Shown here: in pieces, positions 1 through 64,000 of the stretch
How the letters are laid out: every line of letters begins with the position of its first letter
Numbering within the stretch: the first letter of the stretch is position 1
Assembly (NCBI RefSeq): GCF_002252635.1
Contig: NZ_NQKX01000008.1
Location: 62,001-126,000, forward strand
Length of the DNA stretch: 64,000 bases
Reading direction: 5' to 3'
Origin: Synechococcus sp. MW101C3
GTDB lineage: Bacteria > Cyanobacteriota > Cyanobacteriia > PCC-6307 > Cyanobiaceae
The notes under the pieces: generated by a model
Told to the model about the DNA's origin: nothing
What the model saw: the letters and a program-made list of their open reading frames with translations, nothing else
Database searches by the model: none
Made by a program: the position numbers and the translations under genes

Positions 1-610
1 AGAGTTTGAAGTGGTAGCGGTTGGCATTCTCCTGCAGCCAGCGGAAGGCGGGAGTGCGCTCGAAGTCGACACTCAGGTTGGCGGCGGGCCGGCCGCCATC
101 GCCGAGATCGACGGCGTAGCCGGTGCTGTGCTCGGAAAAACCCGGTGGGGCGCTCACCTGGGCGCGCTCCTCGGCGCTCTGGTTGCGCTCCGATTTGACA
201 CCAAAGAAAATCTGCTGCTGCAGATCCACTGAGCGGAAACCGCTCAGCAAGCGCAGATCCACCCCATCGGCGGCCGCTTCCCGCTGCATGGCGAGCAGCT
301 CGACGGCAGCCTCTGTATGCAGCATCAGGCCCGGCGACACGTTGGTGAGCTGGTCCGTCGGCGCTTCCGCATAGGGGAAGTGGCCCAGCAGCCGCCCATC
401 GCTGCCCAGCCGTGCATCGATCCCGGGGACGGGGGGAGGGGTGAGCAACTGGACCAGCGGCTCGCGGAAGCGAAAACCCAGCGCGCCACCGCCCACCACC
501 AGCACCATCACGGTGCCGAGCACCGCGCGCAGCGATCGTCCCCGGGGTGGTCCGGGGCGCAGCGAGCGCTGAGCCACCGGGATGTCGTCGCCCTGATGAC
601 GCGCGGACAT
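1..610 (-). CDS. D-alanyl-D-alanine carboxypeptidase, VanY/M15B family (3' end outside window)
   Basis: Zinc peptidase that trims D-Ala from peptidoglycan stem peptides on the outer face of the cytoplasmic membrane. Reading from an ATG at 610, residues 28-47 are a hydrophobic anchor after a basic N-terminus. The M15 zinc motif SEHSTGYAVDLGD follows near residues 159-171 (His161, Asp168), after the LLSGFRS box. The later Glu-x-His part of the site and the C-terminus fall outside the window. The gene is divergent from chlP across 128 bases. A second M15 peptidase (VanX type) lies at 6650-7399. The family call is firm; the exact peptide substrate is inferred. Confidence 0.88.
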   Translation of the reverse strand, partial: MSARHQGDDIPVAQRSLRPGPPRGRSLRAVLGTVMVLVVGGGALGFRFREPLVQLLTPPPVPGIDARLGSDGRLLGHFPYAEAPTDQLTNVSPGLMLHTEAAVELLAMQREAAADGVDLRLLSGFRSVDLQQQIFFGVKSERNQSAEERAQVSAPPGFSEHSTGYAVDLGDGGRPAANLSVDFERTPAFRWLQENANRYHFKL

Positions 611-738
611 TCGCGGGGGCAAAGGACGGGGCTACAAGCTTGAAACAATCGTAGGGGCCAGGCCCTTCAGCGCCTCAAAAGCCGGAACAGGAGTGTTAGC
701 TTCCAGCCCAGGATCGTTCCAGCGGAGCAGGTTTCAAG

Positions 739-2139
739 ATGTTGCGAGTCGCAGTGGTGGGTGGCGGCCCAAGCGGTTCCTGTGCTGCGGAGGTCCTCGC
801 CAAGGCGGGCATCGAAACCTGGTTGTTTGAGCGAAAGCTTGATAATGCCAAGCCCTGCGGTGGTGCGATTCCGCTCTGCATGGTTGATGAATTCGACCTG
901 CCGGAGTCGATCATCGACCGCAAGGTGCGCAACATGAAGATGATCTCGCCCTCCAATCGTGAGGTGGATATCCATCTGGACAACGCCGATGAATACATCG
1001 GCATGTGCCGCCGCGAAGTGCTTGATGGCTTCCTGCGCAATCGGGCCGCCGAGCTTGGCACCCACCTCGTCAACGGGCTGGTTCAGAGCATCGACACCGG
1101 CAAGAACCGCCAGGGCCCTTATACCCTCAAGTATGCCGATTATTCCTCCGGTGGCCCTACCGGTGAGATCAAGACTCTCGAAGTGGATCTGATCGTCGGC
1201 GCCGATGGGGCCAACAGCCGCGTTGCCAAGGCGATGGATGCTGGCGACTACAACGTCGCCATTGCCTTTCAGGAGCGCATCCGTCTTCCCAAGGAGGAGA
1301 TGTCCTACTACGAAGACCTCGCAGAAATGTATGTGGGCACCGATGTGTCCCCGGACTTCTACGCCTGGGTCTTCCCCAAGTTCGACCACGTGGCCGTTGG
1401 AACCGGCACCATGCAGGTCAACCAGGCCTTGATCAAGGGGCTCCAGAAGGGCATTCGGGAACGGGCCTCCGCCCGCCTGCTCAATGGTGAGGTGATCAAG
1501 GTGGAAGCTCACCCGATCCCTGAGCATCCCCGCCCGCGTCGGGTGGTGGGTCGCATGGCCTTGGTGGGCGATGCCGCCGGCTACGTGACCAAGAGTTCCG
1601 GTGAAGGAATCTATTTCGCCGCCAAGAGTGGCCGCATGTGCGCCGAACAGATCGTGGCAGCCAGCAGCTCTGGAGCAACGATTCCCACCGAAAAAGATCT
1701 CAAGGTCTACATCAAGAAGTGGGACCGCAAATACGGTGCCACCTACAAAGTTCTTGAGCTTCTGCAAAACATCTTCTATCGCAACGACGCTGCCCGCGAG
1801 GCCTTCGTTGAAATGTGCGATGACAAAGATGTGCAGCGTCTCACCTTCGACAGCTACCTCTACAAGCGGGTGGTGATGATGAACCCGTGGCAGCAGATCA
1901 AGCTCACCCTGCTCACCCTCGGCTCCGTGCTTCGCGGCCAGGCGCTGGCCCCCGCCGGCTACCAGCCGGTGAAGAGCGCTGTCCGCACCCAGGCAGAGAT
2001 GGAGCTCTTCGCCGCCACCGGTTCCTTGCAGCCTCGTCAGGCTGAGGGGCTGGCCGCCGACATCGCCCCCACCCCATCGGAGGCAGGGTCCGTCGTGACC
2101 GAAGCCGAGGAACGGGAACCTGCCCTGATGGGTCACTGA
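739..2139 (+). CDS. chlP: Geranylgeranyl diphosphate/chlorophyll reductase
   Basis: NADPH-dependent flavoenzyme that reduces three double bonds of the geranylgeranyl chain to phytyl for chlorophyll a and tocopherol, at the thylakoid membrane. The 466-residue protein opens with an FAD-binding dinucleotide fold (VVGGGPSGSCAAEVLAKAG). It has the downstream flavin signatures VGADGANSRVAKAM and ALVGDAAGYVTKSSGEG. Length and the KPCGGAIPLCMVDEF box match cyanobacterial ChlP. It is a single gene, convergent with glyS. The last roughly 40 residues are variable and Ala/Glu-rich. Function is assigned from strong whole-length similarity. Confidence 0.96.
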   Translation: MLRVAVVGGGPSGSCAAEVLAKAGIETWLFERKLDNAKPCGGAIPLCMVDEFDLPESIIDRKVRNMKMISPSNREVDIHLDNADEYIGMCRREVLDGFLRNRAAELGTHLVNGLVQSIDTGKNRQGPYTLKYADYSSGGPTGEIKTLEVDLIVGADGANSRVAKAMDAGDYNVAIAFQERIRLPKEEMSYYEDLAEMYVGTDVSPDFYAWVFPKFDHVAVGTGTMQVNQALIKGLQKGIRERASARLLNGEVIKVEAHPIPEHPRPRRVVGRMALVGDAAGYVTKSSGEGIYFAAKSGRMCAEQIVAASSSGATIPTEKDLKVYIKKWDRKYGATYKVLELLQNIFYRNDAAREAFVEMCDDKDVQRLTFDSYLYKRVVMMNPWQQIKLTLLTLGSVLRGQALAPAGYQPVKSAVRTQAEMELFAATGSLQPRQAEGLAADIAPTPSEAGSVVTEAEEREPALMGH

Positions 2140-2223
2140 ACTGACTCCTCAGCGCCTCACTGGGGCTCTGCCCAAATCCAGGGGGAGTCTTGGCGGTCCT
2201 TTGTCGTTGACAGGCAGCGCCGA

Positions 2224-4392
2224 TCACCCATCAAGGGCACTGAAATCGGCGAGCACCTCTGACTGATTGGTGAGGACCGCCAGCAGATTCAGCCGGTTGG
2301 TGCGCACGGCGATGTCGTCGCACATCACCATCACGCTCGTTTCGCCATCGAAGAAGGCCGCCAGCGCTCCCGCACCCTGGCCGAGGGCTGCGGCGAGACC
2401 GCTGTAGTCGATGCTGCCGGCCTCTCCGCAGGCCAGCGGCTCAATGTCCTGCACCACTGCCAGCAGTTGCGCTTCGCTGCTGGCAGTGAAGCGGGCTGGC
2501 TCCACCACGCCATCAGCCCGTAGCACCTGGCCGCTGAGCTCGCTGTGCTGCGCCAGCCGCGCCGCACGCTGCACCACGGCCTGAACCTCCTTGAGGGCGC
2601 CGCTCGCCCGAAGGTCCGCCAACACCTGGGTCCGCTCCCAGGCGTCGATGGGTTGGCGCAGCAGGCGTTCCCCTTGGACCGTGGCACCCGCCACCGCCCT
2701 TACCAGGTCAGCATCGAAGCCTTCCTCCTCCAGCTGGGCCACCAGCCGCTGGCGCAGAAACTCCTGCAGCTCCAGTGACAGGGCGACGGAATCCACCCCA
2801 AGGCCTGGCAGCAGCGCCTGCCAGTGCGCCGTGGCGCCCTGCAGCAGAGCGTTCAGATCAAGGCGCCAACCCTGGGCGTGGAGCACCTGCAGCAGCCCGT
2901 TGGCGGCCCGCCGCAGCCCGTAGGGATCGGAAGACCCGCTCGGCCGCTCCCCTTTGGCGTAGATGCTGAGCAGCAGCTCCAGGCGCTCCGCCATCGCTAC
3001 CACCGCTCCGGCAGCGGAGCTGGGCAGGCGATCGCCGGCACCACGCGGCAGGTAGTGCTCCAGCACAGCCAGGGCCACGCCGCGCGATTTGCCTTCCTCC
3101 AGCACGTACTTCGCCCCGATCACCCCCTGCAGTTCCGGGAATTCGCCCACCATCTGGCTGACCAGATCGTGCTTGCAGAGTTCGGCGGCGCAGCGGGCGG
3201 TTTCGGCGTCGTCGTCCGCTAACGCCAGTGCCTCCAACAGGGTGTTGGTGAGCCAGCAGATTCGTTCGGCGCGCTGTTTCAGGCTGCCCAGGCCTTCAGC
3301 AAACGTGACCCGCTCCAACTGACTGAGGCGGCTGTGACTGCTCACCCGGCGGTCTGCGTCCAGGAAGAAGGCGGCATCGGCCAGCCGCGCCCGCAGCACC
3401 CGCTCGTTCCCCCGGCGCACTGTTGAGGCCGCCGCCTCCAGGCCGTTGCCGATGCAGAGAAACCTGGGCAGCAGTAAGGACCGGGCCGAGAGCGCCAGAA
3501 CATCCGCCTGGGCGCCCACAGGCTCCAGTGGCACATAGCGCTGGTGGGAACGCATCACCGTGCTCAGCACCTCGGGGGGCAGGGCAAGGAAGTGCGCATC
3601 GATGCTGCCTTCAATCAGCGAGGGGCTCTCCACCAGATCGACCAGCTCCTCGAAGAGCGCCTCCGGCAGATCGGGCCGGGCGCCGGCGGCGGTGGCTGCC
3701 GCCTCCAGCTGCTGACGGATCCACTGGGCGCGCAGCTGGCGGTCGACCTGTACCCCGGCGGCGGCCAGCTCCTGCCTGTAGGTGCACGCCGCCGTGATCG
3801 ACACCTCCGACTGCACGAGTCGGTGGCCGCGGCTGAGGCGGCCGCTCTGGATGCAGGGATCGGTAGCCGGCAACTGCACGGGAATCACCCGCTCATCAAG
3901 CAGGGCCACCAGCCAGCGCACCGGCCGGCTGAAGCGACTGTCTCCCTGGCCCCAGCGCATGAAGCGCCTTCCCTGCAGGGCATCGATCCAGCCGGGAATC
4001 AGGCCGCTCAGCAGCTCGAAGGTGGGCTGCCCCTGCTGCCGCAGGCGGGCGAAGACGAACGGCCCTTTCGGGGTCTGGCGGACTTCAAGTTCGCTGGCGG
4101 CCACGCCGCAGCGCCGGGCGAAGCCGATGGCGGCGGGAGCCGGCTCCCCGTTCACGAAGGCCTGCTCCGCCGGTGGGCCCTTGCGCTCCTCTTCCTGATC
4201 GGCCTGGCGCTCCGGCAGGCCACTCACGCACACGGCGAGGCGGCGGGGCGTGCTGCTGCACCACAGCGACTCCAGCGGCAGCTTGTGCGCGCTCAGTGCC
4301 TGGCGCACCTGCTGCTCCAATTGAGGGAGGGCCATCCGGGCGAAATCCGCCGGCAGTTCCTCGGTGCCGATCTCCAGCAGGAACGTGGCCAC
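2224..4392 (-). CDS. glyS: Glycine--tRNA ligase beta subunit
   Basis: Beta chain of the bacterial alpha2beta2 glycyl-tRNA synthetase. It binds tRNA-Gly and supports charging by the alpha chain, whose gene glyQ is not in this window. The 722 residues begin with the family hallmark FLLEIGTEELPADFA and run through the long HD-like middle part (DPYGLRRAANGLLQVLHAQG) to a C-terminal anticodon-binding region. Length is normal for the family. It is convergent with chlP across 84 bases, and its start lies 87 bases from the divergent sulfite reductase start, so the two probably share a promoter region. Confidence 0.96.
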   Translation of the reverse strand: MATFLLEIGTEELPADFARMALPQLEQQVRQALSAHKLPLESLWCSSTPRRLAVCVSGLPERQADQEEERKGPPAEQAFVNGEPAPAAIGFARRCGVAASELEVRQTPKGPFVFARLRQQGQPTFELLSGLIPGWIDALQGRRFMRWGQGDSRFSRPVRWLVALLDERVIPVQLPATDPCIQSGRLSRGHRLVQSEVSITAACTYRQELAAAGVQVDRQLRAQWIRQQLEAAATAAGARPDLPEALFEELVDLVESPSLIEGSIDAHFLALPPEVLSTVMRSHQRYVPLEPVGAQADVLALSARSLLLPRFLCIGNGLEAAASTVRRGNERVLRARLADAAFFLDADRRVSSHSRLSQLERVTFAEGLGSLKQRAERICWLTNTLLEALALADDDAETARCAAELCKHDLVSQMVGEFPELQGVIGAKYVLEEGKSRGVALAVLEHYLPRGAGDRLPSSAAGAVVAMAERLELLLSIYAKGERPSGSSDPYGLRRAANGLLQVLHAQGWRLDLNALLQGATAHWQALLPGLGVDSVALSLELQEFLRQRLVAQLEEEGFDADLVRAVAGATVQGERLLRQPIDAWERTQVLADLRASGALKEVQAVVQRAARLAQHSELSGQVLRADGVVEPARFTASSEAQLLAVVQDIEPLACGEAGSIDYSGLAAALGQGAGALAAFFDGETSVMVMCDDIAVRTNRLNLLAVLTNQSEVLADFSALDG

Positions 4393-4479
4393 GCAAGTGT
4401 CTCAACAGCCACCGACTGTATTGAACGCCAGTGACGACGCGGCTGCTTCGCTACCTTCAAACAACCTGGTAGCACCAAC

Positions 4480-6345
4480 GTGACCGTGACCCCCAACCGT
4501 GTTCGCAAGTCCGTGGGGGAACGGGAGGCTGAGGGCGGCCCTTCAGAGGGTGGATCCACCAAGCCTGCAGCAGGGCAACCGTTGGCTGCCACTGGGCAAT
4601 CAACGGCTGGGCAACCAGCGACTGCCAACGACCTGCCACCCACCAAGTTCGAGCTGCTCAAGGCGGCCAGCGGCCATCTCAAGGAGCCGCTGGCCACCGA
4701 ACTGGAGAACGACAAGCCGTTCTTCACGGACGGCGCCGTCCAGATCCTCAAGTTTCACGGCAGTTATCAGCAGGACAACCGCGACAACCGCCAGAAGGGC
4801 CGTGAAAAGGACTGGCAAATGATGCTGCGGCTACGCAGCCCCGCCGGGCGCATCCCGGTGCCGCTCTATCTGGCCATGGACGACCTGTCCAACAACCTCG
4901 GCAACGGCACGCTGCGGGTGACCACCCGCCAGGCCTTCCAGATGCACGGCATCGCCAAGGCCGATCTGCGCGAGGTGATCGGCACGATTGTGCGCGCGCT
5001 GGGTTCCACGCTGGCGGCCTGCGGTGACATCAACCGCAACGTGATGGCCCCCGCTGCCCCCTTCGAGAAGGGGGGCTACCCCGCCGCGCGTCGGTTGGCG
5101 GATCAGATCGCCGATCTGCTGTCGCCGGAGGCCGCCGAGGGCTCCTATCTCGACCTCTGGGTGGAAGGGGATCACAGCTACCGCTTCAAGCCCGACAAGC
5201 CGGTGCGTGAGGCACGCGAGCGCCAGCGCGAAGGAGCCCTGTTCAGCGGTGATGCCTCCGAGCCCCTTTACGGCGGCACCTACCTGCCGCGCAAGTTCAA
5301 GGTGGCCGTCACGGTGCCGGGCGACAACTCCGTGGATCTGCTCACCCAGGACATCGGCCTGGTGGTGTTCACCGATCCGAGTGGGCGCCTCAGGGGCTGC
5401 AACGCCTACGTGGGTGGGGGCATGGGCCGCACCCATAACAAGGACGAAACCTTTGCGCGCACTGCCGATCCGCTCGGCTACGTGGCTGCCGAGCATGTGC
5501 TCGATCTCGTCCAGGCGATCGCTGCCCTGCAGCGCGACCACGGCGACCGCCAGGTGCGGCGCCACGCCCGCATGAAGTACCTGATCCACGACCGGGGAAT
5601 CGCCTGGTTCAAGCAGGAGCTCAAGCGCTATTTCCCCCATCCGATCCGCGGCCTGCAGAACGAGCCCACCCCCCGCCTCGCCGACTACCTGGGCTGGCAT
5701 CGCCAGAGCGCCAATCTCTGGTTCGTGGGCCTGCCCCTGCTCTGTGGCCGCCTCGAAGGCGAGCGCAAGCAGGGGCTGCGAAAGCTGGTGGAGACCTACC
5801 AGCTGGAGGTGCGGCTCACTCCCAACCAGGACCTGCTGCTCTGCAACATCGGCACCCCCCAGCGCAGTTCGGTGCGCTCCGCCCTGGCGGAGCTCGGCTT
5901 CCAGGCCCCCGAAGCTCCCGATCTGCTGGCCCGCCATGCGATCGCCTGCCCGGCCCTGCCCACCTGTGGTCTGGCCATCACCGAATCGGAACGCATCCTT
6001 CCTGAGGTGCTCGATCGCCTCGATGCCCTGCTGCGGCGCCTGGAGATCGAGAAACCCGTGCTCGTGCGCATGACCGGCTGTCCCAATGGTTGCGCCCGCC
6101 CCTACATGGCGGAGATCGGTCTGGTGGGCAGCGGCGTGGAGCAGTACCAGCTCTGGTTGGGGGGCACCCCCAACCTCACCCGTCTGGCCAGTCCCTTCCT
6201 GGAGCGGATGCCCCTGGCGGAACTGGAGAGCACCCTTGAACCCCTGCTGCGGGGCTGGAAGGCGGCCGGTGGGCGGCGCAGCTTCGGTGAGCACGTGGCC
6301 CAGCTGGGTGATGTGGCCGTGCGTGAGGCCCTGGTCGGATGTTGA
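4480..6345 (+). CDS. sir: Ferredoxin-sulfite reductase
   Basis: Reduces sulfite to sulfide with six electrons from ferredoxin during sulfate assimilation, using a siroheme coupled to a 4Fe-4S cluster. The 621-residue protein shows the two duplicated nitrite/sulfite-reductase halves and both cluster/siroheme cysteine pairs near the C-terminus (CPALPTC and TGCPNGCARP), plus GCNAYVGGGMGRTHNKDE. Translation starts at GTG 4480; a second in-frame GTG lies two codons later. The first 50 residues are a Gly/Gln/Ala-rich low-complexity extension, probably disordered. The stop overlaps the start of the following secreted protein by seven bases, implying coupled translation. Confidence 0.94.
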   Translation: MTVTPNRVRKSVGEREAEGGPSEGGSTKPAAGQPLAATGQSTAGQPATANDLPPTKFELLKAASGHLKEPLATELENDKPFFTDGAVQILKFHGSYQQDNRDNRQKGREKDWQMMLRLRSPAGRIPVPLYLAMDDLSNNLGNGTLRVTTRQAFQMHGIAKADLREVIGTIVRALGSTLAACGDINRNVMAPAAPFEKGGYPAARRLADQIADLLSPEAAEGSYLDLWVEGDHSYRFKPDKPVREARERQREGALFSGDASEPLYGGTYLPRKFKVAVTVPGDNSVDLLTQDIGLVVFTDPSGRLRGCNAYVGGGMGRTHNKDETFARTADPLGYVAAEHVLDLVQAIAALQRDHGDRQVRRHARMKYLIHDRGIAWFKQELKRYFPHPIRGLQNEPTPRLADYLGWHRQSANLWFVGLPLLCGRLEGERKQGLRKLVETYQLEVRLTPNQDLLLCNIGTPQRSSVRSALAELGFQAPEAPDLLARHAIACPALPTCGLAITESERILPEVLDRLDALLRRLEIEKPVLVRMTGCPNGCARPYMAEIGLVGSGVEQYQLWLGGTPNLTRLASPFLERMPLAELESTLEPLLRGWKAAGGRRSFGEHVAQLGDVAVREALVGC

Positions 6346-6716
6346 TCCGGCCGCTGCGGCTCGCTCTTGTGCTCGCCGCCCTGTCCATGGCCGGGCCCGC
6401 AGCCCTCAGCCAGGACCGACGCACACCTGCCGTCCCGGTGCAGACGTTCGAGCCGGATCCCCTCACCTGCAAGCGCGACAACCTGCTGGCCGCCTACCGG
6501 CGCCAGCTCAACCAGTTCGCCAGCCAACCACCGAAGGTGCTGGCCCGCCTGCGGGAGGTGCAACTGGAGATGGGCGAGGCCACCTTGAAACGCTGCGCCG
6601 CTCTCGGCCATCTCAGCCGGCCGGAGGCGGAGCAGATCTGGCGCGAGTTTCAGCTGATGCCGCTGCCCACCGCCACCGTGCCCTCTCCAGACCCAGCGCC
6701 TGTCCAGCGCCCGTAG
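6339..6716 (+). CDS. Small secreted protein of unknown function
   Basis: A 125-residue protein I do not recognise. Its N-terminus is a clear signal peptide (basic start, hydrophobic LALVLAALSMAGPAALS, likely cleavage after Ala-Leu-Ser). A short alpha-helical domain follows with two cysteines (LTCKRDN and LKRCAALG) that could form a disulfide, then a Pro-rich tail. The ATG sits inside the last codons of sir, so it is probably co-transcribed with it. Its last 67 bases overlap, in antisense, the end of the VanX-type gene. The sir link suggests, but does not show, a role in redox or sulfur metabolism. Confidence 0.75.
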   Translation: MLIRPLRLALVLAALSMAGPAALSQDRRTPAVPVQTFEPDPLTCKRDNLLAAYRRQLNQFASQPPKVLARLREVQLEMGEATLKRCAALGHLSRPEAEQIWREFQLMPLPTATVPSPDPAPVQRP

Positions 6717-7399
6717 CAGGCCTGCGCAGCGCCGCTGCGCCAGGCCCACAGCTGATCACCATGGCTGAAGTGCCACCACTCGTTGGGGTGCTGACTGAAC
6801 CCAGCTGCCGCCATCACCGCCTGCAGCAGCAGCCGTCGCTGGTGCCAGCTCGCCGCTGGGCCGGTGGGATCCTCTGCGGCAGCGTCGGCGAAGTGCCCAG
6901 GCTCTGAGACCGCGCCGATCGCATCGATGTCCCCGCCCATTCCCAGCAGCGCGCCTGCCGGCCCGGCCAGGGTGAGATCCACGGCTGCCCCTGTGCTGTG
7001 CGGCGGCGGTGTGGCTGGATCGGCACTGGGCGGGGCCCAGAAGCGGCCCACCTCTGCGGCCACGGCCTCGCGCTCCGGCCCCGGCCGCTCGGGATCCACC
7101 CCACGGGCTCGGCATTCCTCCCGCAGTGCGTGCTCCACCATGAACGCCTGCACCGCCAGCGGCCGCCAGGCATCAAACACGGCCAGCCGCCAGCCATCCT
7201 GCTGCTGCTGCAGGGCGTCCTGAGCCTGCAGCAGACGCTCCACCACCCCCTGGCGCAGGCGGAAGGGGCAGCCGGCCTGGCCATAGGGGGCCCCGAGAGC
7301 CGCATAAGGGTGAGGCTCGAGCCGGAGCAGCTCGGGGGGGAGTGGGATCAGCGGTTCGCCGTTGTCTTCGATCGGGACCGAGCTCCAGGGACGCGGCAC
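6650..7399 (-). CDS. D-alanyl-D-alanine dipeptidase, VanX/DdpX family
   Basis: Zinc dipeptidase (M15D) that hydrolyses free D-Ala-D-Ala, usually in cell-wall turnover. The 249-residue product has the DAWRPLAVQ substrate-side box, the zinc motif PHSTGAAVDLTL and the catalytic NEWWHFSHGDQLWAW near the C-terminus, so the Glu-x-x-His site is intact. It lacks an obvious signal peptide and is probably cytoplasmic. Translation starts at GTG 7399, 22 bases after recG ends on the same strand, so it may be the last gene of that transcript. The C-terminal 20 residues overlap the neighbouring secreted-protein gene. Confidence 0.88.
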   Translation of the reverse strand: MPRPWSSVPIEDNGEPLIPLPPELLRLEPHPYAALGAPYGQAGCPFRLRQGVVERLLQAQDALQQQQDGWRLAVFDAWRPLAVQAFMVEHALREECRARGVDPERPGPEREAVAAEVGRFWAPPSADPATPPPHSTGAAVDLTLAGPAGALLGMGGDIDAIGAVSEPGHFADAAAEDPTGPAASWHQRRLLLQAVMAAAGFSQHPNEWWHFSHGDQLWAWRSGAAQACYGRWTGAGSGEGTVAVGSGIS

Positions 7400-7421
7400 G
7401 GCGGCAGACCAGGGGACAGGC

Positions 7422-9986
7422 TCAATTCAAGCGAGCCGCTTCCGCCTGCCGCTGGCGCTGTTCGGCCAGGGCCAGGGCCAGGCCCGGGTGCCGCTGCAGC
7501 TCCGGATCCGCCGCCAGCAGCCCCTGCGCCACGGCCCGTGCCTGTTCCAGCACGGCGCCATCCTCCGTGAGGCTGGCCAGGGCCAGATCGGGCAGCCCCG
7601 ATTGGCGCGTGCCGAGCACCTGCCCGGGGCCCCGCAGTTGCAGGTCCATTTCGGCGATCTCGAAGCCGTCGCTGCTGCGCACCAGCACCTCCAGCCGCTG
7701 ACGGGCTTCGGCGTTGCGGCTGTCATTGATCAGCAGGCAGTGGGAGGCGGCGGCACCGCGGCCCACCCGCCCCCGCAGCTGATGCAGCTGGGCCAGGCCG
7801 AAGCGCTCGGCGTGCTCGATCACCATCACGCTCGCGTCCGGCACGTCGACACCCACCTCCACCACCGTGGTGGCCACCAGCACATCGCAGGCGCCGCTGG
7901 CGAAGGCAGTGATCGCCTCCTGCTTCTCACTGCTGGCCATGCGGCCGTGCAGCAGCCCCACCCGCAGCTGCGGGAACACCTCCTCGCTCAGCTGGCGGTG
8001 CACCTCCACCGCCGAGCGCAGGTCGAGCTTCTCGGATTCCTCCACCAGCGGCAGCACCACATAGGCCCGCTGCCCCAGTGCCACCTGCTCGGCGATCAGC
8101 CGGTAGGCCTCCTGGCGCTCCCCGCTGCGCAGCAGCCGCGTGCGGATGGGGGTGCGGCCGGGAGGCAACGCATCGATCTGGCTCACCTCGAGATCTCCGT
8201 GCACCGAAAGCGCCAGGGTGCGGGGGATCGGGGTGGCGGTCATGGTGAGCAGGTGGGGCTGGACATCCTTCCCCAAAAGCCTGTCGCGCTGCCGCACCCC
8301 GAAGCGGTGCTGCTCATCGACCACCACCAGACCGAGCCGGGCGAACTGCACCGGATCCTCCAGCAGGGCGTGGGTGCCCACCAGCAGCTGCAGCTGGCCG
8401 TTCGCCAGGTCCTGCAGCAGCTCACGGCGCCGCCGCTGCGGAGTGGAGCCGGTCAGCAGCGCCGCGCGCACATGCAGCTGGGGCAGCCAGTCGCCGAGTT
8501 TGCGGGCATGCTGCTCGGCCAGCACTTCGGTGGGAGCCATCAAGGCCCCCTGGCAACCGGCTTCGATCGCCGTGAGCAGGGCGGCAATGGCCACCACGGT
8601 CTTACCGCTGCCCACATCCCCCTGCACCAGGCGTGCCATCGGCTGGCCCCGGGCCATGTCGGCGCGGATCTCCGCCAGCACCCGCTGCTGGGCGGCGGTG
8701 AGGGGGAAGGGCAGCAGCGCCAGGAAGCCGCCCACCAGGCTGCCGGCGCCCGTGTTCACCGAGAGTGGCGTGGAGGGCCGGCGGCTCTGCTGCAGGCGTC
8801 GCTGCAGCAGCCGCAACTGCAGCAGCAGAAACTCATCGAACACCAGCCGGTGACGGCTGGCCTGCAGATGATCCCGGTCGCGGGGATCGTGCAACCCCTG
8901 CAGCGCCTCCCCACGGCCCATCAGTGCTTCCCGCTGGCGCAGACCGGCCGGCAGGGGATCGGGCCAACGCACCGCCGCCTCCAGCACGACGCGCAGGGCC
9001 TGCCGCAAGCGTTCGGCGTTCAGGCCTTCGGTGAGCGCGTAGACCGGCAGCAGCCGGCCGATGCGATCGGAGCGCAGCGGCGCATCCGGTCGCTCCAGCA
9101 CCTCCATCAGCGGATCCTGGAAGCAGGGGCCGTAGGGCGAGTCCTTGACCAGGCCGCTGGCCACCACCGTGCAGCCGGGCGGGAACTGACGTTGCTGGGC
9201 TTTCAGCCAACCCGGCGTGCTGAAGCGCTTGCCGATCAGAAACCGGCTCACCCGCAGCCGGCCCGTGATGTCCTGCAGCTGCAGCTCCAGGATCGAGAGG
9301 TTGGGATTGCGCGGGCTGGCAAAGGCATGGCAGCGCTTCACCGTGGCGACCACGGTGGCCGTCTCGCCGGCGCGCAGGGCACCGATCCGCGCCAGGTTCG
9401 CGTAATCGACGTAGTCGCGGGGGTAGTGGCGCACCAGATCACGGGCCAGCAGCAACCCCATGGCGGCGAGCTGGGTGGCGGTCTTGGCGCCGATGCCACG
9501 GATCGCCCCCAGCGGCGTGTCGGGTTCGATGGCCGCCTGGCCCTTGCTTACGCCGCTGGTGCGTGCATCGCCGCTGGTTGCACCTCTGCTGCCCGCCGCA
9601 GGCGCGGGCGCCTCGCGCCGCGGCAGCCGTGGCGGCGCCACGGTGGTCGGTGGGTCGAAGGAGCGGCGCAGGGCATGCAGCCGCTCGCGGCACTGGCGCA
9701 CCAGGGTCTGCCGGCGGGCGGGGCTGAGGCCGCTGTAGCCCTCAAAGCCGGCAGCCAGCTCGGCCAGGGCGCGTTGATCGTCCGGTCGCTGGGTCAGGCC
9801 GTCCGGTGGTTGGCGGCAGCTGCGGGCCAGGAAGGCGCTGAAGCACTCGTGGCGGCCCTGCAGGTCGCCGAAACCGCGTTCCGCCTCCACCCTCAGGGCC
9901 TGTTGCAGGGTGGCCAGCCAATCGCCCGCTGGCGAGCCCGGGGTCAGGGCTGAACCGGACCTGCCATCCGACTGTCCTGCAACCAC
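7422..9986 (-). CDS. recG: ATP-dependent DNA helicase RecG
   Basis: Branch-migrating helicase that remodels stalled replication forks and Holliday junctions. The 854 residues contain an N-terminal extension of about 170 residues (common in cyanobacterial RecG), the wedge/OB domain, Walker A GDVGSGKTVV, the DEQH box VVDEQHRFGVRQRDR, motif III TATPIPRTLA and the C-terminal helicase half (VGVDVPDASVMVIEHAERFG). The start at 9986 lies inside the end of the upstream acidic-tract gene (43-base overlap), so exact initiation is uncertain, but the two reading frames are probably translationally coupled. Confidence 0.95.
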   Translation of the reverse strand: MVAGQSDGRSGSALTPGSPAGDWLATLQQALRVEAERGFGDLQGRHECFSAFLARSCRQPPDGLTQRPDDQRALAELAAGFEGYSGLSPARRQTLVRQCRERLHALRRSFDPPTTVAPPRLPRREAPAPAAGSRGATSGDARTSGVSKGQAAIEPDTPLGAIRGIGAKTATQLAAMGLLLARDLVRHYPRDYVDYANLARIGALRAGETATVVATVKRCHAFASPRNPNLSILELQLQDITGRLRVSRFLIGKRFSTPGWLKAQQRQFPPGCTVVASGLVKDSPYGPCFQDPLMEVLERPDAPLRSDRIGRLLPVYALTEGLNAERLRQALRVVLEAAVRWPDPLPAGLRQREALMGRGEALQGLHDPRDRDHLQASRHRLVFDEFLLLQLRLLQRRLQQSRRPSTPLSVNTGAGSLVGGFLALLPFPLTAAQQRVLAEIRADMARGQPMARLVQGDVGSGKTVVAIAALLTAIEAGCQGALMAPTEVLAEQHARKLGDWLPQLHVRAALLTGSTPQRRRRELLQDLANGQLQLLVGTHALLEDPVQFARLGLVVVDEQHRFGVRQRDRLLGKDVQPHLLTMTATPIPRTLALSVHGDLEVSQIDALPPGRTPIRTRLLRSGERQEAYRLIAEQVALGQRAYVVLPLVEESEKLDLRSAVEVHRQLSEEVFPQLRVGLLHGRMASSEKQEAITAFASGACDVLVATTVVEVGVDVPDASVMVIEHAERFGLAQLHQLRGRVGRGAAASHCLLINDSRNAEARQRLEVLVRSSDGFEIAEMDLQLRGPGQVLGTRQSGLPDLALASLTEDGAVLEQARAVAQGLLAADPELQRHPGLALALAEQRQRQAEAARLN

Positions 9987-11530
9987 TGCTGCTCCGCCTC
10001 CAGGGCGAGGGTGCGCCGCTGCCAGTGTCGGTAGTTCCGGGCGACCGTGCGCAGTTCGCTGCGCCGCTCTTCCAGCCGGCGCCGGCTGGTGCGCAGCCGC
10101 GGCTGCTCAGCCTCGAGATCAGGGCCGCGCAGCAGCAGACCGAACGCTTCCATCGGCGTGGCCATGCCATCGGTGCTGAAGGGCAGAGACAGGCGCAGCA
10201 GGTTGGCGGGAGCCGGCAGTGCTTCGATCTGCCCGCGCAGCACCGCATCCAGCAGGCTCGCCGGCAGCAGGCTGCGCGTGAGGCCCAGGCGCAGCAATTC
10301 GAGGTTGATCGCGTGCGAGAGATTGCGCAGACGCCGCTGCAGGGCGAGGTCGAAGGCGCCCCACCAGTGCAGCAGCTCCAGCGGCTGGCGCGGCAACAGA
10401 TAGGGCGCCTCGCTGCTGTCGTCTGGGCCGGTAGGCGAGGCGGACGCTGATACGGCGCTCCCCTCGCTGTCGTCATCGAGATCCTGATCGCCGTCGTTGT
10501 CGGTGTCCCTGGCCGGAGCAGGCAGGCGCCCCATCGCCTCGCTGGCCATCGCGAACAGCGCCTGGAACACATGGGCGGGTTCGCCGCCGGCGTCGAAACC
10601 ACTGGCGGCCTGAGTGGCGGCACGATCTCCCTGGCTGCCGCCTGAGCGGTTTCTGTGCCGGCGGTGGCTGCGGCCACCATCGTTTCGGACGTCGTCGTTT
10701 CGGCCTACACCGTCTGGGTCAGCGTCGTCATCTTCGGGGCCGGCGTCGATGAGAGCGTCATCGTCGGTGTCGTCTTCGTCTGCGTCGTCGTAGCTCTGGG
10801 CGTCGTAGCTCTGCCCGTCGTCCGCATCGGTGCCGTCTGGATCGTGGTGGCCGCTGTGCGCGTCGTCTTCGTCTGCGTCGTCCTCATCCTCGTCCTCCGT
10901 GTCGCCGCCGCCGTACGCAGCGGCGCGGCCGCCTTCCCCCTCGCTGCCGCTGGTGAGCGCGGCCAGGCCGGACAGCCCGCTCAGGCCCGGCAGGCCGGCG
11001 GCGAACAGATCGGCACTGAGCGGCAGATCCATGCCCAGCTGCACGGAACCGCGGGGCAAGCCCATCGCCTGGCCGGAGTCTTGGCCAGAGCCGTCGCCGG
11101 ATGGGCCAGGGGTGTCATCGCCATGGGAAGACTCTGTAGCTTCCCCAGCGGCAGCAGCCATGGCGGCCAGCAGACGCCGCTGCTCCCGCCGCCGCAGGCG
11201 CTGCTGTTCAGAGCGCACCTGGCGTGCCAGCACGATCAGCTGCTCCACCGTGAGCAGAGCGTTGCAGCGCTGCACCAGTTGCTGCAGGCGCTGCTGCAGT
11301 CCAAGCCGCTCGGCGGTGTCGAGCGCCGTGTAGCGCGCCGGCACCACCTGGGTGGCCAGGTGAAAGGTGGCCTGCAGGACTGCCTGCGGCAAGCCGGCCC
11401 TCAGCACCTGGAGGTAGAGGGCCAGATCCCGATACAGGGCCTGATTGCTCTGCTCCATGCGCTGGCGCAGCTGGTGCAGGTGGGCCTGGGCTTCCGTCAG
11501 TGCCGTGGCGCTGGATTCCAAGGCTGACAC
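9944..11530 (-). CDS. Conserved cyanobacterial protein with a long acidic central tract
   Basis: A 528-residue protein of unknown function lying between tsf and recG. Residues 1-130 form a mainly helical Gln/Leu/Arg-rich domain. About residues 150-330 are low-complexity, dominated by Asp, Glu, Gly and Ser, with runs such as DEDEDDADEDDAHSG. The C-terminal 200 residues are again helical and ordered-looking (LLHWWGAFDLALQRRLRNLS) and end in an Arg/Glu coiled-coil-like stretch. There is no signal peptide or membrane segment. Both end domains look conserved; the middle looks lineage-specific. Transcribed with recG, which it overlaps by 43 bases. Confidence 0.8.
   Translation of the reverse strand: MSALESSATALTEAQAHLHQLRQRMEQSNQALYRDLALYLQVLRAGLPQAVLQATFHLATQVVPARYTALDTAERLGLQQRLQQLVQRCNALLTVEQLIVLARQVRSEQQRLRRREQRRLLAAMAAAAGEATESSHGDDTPGPSGDGSGQDSGQAMGLPRGSVQLGMDLPLSADLFAAGLPGLSGLSGLAALTSGSEGEGGRAAAYGGGDTEDEDEDDADEDDAHSGHHDPDGTDADDGQSYDAQSYDDADEDDTDDDALIDAGPEDDDADPDGVGRNDDVRNDGGRSHRRHRNRSGGSQGDRAATQAASGFDAGGEPAHVFQALFAMASEAMGRLPAPARDTDNDGDQDLDDDSEGSAVSASASPTGPDDSSEAPYLLPRQPLELLHWWGAFDLALQRRLRNLSHAINLELLRLGLTRSLLPASLLDAVLRGQIEALPAPANLLRLSLPFSTDGMATPMEAFGLLLRGPDLEAEQPRLRTSRRRLEERRSELRTVARNYRHWQRRTLALEAEQQWLQDSRMAGPVQP
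10769..10882. repeat. Acidic-codon repeat tract within the tsf-recG intervening gene
   Basis: The same 21-base unit beginning GTCGTCTTCGTCTGCGT occurs at 10769-10789 and 10862-10882. Between and around the copies are trinucleotide GTC/ATC runs and a tandem 15-base unit that encodes QSYDA/QSYDD. On the coding (minus) strand the tract encodes Asp/Glu-rich sequence. Such arrays expand and contract by slippage, so tract length is likely to vary between close strains. Confidence 0.7.
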
Positions 11531-11561
11531 TCCACGGAGAGGAGGACTCCGGCGGAGCCGC

Positions 11562-12224
11562 TCAAGCGCTCGGGCCGCTCATGGCCGCCACTTCAGCGGC
11601 GAAATCGCTGGCTTCGACTTGGATGCCCTCACCCAGGGTGTAACGGGTGAAGCGCCGCACCTGGATGTTTTCACCGACCTGACCGGCCACCTGCTTCACC
11701 AGTTCGGCCAGAGTGATCGCGCTGTCCTTGATGAAGGGTTGCTCCAGCAGCGCGAGCTCTTTGAGCCGCTTGCCGATGCGTCCCTCGACGATCTTCTCCT
11801 TCATCTTGTCGGGCTTGCCGGCAAGATCATCGCGGCCCATTTCGATGCTTTTCTCGCGCTCGACGATTTCCGGGGGGATCTCCTCGGTGCTCACGTATTC
11901 GGCGTTGGGGCAGGCGGCGATCTGCATCGCCACGTTGCGCAGCAGCTCCTGGAACACATCACCGCGGGCGACGAAGTCGGTTTCGCAGTTGAGTTCAAGC
12001 AGCACACCGACGCGAGCGCCGGTGTGGATGTAGCTGCCGATCGCCCCTTCCGCTGCTGTACGGCCGGCTTTCTTCTCCGCAGTGGCAATGCCCTTCTGGC
12101 GCAGCCATTCGGCGGCCTTGGTCATGTCACCGGCGTTTTCGGCCAGTGCCTTCTTGCAGTTCATCATCCCTGCGCCGGTTTTTTCGCGCAGTTCCTTGAC
12201 GAGCTTTGCTGAAATCTCAGCCAT
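11562..12224 (-). CDS. tsf: Translation elongation factor Ts
   Basis: Guanine nucleotide exchange factor that recycles EF-Tu-GDP. The 220-residue protein has the N-terminal UBA-like segment ([20 protein letters not shown]), the core [18 protein letters not shown] signature and a short C-terminal module. This is the compact form typical of cyanobacteria. It follows rpsB on the same strand after 62 bases, the universal rpsB-tsf order, and precedes the acidic-tract gene and recG. The minus-strand leader before the ATG at 12224 is purine-poor, with no strong ribosome-binding site. Confidence 0.97.
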
Positions 12225-12286
12225 GACAGAAACGGAGGGGGAGAAGGGAGAGGGAGTGAAGAGGCTGAGGGAGGCGGAGGAGGGCC

Positions 12287-13000
12287 TCAGCCCTCGTCGT
12301 CGTCGCGGGGTTCCTGGGCACCATGGCGACCTTCGTTGATCGCATCGGCCAGGCGGCCCAGCACCAGCTGCACGGAACGCACGGCGTCGTCGTTGCAGGG
12401 GATCGGCACGTCGGCCAGGTCGGGGTCGCAGTTGGTGTCAAGCATCGACACCAGGGGAATGTCGAGTTTGCGGCACTCCAGAACGGCGTTGGTTTCGCGG
12501 CGCTGGTCCACCAGCACAACCACATCCGGCAGGCGGCGCATGTTCTTCAGACCACCCAGATACTTCTGCAGCCGCTCCAGTTCGCGCCGCAGCACGGCCG
12601 CTTCCTTCTTCGGCCGCATGGCGATGGCGCCGGAAGACTCCATCCGCTCCAGATCCTTGAGGCGATCGATGCGGGCGCGCATCGTGCTCCAGTTGGTGAG
12701 CATGCCACCCAGCCAGCGCTGGTTCACGTAGGCGGCGCCGCAGCGGGCAGCCTCCTGGGCAATCACTTCGGAGGCTTGTTTCTTGGTGCCCACGAACAGG
12801 AACCGCTTGCCAGCGCGCGAGGCGCTGCGGGTCCATTTGTAGGCGTTGTTCATGCAGACGGCGGTCTGCACGAGGTCGATGATGTGGACCCCGTTGCGCG
12901 CGCAATAGATGTAACGCGACATCTTGGGATTCCAGCGGCGGGTTTGGTGCCCGAAGTGGGCACCCGCCTCCATCATTTCGGAGAGGGTTACGACAGCCAT
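12287..13000 (-). CDS. rpsB: 30S ribosomal protein S2
   Basis: Late-assembling protein of the small subunit that helps recruit S1. I chose the ATG at 13000 ([21 protein letters not shown]), which gives 237 residues, the normal length. The frame stays open for 41 more codons upstream, but that stretch has no family similarity. The signatures [18 protein letters not shown] and [10 protein letters not shown] are present; the C-terminus is acidic (EPRDDDEG). First gene of the rpsB-tsf unit. The 143 bases up to the glycosyltransferase stop hold its leader and promoter; I see no clear hairpin there. Confidence 0.97.
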
Positions 13001-13143
13001 GGGTGGGGAGGGTTTCGGGTTCGCCTCCACCTGCCTGGGTTCAGCACGAAGCGACTCGAGAAAGAGGCGCCCTTGATCGTGTGAACACCCGAAACGGACA
13101 GGTGTGCGGTTTGTGGGGACCACTCAAATTACCAAACGGGCCT

Positions 13144-14076
13144 TCAGCGCAGCCCTGCGGCCCTTGCTTCCCGGTAAAGAGCCCGCACGCCAAGCCGGTT
13201 GAGTGGCAGCCGCAGCAGCTCCATCGCCAGCCCCGGCTGGCCGCGGCGGATCAACCAGGCCAGCAGGGGCCGCAGCGTGCGTTCGTTGACCAGCCCGCCG
13301 AGGGTGAGCACCTCCCACAGCAGCCGGTGCAACCAGGTGAACTGGATGATGAAGCGCACCCTGCGGGTGGGGTGCTTCCGGTAGAACACCAGGCCCATGC
13401 GCGCCCGTTCCTGCTCGATGCGCACCAGATCGGGCAGTTGTTCCAGGCGCAGGGCCGGATGCCAGTGATACCCCGCCGCTTCAGGGCAGCGCACCAGCTC
13501 CACCCCGAGCTGCCTTAGCCGTTCGCCCAGTTCGAGGTCTTCCCAGCCGTAGAGCCGGAAGCCGGTATCGAACAGGCCAGCCTGCTCCAGCAGTGCCCGG
13601 TCGATCGCCACATTGCCGGTGGCGAAGTAGGCCCACGAGAGATCGCTGAGCTTGTGGGGTTCGCTGCGCGGGTCCTCGAAGTTGGAGGTGTTGATCACCG
13701 CGCCGTAGGTGAAGCAACGGCGGTGGCCGTGCCGCTCCCAGTAGGCGACCAGGGCCTCGGCATGGGCCAGCAGGAAGCCGTCATTCACCACCAGGTCGCT
13801 GTCGATGAACACGATCACATCGCCGCGGGCATGGGCGACGCCCCGATTGCGCCCTTCCGCCGGACCGCCATGGTCCTGTTCCACCAGCCGCACGTGGGGG
13901 AAGCGGCCGGCCTCCTGGCGCAGCCAGGCGGGGGTGTCATCGGTGGAGCCGTCGTCGACCACCACCACTTCGTAGGCCTCGATCGGGGCTCCGAGCCGCT
14001 GCTGCTCCAGCGCGGTGAGTGCCTTCTCGAGGATGGGCCGGCGGTTGTAGGTGGGAATGACGACGCTGAGAAACAT
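13144..14076 (-). CDS. Family 2 glycosyltransferase
   Basis: Inverting GT-A sugar transferase, probably acting on surface polysaccharide or glycolipid at the cytoplasmic membrane. The 310 residues begin directly with the fold (LSVVIPTYNRR). They carry VVVDDGSTDDTP, the metal-binding VFIDSDLVV (DxD), a Gly-Asn box (ATGNVAIDR) and the catalytic-base region GWEDLELGERL. The C-terminal third has amphipathic and hydrophobic helices that could attach it to the membrane. It stands alone between rpsB and a strong terminator, so its acceptor cannot be inferred from neighbours. Confidence 0.9.
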   Translation of the reverse strand: MFLSVVIPTYNRRPILEKALTALEQQRLGAPIEAYEVVVVDDGSTDDTPAWLRQEAGRFPHVRLVEQDHGGPAEGRNRGVAHARGDVIVFIDSDLVVNDGFLLAHAEALVAYWERHGHRRCFTYGAVINTSNFEDPRSEPHKLSDLSWAYFATGNVAIDRALLEQAGLFDTGFRLYGWEDLELGERLRQLGVELVRCPEAAGYHWHPALRLEQLPDLVRIEQERARMGLVFYRKHPTRRVRFIIQFTWLHRLLWEVLTLGGLVNERTLRPLLAWLIRRGQPGLAMELLRLPLNRLGVRALYREARAAGLR

Positions 14077-14132
14077 GCGCCTGAAACGAAGGGAGGACGG
14101 GGGAAGCCGGAGGGGAGGGCGAATCGAGAGGC

Positions 14133-14160
14133 AAAAAAAGGGACCCCGCAGGATCCCTTT
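14133..14160 (-). terminator. Rho-independent terminator
   Basis: On the minus strand a perfect seven-base stem, AAAGGGA paired with TCCCTTT around a 10-base loop, runs straight into seven T residues. It lies 30 bases after the stop of the 51-residue basic protein (14190) and separates it from the glycosyltransferase. This is the clearest intrinsic terminator in the window. Confidence 0.85.
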
Positions 14161-14189
14161 CCATTGATCAAGGGGCGTGGCGCGACGGC

Positions 14190-14345
14190 TCAGTCGGCGG
14201 CGCCACCGTTGTTGGCGGTGCCGGTGACACCGTTGCCGGCACCTTCACCGCGACCGTCGTTGCGGAGCTTGCGCTTCTTGAATTTGCGGGCGTAGGAGCG
14301 GTTACGTTCCTGCTTTTCCTTTTTGAGGTTCCGGCGTTTCGCCAT
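14190..14345 (-). CDS. Very basic 51-residue protein, ribosome-associated type
   Basis: Short protein starting MAKRRNLKKEKQERNRSYAR. The first 30 residues are about half Lys/Arg, followed by a Gly/Asn/Ala-rich tail ending in GGAAD. The N-terminal composition resembles small ribosomal or RNA-binding proteins, but I cannot place it in a named family. Support for a real gene: an ATG start, strong codon-position composition, a TAGAGT -10-like box about 28 bases upstream and a strong terminator directly after it. It appears to be a single-gene transcript. A function in translation or RNA binding is an inference from charge alone. Confidence 0.8.
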   Translation of the reverse strand: MAKRRNLKKEKQERNRSYARKFKKRKLRNDGRGEGAGNGVTGTANNGGAAD

Positions 14346-14372
14346 GGACGACCTGGGTACGGGAGATCGTTC

Positions 14373-14378
14373 ACTCTA
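14373..14378 (-). promoter_or_regulatory. Candidate -10 box (TAGAGT) for the basic 51-residue protein
   Basis: The minus strand reads TAGAGT 27 bases before the ATG at 14345, placing a start site roughly 20 bases upstream of the codon. No good -35 hexamer is visible at the expected spacing. Assigned from position and match only. Confidence 0.35.
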
Positions 14379-14565
14379 GCCAATGGGTTCCGAGCGGCTT
14401 CAGCCCGCCTAGTCAGCACTGCCCTTTCGCACGGCCCTGGATCGCCGTCGTTTCAGACGGCCCAGTTTCACTGCGGCAGCTCAGCTGAAGCTCATGGCAG
14501 CAGTTCACCGCCGCAGCTCACAGCTGTAGTCAGCTGCTCCGCTGGAGCGCAGCTTCCGGGCCCCC
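14379..14565. other. Intergenic region with a hairpin and repeated AGCTG motifs
   Basis: No open frame that I would call a gene. A six-base stem GCCGTC/GACGGC with a six-base loop spans 14444-14461; on the minus strand it could help end the devA transcript but has no U-run. From 14475 to 14555 AGCTG/CAGCT occurs repeatedly, giving several alternative small stems. No tRNA-like TTCGA arm is seen. Confidence 0.5.
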
Positions 14566-15336
14566 TCAGTGCGCTGTCGCAGCGATCGCCAGTGGCGCGG
14601 ACGACAGGCGACCGTCTTCCATTTTCACGAGCCGGTCGGCTACATCAAGGATGCGCGGATCGTGGGTGACCATCAAAACGGCGCACTGTTGCTCGCGCGC
14701 CAGGCGCTTCAGCAGTTCCACCACCTCGCGGCCGCTCTGGCTGTCGAGGGCGGCGGTGGGTTCATCCGCCAGCAGCAGGCGTGGATGGGTGGCCAGGGCC
14801 CGGGCGATCGCCACCCGCTGCTTCTGACCGCCCGAGAGGTCGTGGGGCAACTTGCCCAGGTGATCGCCGAGCCCCACGGCCCGCAGCCATTCGCGGGCCT
14901 GGTCGCGGCGGGCGCGGTAGCCAAGCCCCGGCAGCAGATCCGCCCCCATCTGCACGTTCTGCTCGGCCGTCAGGCAACGCAACAGGTTGTGGCCCTGAAA
15001 AATCATGCCGATGCGGCGCCGCAATCGCTGTCGCTCGCCGCGGCCACTGTTCTCCAAGGCCTGGCCCAGCACACGCACGTGGCCCTCCTGCACCTGGCGC
15101 AGCGCCCCCACCAGCGTGAGCAGCGTGGTTTTCCCGCATCCCGACGGGCCGGTGAGCAGCACCACTTCGCCCGGGTCGATGCGCAGATCCACGTTCTGGA
15201 TCACCTGCCGGCGCATCGTTCCCTTGCCATAGGAATGGCAGAGGCCGCTGATCTCCACCATGGCCGAGGCGTTGGCGCCGGCATCGGCTCTGCCGTAGTC
15301 GGCTGGGCTCGTGACGGTGCTGGTGACGGGGGACAT
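14566..15336 (-). CDS. devA: ABC transporter ATP-binding protein, DevA family
   Basis: ATPase of a DevBCA-type exporter. With the ATG at 15336 (MSPVTSTVTSPADYG) the product is 256 residues. Walker A (GPSGCGKTT), signature (LSGGQKQRVAIARAL), Walker B (LLLADEPTAALDS) and the H-loop (VMVTHDP) are all present. The frame stays open far upstream through devC, but that is read-through of an overlapping frame, not protein. It follows devC by 11 bases. DevBCA systems with a TolC-like partner export glycolipids or other amphiphiles; in a unicellular strain the cargo is unknown. Confidence 0.93.
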   Translation of the reverse strand: MSPVTSTVTSPADYGRADAGANASAMVEISGLCHSYGKGTMRRQVIQNVDLRIDPGEVVLLTGPSGCGKTTLLTLVGALRQVQEGHVRVLGQALENSGRGERQRLRRRIGMIFQGHNLLRCLTAEQNVQMGADLLPGLGYRARRDQAREWLRAVGLGDHLGKLPHDLSGGQKQRVAIARALATHPRLLLADEPTAALDSQSGREVVELLKRLAREQQCAVLMVTHDPRILDVADRLVKMEDGRLSSAPLAIAATAH

Positions 15337-15347
15337 CGGCGCAGGGC

Positions 15348-16532
15348 TCAGAAGATTTCGGCAGGATCGGCATCGCCGAGCTTGCGCATGGCCAGGGCTG
15401 CGGAGCCCATGCACATCACCAGGATCAGGCCGAAGATCAACAGGGAGCGGCTGGCTTCCATCCCCACCGGCAAGCGCGTGGCGGAGCGCACCAGGTGGTA
15501 AAGGCCGGTGCCGGCGGCGTAGGCCGGCACATAGCCGAGCACGGCCAGCAGGATGCCCTCCCGGGCCACCACCCCCAGCAGGGTCACCAGCGGGTAGCCC
15601 ATCGCCATCAAGGTGGCGTACTCGGGCAGGTGGTCGCTGACGTCGCTGTAGAGGATCTGATAGACGATCACGCAGCCCACCACGAAGCCCATGGCGGCAC
15701 CGAGCGTGAAGATGAACCCGATCGCGGTGCTGGTGCGCCAGTAGTCCTTCTCGGCTTCCTCGAACTCCTGCTTGGTGAACACCGTCACGTCGGCGGGCAG
15801 CCGCTCCCGCAACCGCTGTTGCACCACCTCTGGGGAAGCGCCGGTCCGAAGGCGGATCAGGCCCAGTTCGATCGCCCCCGGCGGGGTGTTGGGTTTGAGC
15901 CGCAGCAGAGTTTCGGTGCTGGTGATCAGGTTGCCGTCGGCGCCGAAGGAGGGGCCCAGGGCCACCAGGCCTGCCACCCGCACCCGTTTGCCATCCACCT
16001 CGGTTTCCACCGTCTTCCCTTCGCGGAACCACGGACCCACCGGTCCGAACTCCGGCCTTGAGGCCTCATCGAACAGCACCCGGTCGCGCTGGGTGAGCAG
16101 CTTCGCCTTGGCTGCCAGGCCCGGGTCGGTGAACAGCGGATCGTTCGGCTCGAAGCCAAGCGCCAGGATCTGACGGGTGGCGAGCGTTTCAGGGTTGCGC
16201 CACAGCAGGAAGCTCCAGTGCACCGGGGTGATCCCCTGCACCGCAGGGTCACCGAGGGCCTGCACGAGCCGGCGGCGCGGAAAGCTCGACATGCTGATCG
16301 AGCTCATCGTGCGCGGGCTCATCAGCACCAGGTCGGCGTCGAACAGCCGGTGGATTGTGATGCTGGCGTCGAACAGGCCGTCGCGGAAGCCCAGCTGCAT
16401 GAACATCAGGATGCCCGCGAAGCTGATCCCCGCCAGCGCCACCAGCAGCCGCATGGGCTGACGGGTGAGCAGCAGCCAGGCCAGGGGGATGCGCCGGGCG
16501 GCCCAGAGATCCCCGAGCAAGGGGACGCGCAT
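15348..16532 (-). CDS. devC: ABC exporter permease, DevC family
   Basis: Permease subunit of the DevBCA exporter in the cytoplasmic membrane, FtsX/MacB-like. Started at ATG 16532 (MRVPLLGDLWAARRIPLAWL) it has 394 residues. There is one N-terminal membrane helix (LLVALAGISFAGILMFMQL), a large extracytoplasmic domain of about 230 residues, then three C-terminal helices (IGFIFTLGAAMGFVVGCVIVY onwards). Forty-one more open codons upstream have no similarity and run into the devB end. It sits 16 bases after devB and 11 before devA, in the standard order. Confidence 0.93.
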   Translation of the reverse strand: MRVPLLGDLWAARRIPLAWLLLTRQPMRLLVALAGISFAGILMFMQLGFRDGLFDASITIHRLFDADLVLMSPRTMSSISMSSFPRRRLVQALGDPAVQGITPVHWSFLLWRNPETLATRQILALGFEPNDPLFTDPGLAAKAKLLTQRDRVLFDEASRPEFGPVGPWFREGKTVETEVDGKRVRVAGLVALGPSFGADGNLITSTETLLRLKPNTPPGAIELGLIRLRTGASPEVVQQRLRERLPADVTVFTKQEFEEAEKDYWRTSTAIGFIFTLGAAMGFVVGCVIVYQILYSDVSDHLPEYATLMAMGYPLVTLLGVVAREGILLAVLGYVPAYAAGTGLYHLVRSATRLPVGMEASRSLLIFGLILVMCMGSAALAMRKLGDADPAEIF

Positions 16533-16548
16533 CACGGCAGGCTCCGGC

Positions 16549-17577
16549 TCATGGGTCGAAGCGGATGATCGTCTTGGTTCCGGTGAGGTTGCGCACCTTC
16601 GCGGTATCGGCCGGATCCAGCGCGAGCCGCACCTCCACCACCCGCGCGTCGGCATCGCCGGTGGGATCGGTGGCGAGCACCTCCCGCTGCTGCACCTGCG
16701 GACTGATCCGGATCACGCGGGCGCGCAGGCTGCCATCGAAGCCGCCGTTCTCGCTGCTGATGCTGGCGGTCTGGCCGAGCTTCACCCGGCGGATGTCGCT
16801 CTCGTACACCTCGGCCACCACTTCCATGCGGTCGCTGGCACCGATCTGGAGGATGCCCTTGTCGCCGGGCCGCTCGCCCGCCCGGGCTTCGACGTTCAGA
16901 ACGGTGCCGCTGATCGGAGCACGCAACTCACTGTTCACCAGATCGGTTTCGGTGCGTGCGATCTGATCAAGGGCTTCACGCAGGTTGCCCTGCAGCTCCA
17001 GCAGCGTGAGTTCGCGCGTTTCCAGTTCGGAGGCAGCGACGGCGCCATTGCGGGCGAGCTGGCGGTAGCGGTTCACTTCACGCTCCAGCACGGCGACCCT
17101 GCGGTTCAAGTTGGCGATGCGGCTGCGCTCCAGGCTGCGCCGGGCCAGCAGCGAAGGGCGATTGTCGAAGCGCGCCAGCAACTGCCCCGCCGCCACGCTG
17201 TCGCCCTCCTGCACCAGCAGCTCGGAGATGCGGGGGCTGCCGCCCATCTCCGACATCGGTGCCGCCAGATTGCGGATGTCACCGGCCGGTTCGAGCCGGC
17301 CCAGCGCCGAAATGGCATCCACCACGGCAGGCCGGCTGCTGGCGACGGGTGCCGGCGTGGGGGCCGGCTTCGGGCGGAACTGCCAGGCCACCGCAGCCAC
17401 GCCCGCCACCACGAGCGCCGCGATCGCGAGGCGCAGGGCGCGGGGACGGCCGGGAGTCAGGGAAGCTCCGGCGGATCGTCGAACAGAAGCTCCTCGATGT
17501 ACCGGTCGGCCCACGCTGGGCTGAAGGCCTTCTCCAGCACCCGCCGCGTCTTGTCGTTTCGTTTCTGTTGCTGGCAA
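16549..17577 (-). CDS. devB: Membrane fusion protein, DevB family
   Basis: Periplasmic adaptor (HlyD-like) that bridges the DevC/DevA transporter to an outer-membrane channel. After one membrane helix ([18 protein letters not shown]) come a lipoyl half ([22 protein letters not shown]), a coiled-coil hairpin of about 90 residues, the second lipoyl half ([19 protein letters not shown]) and a beta-barrel. The longest frame starts at 17577, inside pcyA. A GTG at 17514 would leave 28 residues before the helix and is equally plausible. Either way it overlaps the pcyA end, so translation of the two is probably coupled. Confidence 0.9.
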
Positions 17578-18200
17578 TACGACAGCTGACCGTGATACCG
17601 GGCAACCGTAGCTGGATCGTCCCAGGATTGAAAGTGGGCGGCCTGGGCTGCGGCCGAGAGCACCGCCAGAAAGCCCTGCACTTCTTCAATGAACCAGCCC
17701 TCCTCCTGGGCGGTTGCCGGGCGCACGAACCGCACGTAGGGCGAGAAGATCGTGCCCCAGGGCGGCAGCTCCCGTGGCTGGCTGAAGGGATGCACCGGCA
17801 GGGCCGCCAGGGCCCCGGCGATGCCCTCCGGCAGCGCACCGCGGGTGGGGGAGAGATCGGCGATCGCGGCGGACACCCCCGCCGGCCCGGCCACGATGTC
17901 GGCGCCGAACACCGGCAGATCGACGCGGGGATCAGGGAAGTAGACGCAGTGAAGGATCTGCAGACCGGCCCCCAGCCTGGCGGTTTCCAGATGCAGCTTG
18001 CGCAGGCCGCGGCAGCGGCGCAGCTCGTTGTGGATGAACAGCCGCTCGCCATCGAGGCTGCCGCTGATCGCCTCCAGGTCGTCGGCGATCGCCAGCGGCT
18101 CCAGCTCTGGCAGCGCCTGCCAGCTGCTGCGGATCGCTGCCGCCAGCGTGTCCACCAAGGGGTGCACCCCGCCGGTGGCTGGGATCGTGGCGCTCGCCAA
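17457..18200 (-). CDS. pcyA: Phycocyanobilin:ferredoxin oxidoreductase
   Basis: Reduces biliverdin IX-alpha to phycocyanobilin, the phycobilisome chromophore, with four electrons from ferredoxin. Key residues known from the family are present: Glu in HLETARLG, His in [10 protein letters not shown] and Asp in FGADIVAGP, plus the C-terminal [19 protein letters not shown]. No ATG fits. TTG at 18200 gives 247 residues, matching the usual 240-250, whereas the longest frame adds 83 unrelated residues. It is divergent from the first M16 peptidase across only 52 bases and leads into devBCA. Confidence 0.93.
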
Positions 18201-18252
18201 TGCAGCCTCAGCCAGCAGAATGCTGATCTTCCCACGGCCAGGATCTGAACCG

Positions 18253-19596
18253 TTGAGCTCCCTGCCTGCCCTGCATGAGGCCCTGCCGACGCCCCAGGCC
18301 TTCCATCTCCAGAACGGCGTTCCGGTGGTGAGTGTGCGGCAGGAGCAGGCGCCGGTGGTCTGCCTGGATTTCTGGTGCCGCGCCGGCAGCGCCAGCGAGC
18401 AGGCGGCCGAATCCGGCCTGGCCCACTTCCTCGAGCACATGGTGTTCAAGGGCAGCGAAACCCTTGCCCCTGGAGCGTTCGATCAGCGCATCGAGGCGCT
18501 CGGCGGCAGCAGCAATGCCGCCACCGGCTTCGATGACGTTCACTACCACGTGCTGATTCCACCGGCGGCGGCGGCGGAAGCCCTCGATCTGCTGCTGGAT
18601 CTGGTGCTGCACCCGCGCCTGGAGGCCTCCGATTTCGACATGGAGCGCCAGGTGGTGCTCGAAGAACTCGCCCAGAGCGAAGACCAGCCGGAGGACGTGG
18701 CCTTTCAGCGGCTGCTGGCGCTGGCCTGCCCAGGTCATGCCTACGGACTGGCGATTCTCGGTGAGCGCGAGGCCCTCACCCGCCACAACCCCGAGCGCAT
18801 GGCTGCCTTCCACCGGCGCGGCTACCGGCCCAGCGCCTGCAGCCTGGCGGTGGCCGGTGCCCTCGATGGACTGGATCTCGAGGCCATGGTGGCGGGCAGC
18901 GCCCTGGCCGACCTGGCTGATCCTGCAGGCCTCTCCGCCAGTGCCGGACCCGGCGAGCCCCCTGCTACCACCACACCAGCCACTCCATCGGCCCCTGCTT
19001 CTGCGCCCTCAGCCGCTCCTGCCCCAGTCCTCGCGCTGCAGCCCGGCCGCCACACCCTCCGGCTCCCTCGCCTGGAGGCGGCCCGCCTGCTGATGGTGTG
19101 GCAACTGCCCGCCGCTGCCGATCTGGAGGCCACGGCCGGCGCTGACCTGCTCACCACCCTGCTGGCGGAGGGACGCCGCAGCCGTCTGGTGCAGCGGTTG
19201 CGGGAGGATCTGCGCCTGGTGGAAAGTGTTGACCTCGATCTCAACGTGCTCGAGGCCGGCAGCCTGGCCCTGCTCGAAGCCGTCTGCGAACCCGATCAGG
19301 CGGAGGCTGTGGAGGCGGAGATCGTCAAGGTCTGGCAGGAGCTCAGCGCCACGCCCCCCAGCACCAGCGAGTGGGAGCGTGCCCAGCGGCTGGTGGCGAA
19401 CGGCTATCGCTTTGGTCTGGAGGCGGCTTCGCCGGTGGCGGGGCTGATCGGCAACCAGAGCCTCTGGGGGCGGCTGGAGCCCCTGCAGGAGCCGCTCGAA
19501 CGGTTGCGGCTCTGGACGCCGCAACGGCTGCACGCTGAGATCCTGCCCCTGTTCGCCCCTGAGCGCGCCTGCCGTGTGCTGGCCCTGCCCGCATGA
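18253..19596 (+). CDS. M16 zinc peptidase, catalytic subunit
   Basis: Pitrilysin/insulinase-type metalloprotease with the inverted zinc motif HFLEH in [15 protein letters not shown] near residue 60. The conserved second Glu follows about 75 residues later ([17 protein letters not shown]). At 447 residues it is a two-domain half-enzyme; a Pro/Ala/Thr-rich linker separates the domains. I chose TTG 18253 ([14 protein letters not shown]); an ATG at 18220 would add 11 residues. It overlaps the next M16 gene by four bases (ATGA), so the two form a heterodimer by analogy with bacterial and mitochondrial processing peptidases. Confidence 0.9.
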
Positions 19597-20936
19597 GCAT
19601 TCCTCCCATCCCCCCCCTGCCGGCGCCTGACACCTTCACCCTGAGCAGCGGCTGTCCGGTCTGGGTGAGCCGGCGCCCTGGCCCGGCGATCCTGTCGGCG
19701 CGCCTTTGGATCAGGGGCGGCAGCGCTGCCGACCCGCCCGGTGAGCGGGGTCGCGCCCAGCTGCTGGCCGGCCTGCTCACCCGCGGCTGCGGAAACCTCA
19801 GTGGCGAGGCGATTGCCGATCTGGTGGAGGGCCTCGGCGATGAACTGCGCTGCGAAGCCAGCGAAGACGCCCTGGTGATCAGCCTCAAGTGCGCCACGGC
19901 CGATGCCTCTGCCGTGCTGCCGCTGCTGCACACCATGGTGCGCAGCCCGTGGCTGGCGCCGGATCAGCTCAGCCTTGAGCGGCAGCTCAACCTGCAGACC
20001 CTCGCCCGCCAGCGGGAAGATCCGTTCCAGCAGGCCCACGATCTGTTGCGCCGCCAGCTCTACGGCCAGGGGGGCTACGGCCATGACCCCCTGGGTGTGG
20101 ACGATGAGCTCGCCGCCGTGGAGCGGCCCCGGTTAGCGCAGGCCGCCGCCGGGCTCGGCTCGCAGGGGGCGGTGCTGGTGATGGCGGGCCAACCGCCCGA
20201 GGCGGTGAGGGATCTGCTGGAGGTGGCGGATGAGGGTCAGGAACCCTCTCCCTGGACCACCTTTGCGCCGCAGCCCGGCGCCGGCCCCGCAGGCTGCGGC
20301 GGCCCTGAGCTGGTGACGGTGGAGCAGGACACCGAGCAGCTGGTGCTGATGCTCGGAGCCGCCACGGTGCCCCTGGCCGATCCCCGCTCCCTGGCTCTGC
20401 GCCTGCTGCAGTGCCATCTCGGTGTGGGCATGTCCAGCCGGCTGTTCGTGGCCCTGCGCGAAGAGCACGGCCTTGCCTACGACGTGGGTGTGCACCTGCC
20501 GGCTCGCCGCGGGGCCGCCCCGTTCGTCTGCCACCTCTCCAGTTCAGCCGAGCGGGCGGCGCTGGCCACCACCGAGCTGCTGAACGAATGGCAGCGGCTG
20601 CTGGATCAACCCCTCACCCTCCCGGAGTGGCAGCTCGCCCTCGCGAAGTTCCGCGGTTCCGCTGCGGTTGGCCGCCAGACGGGTGGCCAGGTGGCCGATC
20701 GCCAGGCGCTGGTGCTCGGCCATGGCCTGCCCTGGTCCTACGCCGATGAGGCGGTGGTCCGCGCCGAAGCGCTCACCCCCCACGCCCTGCAGCAAGTGGC
20801 GCGCAGATTGCTGGCAGCCCCCAGCCTCAGCCTGTGCGGTCCAGCTGGCGCCCTCGCCATGGCGGAACGGGCCTGGGCCGCTCACCCGTTGGGGCGTTCG
20901 GCAGTGGGGTCCGTGTCAGCGGCGGCGCAGAGCTGA
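19593..20936 (+). CDS. M16 peptidase, non-catalytic partner
   Basis: Second M16-fold protein, also 447 residues, but the zinc motif is missing: the aligned segment reads GRAQLLAGLLTRGCG rather than HxxEH. It keeps the scaffold and a C-terminal substrate-clamp-like segment (REEHGLAYDVGVHLPARRG). Such inactive partners supply the substrate-binding Arg/Tyr face to the active chain. Its ATG overlaps the stop of the catalytic gene. The last 55 bases overlap sipA on the opposite strand. The native substrate is not known. Confidence 0.9.
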   Translation: MSIPPIPPLPAPDTFTLSSGCPVWVSRRPGPAILSARLWIRGGSAADPPGERGRAQLLAGLLTRGCGNLSGEAIADLVEGLGDELRCEASEDALVISLKCATADASAVLPLLHTMVRSPWLAPDQLSLERQLNLQTLARQREDPFQQAHDLLRRQLYGQGGYGHDPLGVDDELAAVERPRLAQAAAGLGSQGAVLVMAGQPPEAVRDLLEVADEGQEPSPWTTFAPQPGAGPAGCGGPELVTVEQDTEQLVLMLGAATVPLADPRSLALRLLQCHLGVGMSSRLFVALREEHGLAYDVGVHLPARRGAAPFVCHLSSSAERAALATTELLNEWQRLLDQPLTLPEWQLALAKFRGSAAVGRQTGGQVADRQALVLGHGLPWSYADEAVVRAEALTPHALQQVARRLLAAPSLSLCGPAGALAMAERAWAAHPLGRSAVGSVSAAAQS

Positions 20937-21145
20937 TCGGGCTCCAGCAGAAAGGTGCCACGCCGAAAGCGCACGGCCAGCTGTCCCAGTGCTCTGAGGC
21001 TCACCACCTGACCCACCTCTCCGCTGTCCACCAGATCGGGCGGTCGCAGCATCGGCATCGGGTCGGCGGTCTTGAGATAGGCCGGCCGCTCGCCCAGCTG
21101 CACCAGGGCACCGACGGCATAGGCAGGGGATGGCGGTTCGTCCAT
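20882..21145 (-). CDS. sipA: SipA-like NblS-interacting regulator (DUF3148)
   Basis: Small beta-barrel regulator. SipA binds the sensor kinase NblS and modulates high-light and nutrient-stress signalling in cyanobacteria. The 87-residue protein has the family core PAYLKTADPMPMLRPPDLV followed by GEVGQVVSLRALGQLAVRFRRGTFLL. ATG 21145 (MDEPPSPAYAVG) is the sensible start; the longer frame upstream has no similarity. Ten bases separate it from the divergent bioY start. Its 3' end overlaps the second M16 gene. No nblS is in the window. Confidence 0.88.
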   Translation of the reverse strand: MDEPPSPAYAVGALVQLGERPAYLKTADPMPMLRPPDLVDSGEVGQVVSLRALGQLAVRFRRGTFLLEPDQLCAAADTDPTAERPNG

Positions 21146-21155
21146 TGGCAAGGCT

Positions 21156-21782
21156 GTGCAGCTGCCCCCCACTACAGCAGGATGGAGCCAACCAGATCTC
21201 CCTTGCTTGCGGGCCTTAGCTAACTGCAGCGGCGCCATCGTCGGACTTCTGCTGATCATCAGCGGCGGCCTGATCCGTGTCGCCGTTGCCATGCCCTTCG
21301 TGGATGGGGGTTACGCCCTGCGCGAACTGCCGGTCACCGCACAGGTGCCGGCCCTGTTGCTCACTGCCCTGGTGTGCGGCCCACGGCCGGCCCTGCTGGC
21401 GGCGGTGGCCTACCTGAGCCTTGGCCTGCTGGTGCTGCCGGTGTTCCACACCGGTGGCGGCATGGCCTACCTGCTCGATCCGGGCTTCGGCTTTCTGGCC
21501 GGTTTCATCCCGGCCGCCTGGCTGAGCGGCCGCCTGGCCAGCCAGCCCGGCATGGGCGAACTGCTGCGCCTGATGGGGGCGGCGCTGTTCGGCCTGGGGG
21601 TGATCCAGCTGTGCGGCCTCGCCTACCTGCTGCTCGGTGGACTTGTGGGCCGCTGGGGAGGGGGCCTGGGCGATCTGCTGCTCGCCTACAGCCTCGGTCC
21701 GCTGCTGCCCCAGCTGATGCTCTGCTGCGCCGTGGCGGTGCTGGCCGTGCCGCTGCGCCGGCTGCTGCTGGTCAGCTCGTGA
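21156..21782 (+). CDS. bioY: BioY family biotin transporter
   Basis: S-component of an ECF-type vitamin transporter, taking up biotin through the inner membrane. The 208 residues hold about five or six membrane helices. The family segments FVDGGYALRELPVTAQVPALL, YLSLGLLVLPVFHTGGG and LLDPGFGFLAGFIPAAWLSG are clear. The ATG at 21156 is the longest start; a TTG at 21207 would also place translation just before the first helix. No EcfA or EcfT genes are adjacent, so it either works alone or uses distant energising subunits. It leads into lspA after 13 bases. Confidence 0.9.
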   Translation: MQLPPTTAGWSQPDLPCLRALANCSGAIVGLLLIISGGLIRVAVAMPFVDGGYALRELPVTAQVPALLLTALVCGPRPALLAAVAYLSLGLLVLPVFHTGGGMAYLLDPGFGFLAGFIPAAWLSGRLASQPGMGELLRLMGAALFGLGVIQLCGLAYLLLGGLVGRWGGGLGDLLLAYSLGPLLPQLMLCCAVAVLAVPLRRLLLVSS

Positions 21783-21795
21783 ACGGGGGGCCGTC

Positions 21796-22272
21796 ATGAG
21801 CCTCGCCGGCCATCGCCGCCGCGCCGCCTGGATCACCGCCCTGGTGGTGCTGGTGCTCGATCAGGCCAGCAAGGCCTGGGCCCTGTCGGCCCTCTCCGGC
21901 ACCTCCAGCAGCCCGTTGCTGCCCGGTCTGCTGCGCCTGCGCCTCGTCTTCAACACCGGCGCCGCCTTCAGCCTGTTCACCGGCTCCACCAAGGCGCTGG
22001 CGCTGGTGAGCCTGGTGGTAGCGATCGGCCTGGGGGTGTGGATCCATCGCCAGAGCAGCCTGCGCCGCTGGCAGTGGCTGGGGGTGGGGGCGCTGTTGGG
22101 TGGTGCGCTCGGTAATGGCCTCGACCGCTGGCGGTTCGGCTGGGTGGTGGATTTTCTCGAACTGGTGCCGGTGCGCTTTCCGGTGTTCAACCTGGCGGAT
22201 GTGGCGATCAACGTAGCCGTGATCTGCCTGGCGCTCGACCTGCTGGAGGAGAGCCGTGGTCGCGGGACTTGA
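21796..22272 (+). CDS. lspA: Lipoprotein signal peptidase II
   Basis: Inner-membrane aspartyl protease that cleaves the signal peptide of prolipoproteins after lipid attachment. The 158 residues have four membrane helices and both catalytic Asp boxes (GNGLDRWRFGWVVDF and FNLADVAIN), plus the N-terminal DQASK and FNTGAAFS motifs. It lies between bioY and the FHA-PBP gene and overlaps the latter by 17 bases, indicating one transcript and coupled translation. Confidence 0.97.
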   Translation: MSLAGHRRRAAWITALVVLVLDQASKAWALSALSGTSSSPLLPGLLRLRLVFNTGAAFSLFTGSTKALALVSLVVAIGLGVWIHRQSSLRRWQWLGVGALLGGALGNGLDRWRFGWVVDFLELVPVRFPVFNLADVAINVAVICLALDLLEESRGRGT

Positions 22273-24439
22273 GCGCCTCAAGCAGCGCCTGGCGCAGCCG
22301 CCCGAAGCGGGAGGCGCTGTGCTGGAGGTGTTCCTCCCCGGTCAGCCCTCACGCCGGTTGGCGCTCTACGGCGGCCTCTATCGCATCGGCCGCGATAACC
22401 GCCTGGAGGTCGGCATCGACCATCCGGCGGTGAGCAAGCAGCACGCGTTGCTGGAGCAGGTGGGCGGTGACTGGCTGATCCGCGATGACAACTCCACCAA
22501 CGGCCTCTATTGGCGCGGCAGCCGGGTGACTGCACTGCTCCTGCGGGACGGCGACGTGGTGCGGCTCGGCCCGCCCTCGGAGCCGGGGTTGCCAGAACTG
22601 GTGTTCCAGCGGCGACCCATGCCCCGGCTGCTGCGCCTGGCCCGGGCCGGCACCTTGGCATTGGCGGGCGCTGCCGGGGCCGGCCTGCTGCTGCTGGGTC
22701 TGTCAGCGCTGCAGTTGCCGCTGCGCGGCAGCCTGGCGCCGGTGCGGGGCCCGCTGGCCCTCTACGACCGCGCCAACCGGCCCCTGCAATCAGCCGATTC
22801 GCGCGAACACCGCGAGAACAAGAACCTCTCCGATTTCCCGCCGGTGCTGCGGGATGCGCTGCTGGCCAGTGAGGACAGCCGCTTCTGGTGGCATCCGGGG
22901 GTGGATCCGATCGGCACCGGTCGCGCCCTGGTCACCAACCTGCTGGGCGGGCGCGTGCTGGAGGGGGGCAGCACACTCACCCAGCAGCTGGCCCGCAGCC
23001 TCTACCCCGATCAGGTGGGACAGGGCGAGACCCTGGCCCGCAAGTGGCGCGAGCTGCTGGTGGCGCTGCAGCTGGAAGCCCGATTCAGCAAGAGCGAGCT
23101 GCTGCTCAGCTACCTCAACCGGGTGTATCTGGGCGTGGGCTGGGGCTTCGAGGATGCCGCCCGCAGCTACTTCGGCAAACCCACCGCCAGGCTCGATCTG
23201 GATGAAGCGGCCCTGCTGGTGGGTCTGCTCCCTTCGCCGAACGGCCACGATCCCTGCTCCAATCCCCAGGCGGCGCTGGACGCGCGCAATGCCGTGCTCG
23301 CCAAGATGGCCGACACGGGAAAGATCAGCGCTGATCAGGCCCGCCAGGCCCGCCGCCGGCCGATTCAGCTCGGCCCCAAGGCCTGCCGCAGTGGCCAGGG
23401 ACGCCCGGCGCCCTTCTACACCGATCAGGTGCGCGCTGATCTGGAAACCCTGGTGGGTGCGGAGGTGGCCGTGGAGGGCAACTTCCTGGTGGAGACCCAC
23501 TTTGATCCGGCGTTGCAGCAGGTGGTGGAGCGCCAGCTGCGGCGGGCCCTGGCCCGCGGCGGCGCCTCGGAAGGGGCGGTGGTGGTGCTCGACAGCCGCA
23601 GCGGCGGGATGCTGGCGATCGCCGGCGGCCGCGATTACCGCCGCAGCCAGTTCAACCGGGCCAGCATGGCCCTCAGGCAGCCCGGCAGCACCTTCAAGCT
23701 GTTCACCTACGTGGCGGCGCTGGAGCGTGGTGCCAAGCCCGGCGATGGCATCGACTGCGGCCCGCTCACCTGGGCGGGGCAATCCTTCGCCAGCACCTGC
23801 CGCGGCGCGATCAGCCAGCGGCAGGCCTTCGCGATGAGCAGCAACACCGCCGCGCTGCGGCTGGCCCGCCGCGTCGGGCTGGAGGCGGTCGAGCAGACGG
23901 CCCGAGACCTCGGTATCACCTCGCCACTGCATGCCGTTCCCGGGCTGGCCCTTGGCCAGAGTGAGGTGGTGCTGACCGAGCTCACCGCCGCTTACGCGGC
24001 TGTGGTCAACGACGGGGTGTGGCATGCGCCCAGCACCATCCGCCGCCTCACCGATGCCGAAACCTGTGCCGGCCTCGACAGCGCCCGCTGTCGCGAGCAG
24101 CGGGCCCGCACTGCCAGAAGCGTGAGCCCGGGGCGGCAAGTGGTCAAACCCCAGACGGCCAAGGCCATGCAAGGGATGATGCGCGCGGTGGTGCGTTCCG
24201 GCACCGGCACTGCCGCCTACCTGGGTGGCAACGAGGGTGGCAAGACCGGCACCACCAACGAGGCGCGTGACCTGGTGTTCGTGGGCTTCGAACCGCGCCG
24301 GCACATGGTGATGGGCATCTGGCTCGGCAACGACGACAACCGCCCCACCGGTGGCTCCAGCGCCCAGGCCGCTGCCCTCTGGGGCGACATCATGCGGGCG
24401 GCGCCCAGCGGCACCCCAGCCGCCGTCGCCCGGCGCTGA
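22256..24439 (+). CDS. Class A penicillin-binding protein with N-terminal FHA domain
   Basis: Bifunctional peptidoglycan synthase fused to a phosphothreonine-binding module. Residues 20-115 form an FHA domain (YRIGRDNRLEVGI, VSKQHALLE, NSTNGLYWRG) on the cytoplasmic side. A membrane helix follows near 130-155, then glycosyltransferase 51 with its catalytic Glu in ASEDSRFWWHPG (about residue 205) and EGGSTLTQQLARSL. The transpeptidase has SxxK in QPGSTFKLF (about 477), SSN (about 527) and GGKTGTTNEARD (about 662). Start is GTG 22256, inside lspA. The FHA domain implies control by Ser/Thr phosphorylation; no kinase gene is nearby. The stop overlaps the next ATG. Confidence 0.94.
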   Translation: MVAGLERLKQRLAQPPEAGGAVLEVFLPGQPSRRLALYGGLYRIGRDNRLEVGIDHPAVSKQHALLEQVGGDWLIRDDNSTNGLYWRGSRVTALLLRDGDVVRLGPPSEPGLPELVFQRRPMPRLLRLARAGTLALAGAAGAGLLLLGLSALQLPLRGSLAPVRGPLALYDRANRPLQSADSREHRENKNLSDFPPVLRDALLASEDSRFWWHPGVDPIGTGRALVTNLLGGRVLEGGSTLTQQLARSLYPDQVGQGETLARKWRELLVALQLEARFSKSELLLSYLNRVYLGVGWGFEDAARSYFGKPTARLDLDEAALLVGLLPSPNGHDPCSNPQAALDARNAVLAKMADTGKISADQARQARRRPIQLGPKACRSGQGRPAPFYTDQVRADLETLVGAEVAVEGNFLVETHFDPALQQVVERQLRRALARGGASEGAVVVLDSRSGGMLAIAGGRDYRRSQFNRASMALRQPGSTFKLFTYVAALERGAKPGDGIDCGPLTWAGQSFASTCRGAISQRQAFAMSSNTAALRLARRVGLEAVEQTARDLGITSPLHAVPGLALGQSEVVLTELTAAYAAVVNDGVWHAPSTIRRLTDAETCAGLDSARCREQRARTARSVSPGRQVVKPQTAKAMQGMMRAVVRSGTGTAAYLGGNEGGKTGTTNEARDLVFVGFEPRRHMVMGIWLGNDDNRPTGGSSAQAAALWGDIMRAAPSGTPAAVARR

Positions 24440-26028
24440 TGCCCCGCTTCCGCCTCTGGATCTGGCTGGCGGTGGCGCTGGCCGCCGTCGTGGCGGCCTC
24501 CGTGCTGATCCAGGCCGTCAACAATCTGCTCTGGCAACTCAGCTACCTGCTGCCGGCCTGGCTGGTGGGCCCGGTCACCCTGCTGTTGCTCGGTGGTGGT
24601 GTGCTGCTGGTGGCCCGCTTTGCCGGCCCCTGGCTGCTGGCCTGGCGCCGCCGCCCCCCGCCGGCAGCGCCGCCACCGCCGGCCGTGGCGCCCGGCAACC
24701 GCCAGGAGGCGGCCGAACGGCAGCTGCAGGCGATCGATCAGGTGCTCGAACGGGTCCGGGACGACGTGGCGCGCGTGGCGTTGCGGCAGGAGCGGGAACG
24801 GGTGGAGGCGGAGCTGGCCCGTGGTGATCTCGAGCTGGTGGTGTTCGGCACCGGCTCCACCGGCAAGACCTCCCTGATCCGTGCCCTGCTGGATGAAGTG
24901 GTGGGGGAGGTGGGTGCCGCGATGGGCTCCACCGGCGACTGCCGCGTCTACCGCCTGCGGCTCAAGGGACTGCGCCGCGGTCTGCGGCTGGTGGACACCC
25001 CCGGCATTCTGGAAGCAGGCAGTGATGGCCGCCAACGGGAGATCACGGCGCGGGAACGGGCCGCCCGCGCCGATCTGCTGCTCTTCGTGGTCGACGGCGA
25101 CCTGCGCGCCGCTGAACTGGAGGTGTTCGAGGCGCTCGCCAGCCTCGGCAAGCGCCTGTTGCTGGTGCTCAACAAGTGCGATCTGCGCGGCCAGGAGGAG
25201 GAGCGCCGCCTGCTTGAGCTGCTGCGCCGCCGCTGTTCCGGCCGCCTCGCCGACGAGGACGTGCTGCCCGCCAGCGCCGCCCCCCAGTCGGTACCGCTGC
25301 CCGGGGGCCGCCCGCACCAGCCGCTGCCGGAGATCGATGCCCTGCTGCGACGGATCGCCACCGTGCTGCATCAGGACGGTGAGGAGCTGCTGGCGGACAA
25401 CATCCTGTTGCAGAGCCGCCGGCTGAGCGAGGCCAGCCGGGCCCTGCTCAGCGCCCAGCGCCGCAGCGACGGCGAACGCATCGTGGATCGCTACATGTGG
25501 ATCGGTGCCGGGGTGCTCGTGGTGACGCCTCTGCCCGTGGTGGATCTGCTTGGCACCGCGGCGGTGAACGCCCAGATGGTGGTGGAGCTTGGCAAGGTCT
25601 ATGGCGTCACCCTCACGCGGGAGGCCGGCCAGGATCTGGCCCTGTCGGTGGGGCGCACGCTGGCCGGTCTTGGCGTGATCAAGGGCGGGCTGGCCCTGAT
25701 CGGCTCCGCCCTCACCCTCAACCTGCCGGCGCTGATCGTGAGCAAGGCGGTGCAGGGGGTGAGTGCGGCCTGGTTCACCCGCATTGCCGGTCAGAGCTTT
25801 CTCACCTACTTCGAGCAGGGGCAGGACTGGGGTGATGGCGGCATGCAGGAGGTGGTGCGCCGCCTCTACGACCTCAACCGCCGCGAGGGGGCCCTCAAGG
25901 ACTTCCTGCAGGCGGCCTTCAACCGGGTGGTGGAGCCGTTGCAGCGGCGGAAGGACCCCCAGCTGCCGCCACGCCCAGGGCCTCGGGGGGAGGGGGAAGC
26001 AGGGGGCCGCGGGCGTCGAGCACCGTGA
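24439..26028 (+). CDS. Membrane-anchored GTPase with DUF697 domain
   Basis: A 529-residue protein: two N-terminal membrane helices, a Pro/Ala linker, a short coiled coil (about 90-130), then a TrmE-Era-type G domain with P-loop GTGSTGKTS (about 136), DTPG (about 187) and NKCD (about 244). The C-terminal DUF697 region has hydrophobic helices (YMWIGAGVLVVTPLPVVDLLG). Relatives of this architecture are widespread in cyanobacteria with unknown function. The ATG overlaps the PBP stop (TGATG), so translation is coupled to the cell-wall synthase, pointing to an envelope role. The last 110 bases overlap a small gene on the other strand. Confidence 0.88.
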   Translation: MPRFRLWIWLAVALAAVVAASVLIQAVNNLLWQLSYLLPAWLVGPVTLLLLGGGVLLVARFAGPWLLAWRRRPPPAAPPPPAVAPGNRQEAAERQLQAIDQVLERVRDDVARVALRQERERVEAELARGDLELVVFGTGSTGKTSLIRALLDEVVGEVGAAMGSTGDCRVYRLRLKGLRRGLRLVDTPGILEAGSDGRQREITARERAARADLLLFVVDGDLRAAELEVFEALASLGKRLLLVLNKCDLRGQEEERRLLELLRRRCSGRLADEDVLPASAAPQSVPLPGGRPHQPLPEIDALLRRIATVLHQDGEELLADNILLQSRRLSEASRALLSAQRRSDGERIVDRYMWIGAGVLVVTPLPVVDLLGTAAVNAQMVVELGKVYGVTLTREAGQDLALSVGRTLAGLGVIKGGLALIGSALTLNLPALIVSKAVQGVSAAWFTRIAGQSFLTYFEQGQDWGDGGMQEVVRRLYDLNRREGALKDFLQAAFNRVVEPLQRRKDPQLPPRPGPRGEGEAGGRGRRAP

Positions 26029-26116
26029 TCAGCCCGAGGTAGAGCACCCCGATCAGAATCGAGATCGCCCCGGTGAGGATGGCCACCCAGCGGCCGCGCT
26101 TGTCGGAATCAGCCAT
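25919..26116 (-). CDS. Conserved 65-residue membrane protein
   Basis: Begins MADSDKRGRWVAILTGAISI. One membrane helix spans about residues 11-32, then DARGPLLPPPPEALGVAAAG, a pattern I recognise from short hypothetical proteins of picocyanobacteria without a function. Its ATG lies eight bases inside the end of the PLP decarboxylase gene, so it is probably co-translated with it. Over half of the gene (110 bases) is antisense to the GTPase 3' end. The charged start and single helix suggest an inner- or thylakoid-membrane protein with a short C-terminal tail. Confidence 0.75.
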   Translation of the reverse strand: MADSDKRGRWVAILTGAISILIGVLYLGLITVLDARGPLLPPPPEALGVAAAGGPSAAATAPPPG

Positions 26117-27581
26117 GGGTAGGCACCAGCAGCGCGGAAGGCACGGGAAGCGAGCGGGCCACCACGGCGGCCAGCCGCTCCAGATGTTCGCCCTGGGTGT
26201 GGGGGTTGCCCAGCACCGCTTTGAGGTGATGGTGGCCCTGATGCAGCGGCCGGGACAGCATCAACTCCTCCGCCAGCAGCGCCGCACGGCACTGCTGCGA
26301 CCACTGGGCGCAGGCCTGGGCATCGGCGCCGCTGGGCCGGAAGGCCAGCAGGTGCAACGGGCCACCCACCAGGCTGAGGGCCCCGGCCGGGGCCGCGGCG
26401 TGCAGCAGCTGCTCCAGCCGCTGGCGGCGGGCGATCGCCTCGCCCACCAGCTGGTCGATCCCCTCGAGCCCGAGCTGACGCAGGCCAAGCCAGAGCTTGA
26501 GGATCTCAGCGCTGCGGCTTCCCTGTAGCCCGCACTCGCCGCCATGGGCGCCTCCCCAGCTGGGTTCCATGTAGGGAAGCCCGGTGCCGAAGGTCTGATG
26601 CAGGGCGTCGGGCTCGGCCAGCAGCAGCAGCGAAGAGGTTTTGGTGATCCCAAGCAGCTTCTGGGGGTTCAACGTGACCGAATCGGCCCGGCCCAGCCCT
26701 GCGACACCCCCGCAGTGCACGGTGCTGAGGCCGAGCACGCCACCGATCGCCCCGTCCACGTGCAGCCAGAGGCCATGGCGCTGGCACAGCTCGGCCAGGG
26801 GCTCCAGCGGATCCACGGCGCCGCGCACCGTGGTGCCGGCGGTGGCCACCACGGCCAGCACGGGCCGGCCGGCCCGCTGCAGGTCAGTGAGCGCCTGCTC
26901 CAGCCGCTGCGGATCCAGCCGCCCCTCTGCATCGGTGGGCAGCCGCAGCAAGGCCTCAGGCGGCAGTCCCATCACCAGCACCGCCTTGTCGAGCGATACA
27001 TGGGCGTCGGTGCTGGTCAGCACCACCACGTCTGGGCGGTGCTGCAGGCCGCGGCTCTGGCGCGCCGTGACCAGCGCCATCAGGTTGCTGAGGCTGCCGC
27101 CGCTGGCTGGGATGCCGCCAGCGGCGTCTCCCAGCCCGAGGCGACGGGCCAGCCAGCCGCACAGGCCCCGCTCCAGGCGGCTGAGTGAGGGGGACAGCTC
27201 TTCGGAGAGCAGGTTGTTGTTCAGACCGGCGCAGATCAGATCCCCCACCAGCGAAGCGGTGAGCGGCGGCGGATCGAGGTGGGCCAGGGCGCCGGGGTGG
27301 TTGGGGTTGTAGGCCCCGTCCATCAATACCTGCAGGTCGGCCAGCAGCGTGGTGCCATCCAGGCCGTGGCGGCGGGGCTCCAGTTCCGGCAACAGGCTCA
27401 GCCCGGGCAGTGGCGGGCGGCTGGTGGCTGTGCCCAGCCACTGGCAGAGCTGCTGCACCGCCCCGTTGAGAAACGCTTCCAGCAGCGGATCGGCCTGCCC
27501 TGGCGCTGCGAACGGCAACGGCTCAAGCGCCTGGTGCAGGTGTGGCGTGACGGCCAACGGCGGTGCAGGAAGGGGCTTCAT
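26109..27581 (-). CDS. PLP-dependent group II decarboxylase
   Basis: Amino-acid decarboxylase of the aspartate aminotransferase fold (glutamate/diaminobutyrate/aromatic decarboxylase superfamily). The 490 residues include SEELSPSLSRLERGLCGWLA, GGIPASGGSLSNLMAL, the PLP-contacting HVDGAIGG and the Schiff-base lysine in NPQKLLGITKTSS. Length is normal. The substrate cannot be told from motifs; L-2,4-diaminobutyrate, glutamate and aspartate relatives all look alike here. It is followed by, and overlaps, the 65-residue membrane protein. It is divergent from tadA across about 70 bases. Confidence 0.88.
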   Translation of the reverse strand: MKPLPAPPLAVTPHLHQALEPLPFAAPGQADPLLEAFLNGAVQQLCQWLGTATSRPPLPGLSLLPELEPRRHGLDGTTLLADLQVLMDGAYNPNHPGALAHLDPPPLTASLVGDLICAGLNNNLLSEELSPSLSRLERGLCGWLARRLGLGDAAGGIPASGGSLSNLMALVTARQSRGLQHRPDVVVLTSTDAHVSLDKAVLVMGLPPEALLRLPTDAEGRLDPQRLEQALTDLQRAGRPVLAVVATAGTTVRGAVDPLEPLAELCQRHGLWLHVDGAIGGVLGLSTVHCGGVAGLGRADSVTLNPQKLLGITKTSSLLLLAEPDALHQTFGTGLPYMEPSWGGAHGGECGLQGSRSAEILKLWLGLRQLGLEGIDQLVGEAIARRQRLEQLLHAAAPAGALSLVGGPLHLLAFRPSGADAQACAQWSQQCRAALLAEELMLSRPLHQGHHHLKAVLGNPHTQGEHLERLAAVVARSLPVPSALLVPTHG

Positions 27582-27649
27582 TCTCCCTTGCCGTCCCTCA
27601 GCATGGAGGCACTGACACGCTGGGTGCCCGACCCGGCCACCGCTGCGCT

Positions 27650-28180
27650 GTGCTGAGCCCTCCGCCCGTTCCTGCCGCCCAGCAGCGCCTGTGGATGGAG
27701 CGGTTGCTGCGCCAGGCCCGCCGCGCCGGTGACAGGGGAGAAATCCCTGTGGCGGCGGTGGTGCTGGATGGGGAAGGGCGCTGCCTCGGCTGGGGCAGCA
27801 ACCGCCGCCAGCTGGATCAGGATCCGCTCGGCCATGCCGAGCTGGTGGCGTTGAGCCAGGCCGCGGCCATGCGTGGCAGCTGGCGTTTCAACGACTGCAG
27901 CTTGATCGTGACGCTCGAACCCTGCCCGATGTGCGCTGGCGCCCTGGTGCAGGCCCGTATGGGGCGGGTGCTGTTCGCCGCCGGAGATGCCAAACGAGGA
28001 GGGTTGGGTGGCAGCGTGGACCTGGCCCGGCACCCGAGCGCTCACCACCGCATGGAGGTGGAGGGTGGCTTGCTGGAGGTGCAGGCCACCCTGCTCCTGG
28101 CGGATTGGTTCAGGCAGCGGCGACAGCGACGGCCGTGCGGCCCGACTGGAACGCCGGCAGCTCCGTCTCCAGCAGATTGA
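27650..28180 (+). CDS. tadA: tRNA-specific adenosine deaminase
   Basis: Converts A34 of tRNA-Arg(ACG) to inosine. The deaminase zinc site is complete: HAELVAL (His and catalytic Glu, about residues 62-64) and EPCPMCAGAL (about 90). I prefer GTG 27650 (176 residues), because the frame's upstream 29 codons lie antisense to the decarboxylase start and lack similarity; ATG 27695 is also possible. The C-terminal tail of about 20 residues is Pro/Thr/Ala-rich and overlaps the end of the aminotransferase gene by 71 bases. Confidence 0.92.
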   Translation: MLSPPPVPAAQQRLWMERLLRQARRAGDRGEIPVAAVVLDGEGRCLGWGSNRRQLDQDPLGHAELVALSQAAAMRGSWRFNDCSLIVTLEPCPMCAGALVQARMGRVLFAAGDAKRGGLGGSVDLARHPSAHHRMEVEGGLLEVQATLLLADWFRQRRQRRPCGPTGTPAAPSPAD

Positions 28181-29306
28181 GCAGCAGATCGACGTTTTCG
28201 GCGCGGCTGTTGTAGCCCATCAGGCCGATGCGCCACACCGAGCCGGCCAGCGCGCCGAGCCCGCCGCCCACTTCGATGCCGTGGCGGTTGAGCAGATGGA
28301 GGCTGAAGGCCTTTCCATCCACACCCTCGGGAATGCGCACCGTGGTGAGCGTGGGCAGGCGCAGGGGCTGTGGCACAAGCAGCTCAAGGCCGAGGCGCTC
28401 CAGGCCGCTCCAGAGGCGCTCGGCGTTGCTGCGATGGCGGCCCCAGGCGTGCTCCAGGCCTTCCTCGGCCAGCAGGCGCAACGCTTCGCGCATGCCGAAG
28501 TTCATGTTCACCGGTGCCGTGTGGTGGTACACCCGGTTGCTCCCCCAGTACTGGTTGAGCAGTGACACATCCAGGTACCAGTTGGGCACCTTGCCGCTGC
28601 GGGCAGCCAGCTTGGCTTCAGCCCGAGGGCCCATGGTGAACGGACCGAGGCCGGGAGGGCAGCTCAACCCTTTCTGGCTGCAGCTGTAGGCGAGATCCAC
28701 GCCCCAGGCGTCGAGATGAACCGGCACGGCGCCGAGCGATGTGACCGTATCGAGCAGCAGCAGGCAGTCGTGTTGGCGGCAGAGATCGCCGATGCCTTCC
28801 ATCGGCTGGCACACACCGGTGGAGGTTTCGGCATGAACAAGCGCCAGGATCTTCGGCTTGTGGAGCGCCATCGCCGCTTCGAGCTCTTCGAGGCTGAAGG
28901 CTTCCCCCCAGGGGCGCTCGATCGTGACCACCTCAGCGCGGTAGCGCTGGGCCATGTCGACGAGCCGCAGGCCGAAATAGCCCTTCACGGCCACGAGAAC
29001 CTTGTCACCCGGTTCGATGGTGTTGGCCAGGGTGGCTTCCATGGCGGCACTGCCGGTGCCGCTCATCGGGATGGTGAGGCGGTTGTCGGTCTGCCAGGCG
29101 TAACGCAGCAGTTCCTGCACCTCGCCCATCAGCTCGATGTAAATCGGATCGAGGTGACCGATCGGTGTGCGTGCCAGCGCAGCCAGCACCGTGGGATGGG
29201 CATTCGACGGCCCTGGGCCCAGCAGCAGGCGATCGGGGGTGGCGATCGGTTCCAGGGGGAGCCGATGACGATCGTTCACCGGGAGATCGGAAGACTGTGT
29301 GACCAA
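28110..29306 (-). CDS. Class V aminotransferase, serine/alanine-glyoxylate type
   Basis: PLP enzyme that transfers the amino group of Ser or Ala to glyoxylate in photorespiration. The 398 residues open with DRLLLGPGPSNAHPTVL. They carry PMSGTGSAAMEATLAN, HAETSTGVCQPMEGIG, LLLDTVTSLGAVP (Asp contacting PLP) and the lysine motif YSCSQKGLSCPPG. Older cyanobacterial annotations call the same family a soluble hydrogenase small subunit, which the motifs do not support. It is convergent with tadA (71-base overlap). Substrate preference is inferred from the family. Confidence 0.93.
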   Translation of the reverse strand: MVTQSSDLPVNDRHRLPLEPIATPDRLLLGPGPSNAHPTVLAALARTPIGHLDPIYIELMGEVQELLRYAWQTDNRLTIPMSGTGSAAMEATLANTIEPGDKVLVAVKGYFGLRLVDMAQRYRAEVVTIERPWGEAFSLEELEAAMALHKPKILALVHAETSTGVCQPMEGIGDLCRQHDCLLLLDTVTSLGAVPVHLDAWGVDLAYSCSQKGLSCPPGLGPFTMGPRAEAKLAARSGKVPNWYLDVSLLNQYWGSNRVYHHTAPVNMNFGMREALRLLAEEGLEHAWGRHRSNAERLWSGLERLGLELLVPQPLRLPTLTTVRIPEGVDGKAFSLHLLNRHGIEVGGGLGALAGSVWRIGLMGYNSRAENVDLLLNLLETELPAFQSGRTAVAVAAA

Positions 29307-29388
29307 GGCCAGCAGGGCGTCGAAGAAGTGGGTTGCAGCCTACCCAGAGGCCAGAGCTGGTCCTGGGCAGACACGGCTTGGAGCGGAT

Positions 29389-29907
29389 TCAGCGGCAGCG
29401 CACGTCGAGCGCAGACAGGCCACGGGCCATGTGATCGAAGGGGACCCGCACGAGCGGAGCCGGATCAAAACCGGCTTCGGCCAGCCGCTCCATCACCACA
29501 TCGGCCAGCAGCGTGATGCTGCGCACCGTGGGGCCCGTGGGAACTCCCAGGCTCTTGTAGGTGTCGTCGAGACCGTTCAACACCCGCTCGTTGAGAATCG
29601 TGGCGTCGTCGGCGATCAGGGCGTAGCTGGCGTAGCGCAGGAAATAGTCCATGTCCCGCAGGCAGGCCGCCAGGCGCCGGGTGGTGTAGGCATTGCCGCC
29701 GGGCAGCAGCAGCTCGGGATCCTGCTCGAACAGGCGCCGGCTGGCTTCCCGCACGATGTCGGTGGCTCCCTGGTTGATGATTTCCACCGCCATGAGCCGT
29801 TGTTCGCCTTCCGCCAGGTAGGCGGAGATGCGATCGATCGCGTTCCGATCGAAATAGCGCCCCAGCTGGTCATACCGGCCGATCAGACCGGTGATGGCAT
29901 CGCGCAT
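29389..29907 (-). CDS. apcF: Allophycocyanin beta-18 subunit
   Basis: Phycobilisome core protein that replaces one beta chain near the terminal emitters and helps pass energy to the photosystems. The 172-residue globin-like protein has the chromophore cysteine in TTRRLAACLRDMDYFLRYA, the methyl-Asn region GGNAYTTRR and the family-typical RLFEQDPELLLPGG. The longer length, about 170 rather than 161, and this last segment mark ApcF rather than ApcB. It stands apart from the other apc genes, as usual for apcF, and is divergent from the glutamine-synthetase-like gene across 200 bases. Confidence 0.93.
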   Translation of the reverse strand: MRDAITGLIGRYDQLGRYFDRNAIDRISAYLAEGEQRLMAVEIINQGATDIVREASRRLFEQDPELLLPGGNAYTTRRLAACLRDMDYFLRYASYALIADDATILNERVLNGLDDTYKSLGVPTGPTVRSITLLADVVMERLAEAGFDPAPLVRVPFDHMARGLSALDVRCR

Positions 29908-30007
29908 GACGTTGAAATCGACGCACCTGGGCTGGAAGCTAGCACTGTGAAATGCCCAGAACCCTGTCCAGCTGAGGGATCTGCCGAATCTGACAGAAAC
30001 GGTTACG

Positions 30008-30053
30008 CAGGCCGTTCGGCCTGTTTCAGCCCCGCCGGCCCTACGGGGGCCGG
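30008..30053 (+). promoter_or_regulatory. Two strong tandem hairpins in the leader of the glutamine-synthetase-like gene
   Basis: Hairpin 1 (30008-30023) is the perfect palindrome CAGGCCGTTCGGCCTG. Hairpin 2 (30035-30053) pairs CCGGCCC with GGGCCGG around a five-base loop. They end 54 bases before the ATG at 30108. Hairpin 1 is followed by TTTC only, so it is a weak terminator at best. They may act as an attenuator, an mRNA stabiliser, or the end of a short leader RNA. I see neither a GTA-N8-TAC NtcA box nor the conserved segments of a glutamine riboswitch. Confidence 0.55.
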
Positions 30054-30107
30054 GGTCATGCTGGTCTGCTGGTTCCCACTTGCGCTCCTCTTCCTTCCCC
30101 TTCGCCC

Positions 30108-31391
30108 ATGGCTCTGACCGTCGATGACGTCCTGCGCCGGCTGCGTGATCAGGCGATTGAACGGGTCGATCTCGGCCTCTGCGACCTGTCCGGCCGCTGG
30201 CATCACCTCACCGTGGCCGCCGAGCTGATCCAGCCGTCCAGTTTCAGCGAAGGTGTGTCCGTTGCAGCCCTGCCCGCCGCTGGCTTCGGCGGGGAGTCGC
30301 TCGCGGCAGGGGATCTGCCGGAAGCGGCGGTGGTGCTCGATGCCGCCAGTGCCTGGCGTGATCCGTTCCTACCCACCGCACCGCTCAGCCTGTTCGGCTG
30401 GATGCGCTGCCGCTCCGATGGCCATCCCGGCTGCGCCCGCTCGCTGGCCAGCCGCGCCACCGAGGCGCTGGCCAGCTCTGGCCTGGCGGACACGGCCCTG
30501 TTCCAGGTGGCTCCGCATCTGCTGCTGCGTGGCGCCGGTGAACGCTCCGCCGGCCGCATCCCCCTGGGGGAGCACGGACAGGCAGCAGCGTTGCCGGAGC
30601 GGTCGCTGGCCTTCCGCAGCGAACTGCTCTCGCTGCTGGGCACGCCTGCCCCCCTGCAGGCCGCGGAGCTGCTTCCCGCTGCCGATGGCCTGATGCGGCT
30701 CGGCTACACCGCCCATCATCTGGCCGCCTGTTGCGGGCTGTCAGCGGCCCTGGTGGCGGCGGAGCGGCCGGCGGAGGCGGCCGGCTGCCTGCCGGTGAGC
30801 CAGAGCCTTCGCAAGGCCCGCCTGCCGTTGTTCTACGGCGAAGGCACCCGCGCCGATCTCTCCCAGACGGCCCGCTGGTACATCGGTGGGCTGTTGCTGC
30901 ATGCCCCGGCCCTGCTTGCCCTCACCGGCACCGGTGCGTCGATCGATGGCGGTTGGGGGGGCGCCGGCAGCGCTGCGCCACTGCGCCGGGCCTACGCGCC
31001 AGGGGTTGGCAGCACCGTGGTAGGTCTGCCGGTGGCCCGGCCCACGCCGGCCAGCCAGCGACTGGCGTTCGTGGCCATTGAGGCCGCTGCCAATCCCTAC
31101 GTCTCCTGGAGCGCCCTGCTGCTGGCGGGCCTCGATGGCATCCGCCGCCAGATCGATCCCGGCGGGATCCAGGCGCTCGAGCCCTCCCATCCGCCGGCGG
31201 AGGCCCAGCCAGACCCGTTCCCGCCGCTGCCCACGCACCCGCTCGCCGCGCTGGAGGCTCTGGCCACGGACCATGCCTTCCTGCTGGAGGGTGACGTGTT
31301 CAGCAGTGCCTGGATTGCCTTCTGGATCCAGCGACAGCGGCGGCGACTGCCGCTGGCCCCACCTCAAGGGGAGCCGTTCCGGTCGGTCTGA
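30108..31391 (+). CDS. Glutamine synthetase-like protein lacking the active site (putative pseudoenzyme)
   Basis: A 427-residue relative of type I glutamine synthetase (usual length about 470). Scaffold signatures are clear: DLGLCDLSGRWHHLTVA (22-36), FYGEGTRADLSQTARWYIGG (242-261), HAPALLALTGTGAS, ANPYVSWSALLLAGLDGIRR (328-347) and ALATDHAFLLEGDVF near the end. All catalytic motifs are gone. The FGPEPEF metal box reads FQVAPHL, the HHEVAGxGQHE segment is deleted or scrambled near 178-193, NGSGMHxH reads AAGCLPVS, and the RIP and EFR boxes read GLP and AFV. It has no frameshift or stop. It cannot make glutamine as written; a structural or regulatory role is inferred. Confidence 0.85.
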   Translation: MALTVDDVLRRLRDQAIERVDLGLCDLSGRWHHLTVAAELIQPSSFSEGVSVAALPAAGFGGESLAAGDLPEAAVVLDAASAWRDPFLPTAPLSLFGWMRCRSDGHPGCARSLASRATEALASSGLADTALFQVAPHLLLRGAGERSAGRIPLGEHGQAAALPERSLAFRSELLSLLGTPAPLQAAELLPAADGLMRLGYTAHHLAACCGLSAALVAAERPAEAAGCLPVSQSLRKARLPLFYGEGTRADLSQTARWYIGGLLLHAPALLALTGTGASIDGGWGGAGSAAPLRRAYAPGVGSTVVGLPVARPTPASQRLAFVAIEAAANPYVSWSALLLAGLDGIRRQIDPGGIQALEPSHPPAEAQPDPFPPLPTHPLAALEALATDHAFLLEGDVFSSAWIAFWIQRQRRRLPLAPPQGEPFRSV

Positions 31392-31499
31392 GCCCGCGAT
31401 CGGACCGGTTTCGCCGGAAGATTCGGGCGCGTGGGGCTCGCGACCTCCGCGGCGATCCGCTGGAATGAAGCCGATGTGAAGGGATGTTCCCGCGCCGCC

Positions 31500-32576
31500 A
31501 TGCCCGATGCCGTGAGCAAGCTCGCGTACCAGACCCTCCAGCAAGGCAAGAGCTTGGTGGGAGTGGCGCACAAGGAGCTGAGCACCCGTCTGGGGCAGCT
31601 GCTGGCCGCCGACGGGGGCCCGAAGACCGTACCGGTGCCACCGGAGATGCTCAACCAGCTGCGCGCCTCCATGGACCGCTTGCTGGAACTCGACTGGCAG
31701 GAAGCGGAGCGGGGGGTGTATCCCGCCTCGCTGTTGTTCGATGCCCCCTGGCTTGACTGGGCCACCCGCTACCCCTTGGTCTGGCTCGACCTGCCCAACA
31801 TCTGGAGCCGGCGCAGCCAGCGCAATGTCCGCGACCTGCCGCGGGATGTGGAGCCGGAGAACTACCCCGGCTATTACCTGCAGAACTTCCACCACCAGAC
31901 CGACGGTTACCTGAGCGACCACTCCGCCGCGCTCTACGACCTGCAGGTGGAGATCCTGTTCAACGGCACCGCCGATCCGATGCGTCGCCGTCTGCTGGCG
32001 CCGCTTCAGCGGGGCCTGCGCGCCTTCGCCGATCGTCGTCCGGGTCAGCTGCGGGTGCTTGATGTGGCCGCCGGCACGGGCCGCACCCTGCGCCAGCTGC
32101 GCGGGGCCCTGCCCGGGGTGCAGCTGGTGGGCCTCGACCTCTCGGCCGCCTATCTCCGTGAAGCCAACCGCTGCCTGAGCCAGCTGCCGGGTGAGCTGCC
32201 CCAGCTGGTGCAGGGCAATGCTGAGGCCCTTCCGTTCGCCGATGGCTCCTTCCAGGCCGTCACCTGCGTGTTCCTGCTCCATGAACTTCCCGCCGAGGCG
32301 CGGCAGAACGTGATCAACGCCTGCTTCAAGGTGCTCGAGCCGGGAGGGGTCCTACTGCTGGCCGACTCGATCCAGCTGGCCGACTCGCCCCAGTTCTCTG
32401 CAGCGATGGAGAACTTCCGCCGTGTGTTCCACGAGCCCTATTACCGCGATTACGTGGGCGACGACATCGAGGCCCGGCTGCAACAGGCCGGTTTTGAGGC
32501 GGTCACGGCCCAGACGCATTTCATGACCCGGGTCTGGTGCGCCACACGCCCTCGCGAGGCAGCGGTGACGGCCTGA
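31500..32576 (+). CDS. SAM-dependent class I methyltransferase
   Basis: A 358-residue protein with an N-terminal domain of about 170 residues (WLDWATRYPLVWLDLPNIWS) and a C-terminal Rossmann methyltransferase domain. Motif I is VLDVAAGTGRTLRQL, the acidic loop is LVGLDLSAAYLREA, and motif IV is GNAEALPFADGSFQAVTC, with LLHELP after it. The start is ATG 31500 (MPDAVSKLAYQTL); 23 further open codons upstream are not convincing. Similar two-part methyltransferases occur throughout cyanobacteria and plastids, but the substrate is not known to me. It follows the glutamine-synthetase-like gene by 108 bases on the same strand. Confidence 0.88.
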   Translation: MPDAVSKLAYQTLQQGKSLVGVAHKELSTRLGQLLAADGGPKTVPVPPEMLNQLRASMDRLLELDWQEAERGVYPASLLFDAPWLDWATRYPLVWLDLPNIWSRRSQRNVRDLPRDVEPENYPGYYLQNFHHQTDGYLSDHSAALYDLQVEILFNGTADPMRRRLLAPLQRGLRAFADRRPGQLRVLDVAAGTGRTLRQLRGALPGVQLVGLDLSAAYLREANRCLSQLPGELPQLVQGNAEALPFADGSFQAVTCVFLLHELPAEARQNVINACFKVLEPGGVLLLADSIQLADSPQFSAAMENFRRVFHEPYYRDYVGDDIEARLQQAGFEAVTAQTHFMTRVWCATRPREAAVTA

Positions 32577-32585
32577 GACGGCTGC

Positions 32586-32873
32586 TCAGCGCTTCAACCA
32601 CAGTGCCAGCAGCATTCCGGCTCCACCCCAGCGCAGGGCTTTCCACACCACCTCCTCCTGCCAGTTGGAGGTGCGCAGGGCCTTGGGCAGCGGGTCGAGC
32701 AGGCGTTGGCCCAGTTCAAGCCGCTGGCGCAGGCGCCGGGCGCCGCTGCTGTTGTCGTCCGGCTTGAGCCGCTCGGCCCGGGCGGCCACTGCCAGCATGC
32801 GTGAGAGGCTGTGCAGCCATCCCCCCGCCTGGCGACTGGAGGGACGGCTGCGAGGGGTCAAACCGCTGGTCAT
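32586..32873 (-). CDS. Conserved small protein with C-terminal membrane helix
   Basis: A 95-residue protein, unknown function. It is basic and Arg/Ser-rich at the N-terminus, with a helical middle (RRLRQRLELGQRLLDPLPKA) and a final hydrophobic stretch WGGAGMLLALWLKR that could be a tail anchor. Start is ATG 32873. Only nine bases separate this start from that of the divergent DUF6439 gene, so the two promoters must overlap the coding regions. It ends nine bases from the methyltransferase stop. The call rests on codon-like composition and the ordered C-terminal half. Confidence 0.65.
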   Translation of the reverse strand: MTSGLTPRSRPSSRQAGGWLHSLSRMLAVAARAERLKPDDNSSGARRLRQRLELGQRLLDPLPKALRTSNWQEEVVWKALRWGGAGMLLALWLKR

Positions 32874-32882
32874 GCCGCCAGG

Positions 32883-33296
32883 ATGGATCCCTCCCCTTGG
32901 TTTCGTCCAGTGCCGATGCCCTCCGGCAGCTCTGCCCTCTCCACCGGCCCCTCCACCGGCACCGGCACCAACCCCGCCACCAGCACAGAGCCCTCCTCCG
33001 GCACTGGCCCCGCAACCGGATGGCCGCCGGGCAGCCGTGAGCTGGCCGAGCAGCTGCAGCGTCTGCTGGTGATTGATGGCCGCGACTGGCATGCGCACAA
33101 GAGCCAGAAGCCCAGGCGCGCGGCCGAGCAGATCGCCTCGGCGCTGGTGCATCTGCTCAGCGAGGCCAGTCCGGCCCACCGCCGCGACCCTGTCGCCCAT
33201 GCGGAGGCGATCGCCTTGCTGGAGCACGGCCTGGGCTGGCTGAAAGGGGAGCGAAGCGACCCCGGCTGCCCGAGCCATGGGCACGGCTCCCGGTAG
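32883..33296 (+). CDS. DUF6439 family protein
   Basis: Cyanobacterial protein of unknown function. Up to 137 residues from ATG 32883; an ATG at 32916 would remove 11. Residues 15-45 are a Ser/Thr/Gly/Pro low-complexity segment. The conserved domain follows: LAEQLQRLLVIDGRDWHAHK, RRAAEQIASALVHLL and EAIALLEHGLGWLKGERSDPG. It is soluble, helical and without a signal peptide. It is divergent from the 95-residue protein. The family name is from recall of its domain pattern and could be checked with a profile search. Confidence 0.7.
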   Translation: MDPSPWFRPVPMPSGSSALSTGPSTGTGTNPATSTEPSSGTGPATGWPPGSRELAEQLQRLLVIDGRDWHAHKSQKPRRAAEQIASALVHLLSEASPAHRRDPVAHAEAIALLEHGLGWLKGERSDPGCPSHGHGSR

Positions 33297-33382
33297 GGAT
33301 CATCCGGTCGTGTTGATCCGGCAGCGATCCGCAGGCAGTGATCCTCAGGTCGTGGGCACCAACCAAGGACCCTGCTGAGCAC

Positions 33383-33802
33383 TCAGCCCCGTTCGGGCCG
33401 GATCTGCACCGCCAGCTGCAGGCGGTTGCCCCGGTCGCTCCAGCGCACGTCGTCGAAGCAGTGGTGGATGAGGAAGAATCCACGGCCGCAGCAGGAGCCG
33501 GGCTCCTCCGGCAGGGCGCTGTTGCGCCGCGCTGTCGGCACGCCCGTGCCTTCGTCCTGGATCTGCCAGATCATCCAGCGCGGGGTCTGGATGCGACGGA
33601 TGCGCAGGCACTTGCCCGGATCGCCGCCGTTGCCATGGCGGACGGCGTTCACCAGGGCTTCCTGCAAGCCAAGCTGAAGCTGGGCCAGGTTGTGGGCCCT
33701 GCGCATCGGCTCCAACAGCAGCTCCAGGAGCGGCGCCAGTTGCAGGGTGGAAGGGGTGATGAAATCGGTCCAGCGCAGGGATGGGACCAATGGCCGGGGC
33801 AT
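33383..33802 (-). CDS. RsbW-like serine kinase/anti-sigma factor
   Basis: Small GHKL ATPase (139 residues from ATG 33802) of the anti-sigma/serine-kinase group that controls sigma factors through phosphorylation of an antagonist. The N box reads EALVNAVRHGN, the G1 box QDEGTGVP, and the G2-like loop GRGFFLIHHCFDDV. No sigma factor or STAS-domain antagonist gene is adjacent, so partners are elsewhere. It follows gun4 by 28 bases on the same strand and may share its transcript. An extended frame to 33862 is less likely because it adds unrelated residues. Confidence 0.82.
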   Translation of the reverse strand: MPRPLVPSLRWTDFITPSTLQLAPLLELLLEPMRRAHNLAQLQLGLQEALVNAVRHGNGGDPGKCLRIRRIQTPRWMIWQIQDEGTGVPTARRNSALPEEPGSCCGRGFFLIHHCFDDVRWSDRGNRLQLAVQIRPERG

Positions 33803-33830
33803 CGACTCCGCTTTCCGCTCTGGCTTGACC

Positions 33831-34580
33831 CTAACGCCGTGCGCCGTTGCCCTCAGCGACACCCTTCACGCGCTGTTGCAGCGCCGGATGGCTGAGCAGC
33901 GCATCCATCAGCCGCACGCCCCGGAGCTGGTTGATCAGGGGCATATGCCCATCCGGTGCCTCCAACGACCAGGTGAAAGCCTTGGGGTAGCGGGTCCAGA
34001 GGCCCTCCTCCTTCCAGCCGAGCTTGGGCCACAACCGCTCCCAGCGGCCGCCGCAGGCCTGCAGCAGGCGCCCCTGTACGGAGAAGCCGAAGCGTCCGCG
34101 CGAGTAGCAGAGCCAGAGCCGGTCGAGGGTCTGCAGATCGATGCCGCTGATCGGTGGCACCTCGCTGAAATAGACGTACCCGCGGGCCTCGGCGGCGGAC
34201 CCGGCCAGCTGGCGCAGGATCGAGCTCGTGCAGCGATCGGCCAGCTCGAAGGCCTGCTCGCTCAGGGCCGCCTGCAGAGGCTGGTAGTCGATGCCGCTGC
34301 CGGTAGGGGTTTCCAGCCACCCCTGGGGGTACCGGCCGCGGAAATCGGCAGCCAGGGGGTCGGTCTCGCTCAACAGCCAGTGGATCAAGGCGCCCGGCAC
34401 CCAGTCGTCGCCGCTGGCATCAAGCCCCGCTAGGCGATCGATCAGCAGAGGGCGCAGCTCGGTGCGACGTGCCTCCAGCTGGGCCAGCAGGCTGCGCTGC
34501 TGCCGTGGGGAAGCGCTGAGGAACCGCTCCAGCAGCTGATCGGCTGTGACCGTGGCAGAGGCGGGTGGTCCGGAAAGCAT
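33831..34580 (-). CDS. gun4: GUN4 tetrapyrrole regulator
   Basis: Porphyrin-binding activator of magnesium chelatase, the branch point to chlorophyll. The 249 residues comprise an N-terminal helical bundle (LLERFLSASPRQQRSLLAQL) and the C-terminal GUN4 core with ISGIDLQTLDRLWLCYSRGRFGFSVQ, WERLWPKLGW and WTRYPKAFTWSLEAPDGHMP, which cup the porphyrin. Length matches cyanobacterial proteins with the N-terminal domain. It is divergent from psb28 over 129 bases, so two photosynthesis genes share one control region. Confidence 0.94.
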   Translation of the reverse strand: MLSGPPASATVTADQLLERFLSASPRQQRSLLAQLEARRTELRPLLIDRLAGLDASGDDWVPGALIHWLLSETDPLAADFRGRYPQGWLETPTGSGIDYQPLQAALSEQAFELADRCTSSILRQLAGSAAEARGYVYFSEVPPISGIDLQTLDRLWLCYSRGRFGFSVQGRLLQACGGRWERLWPKLGWKEEGLWTRYPKAFTWSLEAPDGHMPLINQLRGVRLMDALLSHPALQQRVKGVAEGNGARR

Positions 34581-34682
34581 GGCGTTCAGCCAGCCAGAGC
34601 AGGGCCAGCGTGTTGCCCACTATGTCAGCCGAGCCCTACGGGTCGGAGACGACGCACCGTGAAGCGCCGATCCGGCTCTGCC

Positions 34683-34688
34683 TAGGAT
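34683..34688 (+). promoter_or_regulatory. Candidate -10 box (TAGGAT) for psb28
   Basis: TAGGAT lies 21 bases before the psb28 ATG at 34710, giving a leader of about 15 bases. No convincing -35 hexamer is present. The same hexamer is found before the site-2 protease gene at 60883. Confidence 0.35.
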
Positions 34689-34709
34689 CGAATTTTCCAC
34701 CCCTCTGCG

Positions 34710-35093
34710 ATGACGGCTATTCAGTTCTTCCGCGGGGTGGACGAACCCGTGATTCCCGACATCCGGCTGACCCGCTCCCGCGACGGCCGCACCGGCCAGG
34801 CGATGTTCGTGTTCGAGGAGCCGGAAGCACTGGCCCCCGAAAGCATTGGTGACATCACCGGCATGTTCCTCCTTGATGAAGAGGGGGAGCTCGTGACCCG
34901 TGAGGTGAAGGCTCGCTTCGTGAACGGCCGCGCCAGCGCCATCGAAGCCACCTACACCTGGAAGAACGAAGAAGATTTCGAGCGCTTCATGCGTTTCGCG
35001 GAGCGCTATGCCGCGGGCCACGGCCTTGGCTTCGCCGGCCAGGACGACGAGGCTGACGCTGGAGCCCCTGCTGCGGAGTCGGATCCGGCTTGA
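34710..35093 (+). CDS. psb28: Photosystem II assembly protein Psb28
   Basis: Binds the cytoplasmic side of the PSII core during assembly and repair and affects chlorophyll synthesis. Over 127 residues the family pattern is complete: [51 protein letters not shown] and [19 protein letters not shown]. An acidic tail of about 17 residues is added compared with shorter homologues. It is the first gene of a plus-strand unit; its stop overlaps the TTG start of the next permease. Confidence 0.95.
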
Positions 35094-36169
35094 ACTTCGG
35101 GAACTGGCTTGGGTTCGCCGCCACCATCGCCGCTGCCGCACTGCTCTGGAGCCTGCGCGGTGTGGTGATTCAGGTCTTTGCCGCCGTGGTACTGGCCATG
35201 GCGATCTGCACCCTGGTGGGATTCGTGCAGCAACGGTTGCGCTGCAACCGCTCGCTGGCGCTGTTGGTGAGCGTGCTCGGGCTGGTGGTGGTGCTGTCCG
35301 TGGCCATCGCGGTGCTCATCCCCCCCTTCGCCGAGCAGTTCGGACTGCTGCTCACCAAGGTGCCCGCCGCCGCCGCGCTGCTGCTGAAGATGGGCCGCGA
35401 AACCCTCTCCTGGGGGGGGGCGATGATCTACGGCCAGCAGGACACCCGCCTTGATTTCGAGTGGCTGACCTCCCTGTTGCCGGCCGGCGGGGACAGCACC
35501 GCCGCCCTGGCCGGCGGGATCGGCCAGGGGGCAATGCGGCTCCTGGGTCTGGCGGGAAATCTCGGCAGCGGCGCTGTGCAGCTGCTGTTCGTGGTGGCCG
35601 TGAGCCTGATGGTGGCAGTGCAACCCACCGCCTACAGGGAAGTGGCGGTGTTGCTGGTGCCCTCCTTCTACCGTCGCCGCTTCCGCCGCGTGCTCGAACT
35701 CTGCGGCACTGCCCTCAGCGACTGGATGGTGGGGGTGTTGATCAGCTCCTGCTTCGTGGCGCTGCTCTCAGGCATCGGCCTCTGGCTGCTGGGGGTGAAT
35801 CTTGTGGTGGCCAATGCGTTGCTGGCCGGCCTGCTGAACGTGATCCCCAATGTGGGACCCACCTTGAGCACCATCTTTCCGATGTCGGTGGCGCTGCTCG
35901 ATGCCCCCTGGAAAGCGGTGGCGGTGCTTGGCCTCTATCTGGTCATCCAGCATCTGGAGAGCTATGTGATCACTCCTTCGGTGATGCATCACCAGCTCAA
36001 GTTGCTACCCGGCCTCACCCTGTGCGCCCAGTTCCTGTTCACGGTGATGTTCGGACCGATCGGATTGTTGCTGGCGCTGCCGTTGGCGGTGTGTCTACAG
36101 GTGATCATTCGTGAAGTACTGATCCACGACGTGCTCAACCCCTGGCAGCTTCAGCGTCGGCTTTCATGA
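35090..36169 (+). CDS. AI-2E family (PerM-type) membrane transporter, first copy
   Basis: Polytopic inner-membrane protein of 359 residues with seven or eight predicted helices. The conserved C-terminal core is [23 protein letters not shown] followed by [21 protein letters not shown]. The family includes Na+/H+ antiporters and the contested autoinducer-2 exporter TqsA, so the substrate is open. Translation starts at TTG 35090, overlapping the psb28 stop. It ends in ATGA, overlapping the second copy. Confidence 0.9.
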
Positions 36170-37179
36170 AGCCTCGCGCTGTGCTCGGACTCCTGGGCCT
36201 CGTGGTGCTGGGGCTGCTCCTCTGGGAGCTCCGCTGGGTGCTGTTGGTGCTGTTCGGAGCCGTGGTGCTGGCCGTAGCGCTCGATGTGCCGGTCACCCAG
36301 CTGCGCCGGCGGCTGCCGATCAACCGGCCCACCGCCCTGTTGTCGGTGCTCGTGGTGTTGGTGCTGCTGGGCTGGAAGGTGTCGGAGCTGCTGTTGCCCG
36401 AGCTGGTGGAGCAGGCCGGTGAATTCACGCGTCTGGTGCCGGAGCTGGTGCAGCGCTTGGGGGAACTGGCCGGTGGGATCAAGGGGTTCCAGAGCCTCGA
36501 GCAGCAGTTCGCCAGCTTCACCACGTTGGACAGGCTGCAACCGCTCGGCACCCAGTTGCTGGGGGTGGCAGGCAGCACCGCCAATACCACCATCCAGGTG
36601 CTGCTGATGGTGCTGCTGGCTTTGCTGCTCGCGCTCGATCCCCGCAGCCACCAGCGCCTGCTGCTTGCCGTTTCCCCGCGCTTTGCCCGCCCCGGCATGG
36701 AGAGCCTGCTGCACGATTGCCGTCAGGCCATGGGCGGCTGGCTGGCTGGCATGACGATCTCCGCCGTCACCGTTTTTCTGCTCACCTGGGCCGGCCTGGC
36801 GCTGCTGAGGGTGCCGCTGGCCCTGCTCAGCGCCTTGGTGTGTGGCCTGCTCACCTTTGTGCCCACGATCGGTCCCACGGCCGCCACCTTGCTGCCACTG
36901 GCGGTGGCCCTGCTGATTTCCCCAGCCAAGGTGCTGCAGGTGCTGCTGCTGCGCCTGCTGCTTCAGAACCTGGAAGCCTTCGTGCTCACGCCGGTGCTGC
37001 TCAGCCGTACGGTCAACATGCTGCCCACAGTGGCACTGATGGCCCAGCTCTGCATGGGCGCCCTGCTGGGCCTGCCCGGGGTGCTGCTGGCCCTGCCGCT
37101 GGTGGTGGTGCTGCAGGTGATCTGCCAGAAGGTGCTGGTGGAACAGGTGATGGACCGCTGGACGCTGGAAGCGTCTTAG
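36166..37179 (+). CDS. AI-2E family (PerM-type) membrane transporter, second copy
   Basis: A 337-residue paralogue of the preceding gene, with the same architecture: N-terminal helices (LLGLVVLGLLLWELRWVLLV), a soluble amphipathic middle, then LLTFVPTIGPTAATLLPLAVAL and NLEAFVLTPVLLSRTVNMLPT. The two proteins share motifs but are clearly diverged, so this is an old tandem duplication. ATG 36166 overlaps the first copy's stop. They may form a hetero-oligomer. The transported molecule is unknown. Confidence 0.9.
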   Translation: MKPRAVLGLLGLVVLGLLLWELRWVLLVLFGAVVLAVALDVPVTQLRRRLPINRPTALLSVLVVLVLLGWKVSELLLPELVEQAGEFTRLVPELVQRLGELAGGIKGFQSLEQQFASFTTLDRLQPLGTQLLGVAGSTANTTIQVLLMVLLALLLALDPRSHQRLLLAVSPRFARPGMESLLHDCRQAMGGWLAGMTISAVTVFLLTWAGLALLRVPLALLSALVCGLLTFVPTIGPTAATLLPLAVALLISPAKVLQVLLLRLLLQNLEAFVLTPVLLSRTVNMLPTVALMAQLCMGALLGLPGVLLALPLVVVLQVICQKVLVEQVMDRWTLEAS

Positions 37180-37261
37180 CTGGTTTCCCAGGCAGGGGGC
37201 GAAGTGTGGCTGTGATCGCTGCCCAACCCACGGATCGCTGCGATCCACACGCTTGCTGCGT

Positions 37262-37444
37262 TCAGCGGAAGCGGTTGAACAGCTCAGGCGCCAGGACCAG
37301 CACGCCGATCGGCAGGGGATGGCGGCCCACCGCGGCGATCACGGCGGCCATGGTGAAGTGATCACTGAGCAGCAGGAATTCGGTCCTGAGTTCAAGCAGC
37401 GCCAGCAGCACGAGCACCACCGGCACAAAGGGAATGCGGCTCAT
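37262..37444 (-). CDS. Small hydrophobic protein downstream of secF
   Basis: A 60-residue protein starting MSRIPFVPVVLVLLALLELR, with two hydrophobic segments and a basic end (LAPELFNRFR). It probably crosses the membrane twice. Its ATG overlaps the secF stop in the ATGA arrangement, and the frame closes cleanly 180 bases later. It therefore looks like the last gene of the pdhB-secD-secF transcript. I do not recognise the family; a role near the Sec machinery is inferred only from position. Confidence 0.65.
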   Translation of the reverse strand: MSRIPFVPVVLVLLALLELRTEFLLLSDHFTMAAVIAAVGRHPLPIGVLVLAPELFNRFR

Positions 37445-38445
37445 GCCAGCGGGCTGCGCGCCCGGTTCGATGCTGTGATCAGGCTGAGCAGGGTGGGCGC
37501 CACGCCGATGCTCGACCAACTCCCGACGGCGATTCCAGTGGCGAGCGCCACGGCAAACCAGAACAGGCTGCTGCCGCCGAAGAAAATCATGCCCAGCAGA
37601 GGCAACAAGGTGGTGAGCGAGGTGTAGAGCGAGCGGGTGAGAGTGACATCCACTGCCACATCCACCTGATCATTGATGGGAAGGTGACCGAGCAAGGATT
37701 TCTGCTCCCTGATGCGGTCGAACACCACCACGGTGTCGTTGACGGAATACCCCGCCACCGTGATCAGCGAAACAGCGAACAGAGAATCAACCTCCACACC
37801 CAGCAGGAGGCCCAGCCAGGCAAACAGCCCAGCGGTGATCAGCACGTCGTGGGCCAGGCAGACGATGGCCAGGGAGGCGAACAGGCGGTCGTAACGGAAG
37901 GTGATGTAGGCCGCGATCGCCGCGAAGCTAACGAGCAGGGATAACAGGCTGCTTTTCAGGAGCTGGTCGCCCAGGGTGGGGCCGATCGTTTCGATCGAGG
38001 TGTCACCCGGAAGGAATGGCCCGATCCGGCTGCTGAGCTGTTCAATCAATGCCGTGCTCTGGACGGCACTGAGGGTGGGCATCCGCAGATCGATCGATCG
38101 TCCGCCGTCAAGCACCTGCAGTGGCGCGCGCTCAAGTTGGGGGGCGGCTGCACCAGCTTCTACAGGCAATTTCACCTGGGAGAGCTGTTCTTCCACCTGC
38201 GGTGCCGTGAGGGGGGAGCAGCTGGCGCCACAGGCCCTCTCCAGCTGGATGCGGGTGCCACCGGTGAAGTCGAGGCCCGGCTTGAGTGGCAGCCCGATCG
38301 ATGGATTCAGCCAACTGAGCAGCAGGCCCAGCAGGCTCAGCACACAGGCGGCTCCAGAGGCCCCCCAGGCGAGGCGGCGATAGCGATTGATGCGGAAAAA
38401 ACGGATCTCTGGAACCGGATCCGCGGCTGTGGGACTCATGGTCAT
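37441..38445 (-). CDS. secF: Protein translocase subunit SecF
   Basis: Partner of SecD in the proton-driven complex that pulls secreted proteins out of SecYEG. The 334 residues have an N-terminal helix, the first periplasmic domain with PGLDFTGGTRIQLE, and five C-terminal helices containing FRYDRLFASLAIVCLAHDVL and VAGYSVNDTVVVFDRIRE. The start at 38445 directly abuts the secD stop. The periplasmic loop contains a Cys pair (ACGASCS) that could form a disulfide. Confidence 0.96.
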   Translation of the reverse strand: MTMSPTAADPVPEIRFFRINRYRRLAWGASGAACVLSLLGLLLSWLNPSIGLPLKPGLDFTGGTRIQLERACGASCSPLTAPQVEEQLSQVKLPVEAGAAAPQLERAPLQVLDGGRSIDLRMPTLSAVQSTALIEQLSSRIGPFLPGDTSIETIGPTLGDQLLKSSLLSLLVSFAAIAAYITFRYDRLFASLAIVCLAHDVLITAGLFAWLGLLLGVEVDSLFAVSLITVAGYSVNDTVVVFDRIREQKSLLGHLPINDQVDVAVDVTLTRSLYTSLTTLLPLLGMIFFGGSSLFWFAVALATGIAVGSWSSIGVAPTLLSLITASNRARSPLA

Positions 38446-39963
38446 TCAGGCAGCAGAGGACGGAAGCTCACGGACCGGGAGGAAGTAGGTGGGTCGTCGC
38501 AGCGAGGGGTAGCTCATCAGCAACCGCAGCAGGGTGCGGGTGCAGGTGAGTGCGGTGAACAGGCTCAGCACCAGGCCGATCGCCAGGGTGACGGCGAAGC
38601 CTTTCACCAGGCCGGTGCCCAGGGCGAACAGGGCCACGCAACTGATCAGGCCGGTGGCGTGGCCGTCGATGATCGAGGAGAAAGCCAGCGAGAAACCGGT
38701 GTCGATCGAGCGGATGAGGCTGTTGCCGCCGCGCAGCTCCTCCTTCACCCGCTCGAAGATCAGCACGTTGGCATCCACCGCCATGCCCACGCTGAGGATG
38801 AACCCAGCGATGCCTGGCAGCGACAGCGTGACCGGAATCAGGGCGTAGGCCGCGAGGTTGAACAGGGAGTAGAGGAGCAGCGCCAGCACCGAGACGAAGC
38901 CGGGCAGGCGATAGACCACCACCATGAACACCGCCACCAGCGCCAGGCCGCCCAGAGCCGCCACCAGGCTGGAGCGGATGTTCTCGGCCCCGAGCGTGGG
39001 CCCCACGGTGCGAACTTCGATGATTTTGATCGGCAGGGGCAGCGAGCCACCGCGCAGCTGCACCTCCAGATCCCGCGCTTCTTCAGCGGTGAAGTTGCCG
39101 GAAATGCTCGCGGCGCCACCGGTGATCCCGGCCGCCTTGAACTGTTCGCCCACGCTGGCCTCGCTGATCGAGCGTCCATCGAGCACGATGCCGAGCAGTC
39201 GGTTGGTGCCCGCGATCGATTGGGTGAGGCGCGCGAAGGCTTCTCCTCCGGCGCGGTTGAAGTTCAACGTCACATCCCAGCCGGTACCGTTGGCCTGCTG
39301 TTGGCGACCGGCGCCGGTGAGGTCGCGGCCCGTGAAGGCGGCCGGTTCATAGAGAGCCACGACCCGCTTGTTCACTTCGGCCAGCAGCAGTTCGAGCTGG
39401 TCAGCTTCGCTGGCTCCCGCCGGCACTTCCAGGCCCAGGGCGCTGAAGGCCTTGGCCATTTCCTCAGCGGGGAAGCTGGGGGCTGGCGGGGGCGTGGCGC
39501 CCGGCGGGAGCCCGGGGGTGGAAGGATCAGCCGGGCGCCTGTTCTTCAGCCGGCCGAGCACGGCGGAGGCCTGGGTTTTCAGGCGCAGCAACCCTTGCAT
39601 TTCCTGCTCTGTGCCAGGTTTCTGGACCCGGAACTCCAGCAGGGCCGTGGTGCCCAGCACCCTGGCGGCGCGGCTGGGATCCTGCTCACCGGGCAGCTGC
39701 AGCAGCAGTTGGTCATCGCCGACGCGCTGCAGGGTGGATTCGGCCACCCCGAGGCTGTTGATGCGGCGATCAAGCACCTCCTGCACCGCTTCGAGCTGCT
39801 CGGCCTGCACCTGCCGAATCGCGCCGGCCGGCATCACCTGGAGGGTGAGCTGGCTGCCGCCGCGCAGATCGAGGCCGAGCTGAAGCGGAAACGTGACCAG
39901 GACAACCCCGGCGGCAATCGCCAGGGCCAGGATCAGGGCCACCCATCCTTGTTGGCGTGCCAT
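38446..39963 (-). CDS. secD: Protein translocase subunit SecD
   Basis: Large chain of the SecDF motor at the plasma and thylakoid membranes. The 505 residues include LGLDLRGGSQLTLQV, the P1 head and base domains and a Pro/Gly-rich insert (about 125-150). The six-helix C-terminal half contains ALALVAVFMVVVYRLPG and GMAVDANVLIFERVKEEL, with the Asp needed for proton coupling. Its ATG is one base after the pdhB stop; secF follows without a gap. Confidence 0.96.
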   Translation of the reverse strand: MARQQGWVALILALAIAAGVVLVTFPLQLGLDLRGGSQLTLQVMPAGAIRQVQAEQLEAVQEVLDRRINSLGVAESTLQRVGDDQLLLQLPGEQDPSRAARVLGTTALLEFRVQKPGTEQEMQGLLRLKTQASAVLGRLKNRRPADPSTPGLPPGATPPPAPSFPAEEMAKAFSALGLEVPAGASEADQLELLLAEVNKRVVALYEPAAFTGRDLTGAGRQQQANGTGWDVTLNFNRAGGEAFARLTQSIAGTNRLLGIVLDGRSISEASVGEQFKAAGITGGAASISGNFTAEEARDLEVQLRGGSLPLPIKIIEVRTVGPTLGAENIRSSLVAALGGLALVAVFMVVVYRLPGFVSVLALLLYSLFNLAAYALIPVTLSLPGIAGFILSVGMAVDANVLIFERVKEELRGGNSLIRSIDTGFSLAFSSIIDGHATGLISCVALFALGTGLVKGFAVTLAIGLVLSLFTALTCTRTLLRLLMSYPSLRRPTYFLPVRELPSSAA

Positions 39964-39964
39964 C

Positions 39965-40948
39965 TCAGAGGGTGCCTGCTTTGAGGCGCCCGGCGGCCTC
40001 CACGATCTGGCTGGGCTGAATGATCGTGAGGTTCTCCAGACCGCCGTTGTAGGGGGTGGGGATGTCCTGGCTGGAGAGGCGCAGGGGACGGGCGTCGAGA
40101 TCGTCGAAGCAGTGTTCGGTGATCAGGGCGATCAGCTCGGCGCCGATGCCACCGGTTTTCATGCACTCCTCCACCACGATCACCCGATGGGTCTTGCGGA
40201 TCGATCGGCTGATCGTCTCCATGTCGAAGGGTTTGAGGCTGATCAGATCGATCAGCTCCACATCAACACCCTCGGCTTCGAGTTGCTGCACTGCCTTGAG
40301 GCAGTGGTGGCGCATGCGGGAATACGTGAGGATGGTTACGTCCTTGCCTTCACGCACCACATCGGCCTGATCAAGGGCGCAGATGTAATCGCCTTCAGGG
40401 ATCTCCTCGCTGAGGTTGTACAGCAGCACGTGCTCGAAGAAGAGCACGGGGTTGTTATCGCGGATGGCGGCCTTCATCAGGCCCTTGGCGTTGGTGGGGG
40501 TGCTGACGGCAACGATCTTGATGCCGGGCACGGCATGGAAATAGGCTTCAAGCCGCTGGCTGTGTTCAGCCCCGAGCTGACGACCCACTCCGCCGGGGCC
40601 GCGCACCACCGTGGGGATCGTGTAGTTGCCGCCGCTGGTGTAACGCAGCATCCCCATGTTGTTGGAGATCTGGTTGAAGGCGAGCAGGAGGAAGCCCATG
40701 TTCATGCCCTCCACGATCGGCCGCAGGCCGGTCATGGCGGCGCCCACGGCCATGCCCGTGAAACTGTTTTCCGCGATCGGGGTGTCGAGCACGCGCAGCT
40801 CGCCGTATTTCTCGTAGAGGTCCTTGGTGACTTTGTAGGAGCCGCCGTACTGACCCACGTCTTCGCCGAACACGCAGACGGTGGGGTCTTTTGCCATCTC
40901 CTCGTCGATGGCGTCGCGCAGGGCGTTGAACAGAAGGGTTTCTGCCAC
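39965..40948 (-). CDS. pdhB: Pyruvate dehydrogenase E1 component, beta subunit
   Basis: With the alpha chain, which is not in this window, it decarboxylates pyruvate using thiamine diphosphate, feeding acetyl-CoA to fatty acid synthesis. The 327-residue protein shows the ThDP-side [59 protein letters not shown] and the C-terminal transketolase domain ([19 protein letters not shown]). Length is typical. It is the fourth or later gene of the rsmA-to-secF block. Confidence 0.96.
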
Positions 40949-41084
40949 AGGGGAGATGCGGACCCGGCGCAGGTGCCGGAAGTGGGGCCAACTTATCTCA
41001 GGCCCGCCAGTCGCAGCCTCGCTGCGTTGGAGGGGAGGTGCAGGCTCGCTGGTCTGAGGGCTGCCAGGGTGAAGCCGGTGCCGC

Positions 41085-41180
41085 TCAGCCGCCGGCCGCG
41101 AAGGTGGCGAGCAGGAGCACCGACAGGATCATCCCCGGCGAGAGCAGCAGGGCCAGCAGGCCGAGATCGTGAGGGGTCAT
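41085..41180 (-). CDS. 31-residue hydrophobic peptide
   Basis: Starts at ATG 41180 with [16 protein letters not shown], continues [11 protein letters not shown] and ends AAGG. It is a single membrane helix with a polar start, the shape of small photosystem or cytochrome subunits, although I cannot match it to a known Psb, Psa or Pet peptide. It lies between DUF3082 (34 bases upstream) and pdhB on the same strand. A clean start, a clean stop and biased composition favour a real gene, but the call is tentative. Confidence 0.55.
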
Positions 41181-41214
41181 CGCAGCGGTGGGGGAACCGG
41201 TGGTGGCAGCAACC

Positions 41215-41583
41215 TTAGGAAGGCTCGGTGGAGCTGGCGGGCAAGAGGCTGCGAATGAACACCAGGAACAGGCCCAGGCCCACGAAGGCGAAGCTGAAGG
41301 TGGCCAGGAAGCTCATGCCCACGATCAGGGTCTTCATGGCGGTGCCGATGCTCTGGGCGAACGGTTTGCTGTAGTGCGGCGGATGGAGGGCGAAGTAGGT
41401 CACCACCCGTTGGCTGAGCAGCAGGCTCACCCAGGCCAGGGCGCCGCTGGTGACGGCACCGGAGAGGAAACTGAGCGGCCCCTTGCGGGGCGGAGCGGTG
41501 GGTGAGGCGGCGGCCGCTGGCATGCCGCTGCTGGAGCTGTTGCCGGAGGCGCTGCCGGGGTCGGTCTGCTGGGGGTCGCTCAT
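41215..41583 (-). CDS. DUF3082 family membrane protein
   Basis: A 122-residue protein with a Ser/Ala/Pro-rich cytoplasmic start ([20 protein letters not shown]), then two helices ([20 protein letters not shown] and [20 protein letters not shown]) and a short tail. The segment [23 protein letters not shown] between them is the family signature as I recall it. Function unknown; found in cyanobacteria and plastids. ATG 41583 overlaps the ispE stop (ATGA). Confidence 0.8.
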
Positions 41584-42575
41584 CGTGGGGCGTCGGGATC
41601 GGGGACGGAGCCGGCCGGGGGCATGGCCTGATTGCTGATGACCCTGGCACCTGCCGGCGTGAAGCGGCAGCACCAGGCGTCGAACCCCGCGGCCTGCAGG
41701 GCCGGAGCGAGCTGCTGCTGGGCCGCAGCGGCTTCAGCGGCGCTGCTGAACAGAGCGAACAGGCTGGGCCCGGATCCGCTCATCGCCACACCGAGGGTGC
41801 CGGCCAGGCCGCGCAGCAGAGCCAGGCCCTCGCGCACGCTGGCCTGCTCCGGCTCCACCACGGCCTGCAGATCGTTGCGCAGGGGCGGCAATCCGCGCTC
41901 CCCCCGCAGGGCGGCCAGCAGCGGCCCGCCGCGCAGGTGCTCCCGGCGTTGCTCGAAGTCGGCCTCGCAGTCGAGGTAGAAGTCGCCGCGCAACTCCCGG
42001 CAGCGTCCATAGGCCCACGGTGTCGACACACTCACCGCTGGATCCTTGATCAGCAGCACGGCCAGGGGATCGTCTGCCGCCGGCAACGGCTCCAGCTGCT
42101 CTCCCCGCCCGAAACACAGCTGGCTCCCCCCGGCGAGGCAGAACGGCACATCGGAGCCCAGCTCCGCCGCCAGTTCCAGCAGGGTCGCCGGGGGGAGATT
42201 CATGTTCCAGAGCTGGTGCAGGCCCACCAGGGCGGCAGCCGCATCGCTCGACCCTCCCGCCAGCCCGGCTCCGATCGGGATGCGTTTTTCCAGGTGGATG
42301 TCGGCGCCCCGCAGCGGCCCCTCCAGCCGCTGCTGCAGCAGCAGGGCGGCGCGGCTGATCAGGTTCGTGCCGTCCGTGGGCAGTCCCGGGCGGTCACAGC
42401 TCAGTTGGAGGCGGCCATCGTCCCGTTCGTGCAGGACCAGCCGGTCTTCCAGATCGATGCTCTGCATCAGCATCGCCAGCTCGTGGAAGCCATCCGGCCG
42501 CAACCCGAGCACTTCGAGGTGCAGGTTGATCTTGGCGGGAGCGAGAACGGTGAGGCTGCGGCTCAGTGCTGCCAT
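41580..42575 (-). CDS. ispE: 4-diphosphocytidyl-2-C-methyl-D-erythritol kinase
   Basis: GHMP kinase of the MEP isoprenoid pathway; phosphorylates CDP-methylerythritol on O-2, supplying carotenoid, phytyl and quinone precursors. The 331 residues begin [20 protein letters not shown]. They hold the ATP loop [19 protein letters not shown] with the catalytic Asp, and the C-terminal [12 protein letters not shown] motif. It lies 13 bases after rsmA on the same strand, a neighbourhood common in bacteria. Confidence 0.96.
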
Positions 42576-42588
42576 GGGTTGCGTTGGA

Positions 42589-43455
42589 CTACGGATCGGG
42601 ATGGAGGCTCGCCTTGTCTGCGCTGAGAGGGGCGGCTGGCGCCGAGGCTTCGGCCTGATTCAAGCCCTCCGCCAACGCCACCCAGCGCTGGGGCTCCAGG
42701 TCCTGGGGGCGCTGCTGCAGATCGATGCCGGCGGCAGCGGCCAGGGCACTGAGTGCCTCCGCCGGCAGCAGGCCCGCCAGGGTGTTGCGCAGCATCTTGC
42801 GCCGGGCTGCGAAGCAGCGCCGCAGCAGCCGCTCCACCGTGGCGGCCACGGAAACGGGCAACCGCTCCGCCAGTGGCAAGGGCTCGATCACGATCACCTC
42901 CGAGTGCACCCGGGGCGGCGGCTGAAAGCAGCGAGGGGGCACGGCGCACACGCCCTTGCAGCGGGCCATCAACTGCATGCGCACGCTCAGGGCGCTGTAG
43001 GCGCTGCTGCCTGCACGGCAGCGGATGCGTTCCCCCACCTCCTGCTGCACCAGCAGCACCAACCGCGAGTACGCCGTAGTGGCAGGGCGGTCGAGCCGGC
43101 CCACCAGCCGCTCCAGCAGCGGACCGGTGATGTTGTACGGGATGTTGGCCACCACCTTGGTGGCCAACGGCAGCTCAAGCTCAAGCACATCCCCCTCCAG
43201 CAGGCAGAAGCGGGGATCGCCGCCGAACTGCTGGCGCAAGCCGACCACCAGGTCGCGGTCGAGTTCCACTGCCGTGAGGCTGGCCAGGGGGGTTTGCAGC
43301 AGCCGTTCGGTCAGCGCCCCCCGGCCCGGCCCCACCTCCAGCACCCGGTCGTGGACGTCGAGTTCGGCCGCCTGCACGATGCGATCGAGCACGCCGGCAT
43401 CGGTGAGCCAGTGCTGGCCGAAGCGTTTGCGGGCCCGGTGGCCGCTGAAGGTCAT
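42589..43455 (-). CDS. rsmA: 16S rRNA adenine dimethyltransferase
   Basis: KsgA-type enzyme that dimethylates the two adjacent adenines in helix 45 of 16S rRNA during 30S maturation. From ATG 43455 ([19 protein letters not shown]) the protein has 288 residues. SAM motif I is [16 protein letters not shown], motif IV is [17 protein letters not shown], and the family RKRFGQHWL start is present. The longer frame to 43572 adds 39 unrelated residues. It heads the minus-strand block that runs through ispE, pdhB and secDF. Confidence 0.96.
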
Positions 43456-43527
43456 GACCCTGGGCGTGAGATCTCCCACATTGCCTTCCGGTGCGGCTAG
43501 AGAAGGTGCAGTGACGGGGACCGGGCG

Positions 43528-44034
43528 ATGGCTGCATTGGTACGCGTTGAACCCATGGCACCCGTTGAACACGCTGAGCCCGCAGAGCGGGTGGAGCCAG
43601 TGGCATCGGCGGCTTCGGCCACGGCTGGCTTCCCTGAGGCCGTTGTGATTCCGCTGACCTCAAGGTCCGCTGGCGTGCAGCCGGCTGCCGTGAGCCCTGC
43701 AGCGCTCATCCGAAGCCGGGCGCGGCACATAGCGCACCCTGGCCGTCATTCACTGGCCTGGGTCGGCTGGATCGGCGCTTTGGCCATGCCCCTGCTGAGT
43801 GGTCCGGCGCTGGCTGGCAGCGCCACCGCCGATTCCGTCTGGGACCGTGACAACGCCAAACAAAGGGCCATGCAGCAGGTGCCGGCGGGCGCCACGGTCA
43901 CCAGCACGCGCTGCGAAGACTTTTCGGTGGGAATGGACAACACCCGCTACCGCTGCACGGTGGAGTTCACCGTTCCCGATCCGTCGGTTCCCGGCACGAG
44001 CACGCCCGCCCCCGCTGGCCTGTCCAGCCCCTGA
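43528..44034 (+). CDS. Secreted or anchored protein of unknown function
   Basis: Up to 168 residues, not recognised. An unusual Ala/Val/Glu/Pro-rich N-terminal stretch of about 70 residues, including imperfect VEP/AEP repeats, precedes a signal-like helix (LAWVGWIGALAMPLLSGPALAG). A small domain then follows with two cysteines in STRCEDFSV and NTRYRCTVEF. The true start may be internal, close to the helix; the upstream repeats could be untranslated. It starts 72 bases from the divergent rsmA and ends near the convergent yraN gene. Confidence 0.55.
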   Translation: MAALVRVEPMAPVEHAEPAERVEPVASAASATAGFPEAVVIPLTSRSAGVQPAAVSPAALIRSRARHIAHPGRHSLAWVGWIGALAMPLLSGPALAGSATADSVWDRDNAKQRAMQQVPAGATVTSTRCEDFSVGMDNTRYRCTVEFTVPDPSVPGTSTPAPAGLSSP

Positions 44035-44049
44035 GCGGACCACCCGCGT

Positions 44050-44448
44050 TCACCATTCGAGCCGCAGCCAGCACACCGGTGCCCGGGCCGGTGGCAGCGG
44101 CACCAGCGCGCACACCGCTTCCACCGGCAGGTGCCTCCAACAGGGGTGTTCGCACAGCCAGCACGACCAGGCGGCCGCCAGCCGCTGCCGTTTGCGTCGA
44201 GTCACGCTGGCCCTGCCCCAGCCATCGGCACCGCTGCGGCGCCGGCCCTTCACCTCCACCAGCAGCAACCGGCCCGGCTTCAGCAGCACGAGGTCGAGTT
44301 CGCCCCATCGGCACTGCCACCGCTGAGAGAGCAGCCGCCAGCCTCGCGTCTGCAGCAGCCGCAGCGCCCGCTGCTCCGCCCAGCGGCCGGGCACGGTGCA
44401 ACGGCTGCGCGCCCGGTCGGCGCTCTGTTGCGGTCGGGCTCCTTTCAC
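44050..44448 (-). CDS. YraN family (UPF0102) nuclease-fold protein
   Basis: A 132-residue protein of the restriction-endonuclease-like fold. The core motif is present: RLLQTRGWRLLSQRWQCRWG, then ELDLVLLKPGRLLLVEVKGR, with the Glu-Asp and Glu-x-Lys pair of the superfamily. YraN proteins are widespread and of uncertain role, probably in DNA processing or competence-like pathways. The C-terminal part is Trp- and Cys-rich compared with relatives. It is divergent from the pentapeptide protein across 50 bases. Confidence 0.87.
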   Translation of the reverse strand: MKGARPQQSADRARSRCTVPGRWAEQRALRLLQTRGWRLLSQRWQCRWGELDLVLLKPGRLLLVEVKGRRRSGADGWGRASVTRRKRQRLAAAWSCWLCEHPCWRHLPVEAVCALVPLPPARAPVCWLRLEW

Positions 44449-44470
44449 GAACGGCCAAGGCGTGTGTTCC

Positions 44471-44476
44471 TAGGGT
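44471..44476 (+). promoter_or_regulatory. Candidate -10 box (TAGGGT) for the pentapeptide protein
   Basis: TAGGGT lies 22 bases before ATG 44499, the same spacing as the proposed psb28 box. The -35 region would fall within the divergent yraN gene start and shows no clear hexamer. Confidence 0.3.
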
Positions 44477-44498
44477 TCCCTCTCTGTCCCTTGCTGCC

Positions 44499-45017
44499 AT
44501 GGCCTCCCCGCTGCGCTGCCGCGCCGGACTTCCTTGCCGCTCCTGGCTCGCTTCGCTGCTGCTGGTGCTGGCACTCGGCGTGGCGCTGCTGCCGGTGGCC
44601 CCGGCCCAGGCGGCGATGGACTATGCCAAACAGGTGCTGATCGGCGCCGATTTCCATGGCAGCGATCTGCGCGGCGTCACCTTCAGCCTCACCAACCTGC
44701 GCGAGGCCGATCTTTCCGGTGCCGATCTGCGGGGGGCCACCCTGTTCGGCGCCAAGTTGCAGGACGCCGATCTGCACGGCGCCGACCTGCGTGAGGCCAC
44801 CCTTGACTCTGCGGTGCTGGATGGCACCGACCTGCGCGACGCCTTACTGGAAGATGCCTTCGCGTTCAACACCAAGTTCAACGCGGTCAAGATCGATGGC
44901 GCTGATTTCACCAATGTTCCCTTCCGGGCCGATGTGCTGAAGAAGCTCTGCCTCGATGCCACCGGCACCAACCCCGTCACCGGCCGCTCCACCCGCGCCA
45001 GCCTCGGCTGCGCCTGA
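44499..45017 (+). CDS. Lumenal pentapeptide-repeat protein
   Basis: A 172-residue protein with an N-terminal signal (LASLLLVLALGVALLPVAPAQA, likely cleaved after AQA), so it is exported to the thylakoid lumen or periplasm. Tandem A(D/N)LxG pentapeptides then form a right-handed beta-helix (GADFHGSDLRGVTFSLTNL, READLSGADLRGATLFG and on). The C-terminal cap holds a Cys pair (KKLCLDAT and SLGCA). Start ATG 44499; upstream open frame is antisense to yraN. Similar lumenal pentapeptide proteins exist in plants and cyanobacteria without a settled function. Confidence 0.87.
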   Translation: MASPLRCRAGLPCRSWLASLLLVLALGVALLPVAPAQAAMDYAKQVLIGADFHGSDLRGVTFSLTNLREADLSGADLRGATLFGAKLQDADLHGADLREATLDSAVLDGTDLRDALLEDAFAFNTKFNAVKIDGADFTNVPFRADVLKKLCLDATGTNPVTGRSTRASLGCA

Positions 45018-45035
45018 TGGTCCTCCTTCCGTGCC

Positions 45036-45467
45036 ATGAGCTTTGATCCCCGCAGCCTTGAGCGGCTTCGGGAGCTGGGCCGCCAGCTTCCCCAGCCCTT
45101 GCCGGCCCCGCAGGCCCGCCCCGCTGCCGCGCCGCAGCAGCGGCTGCATGCGGTGGAAACCGAGCAGGACCCGGACAAGCTTTTTCATGAGCTGATCAAA
45201 GCGAGCCCCGATGGCTTGGTGCCGCCCCATCTGATGGAGCGTCTTGCGACGCTCGAGACCGCCAGGCGGGAGCGTCAGCGCCAGCAGCCGCCGCCGGGTG
45301 CGCCTGCGGGAGCAGCAGCAGCACCGGCGGTTCCTGGGGGCCTTGGCCCCGCCCGAACGCCCCGGACCCCCCTGGCGGGCGCCCCCGCTGCCGCCGCCAT
45401 CCGCGAGCACGAGCAGTTGTATCGCGAGTTCCATTCGCTGCTGCTGGAAGACGAGCCAGACAGCTGA
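45036..45467 (+). CDS. Conserved protein of unknown function with Pro/Ala linker
   Basis: A 143-residue soluble protein. A short N-terminal helix (SFDPRSLERLRELGRQLPQP), a helical core (DPDKLFHELIKASPDGLVPPHLMERLATLE) and a final helix (IREHEQLYREFHSLLLEDEP) are joined by Pro/Ala/Gln-rich linkers. I recall similar proteins in cyanobacteria but no function. It starts 18 bases after the pentapeptide gene on the same strand and is likely co-transcribed. The core segment should be the conserved part. Confidence 0.72.
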   Translation: MSFDPRSLERLRELGRQLPQPLPAPQARPAAAPQQRLHAVETEQDPDKLFHELIKASPDGLVPPHLMERLATLETARRERQRQQPPPGAPAGAAAAPAVPGGLGPARTPRTPLAGAPAAAAIREHEQLYREFHSLLLEDEPDS

Positions 45468-45749
45468 CCCGAGCGCTGACTGCCGGGTGCCGGCAAGGCT
45501 GGACAGGCGCATCTACAGCCGCTCGCGTTGCTTGGGCTGGGGAGGCACTGGGTCAAGCGCCAGTGTGTCAGCGCCGCGATCGGCCGACAGTCATGGTCCG
45601 CATTTGCCGACTGATAAGACTGCGATGTGACTGGCTGTCAATTATTCGCAATCTTCCGATACATTTCGGGGGTCAACCTTCTCCCTTCTGTGTTGGCTCA
45701 CGCCGTCGCTCACCAGCGAGGCCTGCGTTCCCGTTCCCCTCTTCTGCTG

Positions 45750-45935
45750 ATGTCTGTTCAACCCGGTGAATTTGTGCTTCTGGCCAGCCAGGCCGGCACC
45801 AGCTTCCAGGTGGTGAGCGTCGATGACATCGACGACCGCTGCTGGGTGCGCCGCTGGCCACTCACCCGCAGCGGCTCGCCCCCGTTCGCTGTGCCGATTG
45901 CCGCTGTGATCAGCCTGCGCGCCGCTGCCGCCTGA
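45750..45935 (+). CDS. Small conserved protein, SH3-like beta fold suspected
   Basis: A 61-residue protein from ATG 45750 (MSVQPGEFVLLASQAGTSFQ). Alternating hydrophobic strands (FQVVSVDDIDDRCWVRRWPL) resemble small beta-barrel regulators. The 282 bases upstream (45468-45749) hold no other gene. They are less GC-rich than the surroundings near 45600-45670, with TACATT at 45660 as a possible -10 box, giving a leader of about 80 bases. The open frame before 45750 has no coding character. Function unknown. Confidence 0.65.
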   Translation: MSVQPGEFVLLASQAGTSFQVVSVDDIDDRCWVRRWPLTRSGSPPFAVPIAAVISLRAAAA

Positions 45936-45972
45936 CCCCCGCGCCCGCCCCCTTTCCCTTCGAGGCCTCACC

Positions 45973-46089
45973 ATGATCCCGATGCAAGCGATCCTGCTCA
46001 ACAGCCTGCTCGGCAAGGGGTTTCGTTGCCTCCTGCTGGGAGCCTGCACCGCGCTGCTGGCGGAAATGCTGCTCAGCACCGCCGGCTGA
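45973..46089 (+). CDS. 38-residue hydrophobic peptide (tentative)
   Basis: ATG 45973 opens MIPMQAILLNSLLGKG, followed by FRCLLLGACTALLAEMLLSTAG. It has one membrane helix and two Cys, and follows the 61-residue gene by 37 bases on the same strand. Hydrophobic content and position support a small membrane protein. Because it is so short, chance cannot be excluded; no purine-rich ribosome-binding site is visible just before the start. Confidence 0.4.
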   Translation: MIPMQAILLNSLLGKGFRCLLLGACTALLAEMLLSTAG

Positions 46090-46103
46090 GCTCACTGGTC
46101 GCG

Positions 46104-46901
46104 TCAGCTGGCGGCGGTGCCTGAACTGGCGCCACCAGCATGGGCCACGGCGGCGGCTGGCTGGCGTTGCTCCAGGCGGTAGCGCTCGCCGGCCCTTGAA
46201 TCGATCAGCCGGCACCCCTCGGGCAGCATCGCCGCCGCGGCCTGCAGCGATCCCCTTAGCCAGAGCAGCCGGTTCAGGGCACCCTCAAAGCGCACATCCC
46301 CGCCGGTGGTGCTCACCAGCACGGTGAGGGGCTTGAAGCGCTGCACCAGCTGGGGCAGCACCTGCTGGCCCTTCACGAACGCCCCCACCAGCGGCAGACC
46401 CAGATCCACCACAGGCGTGATCACGGCGTCCAGCGGCTGCTCCGGCAGGCTGGGATCAAGGAACCCATGCGGTTCCAGGTAGAGACGGCCGCCTGGATGG
46501 TCGAACAGGTAGCCGTTTTCCGGCTGCGGCACCGGAGCCCCCTGCGAAGCCGTGAGGCGCAGCTGCTCGTGGCAGTGGTTTTCGCCGTGCGCCAGGGCGG
46601 TGAGCTGGGTGAAGCCAAGCGCACGCGCCCGTGCCACCGCCGCGGGAGACCCCACCACCGGAGTGGTCGGCGGGAGCAGCGCCAGGCTGGCGGGATGGCA
46701 ATGGTCGGGCAGCCCCTGGGTGAGCACCAGCAGATCGACCGGCAAGGGAGCGGGACGCTCCTGCGGCAACTTGCCACGGAAAAACCAGGGGCCAGGTGGA
46801 AACTCCAGGGGGCCGGTGAGCCAGGGATCCACCAGCACGCGCAGGGCACCGAACTCGAGCAACCAGCCATTGGCACCGAGATAGGTGGCATGCAGGGCCA
46901 T
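46104..46901 (-). CDS. Metallo-beta-lactamase-fold hydrolase, UlaG-like
   Basis: A 265-residue protein from ATG 46901 (MALHATYLGANGWLLEFG). The strand pattern LRVLVDPWLTGPLEFPP and DLLVLTQGLPDHCHPASLALL correspond to the MBL fold. The canonical HxHxDH reads QGLPDHCH, so the first His is missing while Asp and the following His remain. Further motifs are LTALAHGENHCHEQ and YLEPHGF. Metal binding may therefore be altered. Homologues occur in cyanobacteria as 'MBL fold metallo-hydrolase' of unknown role. Confidence 0.8.
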   Translation of the reverse strand: MALHATYLGANGWLLEFGALRVLVDPWLTGPLEFPPGPWFFRGKLPQERPAPLPVDLLVLTQGLPDHCHPASLALLPPTTPVVGSPAAVARARALGFTQLTALAHGENHCHEQLRLTASQGAPVPQPENGYLFDHPGGRLYLEPHGFLDPSLPEQPLDAVITPVVDLGLPLVGAFVKGQQVLPQLVQRFKPLTVLVSTTGGDVRFEGALNRLLWLRGSLQAAAAMLPEGCRLIDSRAGERYRLEQRQPAAAVAHAGGASSGTAAS

Positions 46902-46930
46902 GGAGGCGGGCGAGCGGCTGGCCCCGGACG

Positions 46931-47083
46931 CTAGACGCCTTGCCAGCGCAGGCGCGAGGGGCGCCCACCAGATGCCGCGGGAGCGGGGCGGACCAGTTGC
47001 CACAGCAGCACGGCATGGGCGCTGAAGCGCACCGCGCTGAACACCGCCAGAGCGACGCAGAGGGGGCAGTGGGTGAGTCCCAT
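46931..47083 (-). CDS. Small membrane protein with CPLC motif
   Basis: A 50-residue protein beginning MGLTHCPLCVALAVFSAVRF. It has a Cys-x-x-Cys pair next to one membrane helix and a basic C-terminus (RPSRLRWQGV). The Cys pair at the membrane face recalls thiol-redox or metal-binding peptides. It lies between the MBL-fold gene (29 bases downstream) and the divergent FAD oxidoreductase. I judge it real from the motif and clean ends; no family name is known to me. Confidence 0.5.
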   Translation of the reverse strand: MGLTHCPLCVALAVFSAVRFSAHAVLLWQLVRPAPAASGGRPSRLRWQGV

Positions 47084-47242
47084 GCGAAAGCGGGAAGTCC
47101 CCCCACCCTGGCACCGCTTGGTCTCGGTTGGTGGTGGATGGGTTGGGGCGCACAGCTTTGCAACCCTTCCGGCGGCAACCGGCCGGCCCGGTCGGCGCGA
47201 CTCGGCCTGTGCGAGCGGGGCACGGACTGTTGGAATGAGGGG

Positions 47243-49006
47243 GTGCGTCAGGCCGCGCCAGGCGCGGTGGCAGATCCTGTGTTGCGGCTTAGCGAAGTCA
47301 AGCTCCCTCTCGATCACGGGGAGGAGGATCTGCGCCAGGCGATCCTGCGGCGGCTGGGGCTTCCCGCGGCCGCTCTGCTCGGCCACCGCGTGGTTAAGCG
47401 CAGCGTGGATGCCCGCAGCAAGGCGGAGATCCGCTTCAGCTACAGCGTGGATCTGGAGCTGGCCGACGAGAAACCGCTGCTGCGCCGCTTCCGCAACGAT
47501 CCGCACCTGCGGCCCACCCCGGACACCACCTACCGCTTCGTGGGCAAGGCTGACGCCGCCGACCCCCAGGATCGCCCGATCGTGATCGGCGCCGGTCCCT
47601 GTGGCTATTTCGCGGCCCTGCTGCTGGCCCAGATGGGCTTTCGGCCGCTGCTGCTGGAGCGCGGCAAACCGGTGAAGGAACGCACTGCCGATGCCTTCGG
47701 CTTCTGGCGCCATCAGCGTCCGTTCGACCCGGAATCCAATGTGCAGTTCGGCGAGGGTGGCGCCGGCACCTTCTCCGACGGCAAGCTCTACAGCCAGGTG
47801 CGTGATCCCCTGCACCACGGGCGCAAGGTGCTGGAGGAGCTGGTGGCCTGCGGAGCGAATGCGGAGATTCTCACCCTGCAGCGCCCCCATATCGGCACCT
47901 TCAAGCTGGCCACCGTGGTGCGTGGGCTGCGGGCCCGCATTGAGGCGCTGGGGGGTGAGATCCGCTTCCAGAGCCGCGTCGATCGCCTCGTGCTGGAGCC
48001 CTGTGACGGTGAGGGTGGCAGGCAGCAGCGCATCTCTGGGGTGGTGCTGGCCGATGGTTCCGTGCTGCCGGCCCACCACGTGGTGCTGGCGGTGGGACAC
48101 AGCGCCCGGGACACCTTCGCGATGCTGGAGGCTGTGGGGGTGGCGATCGAAGCCAAGCCTTTTTCGATCGGCGTGCGGATCGAGCACCCCCAGGATCTGA
48201 TCGATCGGGCCCGCTGGGGGCCCTTCGCCGGCCACCGGCGTCTTGGACCAGCCGAATACAAGCTGGTGCATCACGGCAGCGCCGGCCGCAGCGTCTACAG
48301 CTTCTGCATGTGCCCCGGCGGGCTCGTGGTGGCCGCCGCCTCGGAGCCGGGCCACGTGGTGACCAACGGCATGAGCCAGCACTCCCGCAACGAACGGAAC
48401 GCCAACAGCGCCATCGTTGTGACGGTAGGCCTCGAAGACCTGGCGCCCTATGGCAAGGCGCCCGGCGACCCCCTGGCGGGGGTCGCGTTTCAGCGCCACT
48501 GGGAGGCGGCGGCCTTCCGCGCGGCGGGCTCCACCTACCACGCCCCCGCCCAGCGCCTGGGCGATTTCCTGGCCAGCGGAGCGGAAGAGATCGACCTGGC
48601 CGTTGCTCCTTCTGCCCCGGATTCTCACCCGCCTGGCCCGGCGTCTGGCCTGTCGGCGACGGCCCCCCAGCCCTCCTACGCGCCGGGGGTGCGCTACGGC
48701 GATCTGCGCGCCTGCCTGCCCCCGTTCGCCGTGCAGGCGCTGATGGAGGCCCTGCCGGCGTTCGAGCGTTCCATTCCCGGCTTTGCGGCACCCGAGGCCG
48801 TCATGACCGGGGTGGAAACGCGCACCTCATCGCCGGTTCGAATTCCCCGATTGGATGATTTCCAGAGCCTCAACATTGCGGGGCTCTTCCCGGCAGGGGA
48901 AGGGGCTGGTTACGCCGGGGGGATCCTCTCTGCGGCAATCGACGGCATCAAAGTGGCCGAAGCCGTTGCGCTCACTCGTCTTCGTCGTCGGAGCCCAGCG
49001 GGATGA
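47243..49006 (+). CDS. FAD-dependent oxidoreductase, long cyanobacterial type
   Basis: Flavoprotein of 587 residues from GTG 47243, preceded by GAGGGG as ribosome-binding site. An N-terminal domain of about 95 residues (LPLDHGEEDLRQAILRRLGL, RSVDARSKAEIRFSYSVDLE) precedes the FAD fold: PIVIGAGPCGYFAALLLAQMG, FGEGGAGTFSDGKLYSQVRD, VLAVGHSARDTFAML and, at the end, GLFPAGEGAGYAGGILSAA. This matches a large group usually annotated as NAD(P)/FAD-dependent dehydrogenase; the substrate is unknown. Upstream open frame to 46940 lies over other genes. The last 35 bases overlap cyAbrB. Confidence 0.88.
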   Translation: MRQAAPGAVADPVLRLSEVKLPLDHGEEDLRQAILRRLGLPAAALLGHRVVKRSVDARSKAEIRFSYSVDLELADEKPLLRRFRNDPHLRPTPDTTYRFVGKADAADPQDRPIVIGAGPCGYFAALLLAQMGFRPLLLERGKPVKERTADAFGFWRHQRPFDPESNVQFGEGGAGTFSDGKLYSQVRDPLHHGRKVLEELVACGANAEILTLQRPHIGTFKLATVVRGLRARIEALGGEIRFQSRVDRLVLEPCDGEGGRQQRISGVVLADGSVLPAHHVVLAVGHSARDTFAMLEAVGVAIEAKPFSIGVRIEHPQDLIDRARWGPFAGHRRLGPAEYKLVHHGSAGRSVYSFCMCPGGLVVAAASEPGHVVTNGMSQHSRNERNANSAIVVTVGLEDLAPYGKAPGDPLAGVAFQRHWEAAAFRAAGSTYHAPAQRLGDFLASGAEEIDLAVAPSAPDSHPPGPASGLSATAPQPSYAPGVRYGDLRACLPPFAVQALMEALPAFERSIPGFAAPEAVMTGVETRTSSPVRIPRLDDFQSLNIAGLFPAGEGAGYAGGILSAAIDGIKVAEAVALTRLRRRSPAG

Positions 49007-49334
49007 GTCGGATCTGCTTGCGCCCCAGCTTGATCTCGAAATCATCCCCCGGTTTCAGGTCGAGCAGGGCGGTATAGGCCTTGCCCACCATCAGGTTGCC
49101 GTTGAACTGAACCTTTGTGGTGAAACTCAGCTTGCGACCGCCTTTTCCTACCTTTGGATTGGCCCCGAAATCCACCCCCTTGGCATTGAGCAGTGCCTCG
49201 TAGAAGGCTGTGAAATTCAGGCGCTCACTATCGTTCTTCTTTGTGGAGACATAGCCGCAGGCCCGCACGATGTCGGATTTGCTTGCATCCCCCATCTCCT
49301 TGACTTTGGCGAGAAGGTCGGCGCCACTCAACAT
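48972..49334 (-). CDS. cyAbrB family transcription regulator
   Basis: DNA-binding protein of the cyanobacterial AbrB-like family, which tunes carbon/nitrogen balance and many stress genes. The 120 residues have the cyanobacterial N-terminal part (LSGADLLAKVKEMGDASKSD, IVRACGYVSTKKNDSERLNF) and a C-terminal swapped-hairpin AbrB domain (VQFNGNLMVGKAYTALLDLK, PGDDFEIKLGRKQIRLIPLG). The acidic tail ends DDEDE. It is convergent with the FAD gene and divergent from the photolyase; the roughly 50 bases before its ATG are AT-rich (TTTATCAGATAAT on the minus strand), a likely promoter. Confidence 0.9.
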   Translation of the reverse strand: MLSGADLLAKVKEMGDASKSDIVRACGYVSTKKNDSERLNFTAFYEALLNAKGVDFGANPKVGKGGRKLSFTTKVQFNGNLMVGKAYTALLDLKPGDDFEIKLGRKQIRLIPLGSDDEDE

Positions 49335-49523
49335 TGGCCTTTCACCCAGAACCTTCTCATTATCTGATAAATGTTTGTTTGATGCAAGGGTTTTTGCGGT
49401 CCTTCAGGGCGCATCGACCACCTCATCTGGTCATGCTCATCGCTATCTCGCCCATGCACCGTGAGGATTCGCGGCTGGTGGTTCCCATGCCCCACGCTGT
49501 GGCTTGTCGTTTCCCCCTCGAGT

Positions 49524-51224
49524 TTGACCCGCACGATCATCTGGTTCCGCCGTGATCTGCGTTGCAGCGATCACCAGCCGCTGCTGGAGGCCAGCCGCCT
49601 CGGCACGGTGCTGCCGTTGTTCGTTCTGGACCGTCAGCTCCTGTTTCATCCGGAAACCGGTGTGGCCCGCGTTGCTTTCCTGCTGGCCACGCTGCAGGCC
49701 TTCGACCAAGACCTGCGGCGACGGGGCGGCCGCTTGCTGGTGCGTTTCGGTGATCCGGCCGCTGAGCTGCTGCGGCTGGTTCGGGAGGGCGGCGCCACTG
49801 GTGTGATGGCCCACACCGACAGCGAGCGGATCGTGGGGCGTGTGCGTGACGCCCGGGTCAATCGCCTGCTGGCCGCCGCCGCTGTGCCGATCCGCTGGGT
49901 CGAGCCGGTGGGAGCAGTGGACGCCTTGGTTCCCTATCCCCGCTATCGCCAGCTCTGGCAGCAGGCAGTGGCCCGCACGCCCCTACCGGCGCCCAGGCAG
50001 TTGATGGTGCCGGCTCCAGCCGATCCCGACCGGCCTACCGATCCCGCCGATCCGCTCGCGGATCTGCCGGTACCCAGCCTTGAAGCGCTGGGGCTGCAGC
50101 CCGATGGCAAACCGCTGCCGCCGGCCGGCAGCGCGGCGGCCCAGTCCCTGCTCCGCACCTTCCTCGAAGGTCCGGCGGCTCAGACCTACTACTGGGAGCT
50201 GAGCGTGCCCTCGGCCAGGGTCACCAGCGGCCTCAGTCCCCATCTCAAGTTCGGCGTGCTGAGCCCGCGCCAGGTGGTGGCCCGGCTGGCCCCCCTGGTC
50301 GCTCACCCTGACGATCGCCGGCAGCGCAGTGCCCGGCAGCTGATCAGCCGCCTGCGCTGGGGCACATCGATGGCCCAACGCTTCCGCTACCTGCCTCAGC
50401 TGGAGCTGCGCTCCCTCTGGCGCTGCTTCGATCAGGAACCCTGGCCGTTCAACGAGGAGCTTTATGCCGCCTGGAAAGAGGGGCGCACCGGTTTTCCCAT
50501 GGTTGACGCCGCTGCCCGCTGCCTGCGCGGTTCAGGCGGCTGGCAGGAGCTGAACTTCCGCAGCCGGGCGATCTATGCCAGCTTCCTGGCCAATCTCTGC
50601 GGCATCGACTGGCGCTTCGGGGCCCTGCACTTCATGCGCCACCTGATCGATGGCGATTGCCCGATCGATCACTACCAGTGGGCGATGCAGGCCGGTGTCA
50701 CCCAGCGGGAGGCGCAGGCCTGGACCCGCATCTATCACCCGGGGGCGGTGGCGGTGCAGCGCTGCGATCCCCAGGGGCTGTTCATCCGCCGCTGGCTGCC
50801 CGAGCTGGCCGAGCTCACCAATGACCAGCTGGCCTGTCCGCCGCCGATGGCGGCTTACCCTGCCCCGATCCTGAGCTACGAGCAGGCCCGTCGCGAGCGG
50901 ATCCGCCAGCTGGCGGCACGGTGCGAGGCGGCGGATCCGGCCTTGAACCCCGCCCGACAGATGGCGGCGATGCCGGGCCAGCCGGTGCCCTTCGGGGCCG
51001 ACCGCCTCCCTGCGGCGGTGGTGGCCTGGGCCCAGCAGGAGCGGGCCGAGCTGTTCCCGCCACCGCTGGAGCTCGCCGCACTCGACCCACCAGCGCAGGT
51101 TGCGCTCGAGAGCTGGTTTCGCCCTGGGGTGCGGCCGGGCCCCACGCGCCCGGCTGCTGCGTCGCGCCACCGGCGTGGCTCGAGCGGCCGGGTCAATCCC
51201 GATCAGCTGGAGCTGTGGCCGTAG
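49524..51224 (+). CDS. Photolyase/cryptochrome family flavoprotein
   Basis: Blue-light FAD enzyme that repairs UV pyrimidine dimers or senses light. TTG 49524 gives a classic start (TRTIIWFRRDLRCSDHQPLL) and 566 residues; a GTG at 49461 would add 21 unrelated residues. The C-terminal FAD domain reads GRTGFPMVDAAARCLRGSGG, FRSRAIYASFLANLCGIDWR and HFMRHLIDGDCPIDHYQWAM, then CDPQGLFIRRWLPEL. Trp residues of the electron-transfer chain are kept, but the usual NGGWQWA box is HYQWAMQAG, so it belongs to a variant subgroup. A basic tail of about 35 residues ends it. Repair is likely but not proven. Confidence 0.88.
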   Translation: MTRTIIWFRRDLRCSDHQPLLEASRLGTVLPLFVLDRQLLFHPETGVARVAFLLATLQAFDQDLRRRGGRLLVRFGDPAAELLRLVREGGATGVMAHTDSERIVGRVRDARVNRLLAAAAVPIRWVEPVGAVDALVPYPRYRQLWQQAVARTPLPAPRQLMVPAPADPDRPTDPADPLADLPVPSLEALGLQPDGKPLPPAGSAAAQSLLRTFLEGPAAQTYYWELSVPSARVTSGLSPHLKFGVLSPRQVVARLAPLVAHPDDRRQRSARQLISRLRWGTSMAQRFRYLPQLELRSLWRCFDQEPWPFNEELYAAWKEGRTGFPMVDAAARCLRGSGGWQELNFRSRAIYASFLANLCGIDWRFGALHFMRHLIDGDCPIDHYQWAMQAGVTQREAQAWTRIYHPGAVAVQRCDPQGLFIRRWLPELAELTNDQLACPPPMAAYPAPILSYEQARRERIRQLAARCEAADPALNPARQMAAMPGQPVPFGADRLPAAVVAWAQQERAELFPPPLELAALDPPAQVALESWFRPGVRPGPTRPAAASRHRRGSSGRVNPDQLELWP

Positions 51225-52030
51225 CCCTGGGACACGATGCCGCTCCACTGCACCGCCTTGACCTGGTCCCGGCGCCAGGAGTGAAACAGCAGCGGCTCCG
51301 AGCTGGTGCAGAGCGGGCAGACACTGATCTGCTCGTCATGCAGTCCGGCCGCACGCAACTGGGCAGCGGTGGCGCGGCGGATGTCGAGGCGGTCGTGATC
51401 GGGGTGGGCATCGGCCTGGCGGGCACCGGCCTGCGCCAGCTGCTCAAGGGCTGTCTCGCTGGGCAAGGGAGCAGGAGAGACCGCTGCGGCCACCTGCAGG
51501 GAGACGGAGCGGTGCACCTGGTAAGCCGGGCCGCTGATGGCCGGGCCCAGGGCCACCCGCAGGTCGTGGCGCCGGCTGCCGCCGGCTTCAAGCCGCTCGA
51601 TCGCCGCCGGCACGATCCGCCCCGCCACCCCCCGCCAGCCGGCGTGGCAGGCTGCCACCTGACCGCTGCCCAGATCGGCGATCAGCACGGGCGTGCAATC
51701 GGCGCCGCACACCCACAGGCTCTGGCCGCCCGCATCGCTCACCAGCCCATCAGCCTCGGGCCAGGGCTCGGCGATGGCCGCCGCGGCAGGCACCACCGCT
51801 GCGCCGTGAATCTGACGGGTGCGGTGAACGCTGACCCCGGCGCTGATGAAGCCGGCCAATTCGTGGGGCCCCCGGCCACTCCACTGGCGGCTGAAGAAGC
51901 CGTGCTCGAAGCCGGAGAGCAGATCGGCCTGCAGGTAATAGCCCCCGTAGGTGCCCACCCACGTCCAGCCGGCGAGGGCATTGAAGCCCAGGTCTGTGCG
52001 ATCAAAGGGGGGCGTGGTGGCTTCGGCCAT
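51203..52030 (-). CDS. pgeF: PgeF/YfiH laccase-domain protein (purine nucleoside phosphorylase-like)
   Basis: Multi-copper-oxidase-like fold protein. Family members phosphorylase-cleave or deaminate purine nucleosides and help correct peptidoglycan composition. The 275 residues contain TRQIHGAAVV, the metal-site Cys and His in VCGADCTPVLIADLGSGQ and ACHAGWRGVAGR, and the final Cys-containing SVCPLCTSSEPLLFHSWRRD. Start ATG 52030. It overlaps the photolyase end by 22 bases and sits 10 bases after tab2 on the same strand. Confidence 0.9.
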   Translation of the reverse strand: MAEATTPPFDRTDLGFNALAGWTWVGTYGGYYLQADLLSGFEHGFFSRQWSGRGPHELAGFISAGVSVHRTRQIHGAAVVPAAAAIAEPWPEADGLVSDAGGQSLWVCGADCTPVLIADLGSGQVAACHAGWRGVAGRIVPAAIERLEAGGSRRHDLRVALGPAISGPAYQVHRSVSLQVAAAVSPAPLPSETALEQLAQAGARQADAHPDHDRLDIRRATAAQLRAAGLHDEQISVCPLCTSSEPLLFHSWRRDQVKAVQWSGIVSQGYGHSSS

Positions 52031-52040
52031 GGAGTGGCGC

Positions 52041-52928
52041 TCAGCCGGCAGGGAGATCGCGCAGCAGCCAGAAGCCTTCGAACCGCTCTGAGCGCTCGTC
52101 GCTCTGGATGGCGAGGAACTGCAACCCACCGGCCTCGTCCCGGGCGGCCACGAAGGCCTGTTGGGCGGCTTCCGCCTCGGCGGGGTCCAGGCGACCCAGC
52201 AGCCAGCTGTTCTCCAGCCCCGCCTCCAGCACCAGTGCGCCCGCATCGAGACGCAGGCGCACGGGCTCAAGCCCGGCCACCCAGCCGGCGATCGCCAGGG
52301 AGCGTCGGGCACTGAACACCCGGATGCCAGGTACGGATGCCGTGTCGCTGAGCTGGGCGGGCAGGGGCACCAGCCCATCGAAGCCCACGTCCCAGCCGGC
52401 GGCTTCGCGCAGGTCGGCCACGCTGAGGGTGGCCCAGCTCCAGCTGTCGCCGCGCACCGCTTCCGGCAGCAGCATGGCCGGCGCCTGGGGCGGCAGCGGG
52501 GCAGGCGCCAGCGGACCTGCCATGAAGCCCTCCTCCATGGCATACACCTGCTGCTCCCGCTCCTGCAGCCACTCGATCAGCGCGTAGCAACGCCGGCTCG
52601 GCACGGTTTCAAGGCCGATGGCGTCGGCGGCACGCTGCACCATGGTGCGCATCGAGGCGCGCCAGCACCGCAACCGGCGCGGCGCTGCCAGGCCCTCGGC
52701 GGCGGCGGCGGTGAGGGCCTCGGCCAGCGCCTCCTGCAGCCAGATCGAATTCACGCTGGTGGCCGGACAGACCTTGACCCACCGGAACGCCGACCGGGAG
52801 TTCCCAAAGGCCGGAGTGCTGCAGATCAGCAACTCCCAGCGCTTCTTGCCATCGGCCTCGAGCACAGGCCTGGAGTAGTAGTCGAGTTCCCAGTCGGCGC
52901 TGGGTGCTGCGGTGGCCGGACCGCTCAT
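52041..52928 (-). CDS. Tab2/Atab2 family RNA-binding protein
   Basis: Homologue of the chloroplast factor Tab2, which binds psaB mRNA leaders and promotes synthesis of photosystem I reaction-centre proteins. The 295 residues show the family opening DWELDYYSRPVLEADGKKRW, FRWVKVCPATSVNSIWLQEA and RCWRASMRTMVQRAADAIGL, and end in a conserved FEGFWLLRDLP. Its ATG overlaps the stop of the S1-domain gene (ATGA), linking two RNA-binding translation factors in one transcript. The role in this cell is inferred from the eukaryotic homologue. Confidence 0.9.
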   Translation of the reverse strand: MSGPATAAPSADWELDYYSRPVLEADGKKRWELLICSTPAFGNSRSAFRWVKVCPATSVNSIWLQEALAEALTAAAAEGLAAPRRLRCWRASMRTMVQRAADAIGLETVPSRRCYALIEWLQEREQQVYAMEEGFMAGPLAPAPLPPQAPAMLLPEAVRGDSWSWATLSVADLREAAGWDVGFDGLVPLPAQLSDTASVPGIRVFSARRSLAIAGWVAGLEPVRLRLDAGALVLEAGLENSWLLGRLDPAEAEAAQQAFVAARDEAGGLQFLAIQSDERSERFEGFWLLRDLPAG

Positions 52929-54220
52929 TCCGACGCCTGCTCCTGCTGCCGCAGGGTGAGGCGGGCCCGGTTGGCTCGATCGCCTGCTTCCAGCAGCACC
53001 TGTTCCTTGTTGATCAGCAGTTCACCCGGCTGGTTTTCCAGCAGGGCGGTGTTGAGGGCTATGCGGCCGCGGCCGGGGTCCACGGAGGTGACGATCGCCT
53101 GGACCCGATCGCCCTGATCGAACACCTCGCGCAGTTCGCGCAGGGTGCCGCCGGTGATGCACGACTGGTGCAGCAGGCCGCTCACCCCGCCGAGATCCAC
53201 GAACAGGCCATAGGGCTTGACGGCCACCACCTGACCCTCCACCAGCTGGCCCACTTCGATTTCGGAGAAGCGGGCCGCTGTGGAGGCGCGCTTCTCGGAG
53301 AGCACCAGCTTGCGGTTGTCGGGACTCACCTCCAGGAAGGCGGCGCCGAGGGTCTTGCCCACCAGCTGCTCGTGGTTTTCGCCGTCCTGGAGCTGGGAGC
53401 GGGGGATGAAGGCACGCAGGCCCTCGAGGTCGCAGGTGACACCGCCGCGGTTGAAGCCGGTCACCTTGACCTGCACGACCTTGCCCTCCTTCTCCATCTG
53501 TCGCACCTTTTCCCAGCTCTGGCGCAGAGCGAGGGCGCGGGCGCTGATCGTGACCATGCCATCGGCGTTCTGCTCGCGGGTGACGAGCACCTCCACCGCC
53601 AGGCCTTTGGGGAAGCGTTCCTTGAGGTTGGTGATCACACCGAGGCCGCATTCGCTCTTGGGCATGAAGCCCGGCGCCTTACCGCCGATGTCCACATACA
53701 CCCCATCGCTTTCGACGCCGATCACAACCCCGGGCACCACCTCGCCGGAAACGCCCACCGGCTCGTTTTCGTCAAGCGCGGCAAGGAAGGCTTCTTCGTC
53801 GAAATCGAAATCGTCCACCTGACGGGCCGGCGCCGCCGGCTGGCCGGGCGCCGCTGCTGCCGCAGGCGCTGTTTTGCGTGCCGCTTTGCGGCCGGTTTCC
53901 GGGGCGGGCCCCAGCAGATCGGCCATCGTCAGTCCTTCGAGGCTGGCGGTCTCGAAGCGGTCGTCGTCGGAGATGGCGGCGGCTTCCGGGGCCTGGGGCG
54001 CCGGCCGCACGGCCATGGGAGCAGCCACCGGTGTGGGCGGATCAGCGGCGATCGGGGCACTGGTGTCGACCACCGGCTCGTCGTCCTTGCGGCTGATGTG
54101 CAACACCTGCGGGGGCTTGCGCACCGGAGCGCCTGCGGGTTGCCGCGGCGCCGTCGGGGGCACGGGACGCCGGCTTCCTTCCCGGGGCTGTCGCGGCTGC
54201 TGGTTGCCGGAGCCGGCCAT
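52925..54220 (-). CDS. S1-domain RNA-binding protein, ribosomal protein S1-like
   Basis: A 431-residue protein with three S1 repeats in its C-terminal two thirds: VGVSGEVVPGVVIGVESDGV, VQVKVTGFNRGGVTCDLEGL and VEGQVVAVKPYGLFVDLGGV. The first about 130 residues are Pro/Ala/Gln-rich and probably disordered, with an acidic patch DDFDFDEEAFLAALDE before the first repeat. Cyanobacterial S1 proteins are short like this. It fits a second S1 homologue (Rps1b type) or S1 itself; the long tail favours the paralogue. Start ATG 54220. Co-transcribed with tab2. Confidence 0.88.
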   Translation of the reverse strand: MAGSGNQQPRQPREGSRRPVPPTAPRQPAGAPVRKPPQVLHISRKDDEPVVDTSAPIAADPPTPVAAPMAVRPAPQAPEAAAISDDDRFETASLEGLTMADLLGPAPETGRKAARKTAPAAAAAPGQPAAPARQVDDFDFDEEAFLAALDENEPVGVSGEVVPGVVIGVESDGVYVDIGGKAPGFMPKSECGLGVITNLKERFPKGLAVEVLVTREQNADGMVTISARALALRQSWEKVRQMEKEGKVVQVKVTGFNRGGVTCDLEGLRAFIPRSQLQDGENHEQLVGKTLGAAFLEVSPDNRKLVLSEKRASTAARFSEIEVGQLVEGQVVAVKPYGLFVDLGGVSGLLHQSCITGGTLRELREVFDQGDRVQAIVTSVDPGRGRIALNTALLENQPGELLINKEQVLLEAGDRANRARLTLRQQEQASE

Positions 54221-54281
54221 GGTCCAAGGGAGCAGACAGTTGCCCACTGTAAGGATCAGGGCCGAACACAAGGGTTGGGTC

Positions 54282-55079
54282 ATGGAGCGAGCGCTGGAAC
54301 GGCTCAGCTGGCCTCAGGTGCGTGCGGCGGCGAGTCGCCCGGGAAGCACCGTGCTCTGGCCTTTCGGCGCCGTCGAGCAGCACGGTCCTCACCTGCCGCT
54401 CGGCACCGATGCTCTCTTCGCCGATCGGGTGGCCGATGCCGTGCTTGCCCGCCTGGCGGACGATCTGCCGATCTGGCGGCTGCCGGTGTCCTGGTTCGGC
54501 TTCTCACCTGAACACGCTGCCTTCCCCGGCACCTGCAGCCTGCCGGCTGAGCTGCTGATCGCCCAGGTGATGACGATCGGTGCCCAGCTGGCGGCCGCCG
54601 GCTTTCAGCGCCTTGTGCTCTTCAACGCCCACGGCGGCCAGATCGCCCTGCTGCAGGTGGCTGCCCGCCAGCTGCGCGCCGCCCATCCGGCACTGGCGGT
54701 GCTGCCCTGTTTTCTCTGGAGCGGTCCGGAAGGGATCGGCGCCCTGCTGCCTGAACCCGAACGCAGCGATGGTCTGCACGCCGGCCTGGCTGAAACCAGC
54801 CTCATGCTGCACCTGCAGCCGCAGTGGGTGGGGCCCGAGCGCCCCTGCGACGGTCAGTTGCAGCCCCCACCCCCCAGCGGCTGGAGCCTGGAGGGCGCCG
54901 TGCCGTACGCCTGGCTCACGGCGGATGTGTCGGCCACGGGGGTGGTGGGCGATGCACGCGGCGCCAGCGCCGCCCTCGGCGAGCAACTGTTCGAGCGGCT
55001 GGTGGCGGGCTGGTGTCAGCGGCTGGAATCCCTGCTGGCCAGCCCGTGGCCACCGCGTGGGCGCTTACGCAGCGATTGA
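54282..55079 (+). CDS. Creatininase family amidohydrolase
   Basis: Metal-dependent hydrolase of 265 residues. Family metal ligands are visible in [20 protein letters not shown] (Glu, His, Asp), HGG within [18 protein letters not shown], and a C-terminal Glu in [10 protein letters not shown]. The [18 protein letters not shown] segment also fits. Relatives cleave creatinine, formylaminopyrimidine or cyclic amides (ArfB, MftE); the substrate here is unknown. It is divergent from the S1 gene across 61 bases and lies 62 bases before ado on the same strand. Confidence 0.9.
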
Positions 55080-55141
55080 ACGGCGGCAGACCAGAGATGG
55101 CCGGCGGTGGTTACAGTCGAAGCCTTCACGATTTGTCCTCG

Positions 55142-55900
55142 ATGCCTGCGCTCGACACTCCGGCGGCCAGCCTTGACGTTCAGACGTCATCCCTTGGAGC
55201 CGGCGAGGAGGCCGGGGCCGATCTTGCCGGACTGCCGGACTTCACCACCGACCTCTACAAAGACGCCTACAGCCGCATCAACGCGATTGTGATCGAGGGT
55301 GAGCAGGAAGCCCACGACAACTACATCTCCCTTGGCACCCTGCTTCCCGATGAGGCGGAGGAACTGGCCCGCCTGGCGCGGATGGAGCTGAAGCACATGA
55401 AGGGCTTCCAGGCCTGTGCCCGCAATCTGAGCGTCACGGCAGACATGCCCTTCGCCAAGAGCTTCTTCCTGCCGCTGCACGGCAACTTCCAGGCGGCCCT
55501 GGCTGAAGGCAAGGTGGTGACCTGTCTGCTGATTCAGGCCCTGCTGATTGAGGCCTTCGCTATCTCGGCCTATCACATTTACATTCCGGTCGCCGATCCT
55601 TTCGCCCGCAAGATCACTGAGGGTGTGGTGCGTGATGAATACACCCACCTGAACTACGGCCAGGAGTGGCTGAAAGCCAACCTTGAAGCCTCCCGCGCTG
55701 AGCTTGAGCAAGCCAACCGCGACAATCTCCCTCTCGTGCGCCGCATGCTCGAAGAGGTTGCTGGTGATGCAGCCGTGCTCGGCATGGAGAAAGAAAGCCT
55801 GATCGAAGATTTCCTGATCGCCTACCAGGAAGCGCTCACCGAGATCGGCTTCTCCACCCGCGAGATCGCCCGCATGGCCGCTGCCGCCCTGATCGGCTGA
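55142..55900 (+). CDS. ado: Aldehyde-deformylating oxygenase
   Basis: Ferritin-like di-iron enzyme that turns fatty aldehydes into alkanes plus formate. From ATG 55142 ([13 protein letters not shown]) it has 252 residues. The ligands sit in [49 protein letters not shown] and [15 protein letters not shown], all intact. The ATG choice matches picocyanobacterial relatives beginning MPTLEMP; an in-frame ATG at 55097 is probably not used. A TACAGT -10-like box at 55112 suggests its own promoter. It is followed by aar, its aldehyde supplier. Confidence 0.97.
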
Positions 55901-56050
55901 TTCAAGGAGGGGGTCTGGTGGCTGGATCGGGGTTCGGCCCTCCGTCTGTGCATGGACCCTGCAGCTGCCTCGGTTCGCAACCGCCGATGTAGCGTGCGCA
56001 ACCCTGTGGCCCCCGCCACCTTCCCCTCAGCCTGAGGGTACGCATCTCCC

Positions 56051-57103
56051 ATGTTCGGTCTGATCGGTCACTCCAGCAGCTTCGAAGAGGCGCGTCGCAA
56101 GGCCGGAGCTCTCGGCTACGACGAGTTCGCCGCCGGCGATATGGACGTGTGGTGCAGCGCGCCGCCTCAGCTGCTGGAAACGGTCAGTGTCACCAGCCTC
56201 ACGGGCAAAACCATCCAAGGGGTCTACATCGACTCCTGCTTCGTGCCGGAGATGCTGAGCCGCTTCAAGACGGCCACGCGCAAAGTTCAGAACGCCATGG
56301 AGCTCGCCCAGAAGAGCGGCATTGCGATCACGGCGCTGGGCGGCTTCACCTCGATCATCTTCGAGAACTTCGATCTCTCCAAGTTTCAGCAGATTCGCTC
56401 CACCACCCTGGAGTGGGAGCGTTTCACCACTGGAAACACCCACACCGCCTGGGTGATCTGCCGCCAGGTTGAAACCAACGCTCCGCATCTCGGCATTGAT
56501 CTCTCCACCGCCAAGGTGGCGGTGGTGGGCGCCACCGGCGACATCGGCAGTGGCGTGTGCCGCTGGCTGAGCCAGCGCACCGGCGTGGGTGAGCTCCTGC
56601 TGGTGGCCCGGCAGCGTCAACGCCTGCTGGATCTGCAGAGCGAGCTCGGAGGCGGCCGCATTCTTCCGCTTGAAGACGCCCTGGCAGAGGCGAATGTGGT
56701 GGTCTGGGTTGCCAGCCTGCCGCAGACGCTCACGATCGATCGTGAGCGTCTGCAGCACCCCTGCCTAATGATCGATGGCGGCTACCCAAAGAACCTCGAC
56801 ACCAAGGCGGCCGGTGATGGTGTGCACGTGCTAAAAGGTGGCGTGGTGGAGTTCTTCAACGATATCGACTGGCAGATGATGGAAGTTGCCGAAATGGAGA
56901 ATCCCAAGCGCCAGATGTTTGCCTGTTTCGCAGAGGCGATGCTGCTGGAATTCGAAGGCTGGCATACCAACTTCAGCTGGGGCCGCAACAACATCAGCGT
57001 CGAGTCGATGGAACAGATTGGCAACGCGTCCCTCCGCCATGGCTTCCAACCGCTCGGCCTCGAGCCGGTGGTCCCGCAGCCGCTGGCCGCCGCCGTCGCC
57101 TGA
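56051..57103 (+). CDS. aar: Long-chain acyl-ACP reductase
   Basis: Reduces acyl-ACP to fatty aldehyde with NADPH, the first step of the cyanobacterial alkane pathway. The 350 residues open [19 protein letters not shown]. They carry the dinucleotide fold [19 protein letters not shown] (about 157-175) and the acyl-binding Cys in [17 protein letters not shown] (Cys292). It follows ado after 150 bases holding a small hairpin (CCTCA/TGAGG near 56026) and a possible -10 TAGCGT, so it may also be transcribed alone. The coding sequence contains a 32-base perfect palindrome. Confidence 0.97.
56722..56753. repeat. 32-base perfect palindrome inside aar
   Basis: The sequence from GCAGACGCTCACGATC through its exact reverse complement is uninterrupted, centred between 56737 and 56738. 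It encodes [10 protein letters not shown] on the plus strand, and the same peptide is read on the minus strand. As RNA it would fold into a long stem without a natural loop. Confidence 0.95.
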
Positions 57104-57139
57104 CCCTTTCGGCTCGCTACTCCCGCCTCCCCCTACCCC

Positions 57140-58129
57140 ATGGCCCGACGCCCCCTGCTTGATTTCGAGAAGCCGCTCGTGGAGCTCGAGGAGCAGATCG
57201 AGCAGATCCGGCAGCTGGCAAAGGATTCCGAAGTGGATGTCAGCCAGCAACTTCTTCAGTTGGAAACCCTTGCCGCCCGACGCCGCGAGGACATCTTCAG
57301 CGCCCTCACTCCGGCGCAGAAGATCCAGGTGGCCCGCCACCCGCAGCGTCCCAGCACCCTGGATTACATCCAGGTGATCACCGATGAGTGGCTGGAGCTG
57401 CATGGCGATCGCCGAGGCTCCGACGACCAGGCTCTGGTGGGTGGAGTCGGCCGCATCGGTGATCAGCCCGTGGTGCTGATCGGCCATCAGAAGGGCCGCG
57501 ACACCAAGGAGAACGTGGCCCGCAACTTCGGGATGGCTTCCCCTGGCGGCTATCGCAAGGCGATGCGGCTGATGGAGCACGCCGATCGTTTCCGGCTGCC
57601 GATCCTCACCTTCATCGACACTCCGGGCGCCTATGCAGGGGTTCTGGCCGAGGAGCTCGGCCAGGGGGAAGCGATCGCCGTCAATCTGCGCGAGATGTTC
57701 CGGCTGCGGGTGCCGGTGATCGCCACCGTGATCGGTGAAGGTGGCTCCGGTGGTGCGTTGGGCATCGGCGTGGCCGATCGGCTGCTGATGTTCGAGCACA
57801 GCGTCTATACCGTGGCTAGCCCTGAGGCCTGCGCGTCCATCCTCTGGCGTGATGCGGCCAAAGCCCCTGTCGCTGCCACCGCCTTGAAGATCACGGCAGC
57901 GGATCTGCTGCAACTCGGGTTGATCGATGTTGTGCTCAATGAGCCCTCAGGCGGCAATCACTGGGGGCCGATGCAGGCGGCGGACACACTCCGCAGCGCC
58001 TTGATCGAGCAGTTGGCCGTACTGGGCCAGCTCAGCGAGGCGGAGCTTCTGCAGCAGCGCTACGACAAGTTCCGTCGCATGGGACGGGTGCTCGGTGCCG
58101 GTACCACGGATTCCACCGTGGGTTCTTAG
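57140..58129 (+). CDS. accA: Acetyl-CoA carboxylase carboxyltransferase, alpha subunit
   Basis: With AccD it moves CO2 from biotin to acetyl-CoA, making malonyl-CoA for fatty acids. The 329-residue protein has the N-terminal helical part ([20 protein letters not shown]), the crotonase-like core with [40 protein letters not shown] and [17 protein letters not shown], and a helical tail. It follows aar by 36 bases; ado-aar-accA is a recurring order in cyanobacteria and puts fatty-acid supply beside alkane formation. Confidence 0.97.
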
Positions 58130-58153
58130 GGTTTCAGCAGGAGCGGTTTCGGT

Positions 58154-58864
58154 TTGCCGTCGGTTTTGATCACGGGTGCCTCCAGGGGCATCGGAGCTGC
58201 TGCAGCTCGCTCCTTTGCAGGCGCTGGCTGGGATCTGCTGCTGATGGCACGCACGCTCCAGGATCTGGAAGCCGTGGCTGAACCCTTCCGGCAAAGGGGA
58301 AGGCAGGTGGGGATCGCCACCGTGGATCTTGCTGATGCCAGCGCCATCGCGCCGGCCATCGCCGCACTGCTGGCAAGCCATGCGGCGCCGAACGTGTTGA
58401 TCAACAACGCTGGCGCGGCTTACACCGGCGAGCTTGCCGCCATGACACTGGAGCACTGGCAATGGTTGTGGCAGTTGAATCTCACCAGCGTCTTCCAGGT
58501 CTGCCAGTCGGTGCTTCCCGCCATGCGTCAGATCGGTGGGGGACAGATCATCAACGTGAGCAGCCACGCAGCCCGCCGCGCCTTCCCCGAGTGGGGCGCT
58601 TATTGCGCCACCAAGGCAGCGCTTGAATCGTTCAGCCGCTGCCTCGCCGAAGAGGAACGCAGCCATGGCATCCGGGTGAGCACGCTCACCCTCGGTGCCG
58701 TGGATACCCCCCTGTGGGGGACGGAAACCGTCCACGCGTCCTTCGATCGGCGTGCCATGCTTTCAGCAGATCAGGCCGCTGAAGCTCTGCTGTATCTGGC
58801 CCAGCAGCCTCCGTCTCAACTGGTGGAGGATCTCACCCTGATGCCCGCAACTGGTGTTCTTTGA
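58154..58864 (+). CDS. Short-chain dehydrogenase/reductase
   Basis: NAD(P)-dependent oxidoreductase of 236 residues from TTG 58154. The cofactor motif is ITGASRGIGAAAARSFAG, NNAG appears as VLINNAGAAYTGELAAM, and the catalytic Ser-Tyr-Lys triad is in INVSSHAARRAFPEWGAYCATKAALE. It lies 24 bases after accA and overlaps the folE leader. The substrate is unknown. Next to folE it could act in pterin reduction, and next to accA in fatty-acid metabolism; the sequence does not decide. Confidence 0.9.
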   Translation: MPSVLITGASRGIGAAAARSFAGAGWDLLLMARTLQDLEAVAEPFRQRGRQVGIATVDLADASAIAPAIAALLASHAAPNVLINNAGAAYTGELAAMTLEHWQWLWQLNLTSVFQVCQSVLPAMRQIGGGQIINVSSHAARRAFPEWGAYCATKAALESFSRCLAEEERSHGIRVSTLTLGAVDTPLWGTETVHASFDRRAMLSADQAAEALLYLAQQPPSQLVEDLTLMPATGVL

Positions 58865-58871
58865 GTCTTCC

Positions 58872-59615
58872 ATGACCTCCACATTTTCCTCCACCCCGCT
58901 GGATCGTGCCCTTACGCCTGAAGTGGGTCCGGCACCTGTCAGCTTGCGCATTCGTGAGCGCCTGCAGCAGGCCGGGGTCTCCTTCTTCGCTAATGACAAC
59001 CTGGCCGATCATCTCCAAGAGGGGGAGCTTGAGCAGCTCGAGATCGAGGTGGCAGGAAAAGTGCGCGAGATGTTGCGCAGTCTGGTGATCGATATTGATA
59101 ACGACCACAACACCGAGGAAACGGCAGAGCGTGTCGCTCGCATGTACCTACACGAGGTGTTCAAGGGCCGCTATCACAAGCAGCCCAAGATTGCCAGCTT
59201 CCCCAACGTCAAAAAGCTCGACGAGATCTACACCGTCGGTCCGATCTCGGTGCGTTCGGCTTGCTCCCATCACCTGGTTCCGATTCTTGGCAGTTGCTGG
59301 ATCGGCATCAAGCCAGGCGATCGGGTGATCGGCCTCTCCAAATTCGCTCGTGTGGCCGATTGGGTGTTCTCCCGTCCCCACATCCAGGAGGAGGCCGTCA
59401 TGATCCTGGCCGATGAGATCGAGCGTCTCTGCCAGCCCCAGGGTCTGGCGATCCTGGTGAAGGCACAGCACTACTGCATGAAGTGGCGCGGCGTCAAGGA
59501 GCCCCAGACCAGCATGGTGAACTCCGTGGTGCGCGGCGATTTTCGCCACGATCCCAGCTTGAAGCAGGAATTCTTTGAGCTGGTGAAGCAGCAGGAGTCA
59601 ATGCTCACCAGCTGA
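58872..59615 (+). CDS. folE: GTP cyclohydrolase I
   Basis: Converts GTP to dihydroneopterin triphosphate, the entry to folate and other pterins. With ATG 58872 it has 247 residues; a GTG at 58854 would add six. The zinc site is SACSHHLVPILGSCW and the second Cys lies in KAQHYCMKWRGVKEPQTSMV. RMYLHEVFKGRYHKQPK and GLSKFARVADWVFSRPHIQE complete the family pattern. It follows the dehydrogenase gene within eight bases and is the last gene of the plus-strand lipid block. Confidence 0.95.
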   Translation: MTSTFSSTPLDRALTPEVGPAPVSLRIRERLQQAGVSFFANDNLADHLQEGELEQLEIEVAGKVREMLRSLVIDIDNDHNTEETAERVARMYLHEVFKGRYHKQPKIASFPNVKKLDEIYTVGPISVRSACSHHLVPILGSCWIGIKPGDRVIGLSKFARVADWVFSRPHIQEEAVMILADEIERLCQPQGLAILVKAQHYCMKWRGVKEPQTSMVNSVVRGDFRHDPSLKQEFFELVKQQESMLTS

Positions 59616-59622
59616 GCTCAGA

Positions 59623-60132
59623 TCATTGGCCCAAGGGGCCGAGTGGGGGCGACGCTTCGCGCTTCACCTGCCCGTTTTCCGTGGTTACAGCTACCACCAT
59701 CAGCAAGCTGCCGGCATCAGCCGGCTTGATGGTGTAAGCGCCTCCCTGAGCTCCGGGAATCAGGATCCAGGTGCTCTCCCCCGGCCGCTTCACGTACCAG
59801 TGGAACTCCGGGGTGCTGAGGGTGGCCAGGGTGGTGGCAATCAGTTGAGCAGTCAGCACGGAGCCAATGGCGGTTTCCCCCTGCAGCAGTAACTGGCTGA
59901 GTCCTGTGATCTGCTGATCCACAACCCCTTCCATAGCCGTGTCGGCGCTGATCTGACCCTGCATGATCCGGATCTGCTGCTCAGGTGTTGTGGTCAGCCC
60001 AGGCACGCACTGCAGGTCGGCGCCCACCAACCGGCAGCCAGCGATCATGCCCTGTGCCACGGCCGCCTGACTCCCGGTCAGGGCCGTCACCAGCAGCAGC
60101 GGGGCCAGTGAAAACGATGGAATGGGTCTCAA
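59623..60132 (-). CDS. Secreted protein of unknown function
   Basis: A 169-residue protein with a signal peptide (LAPLLLVTALTGSQAAVAQG, cleavage probably after VAQ). Two cysteines close together (AGCRLVGADLQCVPG) probably pair. A helical middle (QQIRIMQGQISADTAMEGVV) and a beta-rich end resembling an immunoglobulin-like strand pattern (FHWYVKRPGESTWILIPGAQ, GAYTIKPADAGSLLMVVAVT) follow. I do not recognise the family. It is convergent with folE (eight-base gap) and follows trpF on the same strand after 58 bases. Confidence 0.75.
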   Translation of the reverse strand: MRPIPSFSLAPLLLVTALTGSQAAVAQGMIAGCRLVGADLQCVPGLTTTPEQQIRIMQGQISADTAMEGVVDQQITGLSQLLLQGETAIGSVLTAQLIATTLATLSTPEFHWYVKRPGESTWILIPGAQGGAYTIKPADAGSLLMVVAVTTENGQVKREASPPLGPLGQ

Positions 60133-60190
60133 GGGGAAGGGGGGATGGCTACCCCGTGATGCTCGCCCGCTTTGGAGCCAACCGCCAGCA

Positions 60191-60856
60191 TCAGCTCCCG
60201 CCTGCAGCGTTTCCGCTTCCCTTCACGGCCTCCACCAGAGCTGCCACCCGGGCCAGGTCCTTGTCCCCCGGTGCGAGTTCCACCCCACTGGACGCATCAA
60301 GACCGTCGGGCTGAAGCTGCTCCAGCACCTCACCCACGTTGCCCGGACTCAGGCCCCCCGCCAACCACCAGGGGCAGCCGGGGGCAAACCCTTCCAGCCA
60401 GGCAACCGGCAGGCGGCGGCCGCTGCCGCCCAGTTGATCCGGCACCCAGGCATCGAGCAGCAGGGCGGCCACCACCTCGCGGTAGTCCTCGGCCCGCTGC
60501 AGATCCTCCGGGCTGCGAATCCGCAGCGCCTTCCACACCTGGCACCCCAGCGTTTCGCTGAGCATCCGGCAGCGCTCGGGTGTCTCGTTGCCGTGCAGCT
60601 GCAGCAACTGATGCCCACCGATGAGGGGATCCAGCTGCTCCTGGATCGCGTCCTCGGGATCGGCCACCACCAGTACCCCCAGGCAGGCGGGATTGGCCTG
60701 GCGTGCGGCGCTGAACACCGCAGCGCGCTGCTGGGGCTCCAGCCACCGTGGTGACCCTGGCACCGCGATCACGCCGATCGCCTCCACCCCCAACGCCGCC
60801 ACGGCGTACGCCTGGTCCGGGCTGCGAAGTCCGCAGATCTTGAGAAGTGGGGTCAT
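60191..60856 (-). CDS. trpF: Phosphoribosylanthranilate isomerase
   Basis: Tryptophan pathway enzyme that rearranges N-(5-phosphoribosyl)anthranilate to the ribulosyl form. The 221-residue TIM barrel has the catalytic Cys in LLKICGLRSPDQAYAVAALG, the QLHGNETPERC strand, and the phosphate-binding end GLDASSGVELAPGDKDLARV with catalytic Asp. It is divergent from the site-2 protease over 81 bases. As usual in cyanobacteria, it is not grouped with other trp genes. Confidence 0.96.
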   Translation of the reverse strand: MTPLLKICGLRSPDQAYAVAALGVEAIGVIAVPGSPRWLEPQQRAAVFSAARQANPACLGVLVVADPEDAIQEQLDPLIGGHQLLQLHGNETPERCRMLSETLGCQVWKALRIRSPEDLQRAEDYREVVAALLLDAWVPDQLGGSGRRLPVAWLEGFAPGCPWWLAGGLSPGNVGEVLEQLQPDGLDASSGVELAPGDKDLARVAALVEAVKGSGNAAGGS

Positions 60857-60882
60857 CGCAGCCTGCCCATCCGCCAGGTTTC

Positions 60883-60888
60883 TAGGAT
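60883..60888 (+). promoter_or_regulatory. Candidate -10 box (TAGGAT) before the site-2 protease gene
   Basis: TAGGAT lies 49 bases before the GTG at 60938, between the divergent trpF and protease genes. It is identical to the psb28 candidate. No clear -35 element is seen. Confidence 0.3.
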
Positions 60889-60937
60889 CGGGCTTCGACG
60901 GCCTTGGGTCAGCCCTGGGGCACTACTGGATAACGGC

Positions 60938-62182
60938 GTGGGCGAGGGTTGGATGTTGTTCAAGATCCGCGGCATCCCGCTGCGGATCCATCCCAGCTGG
61001 TTCATCGTGCTGGGTCTGGCCACGGCAGGCTTCCAACAACAGTATTCCGTCTCCCTGGTGGGGCGCGCCTCCCCAGTGGCGTTGTGGCTGCTGGCCTCTG
61101 CAACGGCCGTGCTGCTGTTCGTATCGGTGCTGCTCCACGAGCTGGGGCATTCGCTGGTGGCGATCGCTCACGGCGTCAAGGTGCGCAGCATCACACTCTT
61201 CCTGCTCGGTGGGGTGGCCACCGTGGAGCGGGAATGCAGCACCGCGATCGGTGCGCTTCAGGTGGCGGCTGCCGGACCGTTCGTGAGTCTGATCCTGGCG
61301 GGGCTGCTGCTGGCGGGGGCCCATCCGGCTGCCCATCTGTCGCCCCTGCTGGGCGAGATGGTCACCCAGCTCGGGGTGCTCAACCTGATCCTGGCGCTGT
61401 TCAATCTGCTGCCTGGGCTGCCGCTGGACGGCGGCCTGATCGTCAAGGCGCTGGTGTGGCAGTTCACCGGCAGCCAGCGGCGCGGCATTCAGGTGGCGGC
61501 GGCGATCGGCCGTTTCCTCTCCCTGATGGCGGTGGGCATGGGCACCCTGCTGGTGCTGCGAGGGGGAGGTTTCGGGGCGTTCTGGTTGATTGTGCTGGGC
61601 TGGTTTGGTCTTGGTGCCTCCCGCAATCAGCTGCAGTTGCTCTCGTTGCAGCAGGCCCTGCGCGACCTCAAGGTGAGTGAAGCCGCCCGGCGTCGTTTTC
61701 GGGTGCTCGAGTCCAGCTGTTCGTTGCGGGAGCTCAGCCAGCTGCGCCGCAAGGAGGAAACGATCCAACCGGCCGATTGGGTGCTGATCTGTGAGCAGGG
61801 CCGTTGGCAGGGCGTGATCAACGACGACCCCCTCCAGTCGTTGCCTGTTCAGCGCTGGGATCAGGAACGGGTGGGCGACCACCAGCAGCCCCTCTCCACG
61901 CTCCCCTCGATCCGGGAGGACGCTCCCCTCTGGCAGGCCGCCGTCCAACTGGATGAGCCCGGCGTCGATCGCTTGCTGGTGCTGGGGGTCTCCGGCCTGC
62001 CCACTGGCACGATCGAGCGGCCTGAGCTTTCTGAAGTCGTGCTCAAGCGTCTGGGGGTACGCCTGCCTCCGGCGCTGCTTGAGGCGGCCCGTCGTCAGGG
62101 CACTTACCCGCTCGGTATGGCCATCGCTCAGGTGGCCCGCGGCATGGCGTTGGAATCGGCCGGCGGTGACGTGCCGCGCTGA
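60938..62182 (+). CDS. Site-2 protease family (M50) membrane metalloprotease with C-terminal regulatory region
   Basis: Intramembrane zinc protease of 414 residues. The site HELGHSLVAIAHG is at about residues 67-79 in the second or third helix, and the third ligand is in NLLPGLPLDGGLIVKAL. About six helices span residues 15-230. The remaining 180 residues are cytoplasmic and carry a degenerate CBS-like pair (LPSIREDAPLWQAAVQLDEP, VDRLLVLGVSGLPTGTIERP). This is the SpoIVFB-like branch. Start is GTG 60938; ATG 60953 is an alternative. Substrates, perhaps an anti-sigma factor, are unknown. Its last 55 bases overlap the next gene. Confidence 0.92.
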   Translation: MGEGWMLFKIRGIPLRIHPSWFIVLGLATAGFQQQYSVSLVGRASPVALWLLASATAVLLFVSVLLHELGHSLVAIAHGVKVRSITLFLLGGVATVERECSTAIGALQVAAAGPFVSLILAGLLLAGAHPAAHLSPLLGEMVTQLGVLNLILALFNLLPGLPLDGGLIVKALVWQFTGSQRRGIQVAAAIGRFLSLMAVGMGTLLVLRGGGFGAFWLIVLGWFGLGASRNQLQLLSLQQALRDLKVSEAARRRFRVLESSCSLRELSQLRRKEETIQPADWVLICEQGRWQGVINDDPLQSLPVQRWDQERVGDHQQPLSTLPSIREDAPLWQAAVQLDEPGVDRLLVLGVSGLPTGTIERPELSEVVLKRLGVRLPPALLEAARRQGTYPLGMAIAQVARGMALESAGGDVPR

Positions 62183-62925
62183 GGCCCATCCCTCACCACC
62201 ACGGCCGCCTCCGCCCCCTTCGCTTCAGCCGCCTTCCGACCGCTGCCGCCGCTGCGCACGGCGAAGTTGCCGCGGCGCTGCTCCACCTCGTCCCATTCCC
62301 TGCCGCTGAGCGGCCGGCTGCTCCAGCTGCCGCCCAGATCCTGCTGGGCGGCTTGCCGCAGGCCCTCGATCAGCGCCTCACCCTCCACCGGCAGTGGGGC
62401 CAGCGCGGCCGGGGGCTCCTGCCCGAACACCTCCTTCCAGCGGGTGCTTGAGGGCCGCAGCAGCAGCGTGCCGTGCTGCAGCAGGTGCCCACGCCGCCAG
62501 AGCTGGGCGCTGCCCACCCGCTTGGACCCAGTCGCCTCCACCAGGTCGGCCGCCGTGCTCGTGGCGAAACAGCTGCTGCGCTGACGGCTGGCGGCCTGCT
62601 GCCCAGGGTGAAGGGGATGGCCCCACCCCGCCAGTGCCTGCCGCAACCACTGGACTGCGCGGCAGTAGGTCTGGGCGCGGCTTCCGCTGGCCGCTGGCCA
62701 GTGCAGCGCGTAGGTGAGGCAGCCGTCATGCAGCACGGCTCTCCCGCCGCTGGGGCGGCGCACCATGGACAGGCGGCCGGCATCCACAAGCCCCTGCCAG
62801 TGAGGTTCCAGCCGGTGCTGGTGGTGCCCCAAGGACAAGGTCGGCCGGTCCCAGTGGTACAGACGCAGCACCCCCTGGCCAGAACCCTGCACCAGGCCGT
62901 CGAGCAGCAGATCATCGATGGCCAT
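62128..62925 (-). CDS. Lipoate-protein ligase A-like protein
   Basis: BPL/LPL fold acyltransferase that attaches or transfers lipoate or octanoate to 2-oxoacid dehydrogenases. The 265 residues from ATG 62925 have RLYHWDRPTLSLGHHQ, the substrate loop MVRRPSGGRAVLHDGCLTYA and the catalytic Lys in EATGSKRVGSAQLWRRG. In-frame sequence upstream (WRWIPPLTSSGDRQ before the ATG) matches the normal N-terminus of the family, yet no ATG, GTG or TTG precedes it. The real start is probably a rarer codon such as CTG at 62979 or 62991. The Pro/Ala/Gly-rich C-terminal 40 residues overlap the protease gene. Confidence 0.85.
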   Translation of the reverse strand: MAIDDLLLDGLVQGSGQGVLRLYHWDRPTLSLGHHQHRLEPHWQGLVDAGRLSMVRRPSGGRAVLHDGCLTYALHWPAASGSRAQTYCRAVQWLRQALAGWGHPLHPGQQAASRQRSSCFATSTAADLVEATGSKRVGSAQLWRRGHLLQHGTLLLRPSSTRWKEVFGQEPPAALAPLPVEGEALIEGLRQAAQQDLGGSWSSRPLSGREWDEVEQRRGNFAVRSGGSGRKAAEAKGAEAAVVVRDGPQRGTSPPADSNAMPRAT

Positions 62926-63032
62926 CTGGCGATCACCGCTGCTGGTCAGGGGCGGGATCCAGCGCCAATGCGTGGGCAGGGTGGGCGTCAGGGAAGATGT
63001 AGGGGCCAGTGGCTGGGCGTCAGGGCGTCACC

Positions 63033-63803
63033 ATGCTGATCGACCTGCTGCCACTTCTGCCCCTGCTGCTGATGGGGGTGGTGGCCGGATTGCTGTCGGG
63101 CCTGCTCGGTATCGGTGGCGGGCTGGTATTCGCTCCGATGCTGCTGCTGAACGGTCTGCCGCCGCATGAGGCCCTGGCCACCAGCACCGTGGCGATCGTG
63201 CCCACCACCTTGGGTGGCACCTGGTCGCATCTGCGGCAGGGCCACCTCGCCGTGCGGCCCTGCCTGGCGATCGGCGTGGCGGCGGCCGTCAGCGGCGTCG
63301 CGTTCAGCCGCCTGGGCGGGCTGCTGCAGGGCTGGCACCTGCTGGCCCTGCAGGCGCTGATGTACGCCGTGCTGGCCCTCACGATCGAACCCCGTCGGGG
63401 GGCGGCAGCCGGCGCAGAGGAGCCAGCCGTTCCCCTGCCAGGGCTGGTGGCGGTGGGAGGGCTGGCTGGCTTTGCCGGGGGCCTGCTCGGTGTGGGCGGC
63501 GGGCTGATGATGGTGCCGCTGATGGTGAAGGGCCTGAGGATGCCGTTGCATGCGGCCATCCGGCTCAGCACCCTGGCGGTGCTCTGCTCCGCCTCGGCCG
63601 CCTCGGTGGAGTTGCTCTCCGGTGGGCGTGCCGATGCGGTGATGGCCCTGTTGCTTGGGGGCTCAGCCGCCATGGCCGCCCGCTGGTCGGCGGCGCGGCT
63701 GGACACGGTGAGCGAGGCCCGCCTGGTGCTGATGCTGCGCACGATCACGGTGGCGCTGGCACTGGACAGCGGACGGCGCGGCCTGCAGTTGCTGCTCGCC
63801 TGA
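63033..63803 (+). CDS. TauE/SafE family anion permease
   Basis: Inner-membrane transporter family linked to sulfite, sulfonate or other organic anions. The 256 residues from ATG 63033 contain about eight helices in two related halves, each opening with the family repeat (VVAGLLSGLLGIGGGLVFAP and GFAGGLLGVGGGLMMVP). The conserved LATSTVAIVPTTLGGTWSHL and IRLSTLAVLCSASA follow. Nothing nearby tells the substrate, although the genome does make a sulfite reductase (4480). It is divergent from the lipoate-ligase-like gene. Confidence 0.9.
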   Translation: MLIDLLPLLPLLLMGVVAGLLSGLLGIGGGLVFAPMLLLNGLPPHEALATSTVAIVPTTLGGTWSHLRQGHLAVRPCLAIGVAAAVSGVAFSRLGGLLQGWHLLALQALMYAVLALTIEPRRGAAAGAEEPAVPLPGLVAVGGLAGFAGGLLGVGGGLMMVPLMVKGLRMPLHAAIRLSTLAVLCSASAASVELLSGGRADAVMALLLGGSAAMAARWSAARLDTVSEARLVLMLRTITVALALDSGRRGLQLLLA

Positions 63804-63807
63804 GGCT

Positions 63808-64000
63808 TCAGCGCTCCGGCAGTGCGGCCCAGAAGGAGGGATCGAGATCAAAGCCGAGCACTGCCGCCATCTGCCCCAGGCCCTGGCGACAGTGCAGGTC
63901 GTGCCGGCGGCTCCAGTCGTCGAGCAGAAAAAGCCGGTGGGTGATCCAGAGCTCCAGGCTCTCCGGCGCGAAGCGAATCCCCTCGTTGCGGCTGAAGCCA
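63808..64000 (-). CDS. C-terminal part of an unidentified protein (5' end outside window)
   Basis: The frame is open from the window edge to a TGA at 63808, giving 63 residues. It reads GFSRNEGIRFAPESLELW, a His/Trp-rich helix (DDWSRRHDLHCRQGLGQMAA) and ends SFWAALPER. The Trp/His/Arg composition looks like genuine protein, but no family is recognisable. It is convergent with the TauE gene with a four-base gap. Confidence 0.65.
   Translation of the reverse strand, partial: GFSRNEGIRFAPESLELWITHRLFLLDDWSRRHDLHCRQGLGQMAAVLGFDLDPSFWAALPER

Follow-up and report, generated by a model that had tools for sequence, protein, structure and literature searches.

The gene at positions 30108 to 31391 of the window, the whole 64,000-nucleotide stretch of Synechococcus sp. 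MW101C3 DNA analysed here, is the ancestral glnA of its lineage, still at its ancestral place, and encodes a protein that has lost most catalytic residues of one of the most conserved enzymes known, glutamine synthetase. From comparative sequence analysis we consider it fairly probable that this glnA lost catalysis in place after takeover by the type III glutamine synthetase GlnN, and that its product, here termed pseudo-GlnA, has been kept as a binding-type pseudoenzyme. The features of the locus are as follows.

28110 to 29306, minus strand: class V aminotransferase (spt-type), syntenic landmark
29389 to 29907, minus strand: allophycocyanin beta-type subunit at the apcF position, syntenic landmark
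29908 to 30107, no strand: divergent intergenic region between apcF and pseudo-glnA, without a GTAN8TAC-type NtcA box
30108 to 31391, plus strand: pseudo-GlnA, 427 residues, degenerate positional orthologue of type I glutamine synthetase; ATG start, single open frame
30501 to 30521, plus strand: FQVAPHL where canonical GlnA has FGPEPEF; A and H stand at the metal-ligand positions E129 and E131
30777 to 30800, plus strand: (A)AGCLPVS aligned in place of NGSGMHVH; N264, H269 and H271 gone
30837 to 30890, plus strand: GEGTRADLSQTARWYIGG, best-kept block, common to canonical and disabled GlnA
31008 to 31031, plus strand: GSTVVGLP aligned in place of RSAAVRIP; R339 and R344 gone
31059 to 31073, plus strand: RLAFV aligned in place of RLEFR; E357 and R359 gone, R355 retained
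31458 to 32576, plus strand: class I methyltransferase, downstream landmark; an in-frame upstream start at 31431 is possible

Both end-to-end homology and ancestral synteny identify pseudo-GlnA as a type I GlnA by descent. Profile–profile comparison of the three orthologues of the window genus with canonical picocyanobacterial GlnA aligned residues 1–410 of 427 (probability 100, E value 1.4e-58, 39% identity), bearing out the homology proposed in an earlier, sequence-only reading of this DNA. A Pfam scan returned PF00120 only, at 94.5 bits against a cut-off of 24, and the TIGR00653 GlnA model gave 129.1 bits, under the cut-off of 429.15 that defines the GlnA enzyme family. Membership of type III GlnN was defined by the GSIII_N domain (PF12437) and a length of about 720 residues, and the scan found no PF12437 in the 427-residue protein. 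Canonical picocyanobacterial GlnA, for example that of Synechococcus WH7803, shares with pseudo-GlnA the apcF–methyltransferase locus and homology along its length at 34–41% identity; unlike it, pseudo-GlnA lacks the metal, ATP, glutamate and ammonium ligands and carries replacements of two internal stretches and of the C-terminal tail.

In Salmonella numbering, 15 of 18 catalytic positions are lost in the alignment of all three genus orthologues: D50, S53, E129, E131, E212, E220, N264, G265, H269, H271, E327, R339, R344, E357 and R359. Residues R355 and S273 are retained, and the R321 position is an arginine in two of the three orthologues within an otherwise rewritten stretch. The motif replacements listed by the earlier reading (FQVAPHL, AAGCLPVS, GLP and AFV) are correct, with NGSGMHVHQ becoming AAGCLPVSQ and NRSAAVRIP becoming VGSTVVGLP in alignment to GlnA. 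Since the metal and ATP ligands are gone, glutamine synthetase chemistry should be impossible by the established mechanism of the enzyme. The HHEVA..QHE stretch is deleted, as had been noted, and we find that a second stretch of about 35–40 residues around GGNLANKIQLKEGYFPVSPNDT is likewise largely missing or replaced. A genus-specific stretch at about residues 142–172, GAGERSAGRIPLGEHGQAAALPERSLAFR, substitutes part of the old catalytic region. The C-terminal segment of type I glutamine synthetases locks the two rings together; because this segment is replaced in the window genus, a classical dodecamer of pseudo-GlnA is doubtful. AlphaFold2 prediction from 28 sequences reached a mean pLDDT of 44.6 for pseudo-GlnA, but a canonical GlnA control with the same alignment reached only 55.7, so the low value carries no information on the fold. 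Preferential loss of catalytic residues was weakly supported (p 0.01–0.6, depending on lineage). We judge a long antisense frame opposite pseudo-glnA, open in all three orthologues, to be a side effect of high G+C.

Conserved gene order ties this gene to the housekeeping locus. Canonical loci in other genera and the disabled loci share one gene order, PLP-decarboxylase, tadA, spt, apcF, glnA, methyltransferase, except that in a second, large genus the methyltransferase does not adjoin glnA at the disabled loci and at some of the canonical ones. This makes the window gene the orthologue of glnA, not a copy of it. The earlier reading had correctly placed it beside spt and apcF and had suggested a duplicate that lost catalysis in place; the loss in place stands and the duplication does not, the gene being the sole glnA orthologue. 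A search of the 3.03-Mb, 99.99% complete host genome for PF00120 proteins found five, namely pseudo-GlnA, two TIGR03105-type proteins, one gamma-glutamylputrescine-synthetase-like protein and one GlnN, and no canonical or second GlnA. The genome check that the earlier reading had called for thus leaves a single intact GlnN, with motifs NGSGKHVNWS, RHNEVAPGQFEIAP and NRFEFR and a dN/dS of 0.021–0.023 within the window genus. Because no catalytic GlnA is encoded, there is no GlnA dodecamer for pseudo-GlnA to poison or tune, which was one of the roles previously suggested for it. A second suggested role, as a glutamine or 2-oxoglutarate sensor, finds no support, the substrate-binding arginines and glutamates being gone and the NtcA box of most canonical loci missing. 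A third, as a scaffold or binding protein, is possible on the sequence.

The surviving protein is under purifying selection. We estimated dN/dS by pairwise maximum likelihood with our own implementation of a codon model, and obtained 0.21, 0.20 and 0.25 for the three pseudo-glnA pairs of the window genus at unsaturated dS values of 0.44, 0.43 and 0.18, with ω = 1 rejected in each (2ΔlnL 82, 90 and 39). All full 72-column windows fall below 1, with the minimum (0.08–0.17) in alignment columns 145–288, which contain the stretch that has no clear counterpart in canonical GlnA. In neutral simulations of the window reading frame, a stop was gained in 239 of 300 runs by 0.09 and in 285 of 300 by 0.2 substitutions per site, and all indels among the three orthologues are in frame. 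These dN/dS values, with ω = 1 rejected, therefore indicate constraint on the protein rather than decay of a pseudogene: the stops, frameshifts and near-unity dN/dS that mark pseudogenes, and that the earlier reading had named as signs of decay in close strains, are not found, and catalytic loss is combined with an open, selected frame, as expected of a pseudoenzyme. That reading had taken the intact frame as proof of selection; the frame is indeed intact, but openness by itself is uninformative at high G+C, and selection is established by the dN/dS test and the simulation instead. Among flanking genes, dN/dS is 0.01–0.04 for apcF, spt and the methyltransferase, 0.07–0.09 for the PLP-decarboxylase and 0.10–0.20 for tadA, and canonical GlnA stands at 0.02. 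Because constraint on pseudo-GlnA is weaker than on apcF, spt, the methyltransferase and canonical GlnA, part of the protein is relaxed.

Across related genera the locus presents a graded series: glnA is intact, disabled in part, disabled fully with its frame open and constrained, frameshifted, or cleanly deleted. Pseudo-glnA is present in all three genomes of the window genus, which includes the isolate Synechococcus sp. ATX 2A4. In the second genus, 17 genomes carry an open disabled copy of 423–448 residues at the same locus, 36–45% identical to the window protein, and other members retain canonical GlnA there. These copies have lost H269, N264, R339, R344 and E357; R321, R359 and H271 are kept in all and R355 in 16 of 17. 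All 17 carriers encode GlnN and none a canonical GlnA, and dN/dS is 0.09–0.15 in the closest pairs among the eight loci tested. A third genus of two genomes (L031 and L038) has a partly disabled GlnA (E129Q, E212A, loss of E220, H269P and E327A) with a dN/dS of 0.24 and a GlnA model score that is still high (E 1e-150); judged by its residues, this GlnA is at an early stage of inactivation. At these two loci the substrate arginines are kept, and four metal or catalytic carboxylates and H269 are lost. In G052, a relative that has GlnN, the glnA at this locus (L058, 4757–6165) is a genuine pseudogene, interrupted by several stops and frameshifts; another member of its genus (G084; L205) has an intact glnA. 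Clean deletion has left apcF and the methyltransferase side by side in four genomes; at these loci (L199, L200, L203 and L204), all in genomes with GlnN, roughly 115–225 bases separate the two genes. Two further genomes lack glnA beside apcF, and G049 and G107, among the glnA-lacking genomes, belong to the flank-tree sister genus of the window genus. An apparently broken glnA in G060 proved to be merely a run of N in the assembly.

These losses all fall in GlnN-bearing genomes. In genomes with a completeness of at least 90% and no more than 5% contamination, counted by hand from tables and not independent by descent, GlnA fell under the family cut-off in 24 of 106 GlnN-positive genomes versus 0 of 138 GlnN-negative genomes with a GlnA hit; seven genomes in which neither GlnA nor GlnN was hit were excluded, assembly gaps being the probable cause. 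We propose that type III GlnN became the glutamine synthetase of the cell and that GlnA catalysis was then lost, an order of events that we infer. The protein has since been maintained by purifying selection, as measured in the three window-genus genomes and independently in 8 of the 17 second-genus carriers. Pseudo-GlnA would most likely serve as a glutamine synthetase-derived protein without ligase chemistry whose retained surfaces bind a partner. Its duty could be a non-catalytic one kept from the old GlnA or a new one; a binding-only protein, with the conserved part as scaffold, is the most economical reading of these sequences. Since the gene has been frameshifted or deleted outright in sister genera, some lineages can do without this role.

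The same frameshift in G052 and deletions in relatives, including the sister genus, together with a dN/dS above that of the neighbours and the missing NtcA box, would also suit a slow decay after the GlnN takeover, in which open frames are transient and weak residual selection acts, for example, against toxic or aggregating products. We consider such decay unlikely, given the rejection of ω = 1, the 17 further intact copies and their low dN/dS in the second genus, the speed at which stops would arise in a neutral frame and the in-frame indels. More improbable still is an enzyme that uses the old scaffold for another chemistry, independent of the metal, ATP and glutamate ligands: the genus-specific stretch GAGERSAGRIPLGEHGQAAALPERSLAFR does lie within the most constrained windows, but Pfam and NCBIfam scans of pseudo-GlnA found no family match outside the glutamine synthetase families, and the residues common to the disabled copies of the window and second genera are mostly old structural ones. 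That pseudo-GlnA co-assembles with and regulates another protein of this fold is very improbable: the two TIGR03105-type paralogues, both under constraint, and the gamma-glutamylputrescine-synthetase-like one are encoded in the same genome, but such paralogues are found whether a genome's GlnA is canonical, disabled or absent, and they give no co-occurrence signal.

Whether retention of a disabled GlnA arose once or several times bears on what the retained protein does. The tree of flanking proteins places the window genus with g48, the disabled clade of the second genus with that genus's own canonical members, and the third genus with g59. The GlnA tree clusters the disabled GlnAs of the window and second genera (98/96) on very long branches, and a topology test rejects placing each disabled GlnA with its flank-defined relatives, again across very long branches. 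Entered alone, the window-genus GlnA joins its flank-tree sister genus with weak support (90/46); the disabled GlnA of the second genus groups with that same sister genus, not with its own genus. Because the branches are very long and changes favoured by high G+C (M to L, K to R) are shared, we regard the GlnA-tree grouping as unreliable. A single origin with transfer is possible, given a few changes in common: two lineages share H269P, and two have TVV for AAV. We put at somewhat under an even chance the alternative that disabling with the protein kept occurred repeatedly and in place, in the window genus, the second genus and partly the third, pointing to a non-catalytic duty of GlnA; if true, that duty would be important enough to outlast replacement by GlnN.

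Lengsin, a catalytically inactive glutamine synthetase-domain protein from the lens of vertebrates that reportedly retains the dodecamer, offers a comparison at the level of function only: it too derives from glutamine synthetase, is inactive and has a non-catalytic role. It differs in its unrelated origin and host and in keeping a dodecamer that is doubtful for pseudo-GlnA, and unlike lengsin pseudo-GlnA occupies the place of a housekeeping gene. Among cyanobacteria, Pseudanabaena PCC 6903 and Synechococcus RS9917 are reported to have GlnN only, with glnA absent (PMC6316151, PMC4923085); as in the window genus, type III is their sole main glutamine synthetase, but the window genus retains a disabled, constrained glnA. 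Freshwater SC5.3 picocyanobacteria, also reported without glnA (PMC9361551), resemble the window genus in having lost type I function with glnN present. According to the same survey, every other picocyanobacterium has glnA; its main text is silent on disabled copies, and its set included ATX-2A4, a carrier of disabled glnA (PMC9361551). In the open-licence literature we found no report of disabled but conserved glnA copies. Annotations of glnA as present in picocyanobacterial surveys can mislead on nitrogen assimilation, and this single locus, with its naturally occurring series of states linked to GlnN, provides a system for probing roles of GlnA beyond glutamine synthesis.

Upstream of canonical glnA in the second genus and in g35 and g59 relatives, a GTAN8TAC-like box (at most one mismatch) lies 64–93 bases before the start, and the dead glnA of G052 still has an NtcA box at −79. 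Unlike most canonical glnA, pseudo-glnA has none; the disabled loci lack a GTAN8TAC-like box except for a one-mismatch match in L043, which its two sister loci do not have, and a distant upstream one in L054. The canonical, catalytic glnA of the genus that is sister to the window genus (L060, G083) also has no recognisable NtcA box, so in the window lineage NtcA control may have been lost earlier than catalysis. No glutamine riboswitch was found near pseudo-glnA. In the second genus, a basic open reading frame of 36–37 residues is present in 11 of 13 genomes with canonical GlnA and in 0 of 16 with disabled GlnA, the latter forming one clade, and stands behind a glutamine riboswitch (RF01739) where one was searched for. 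This frame (L182–L187; for example G063:C1:250882-250992, 37 residues) may encode a candidate small regulator of glutamine synthetase, lost along with its target. A sub-threshold glutamine riboswitch (G000:C6:227860-227936, L179; 33.8 bits against a gathering score of 35) lies upstream of a 73-residue protein that carries three YRG repeats, an arrangement also seen in canonical relatives. Between apcF and glnA (29908–30107 in the window; L042–L061), a conserved element, GACAGAAACGGTTAC, is nearly unchanged at intact, disabled and dead loci and is probably part of the apcF control region.
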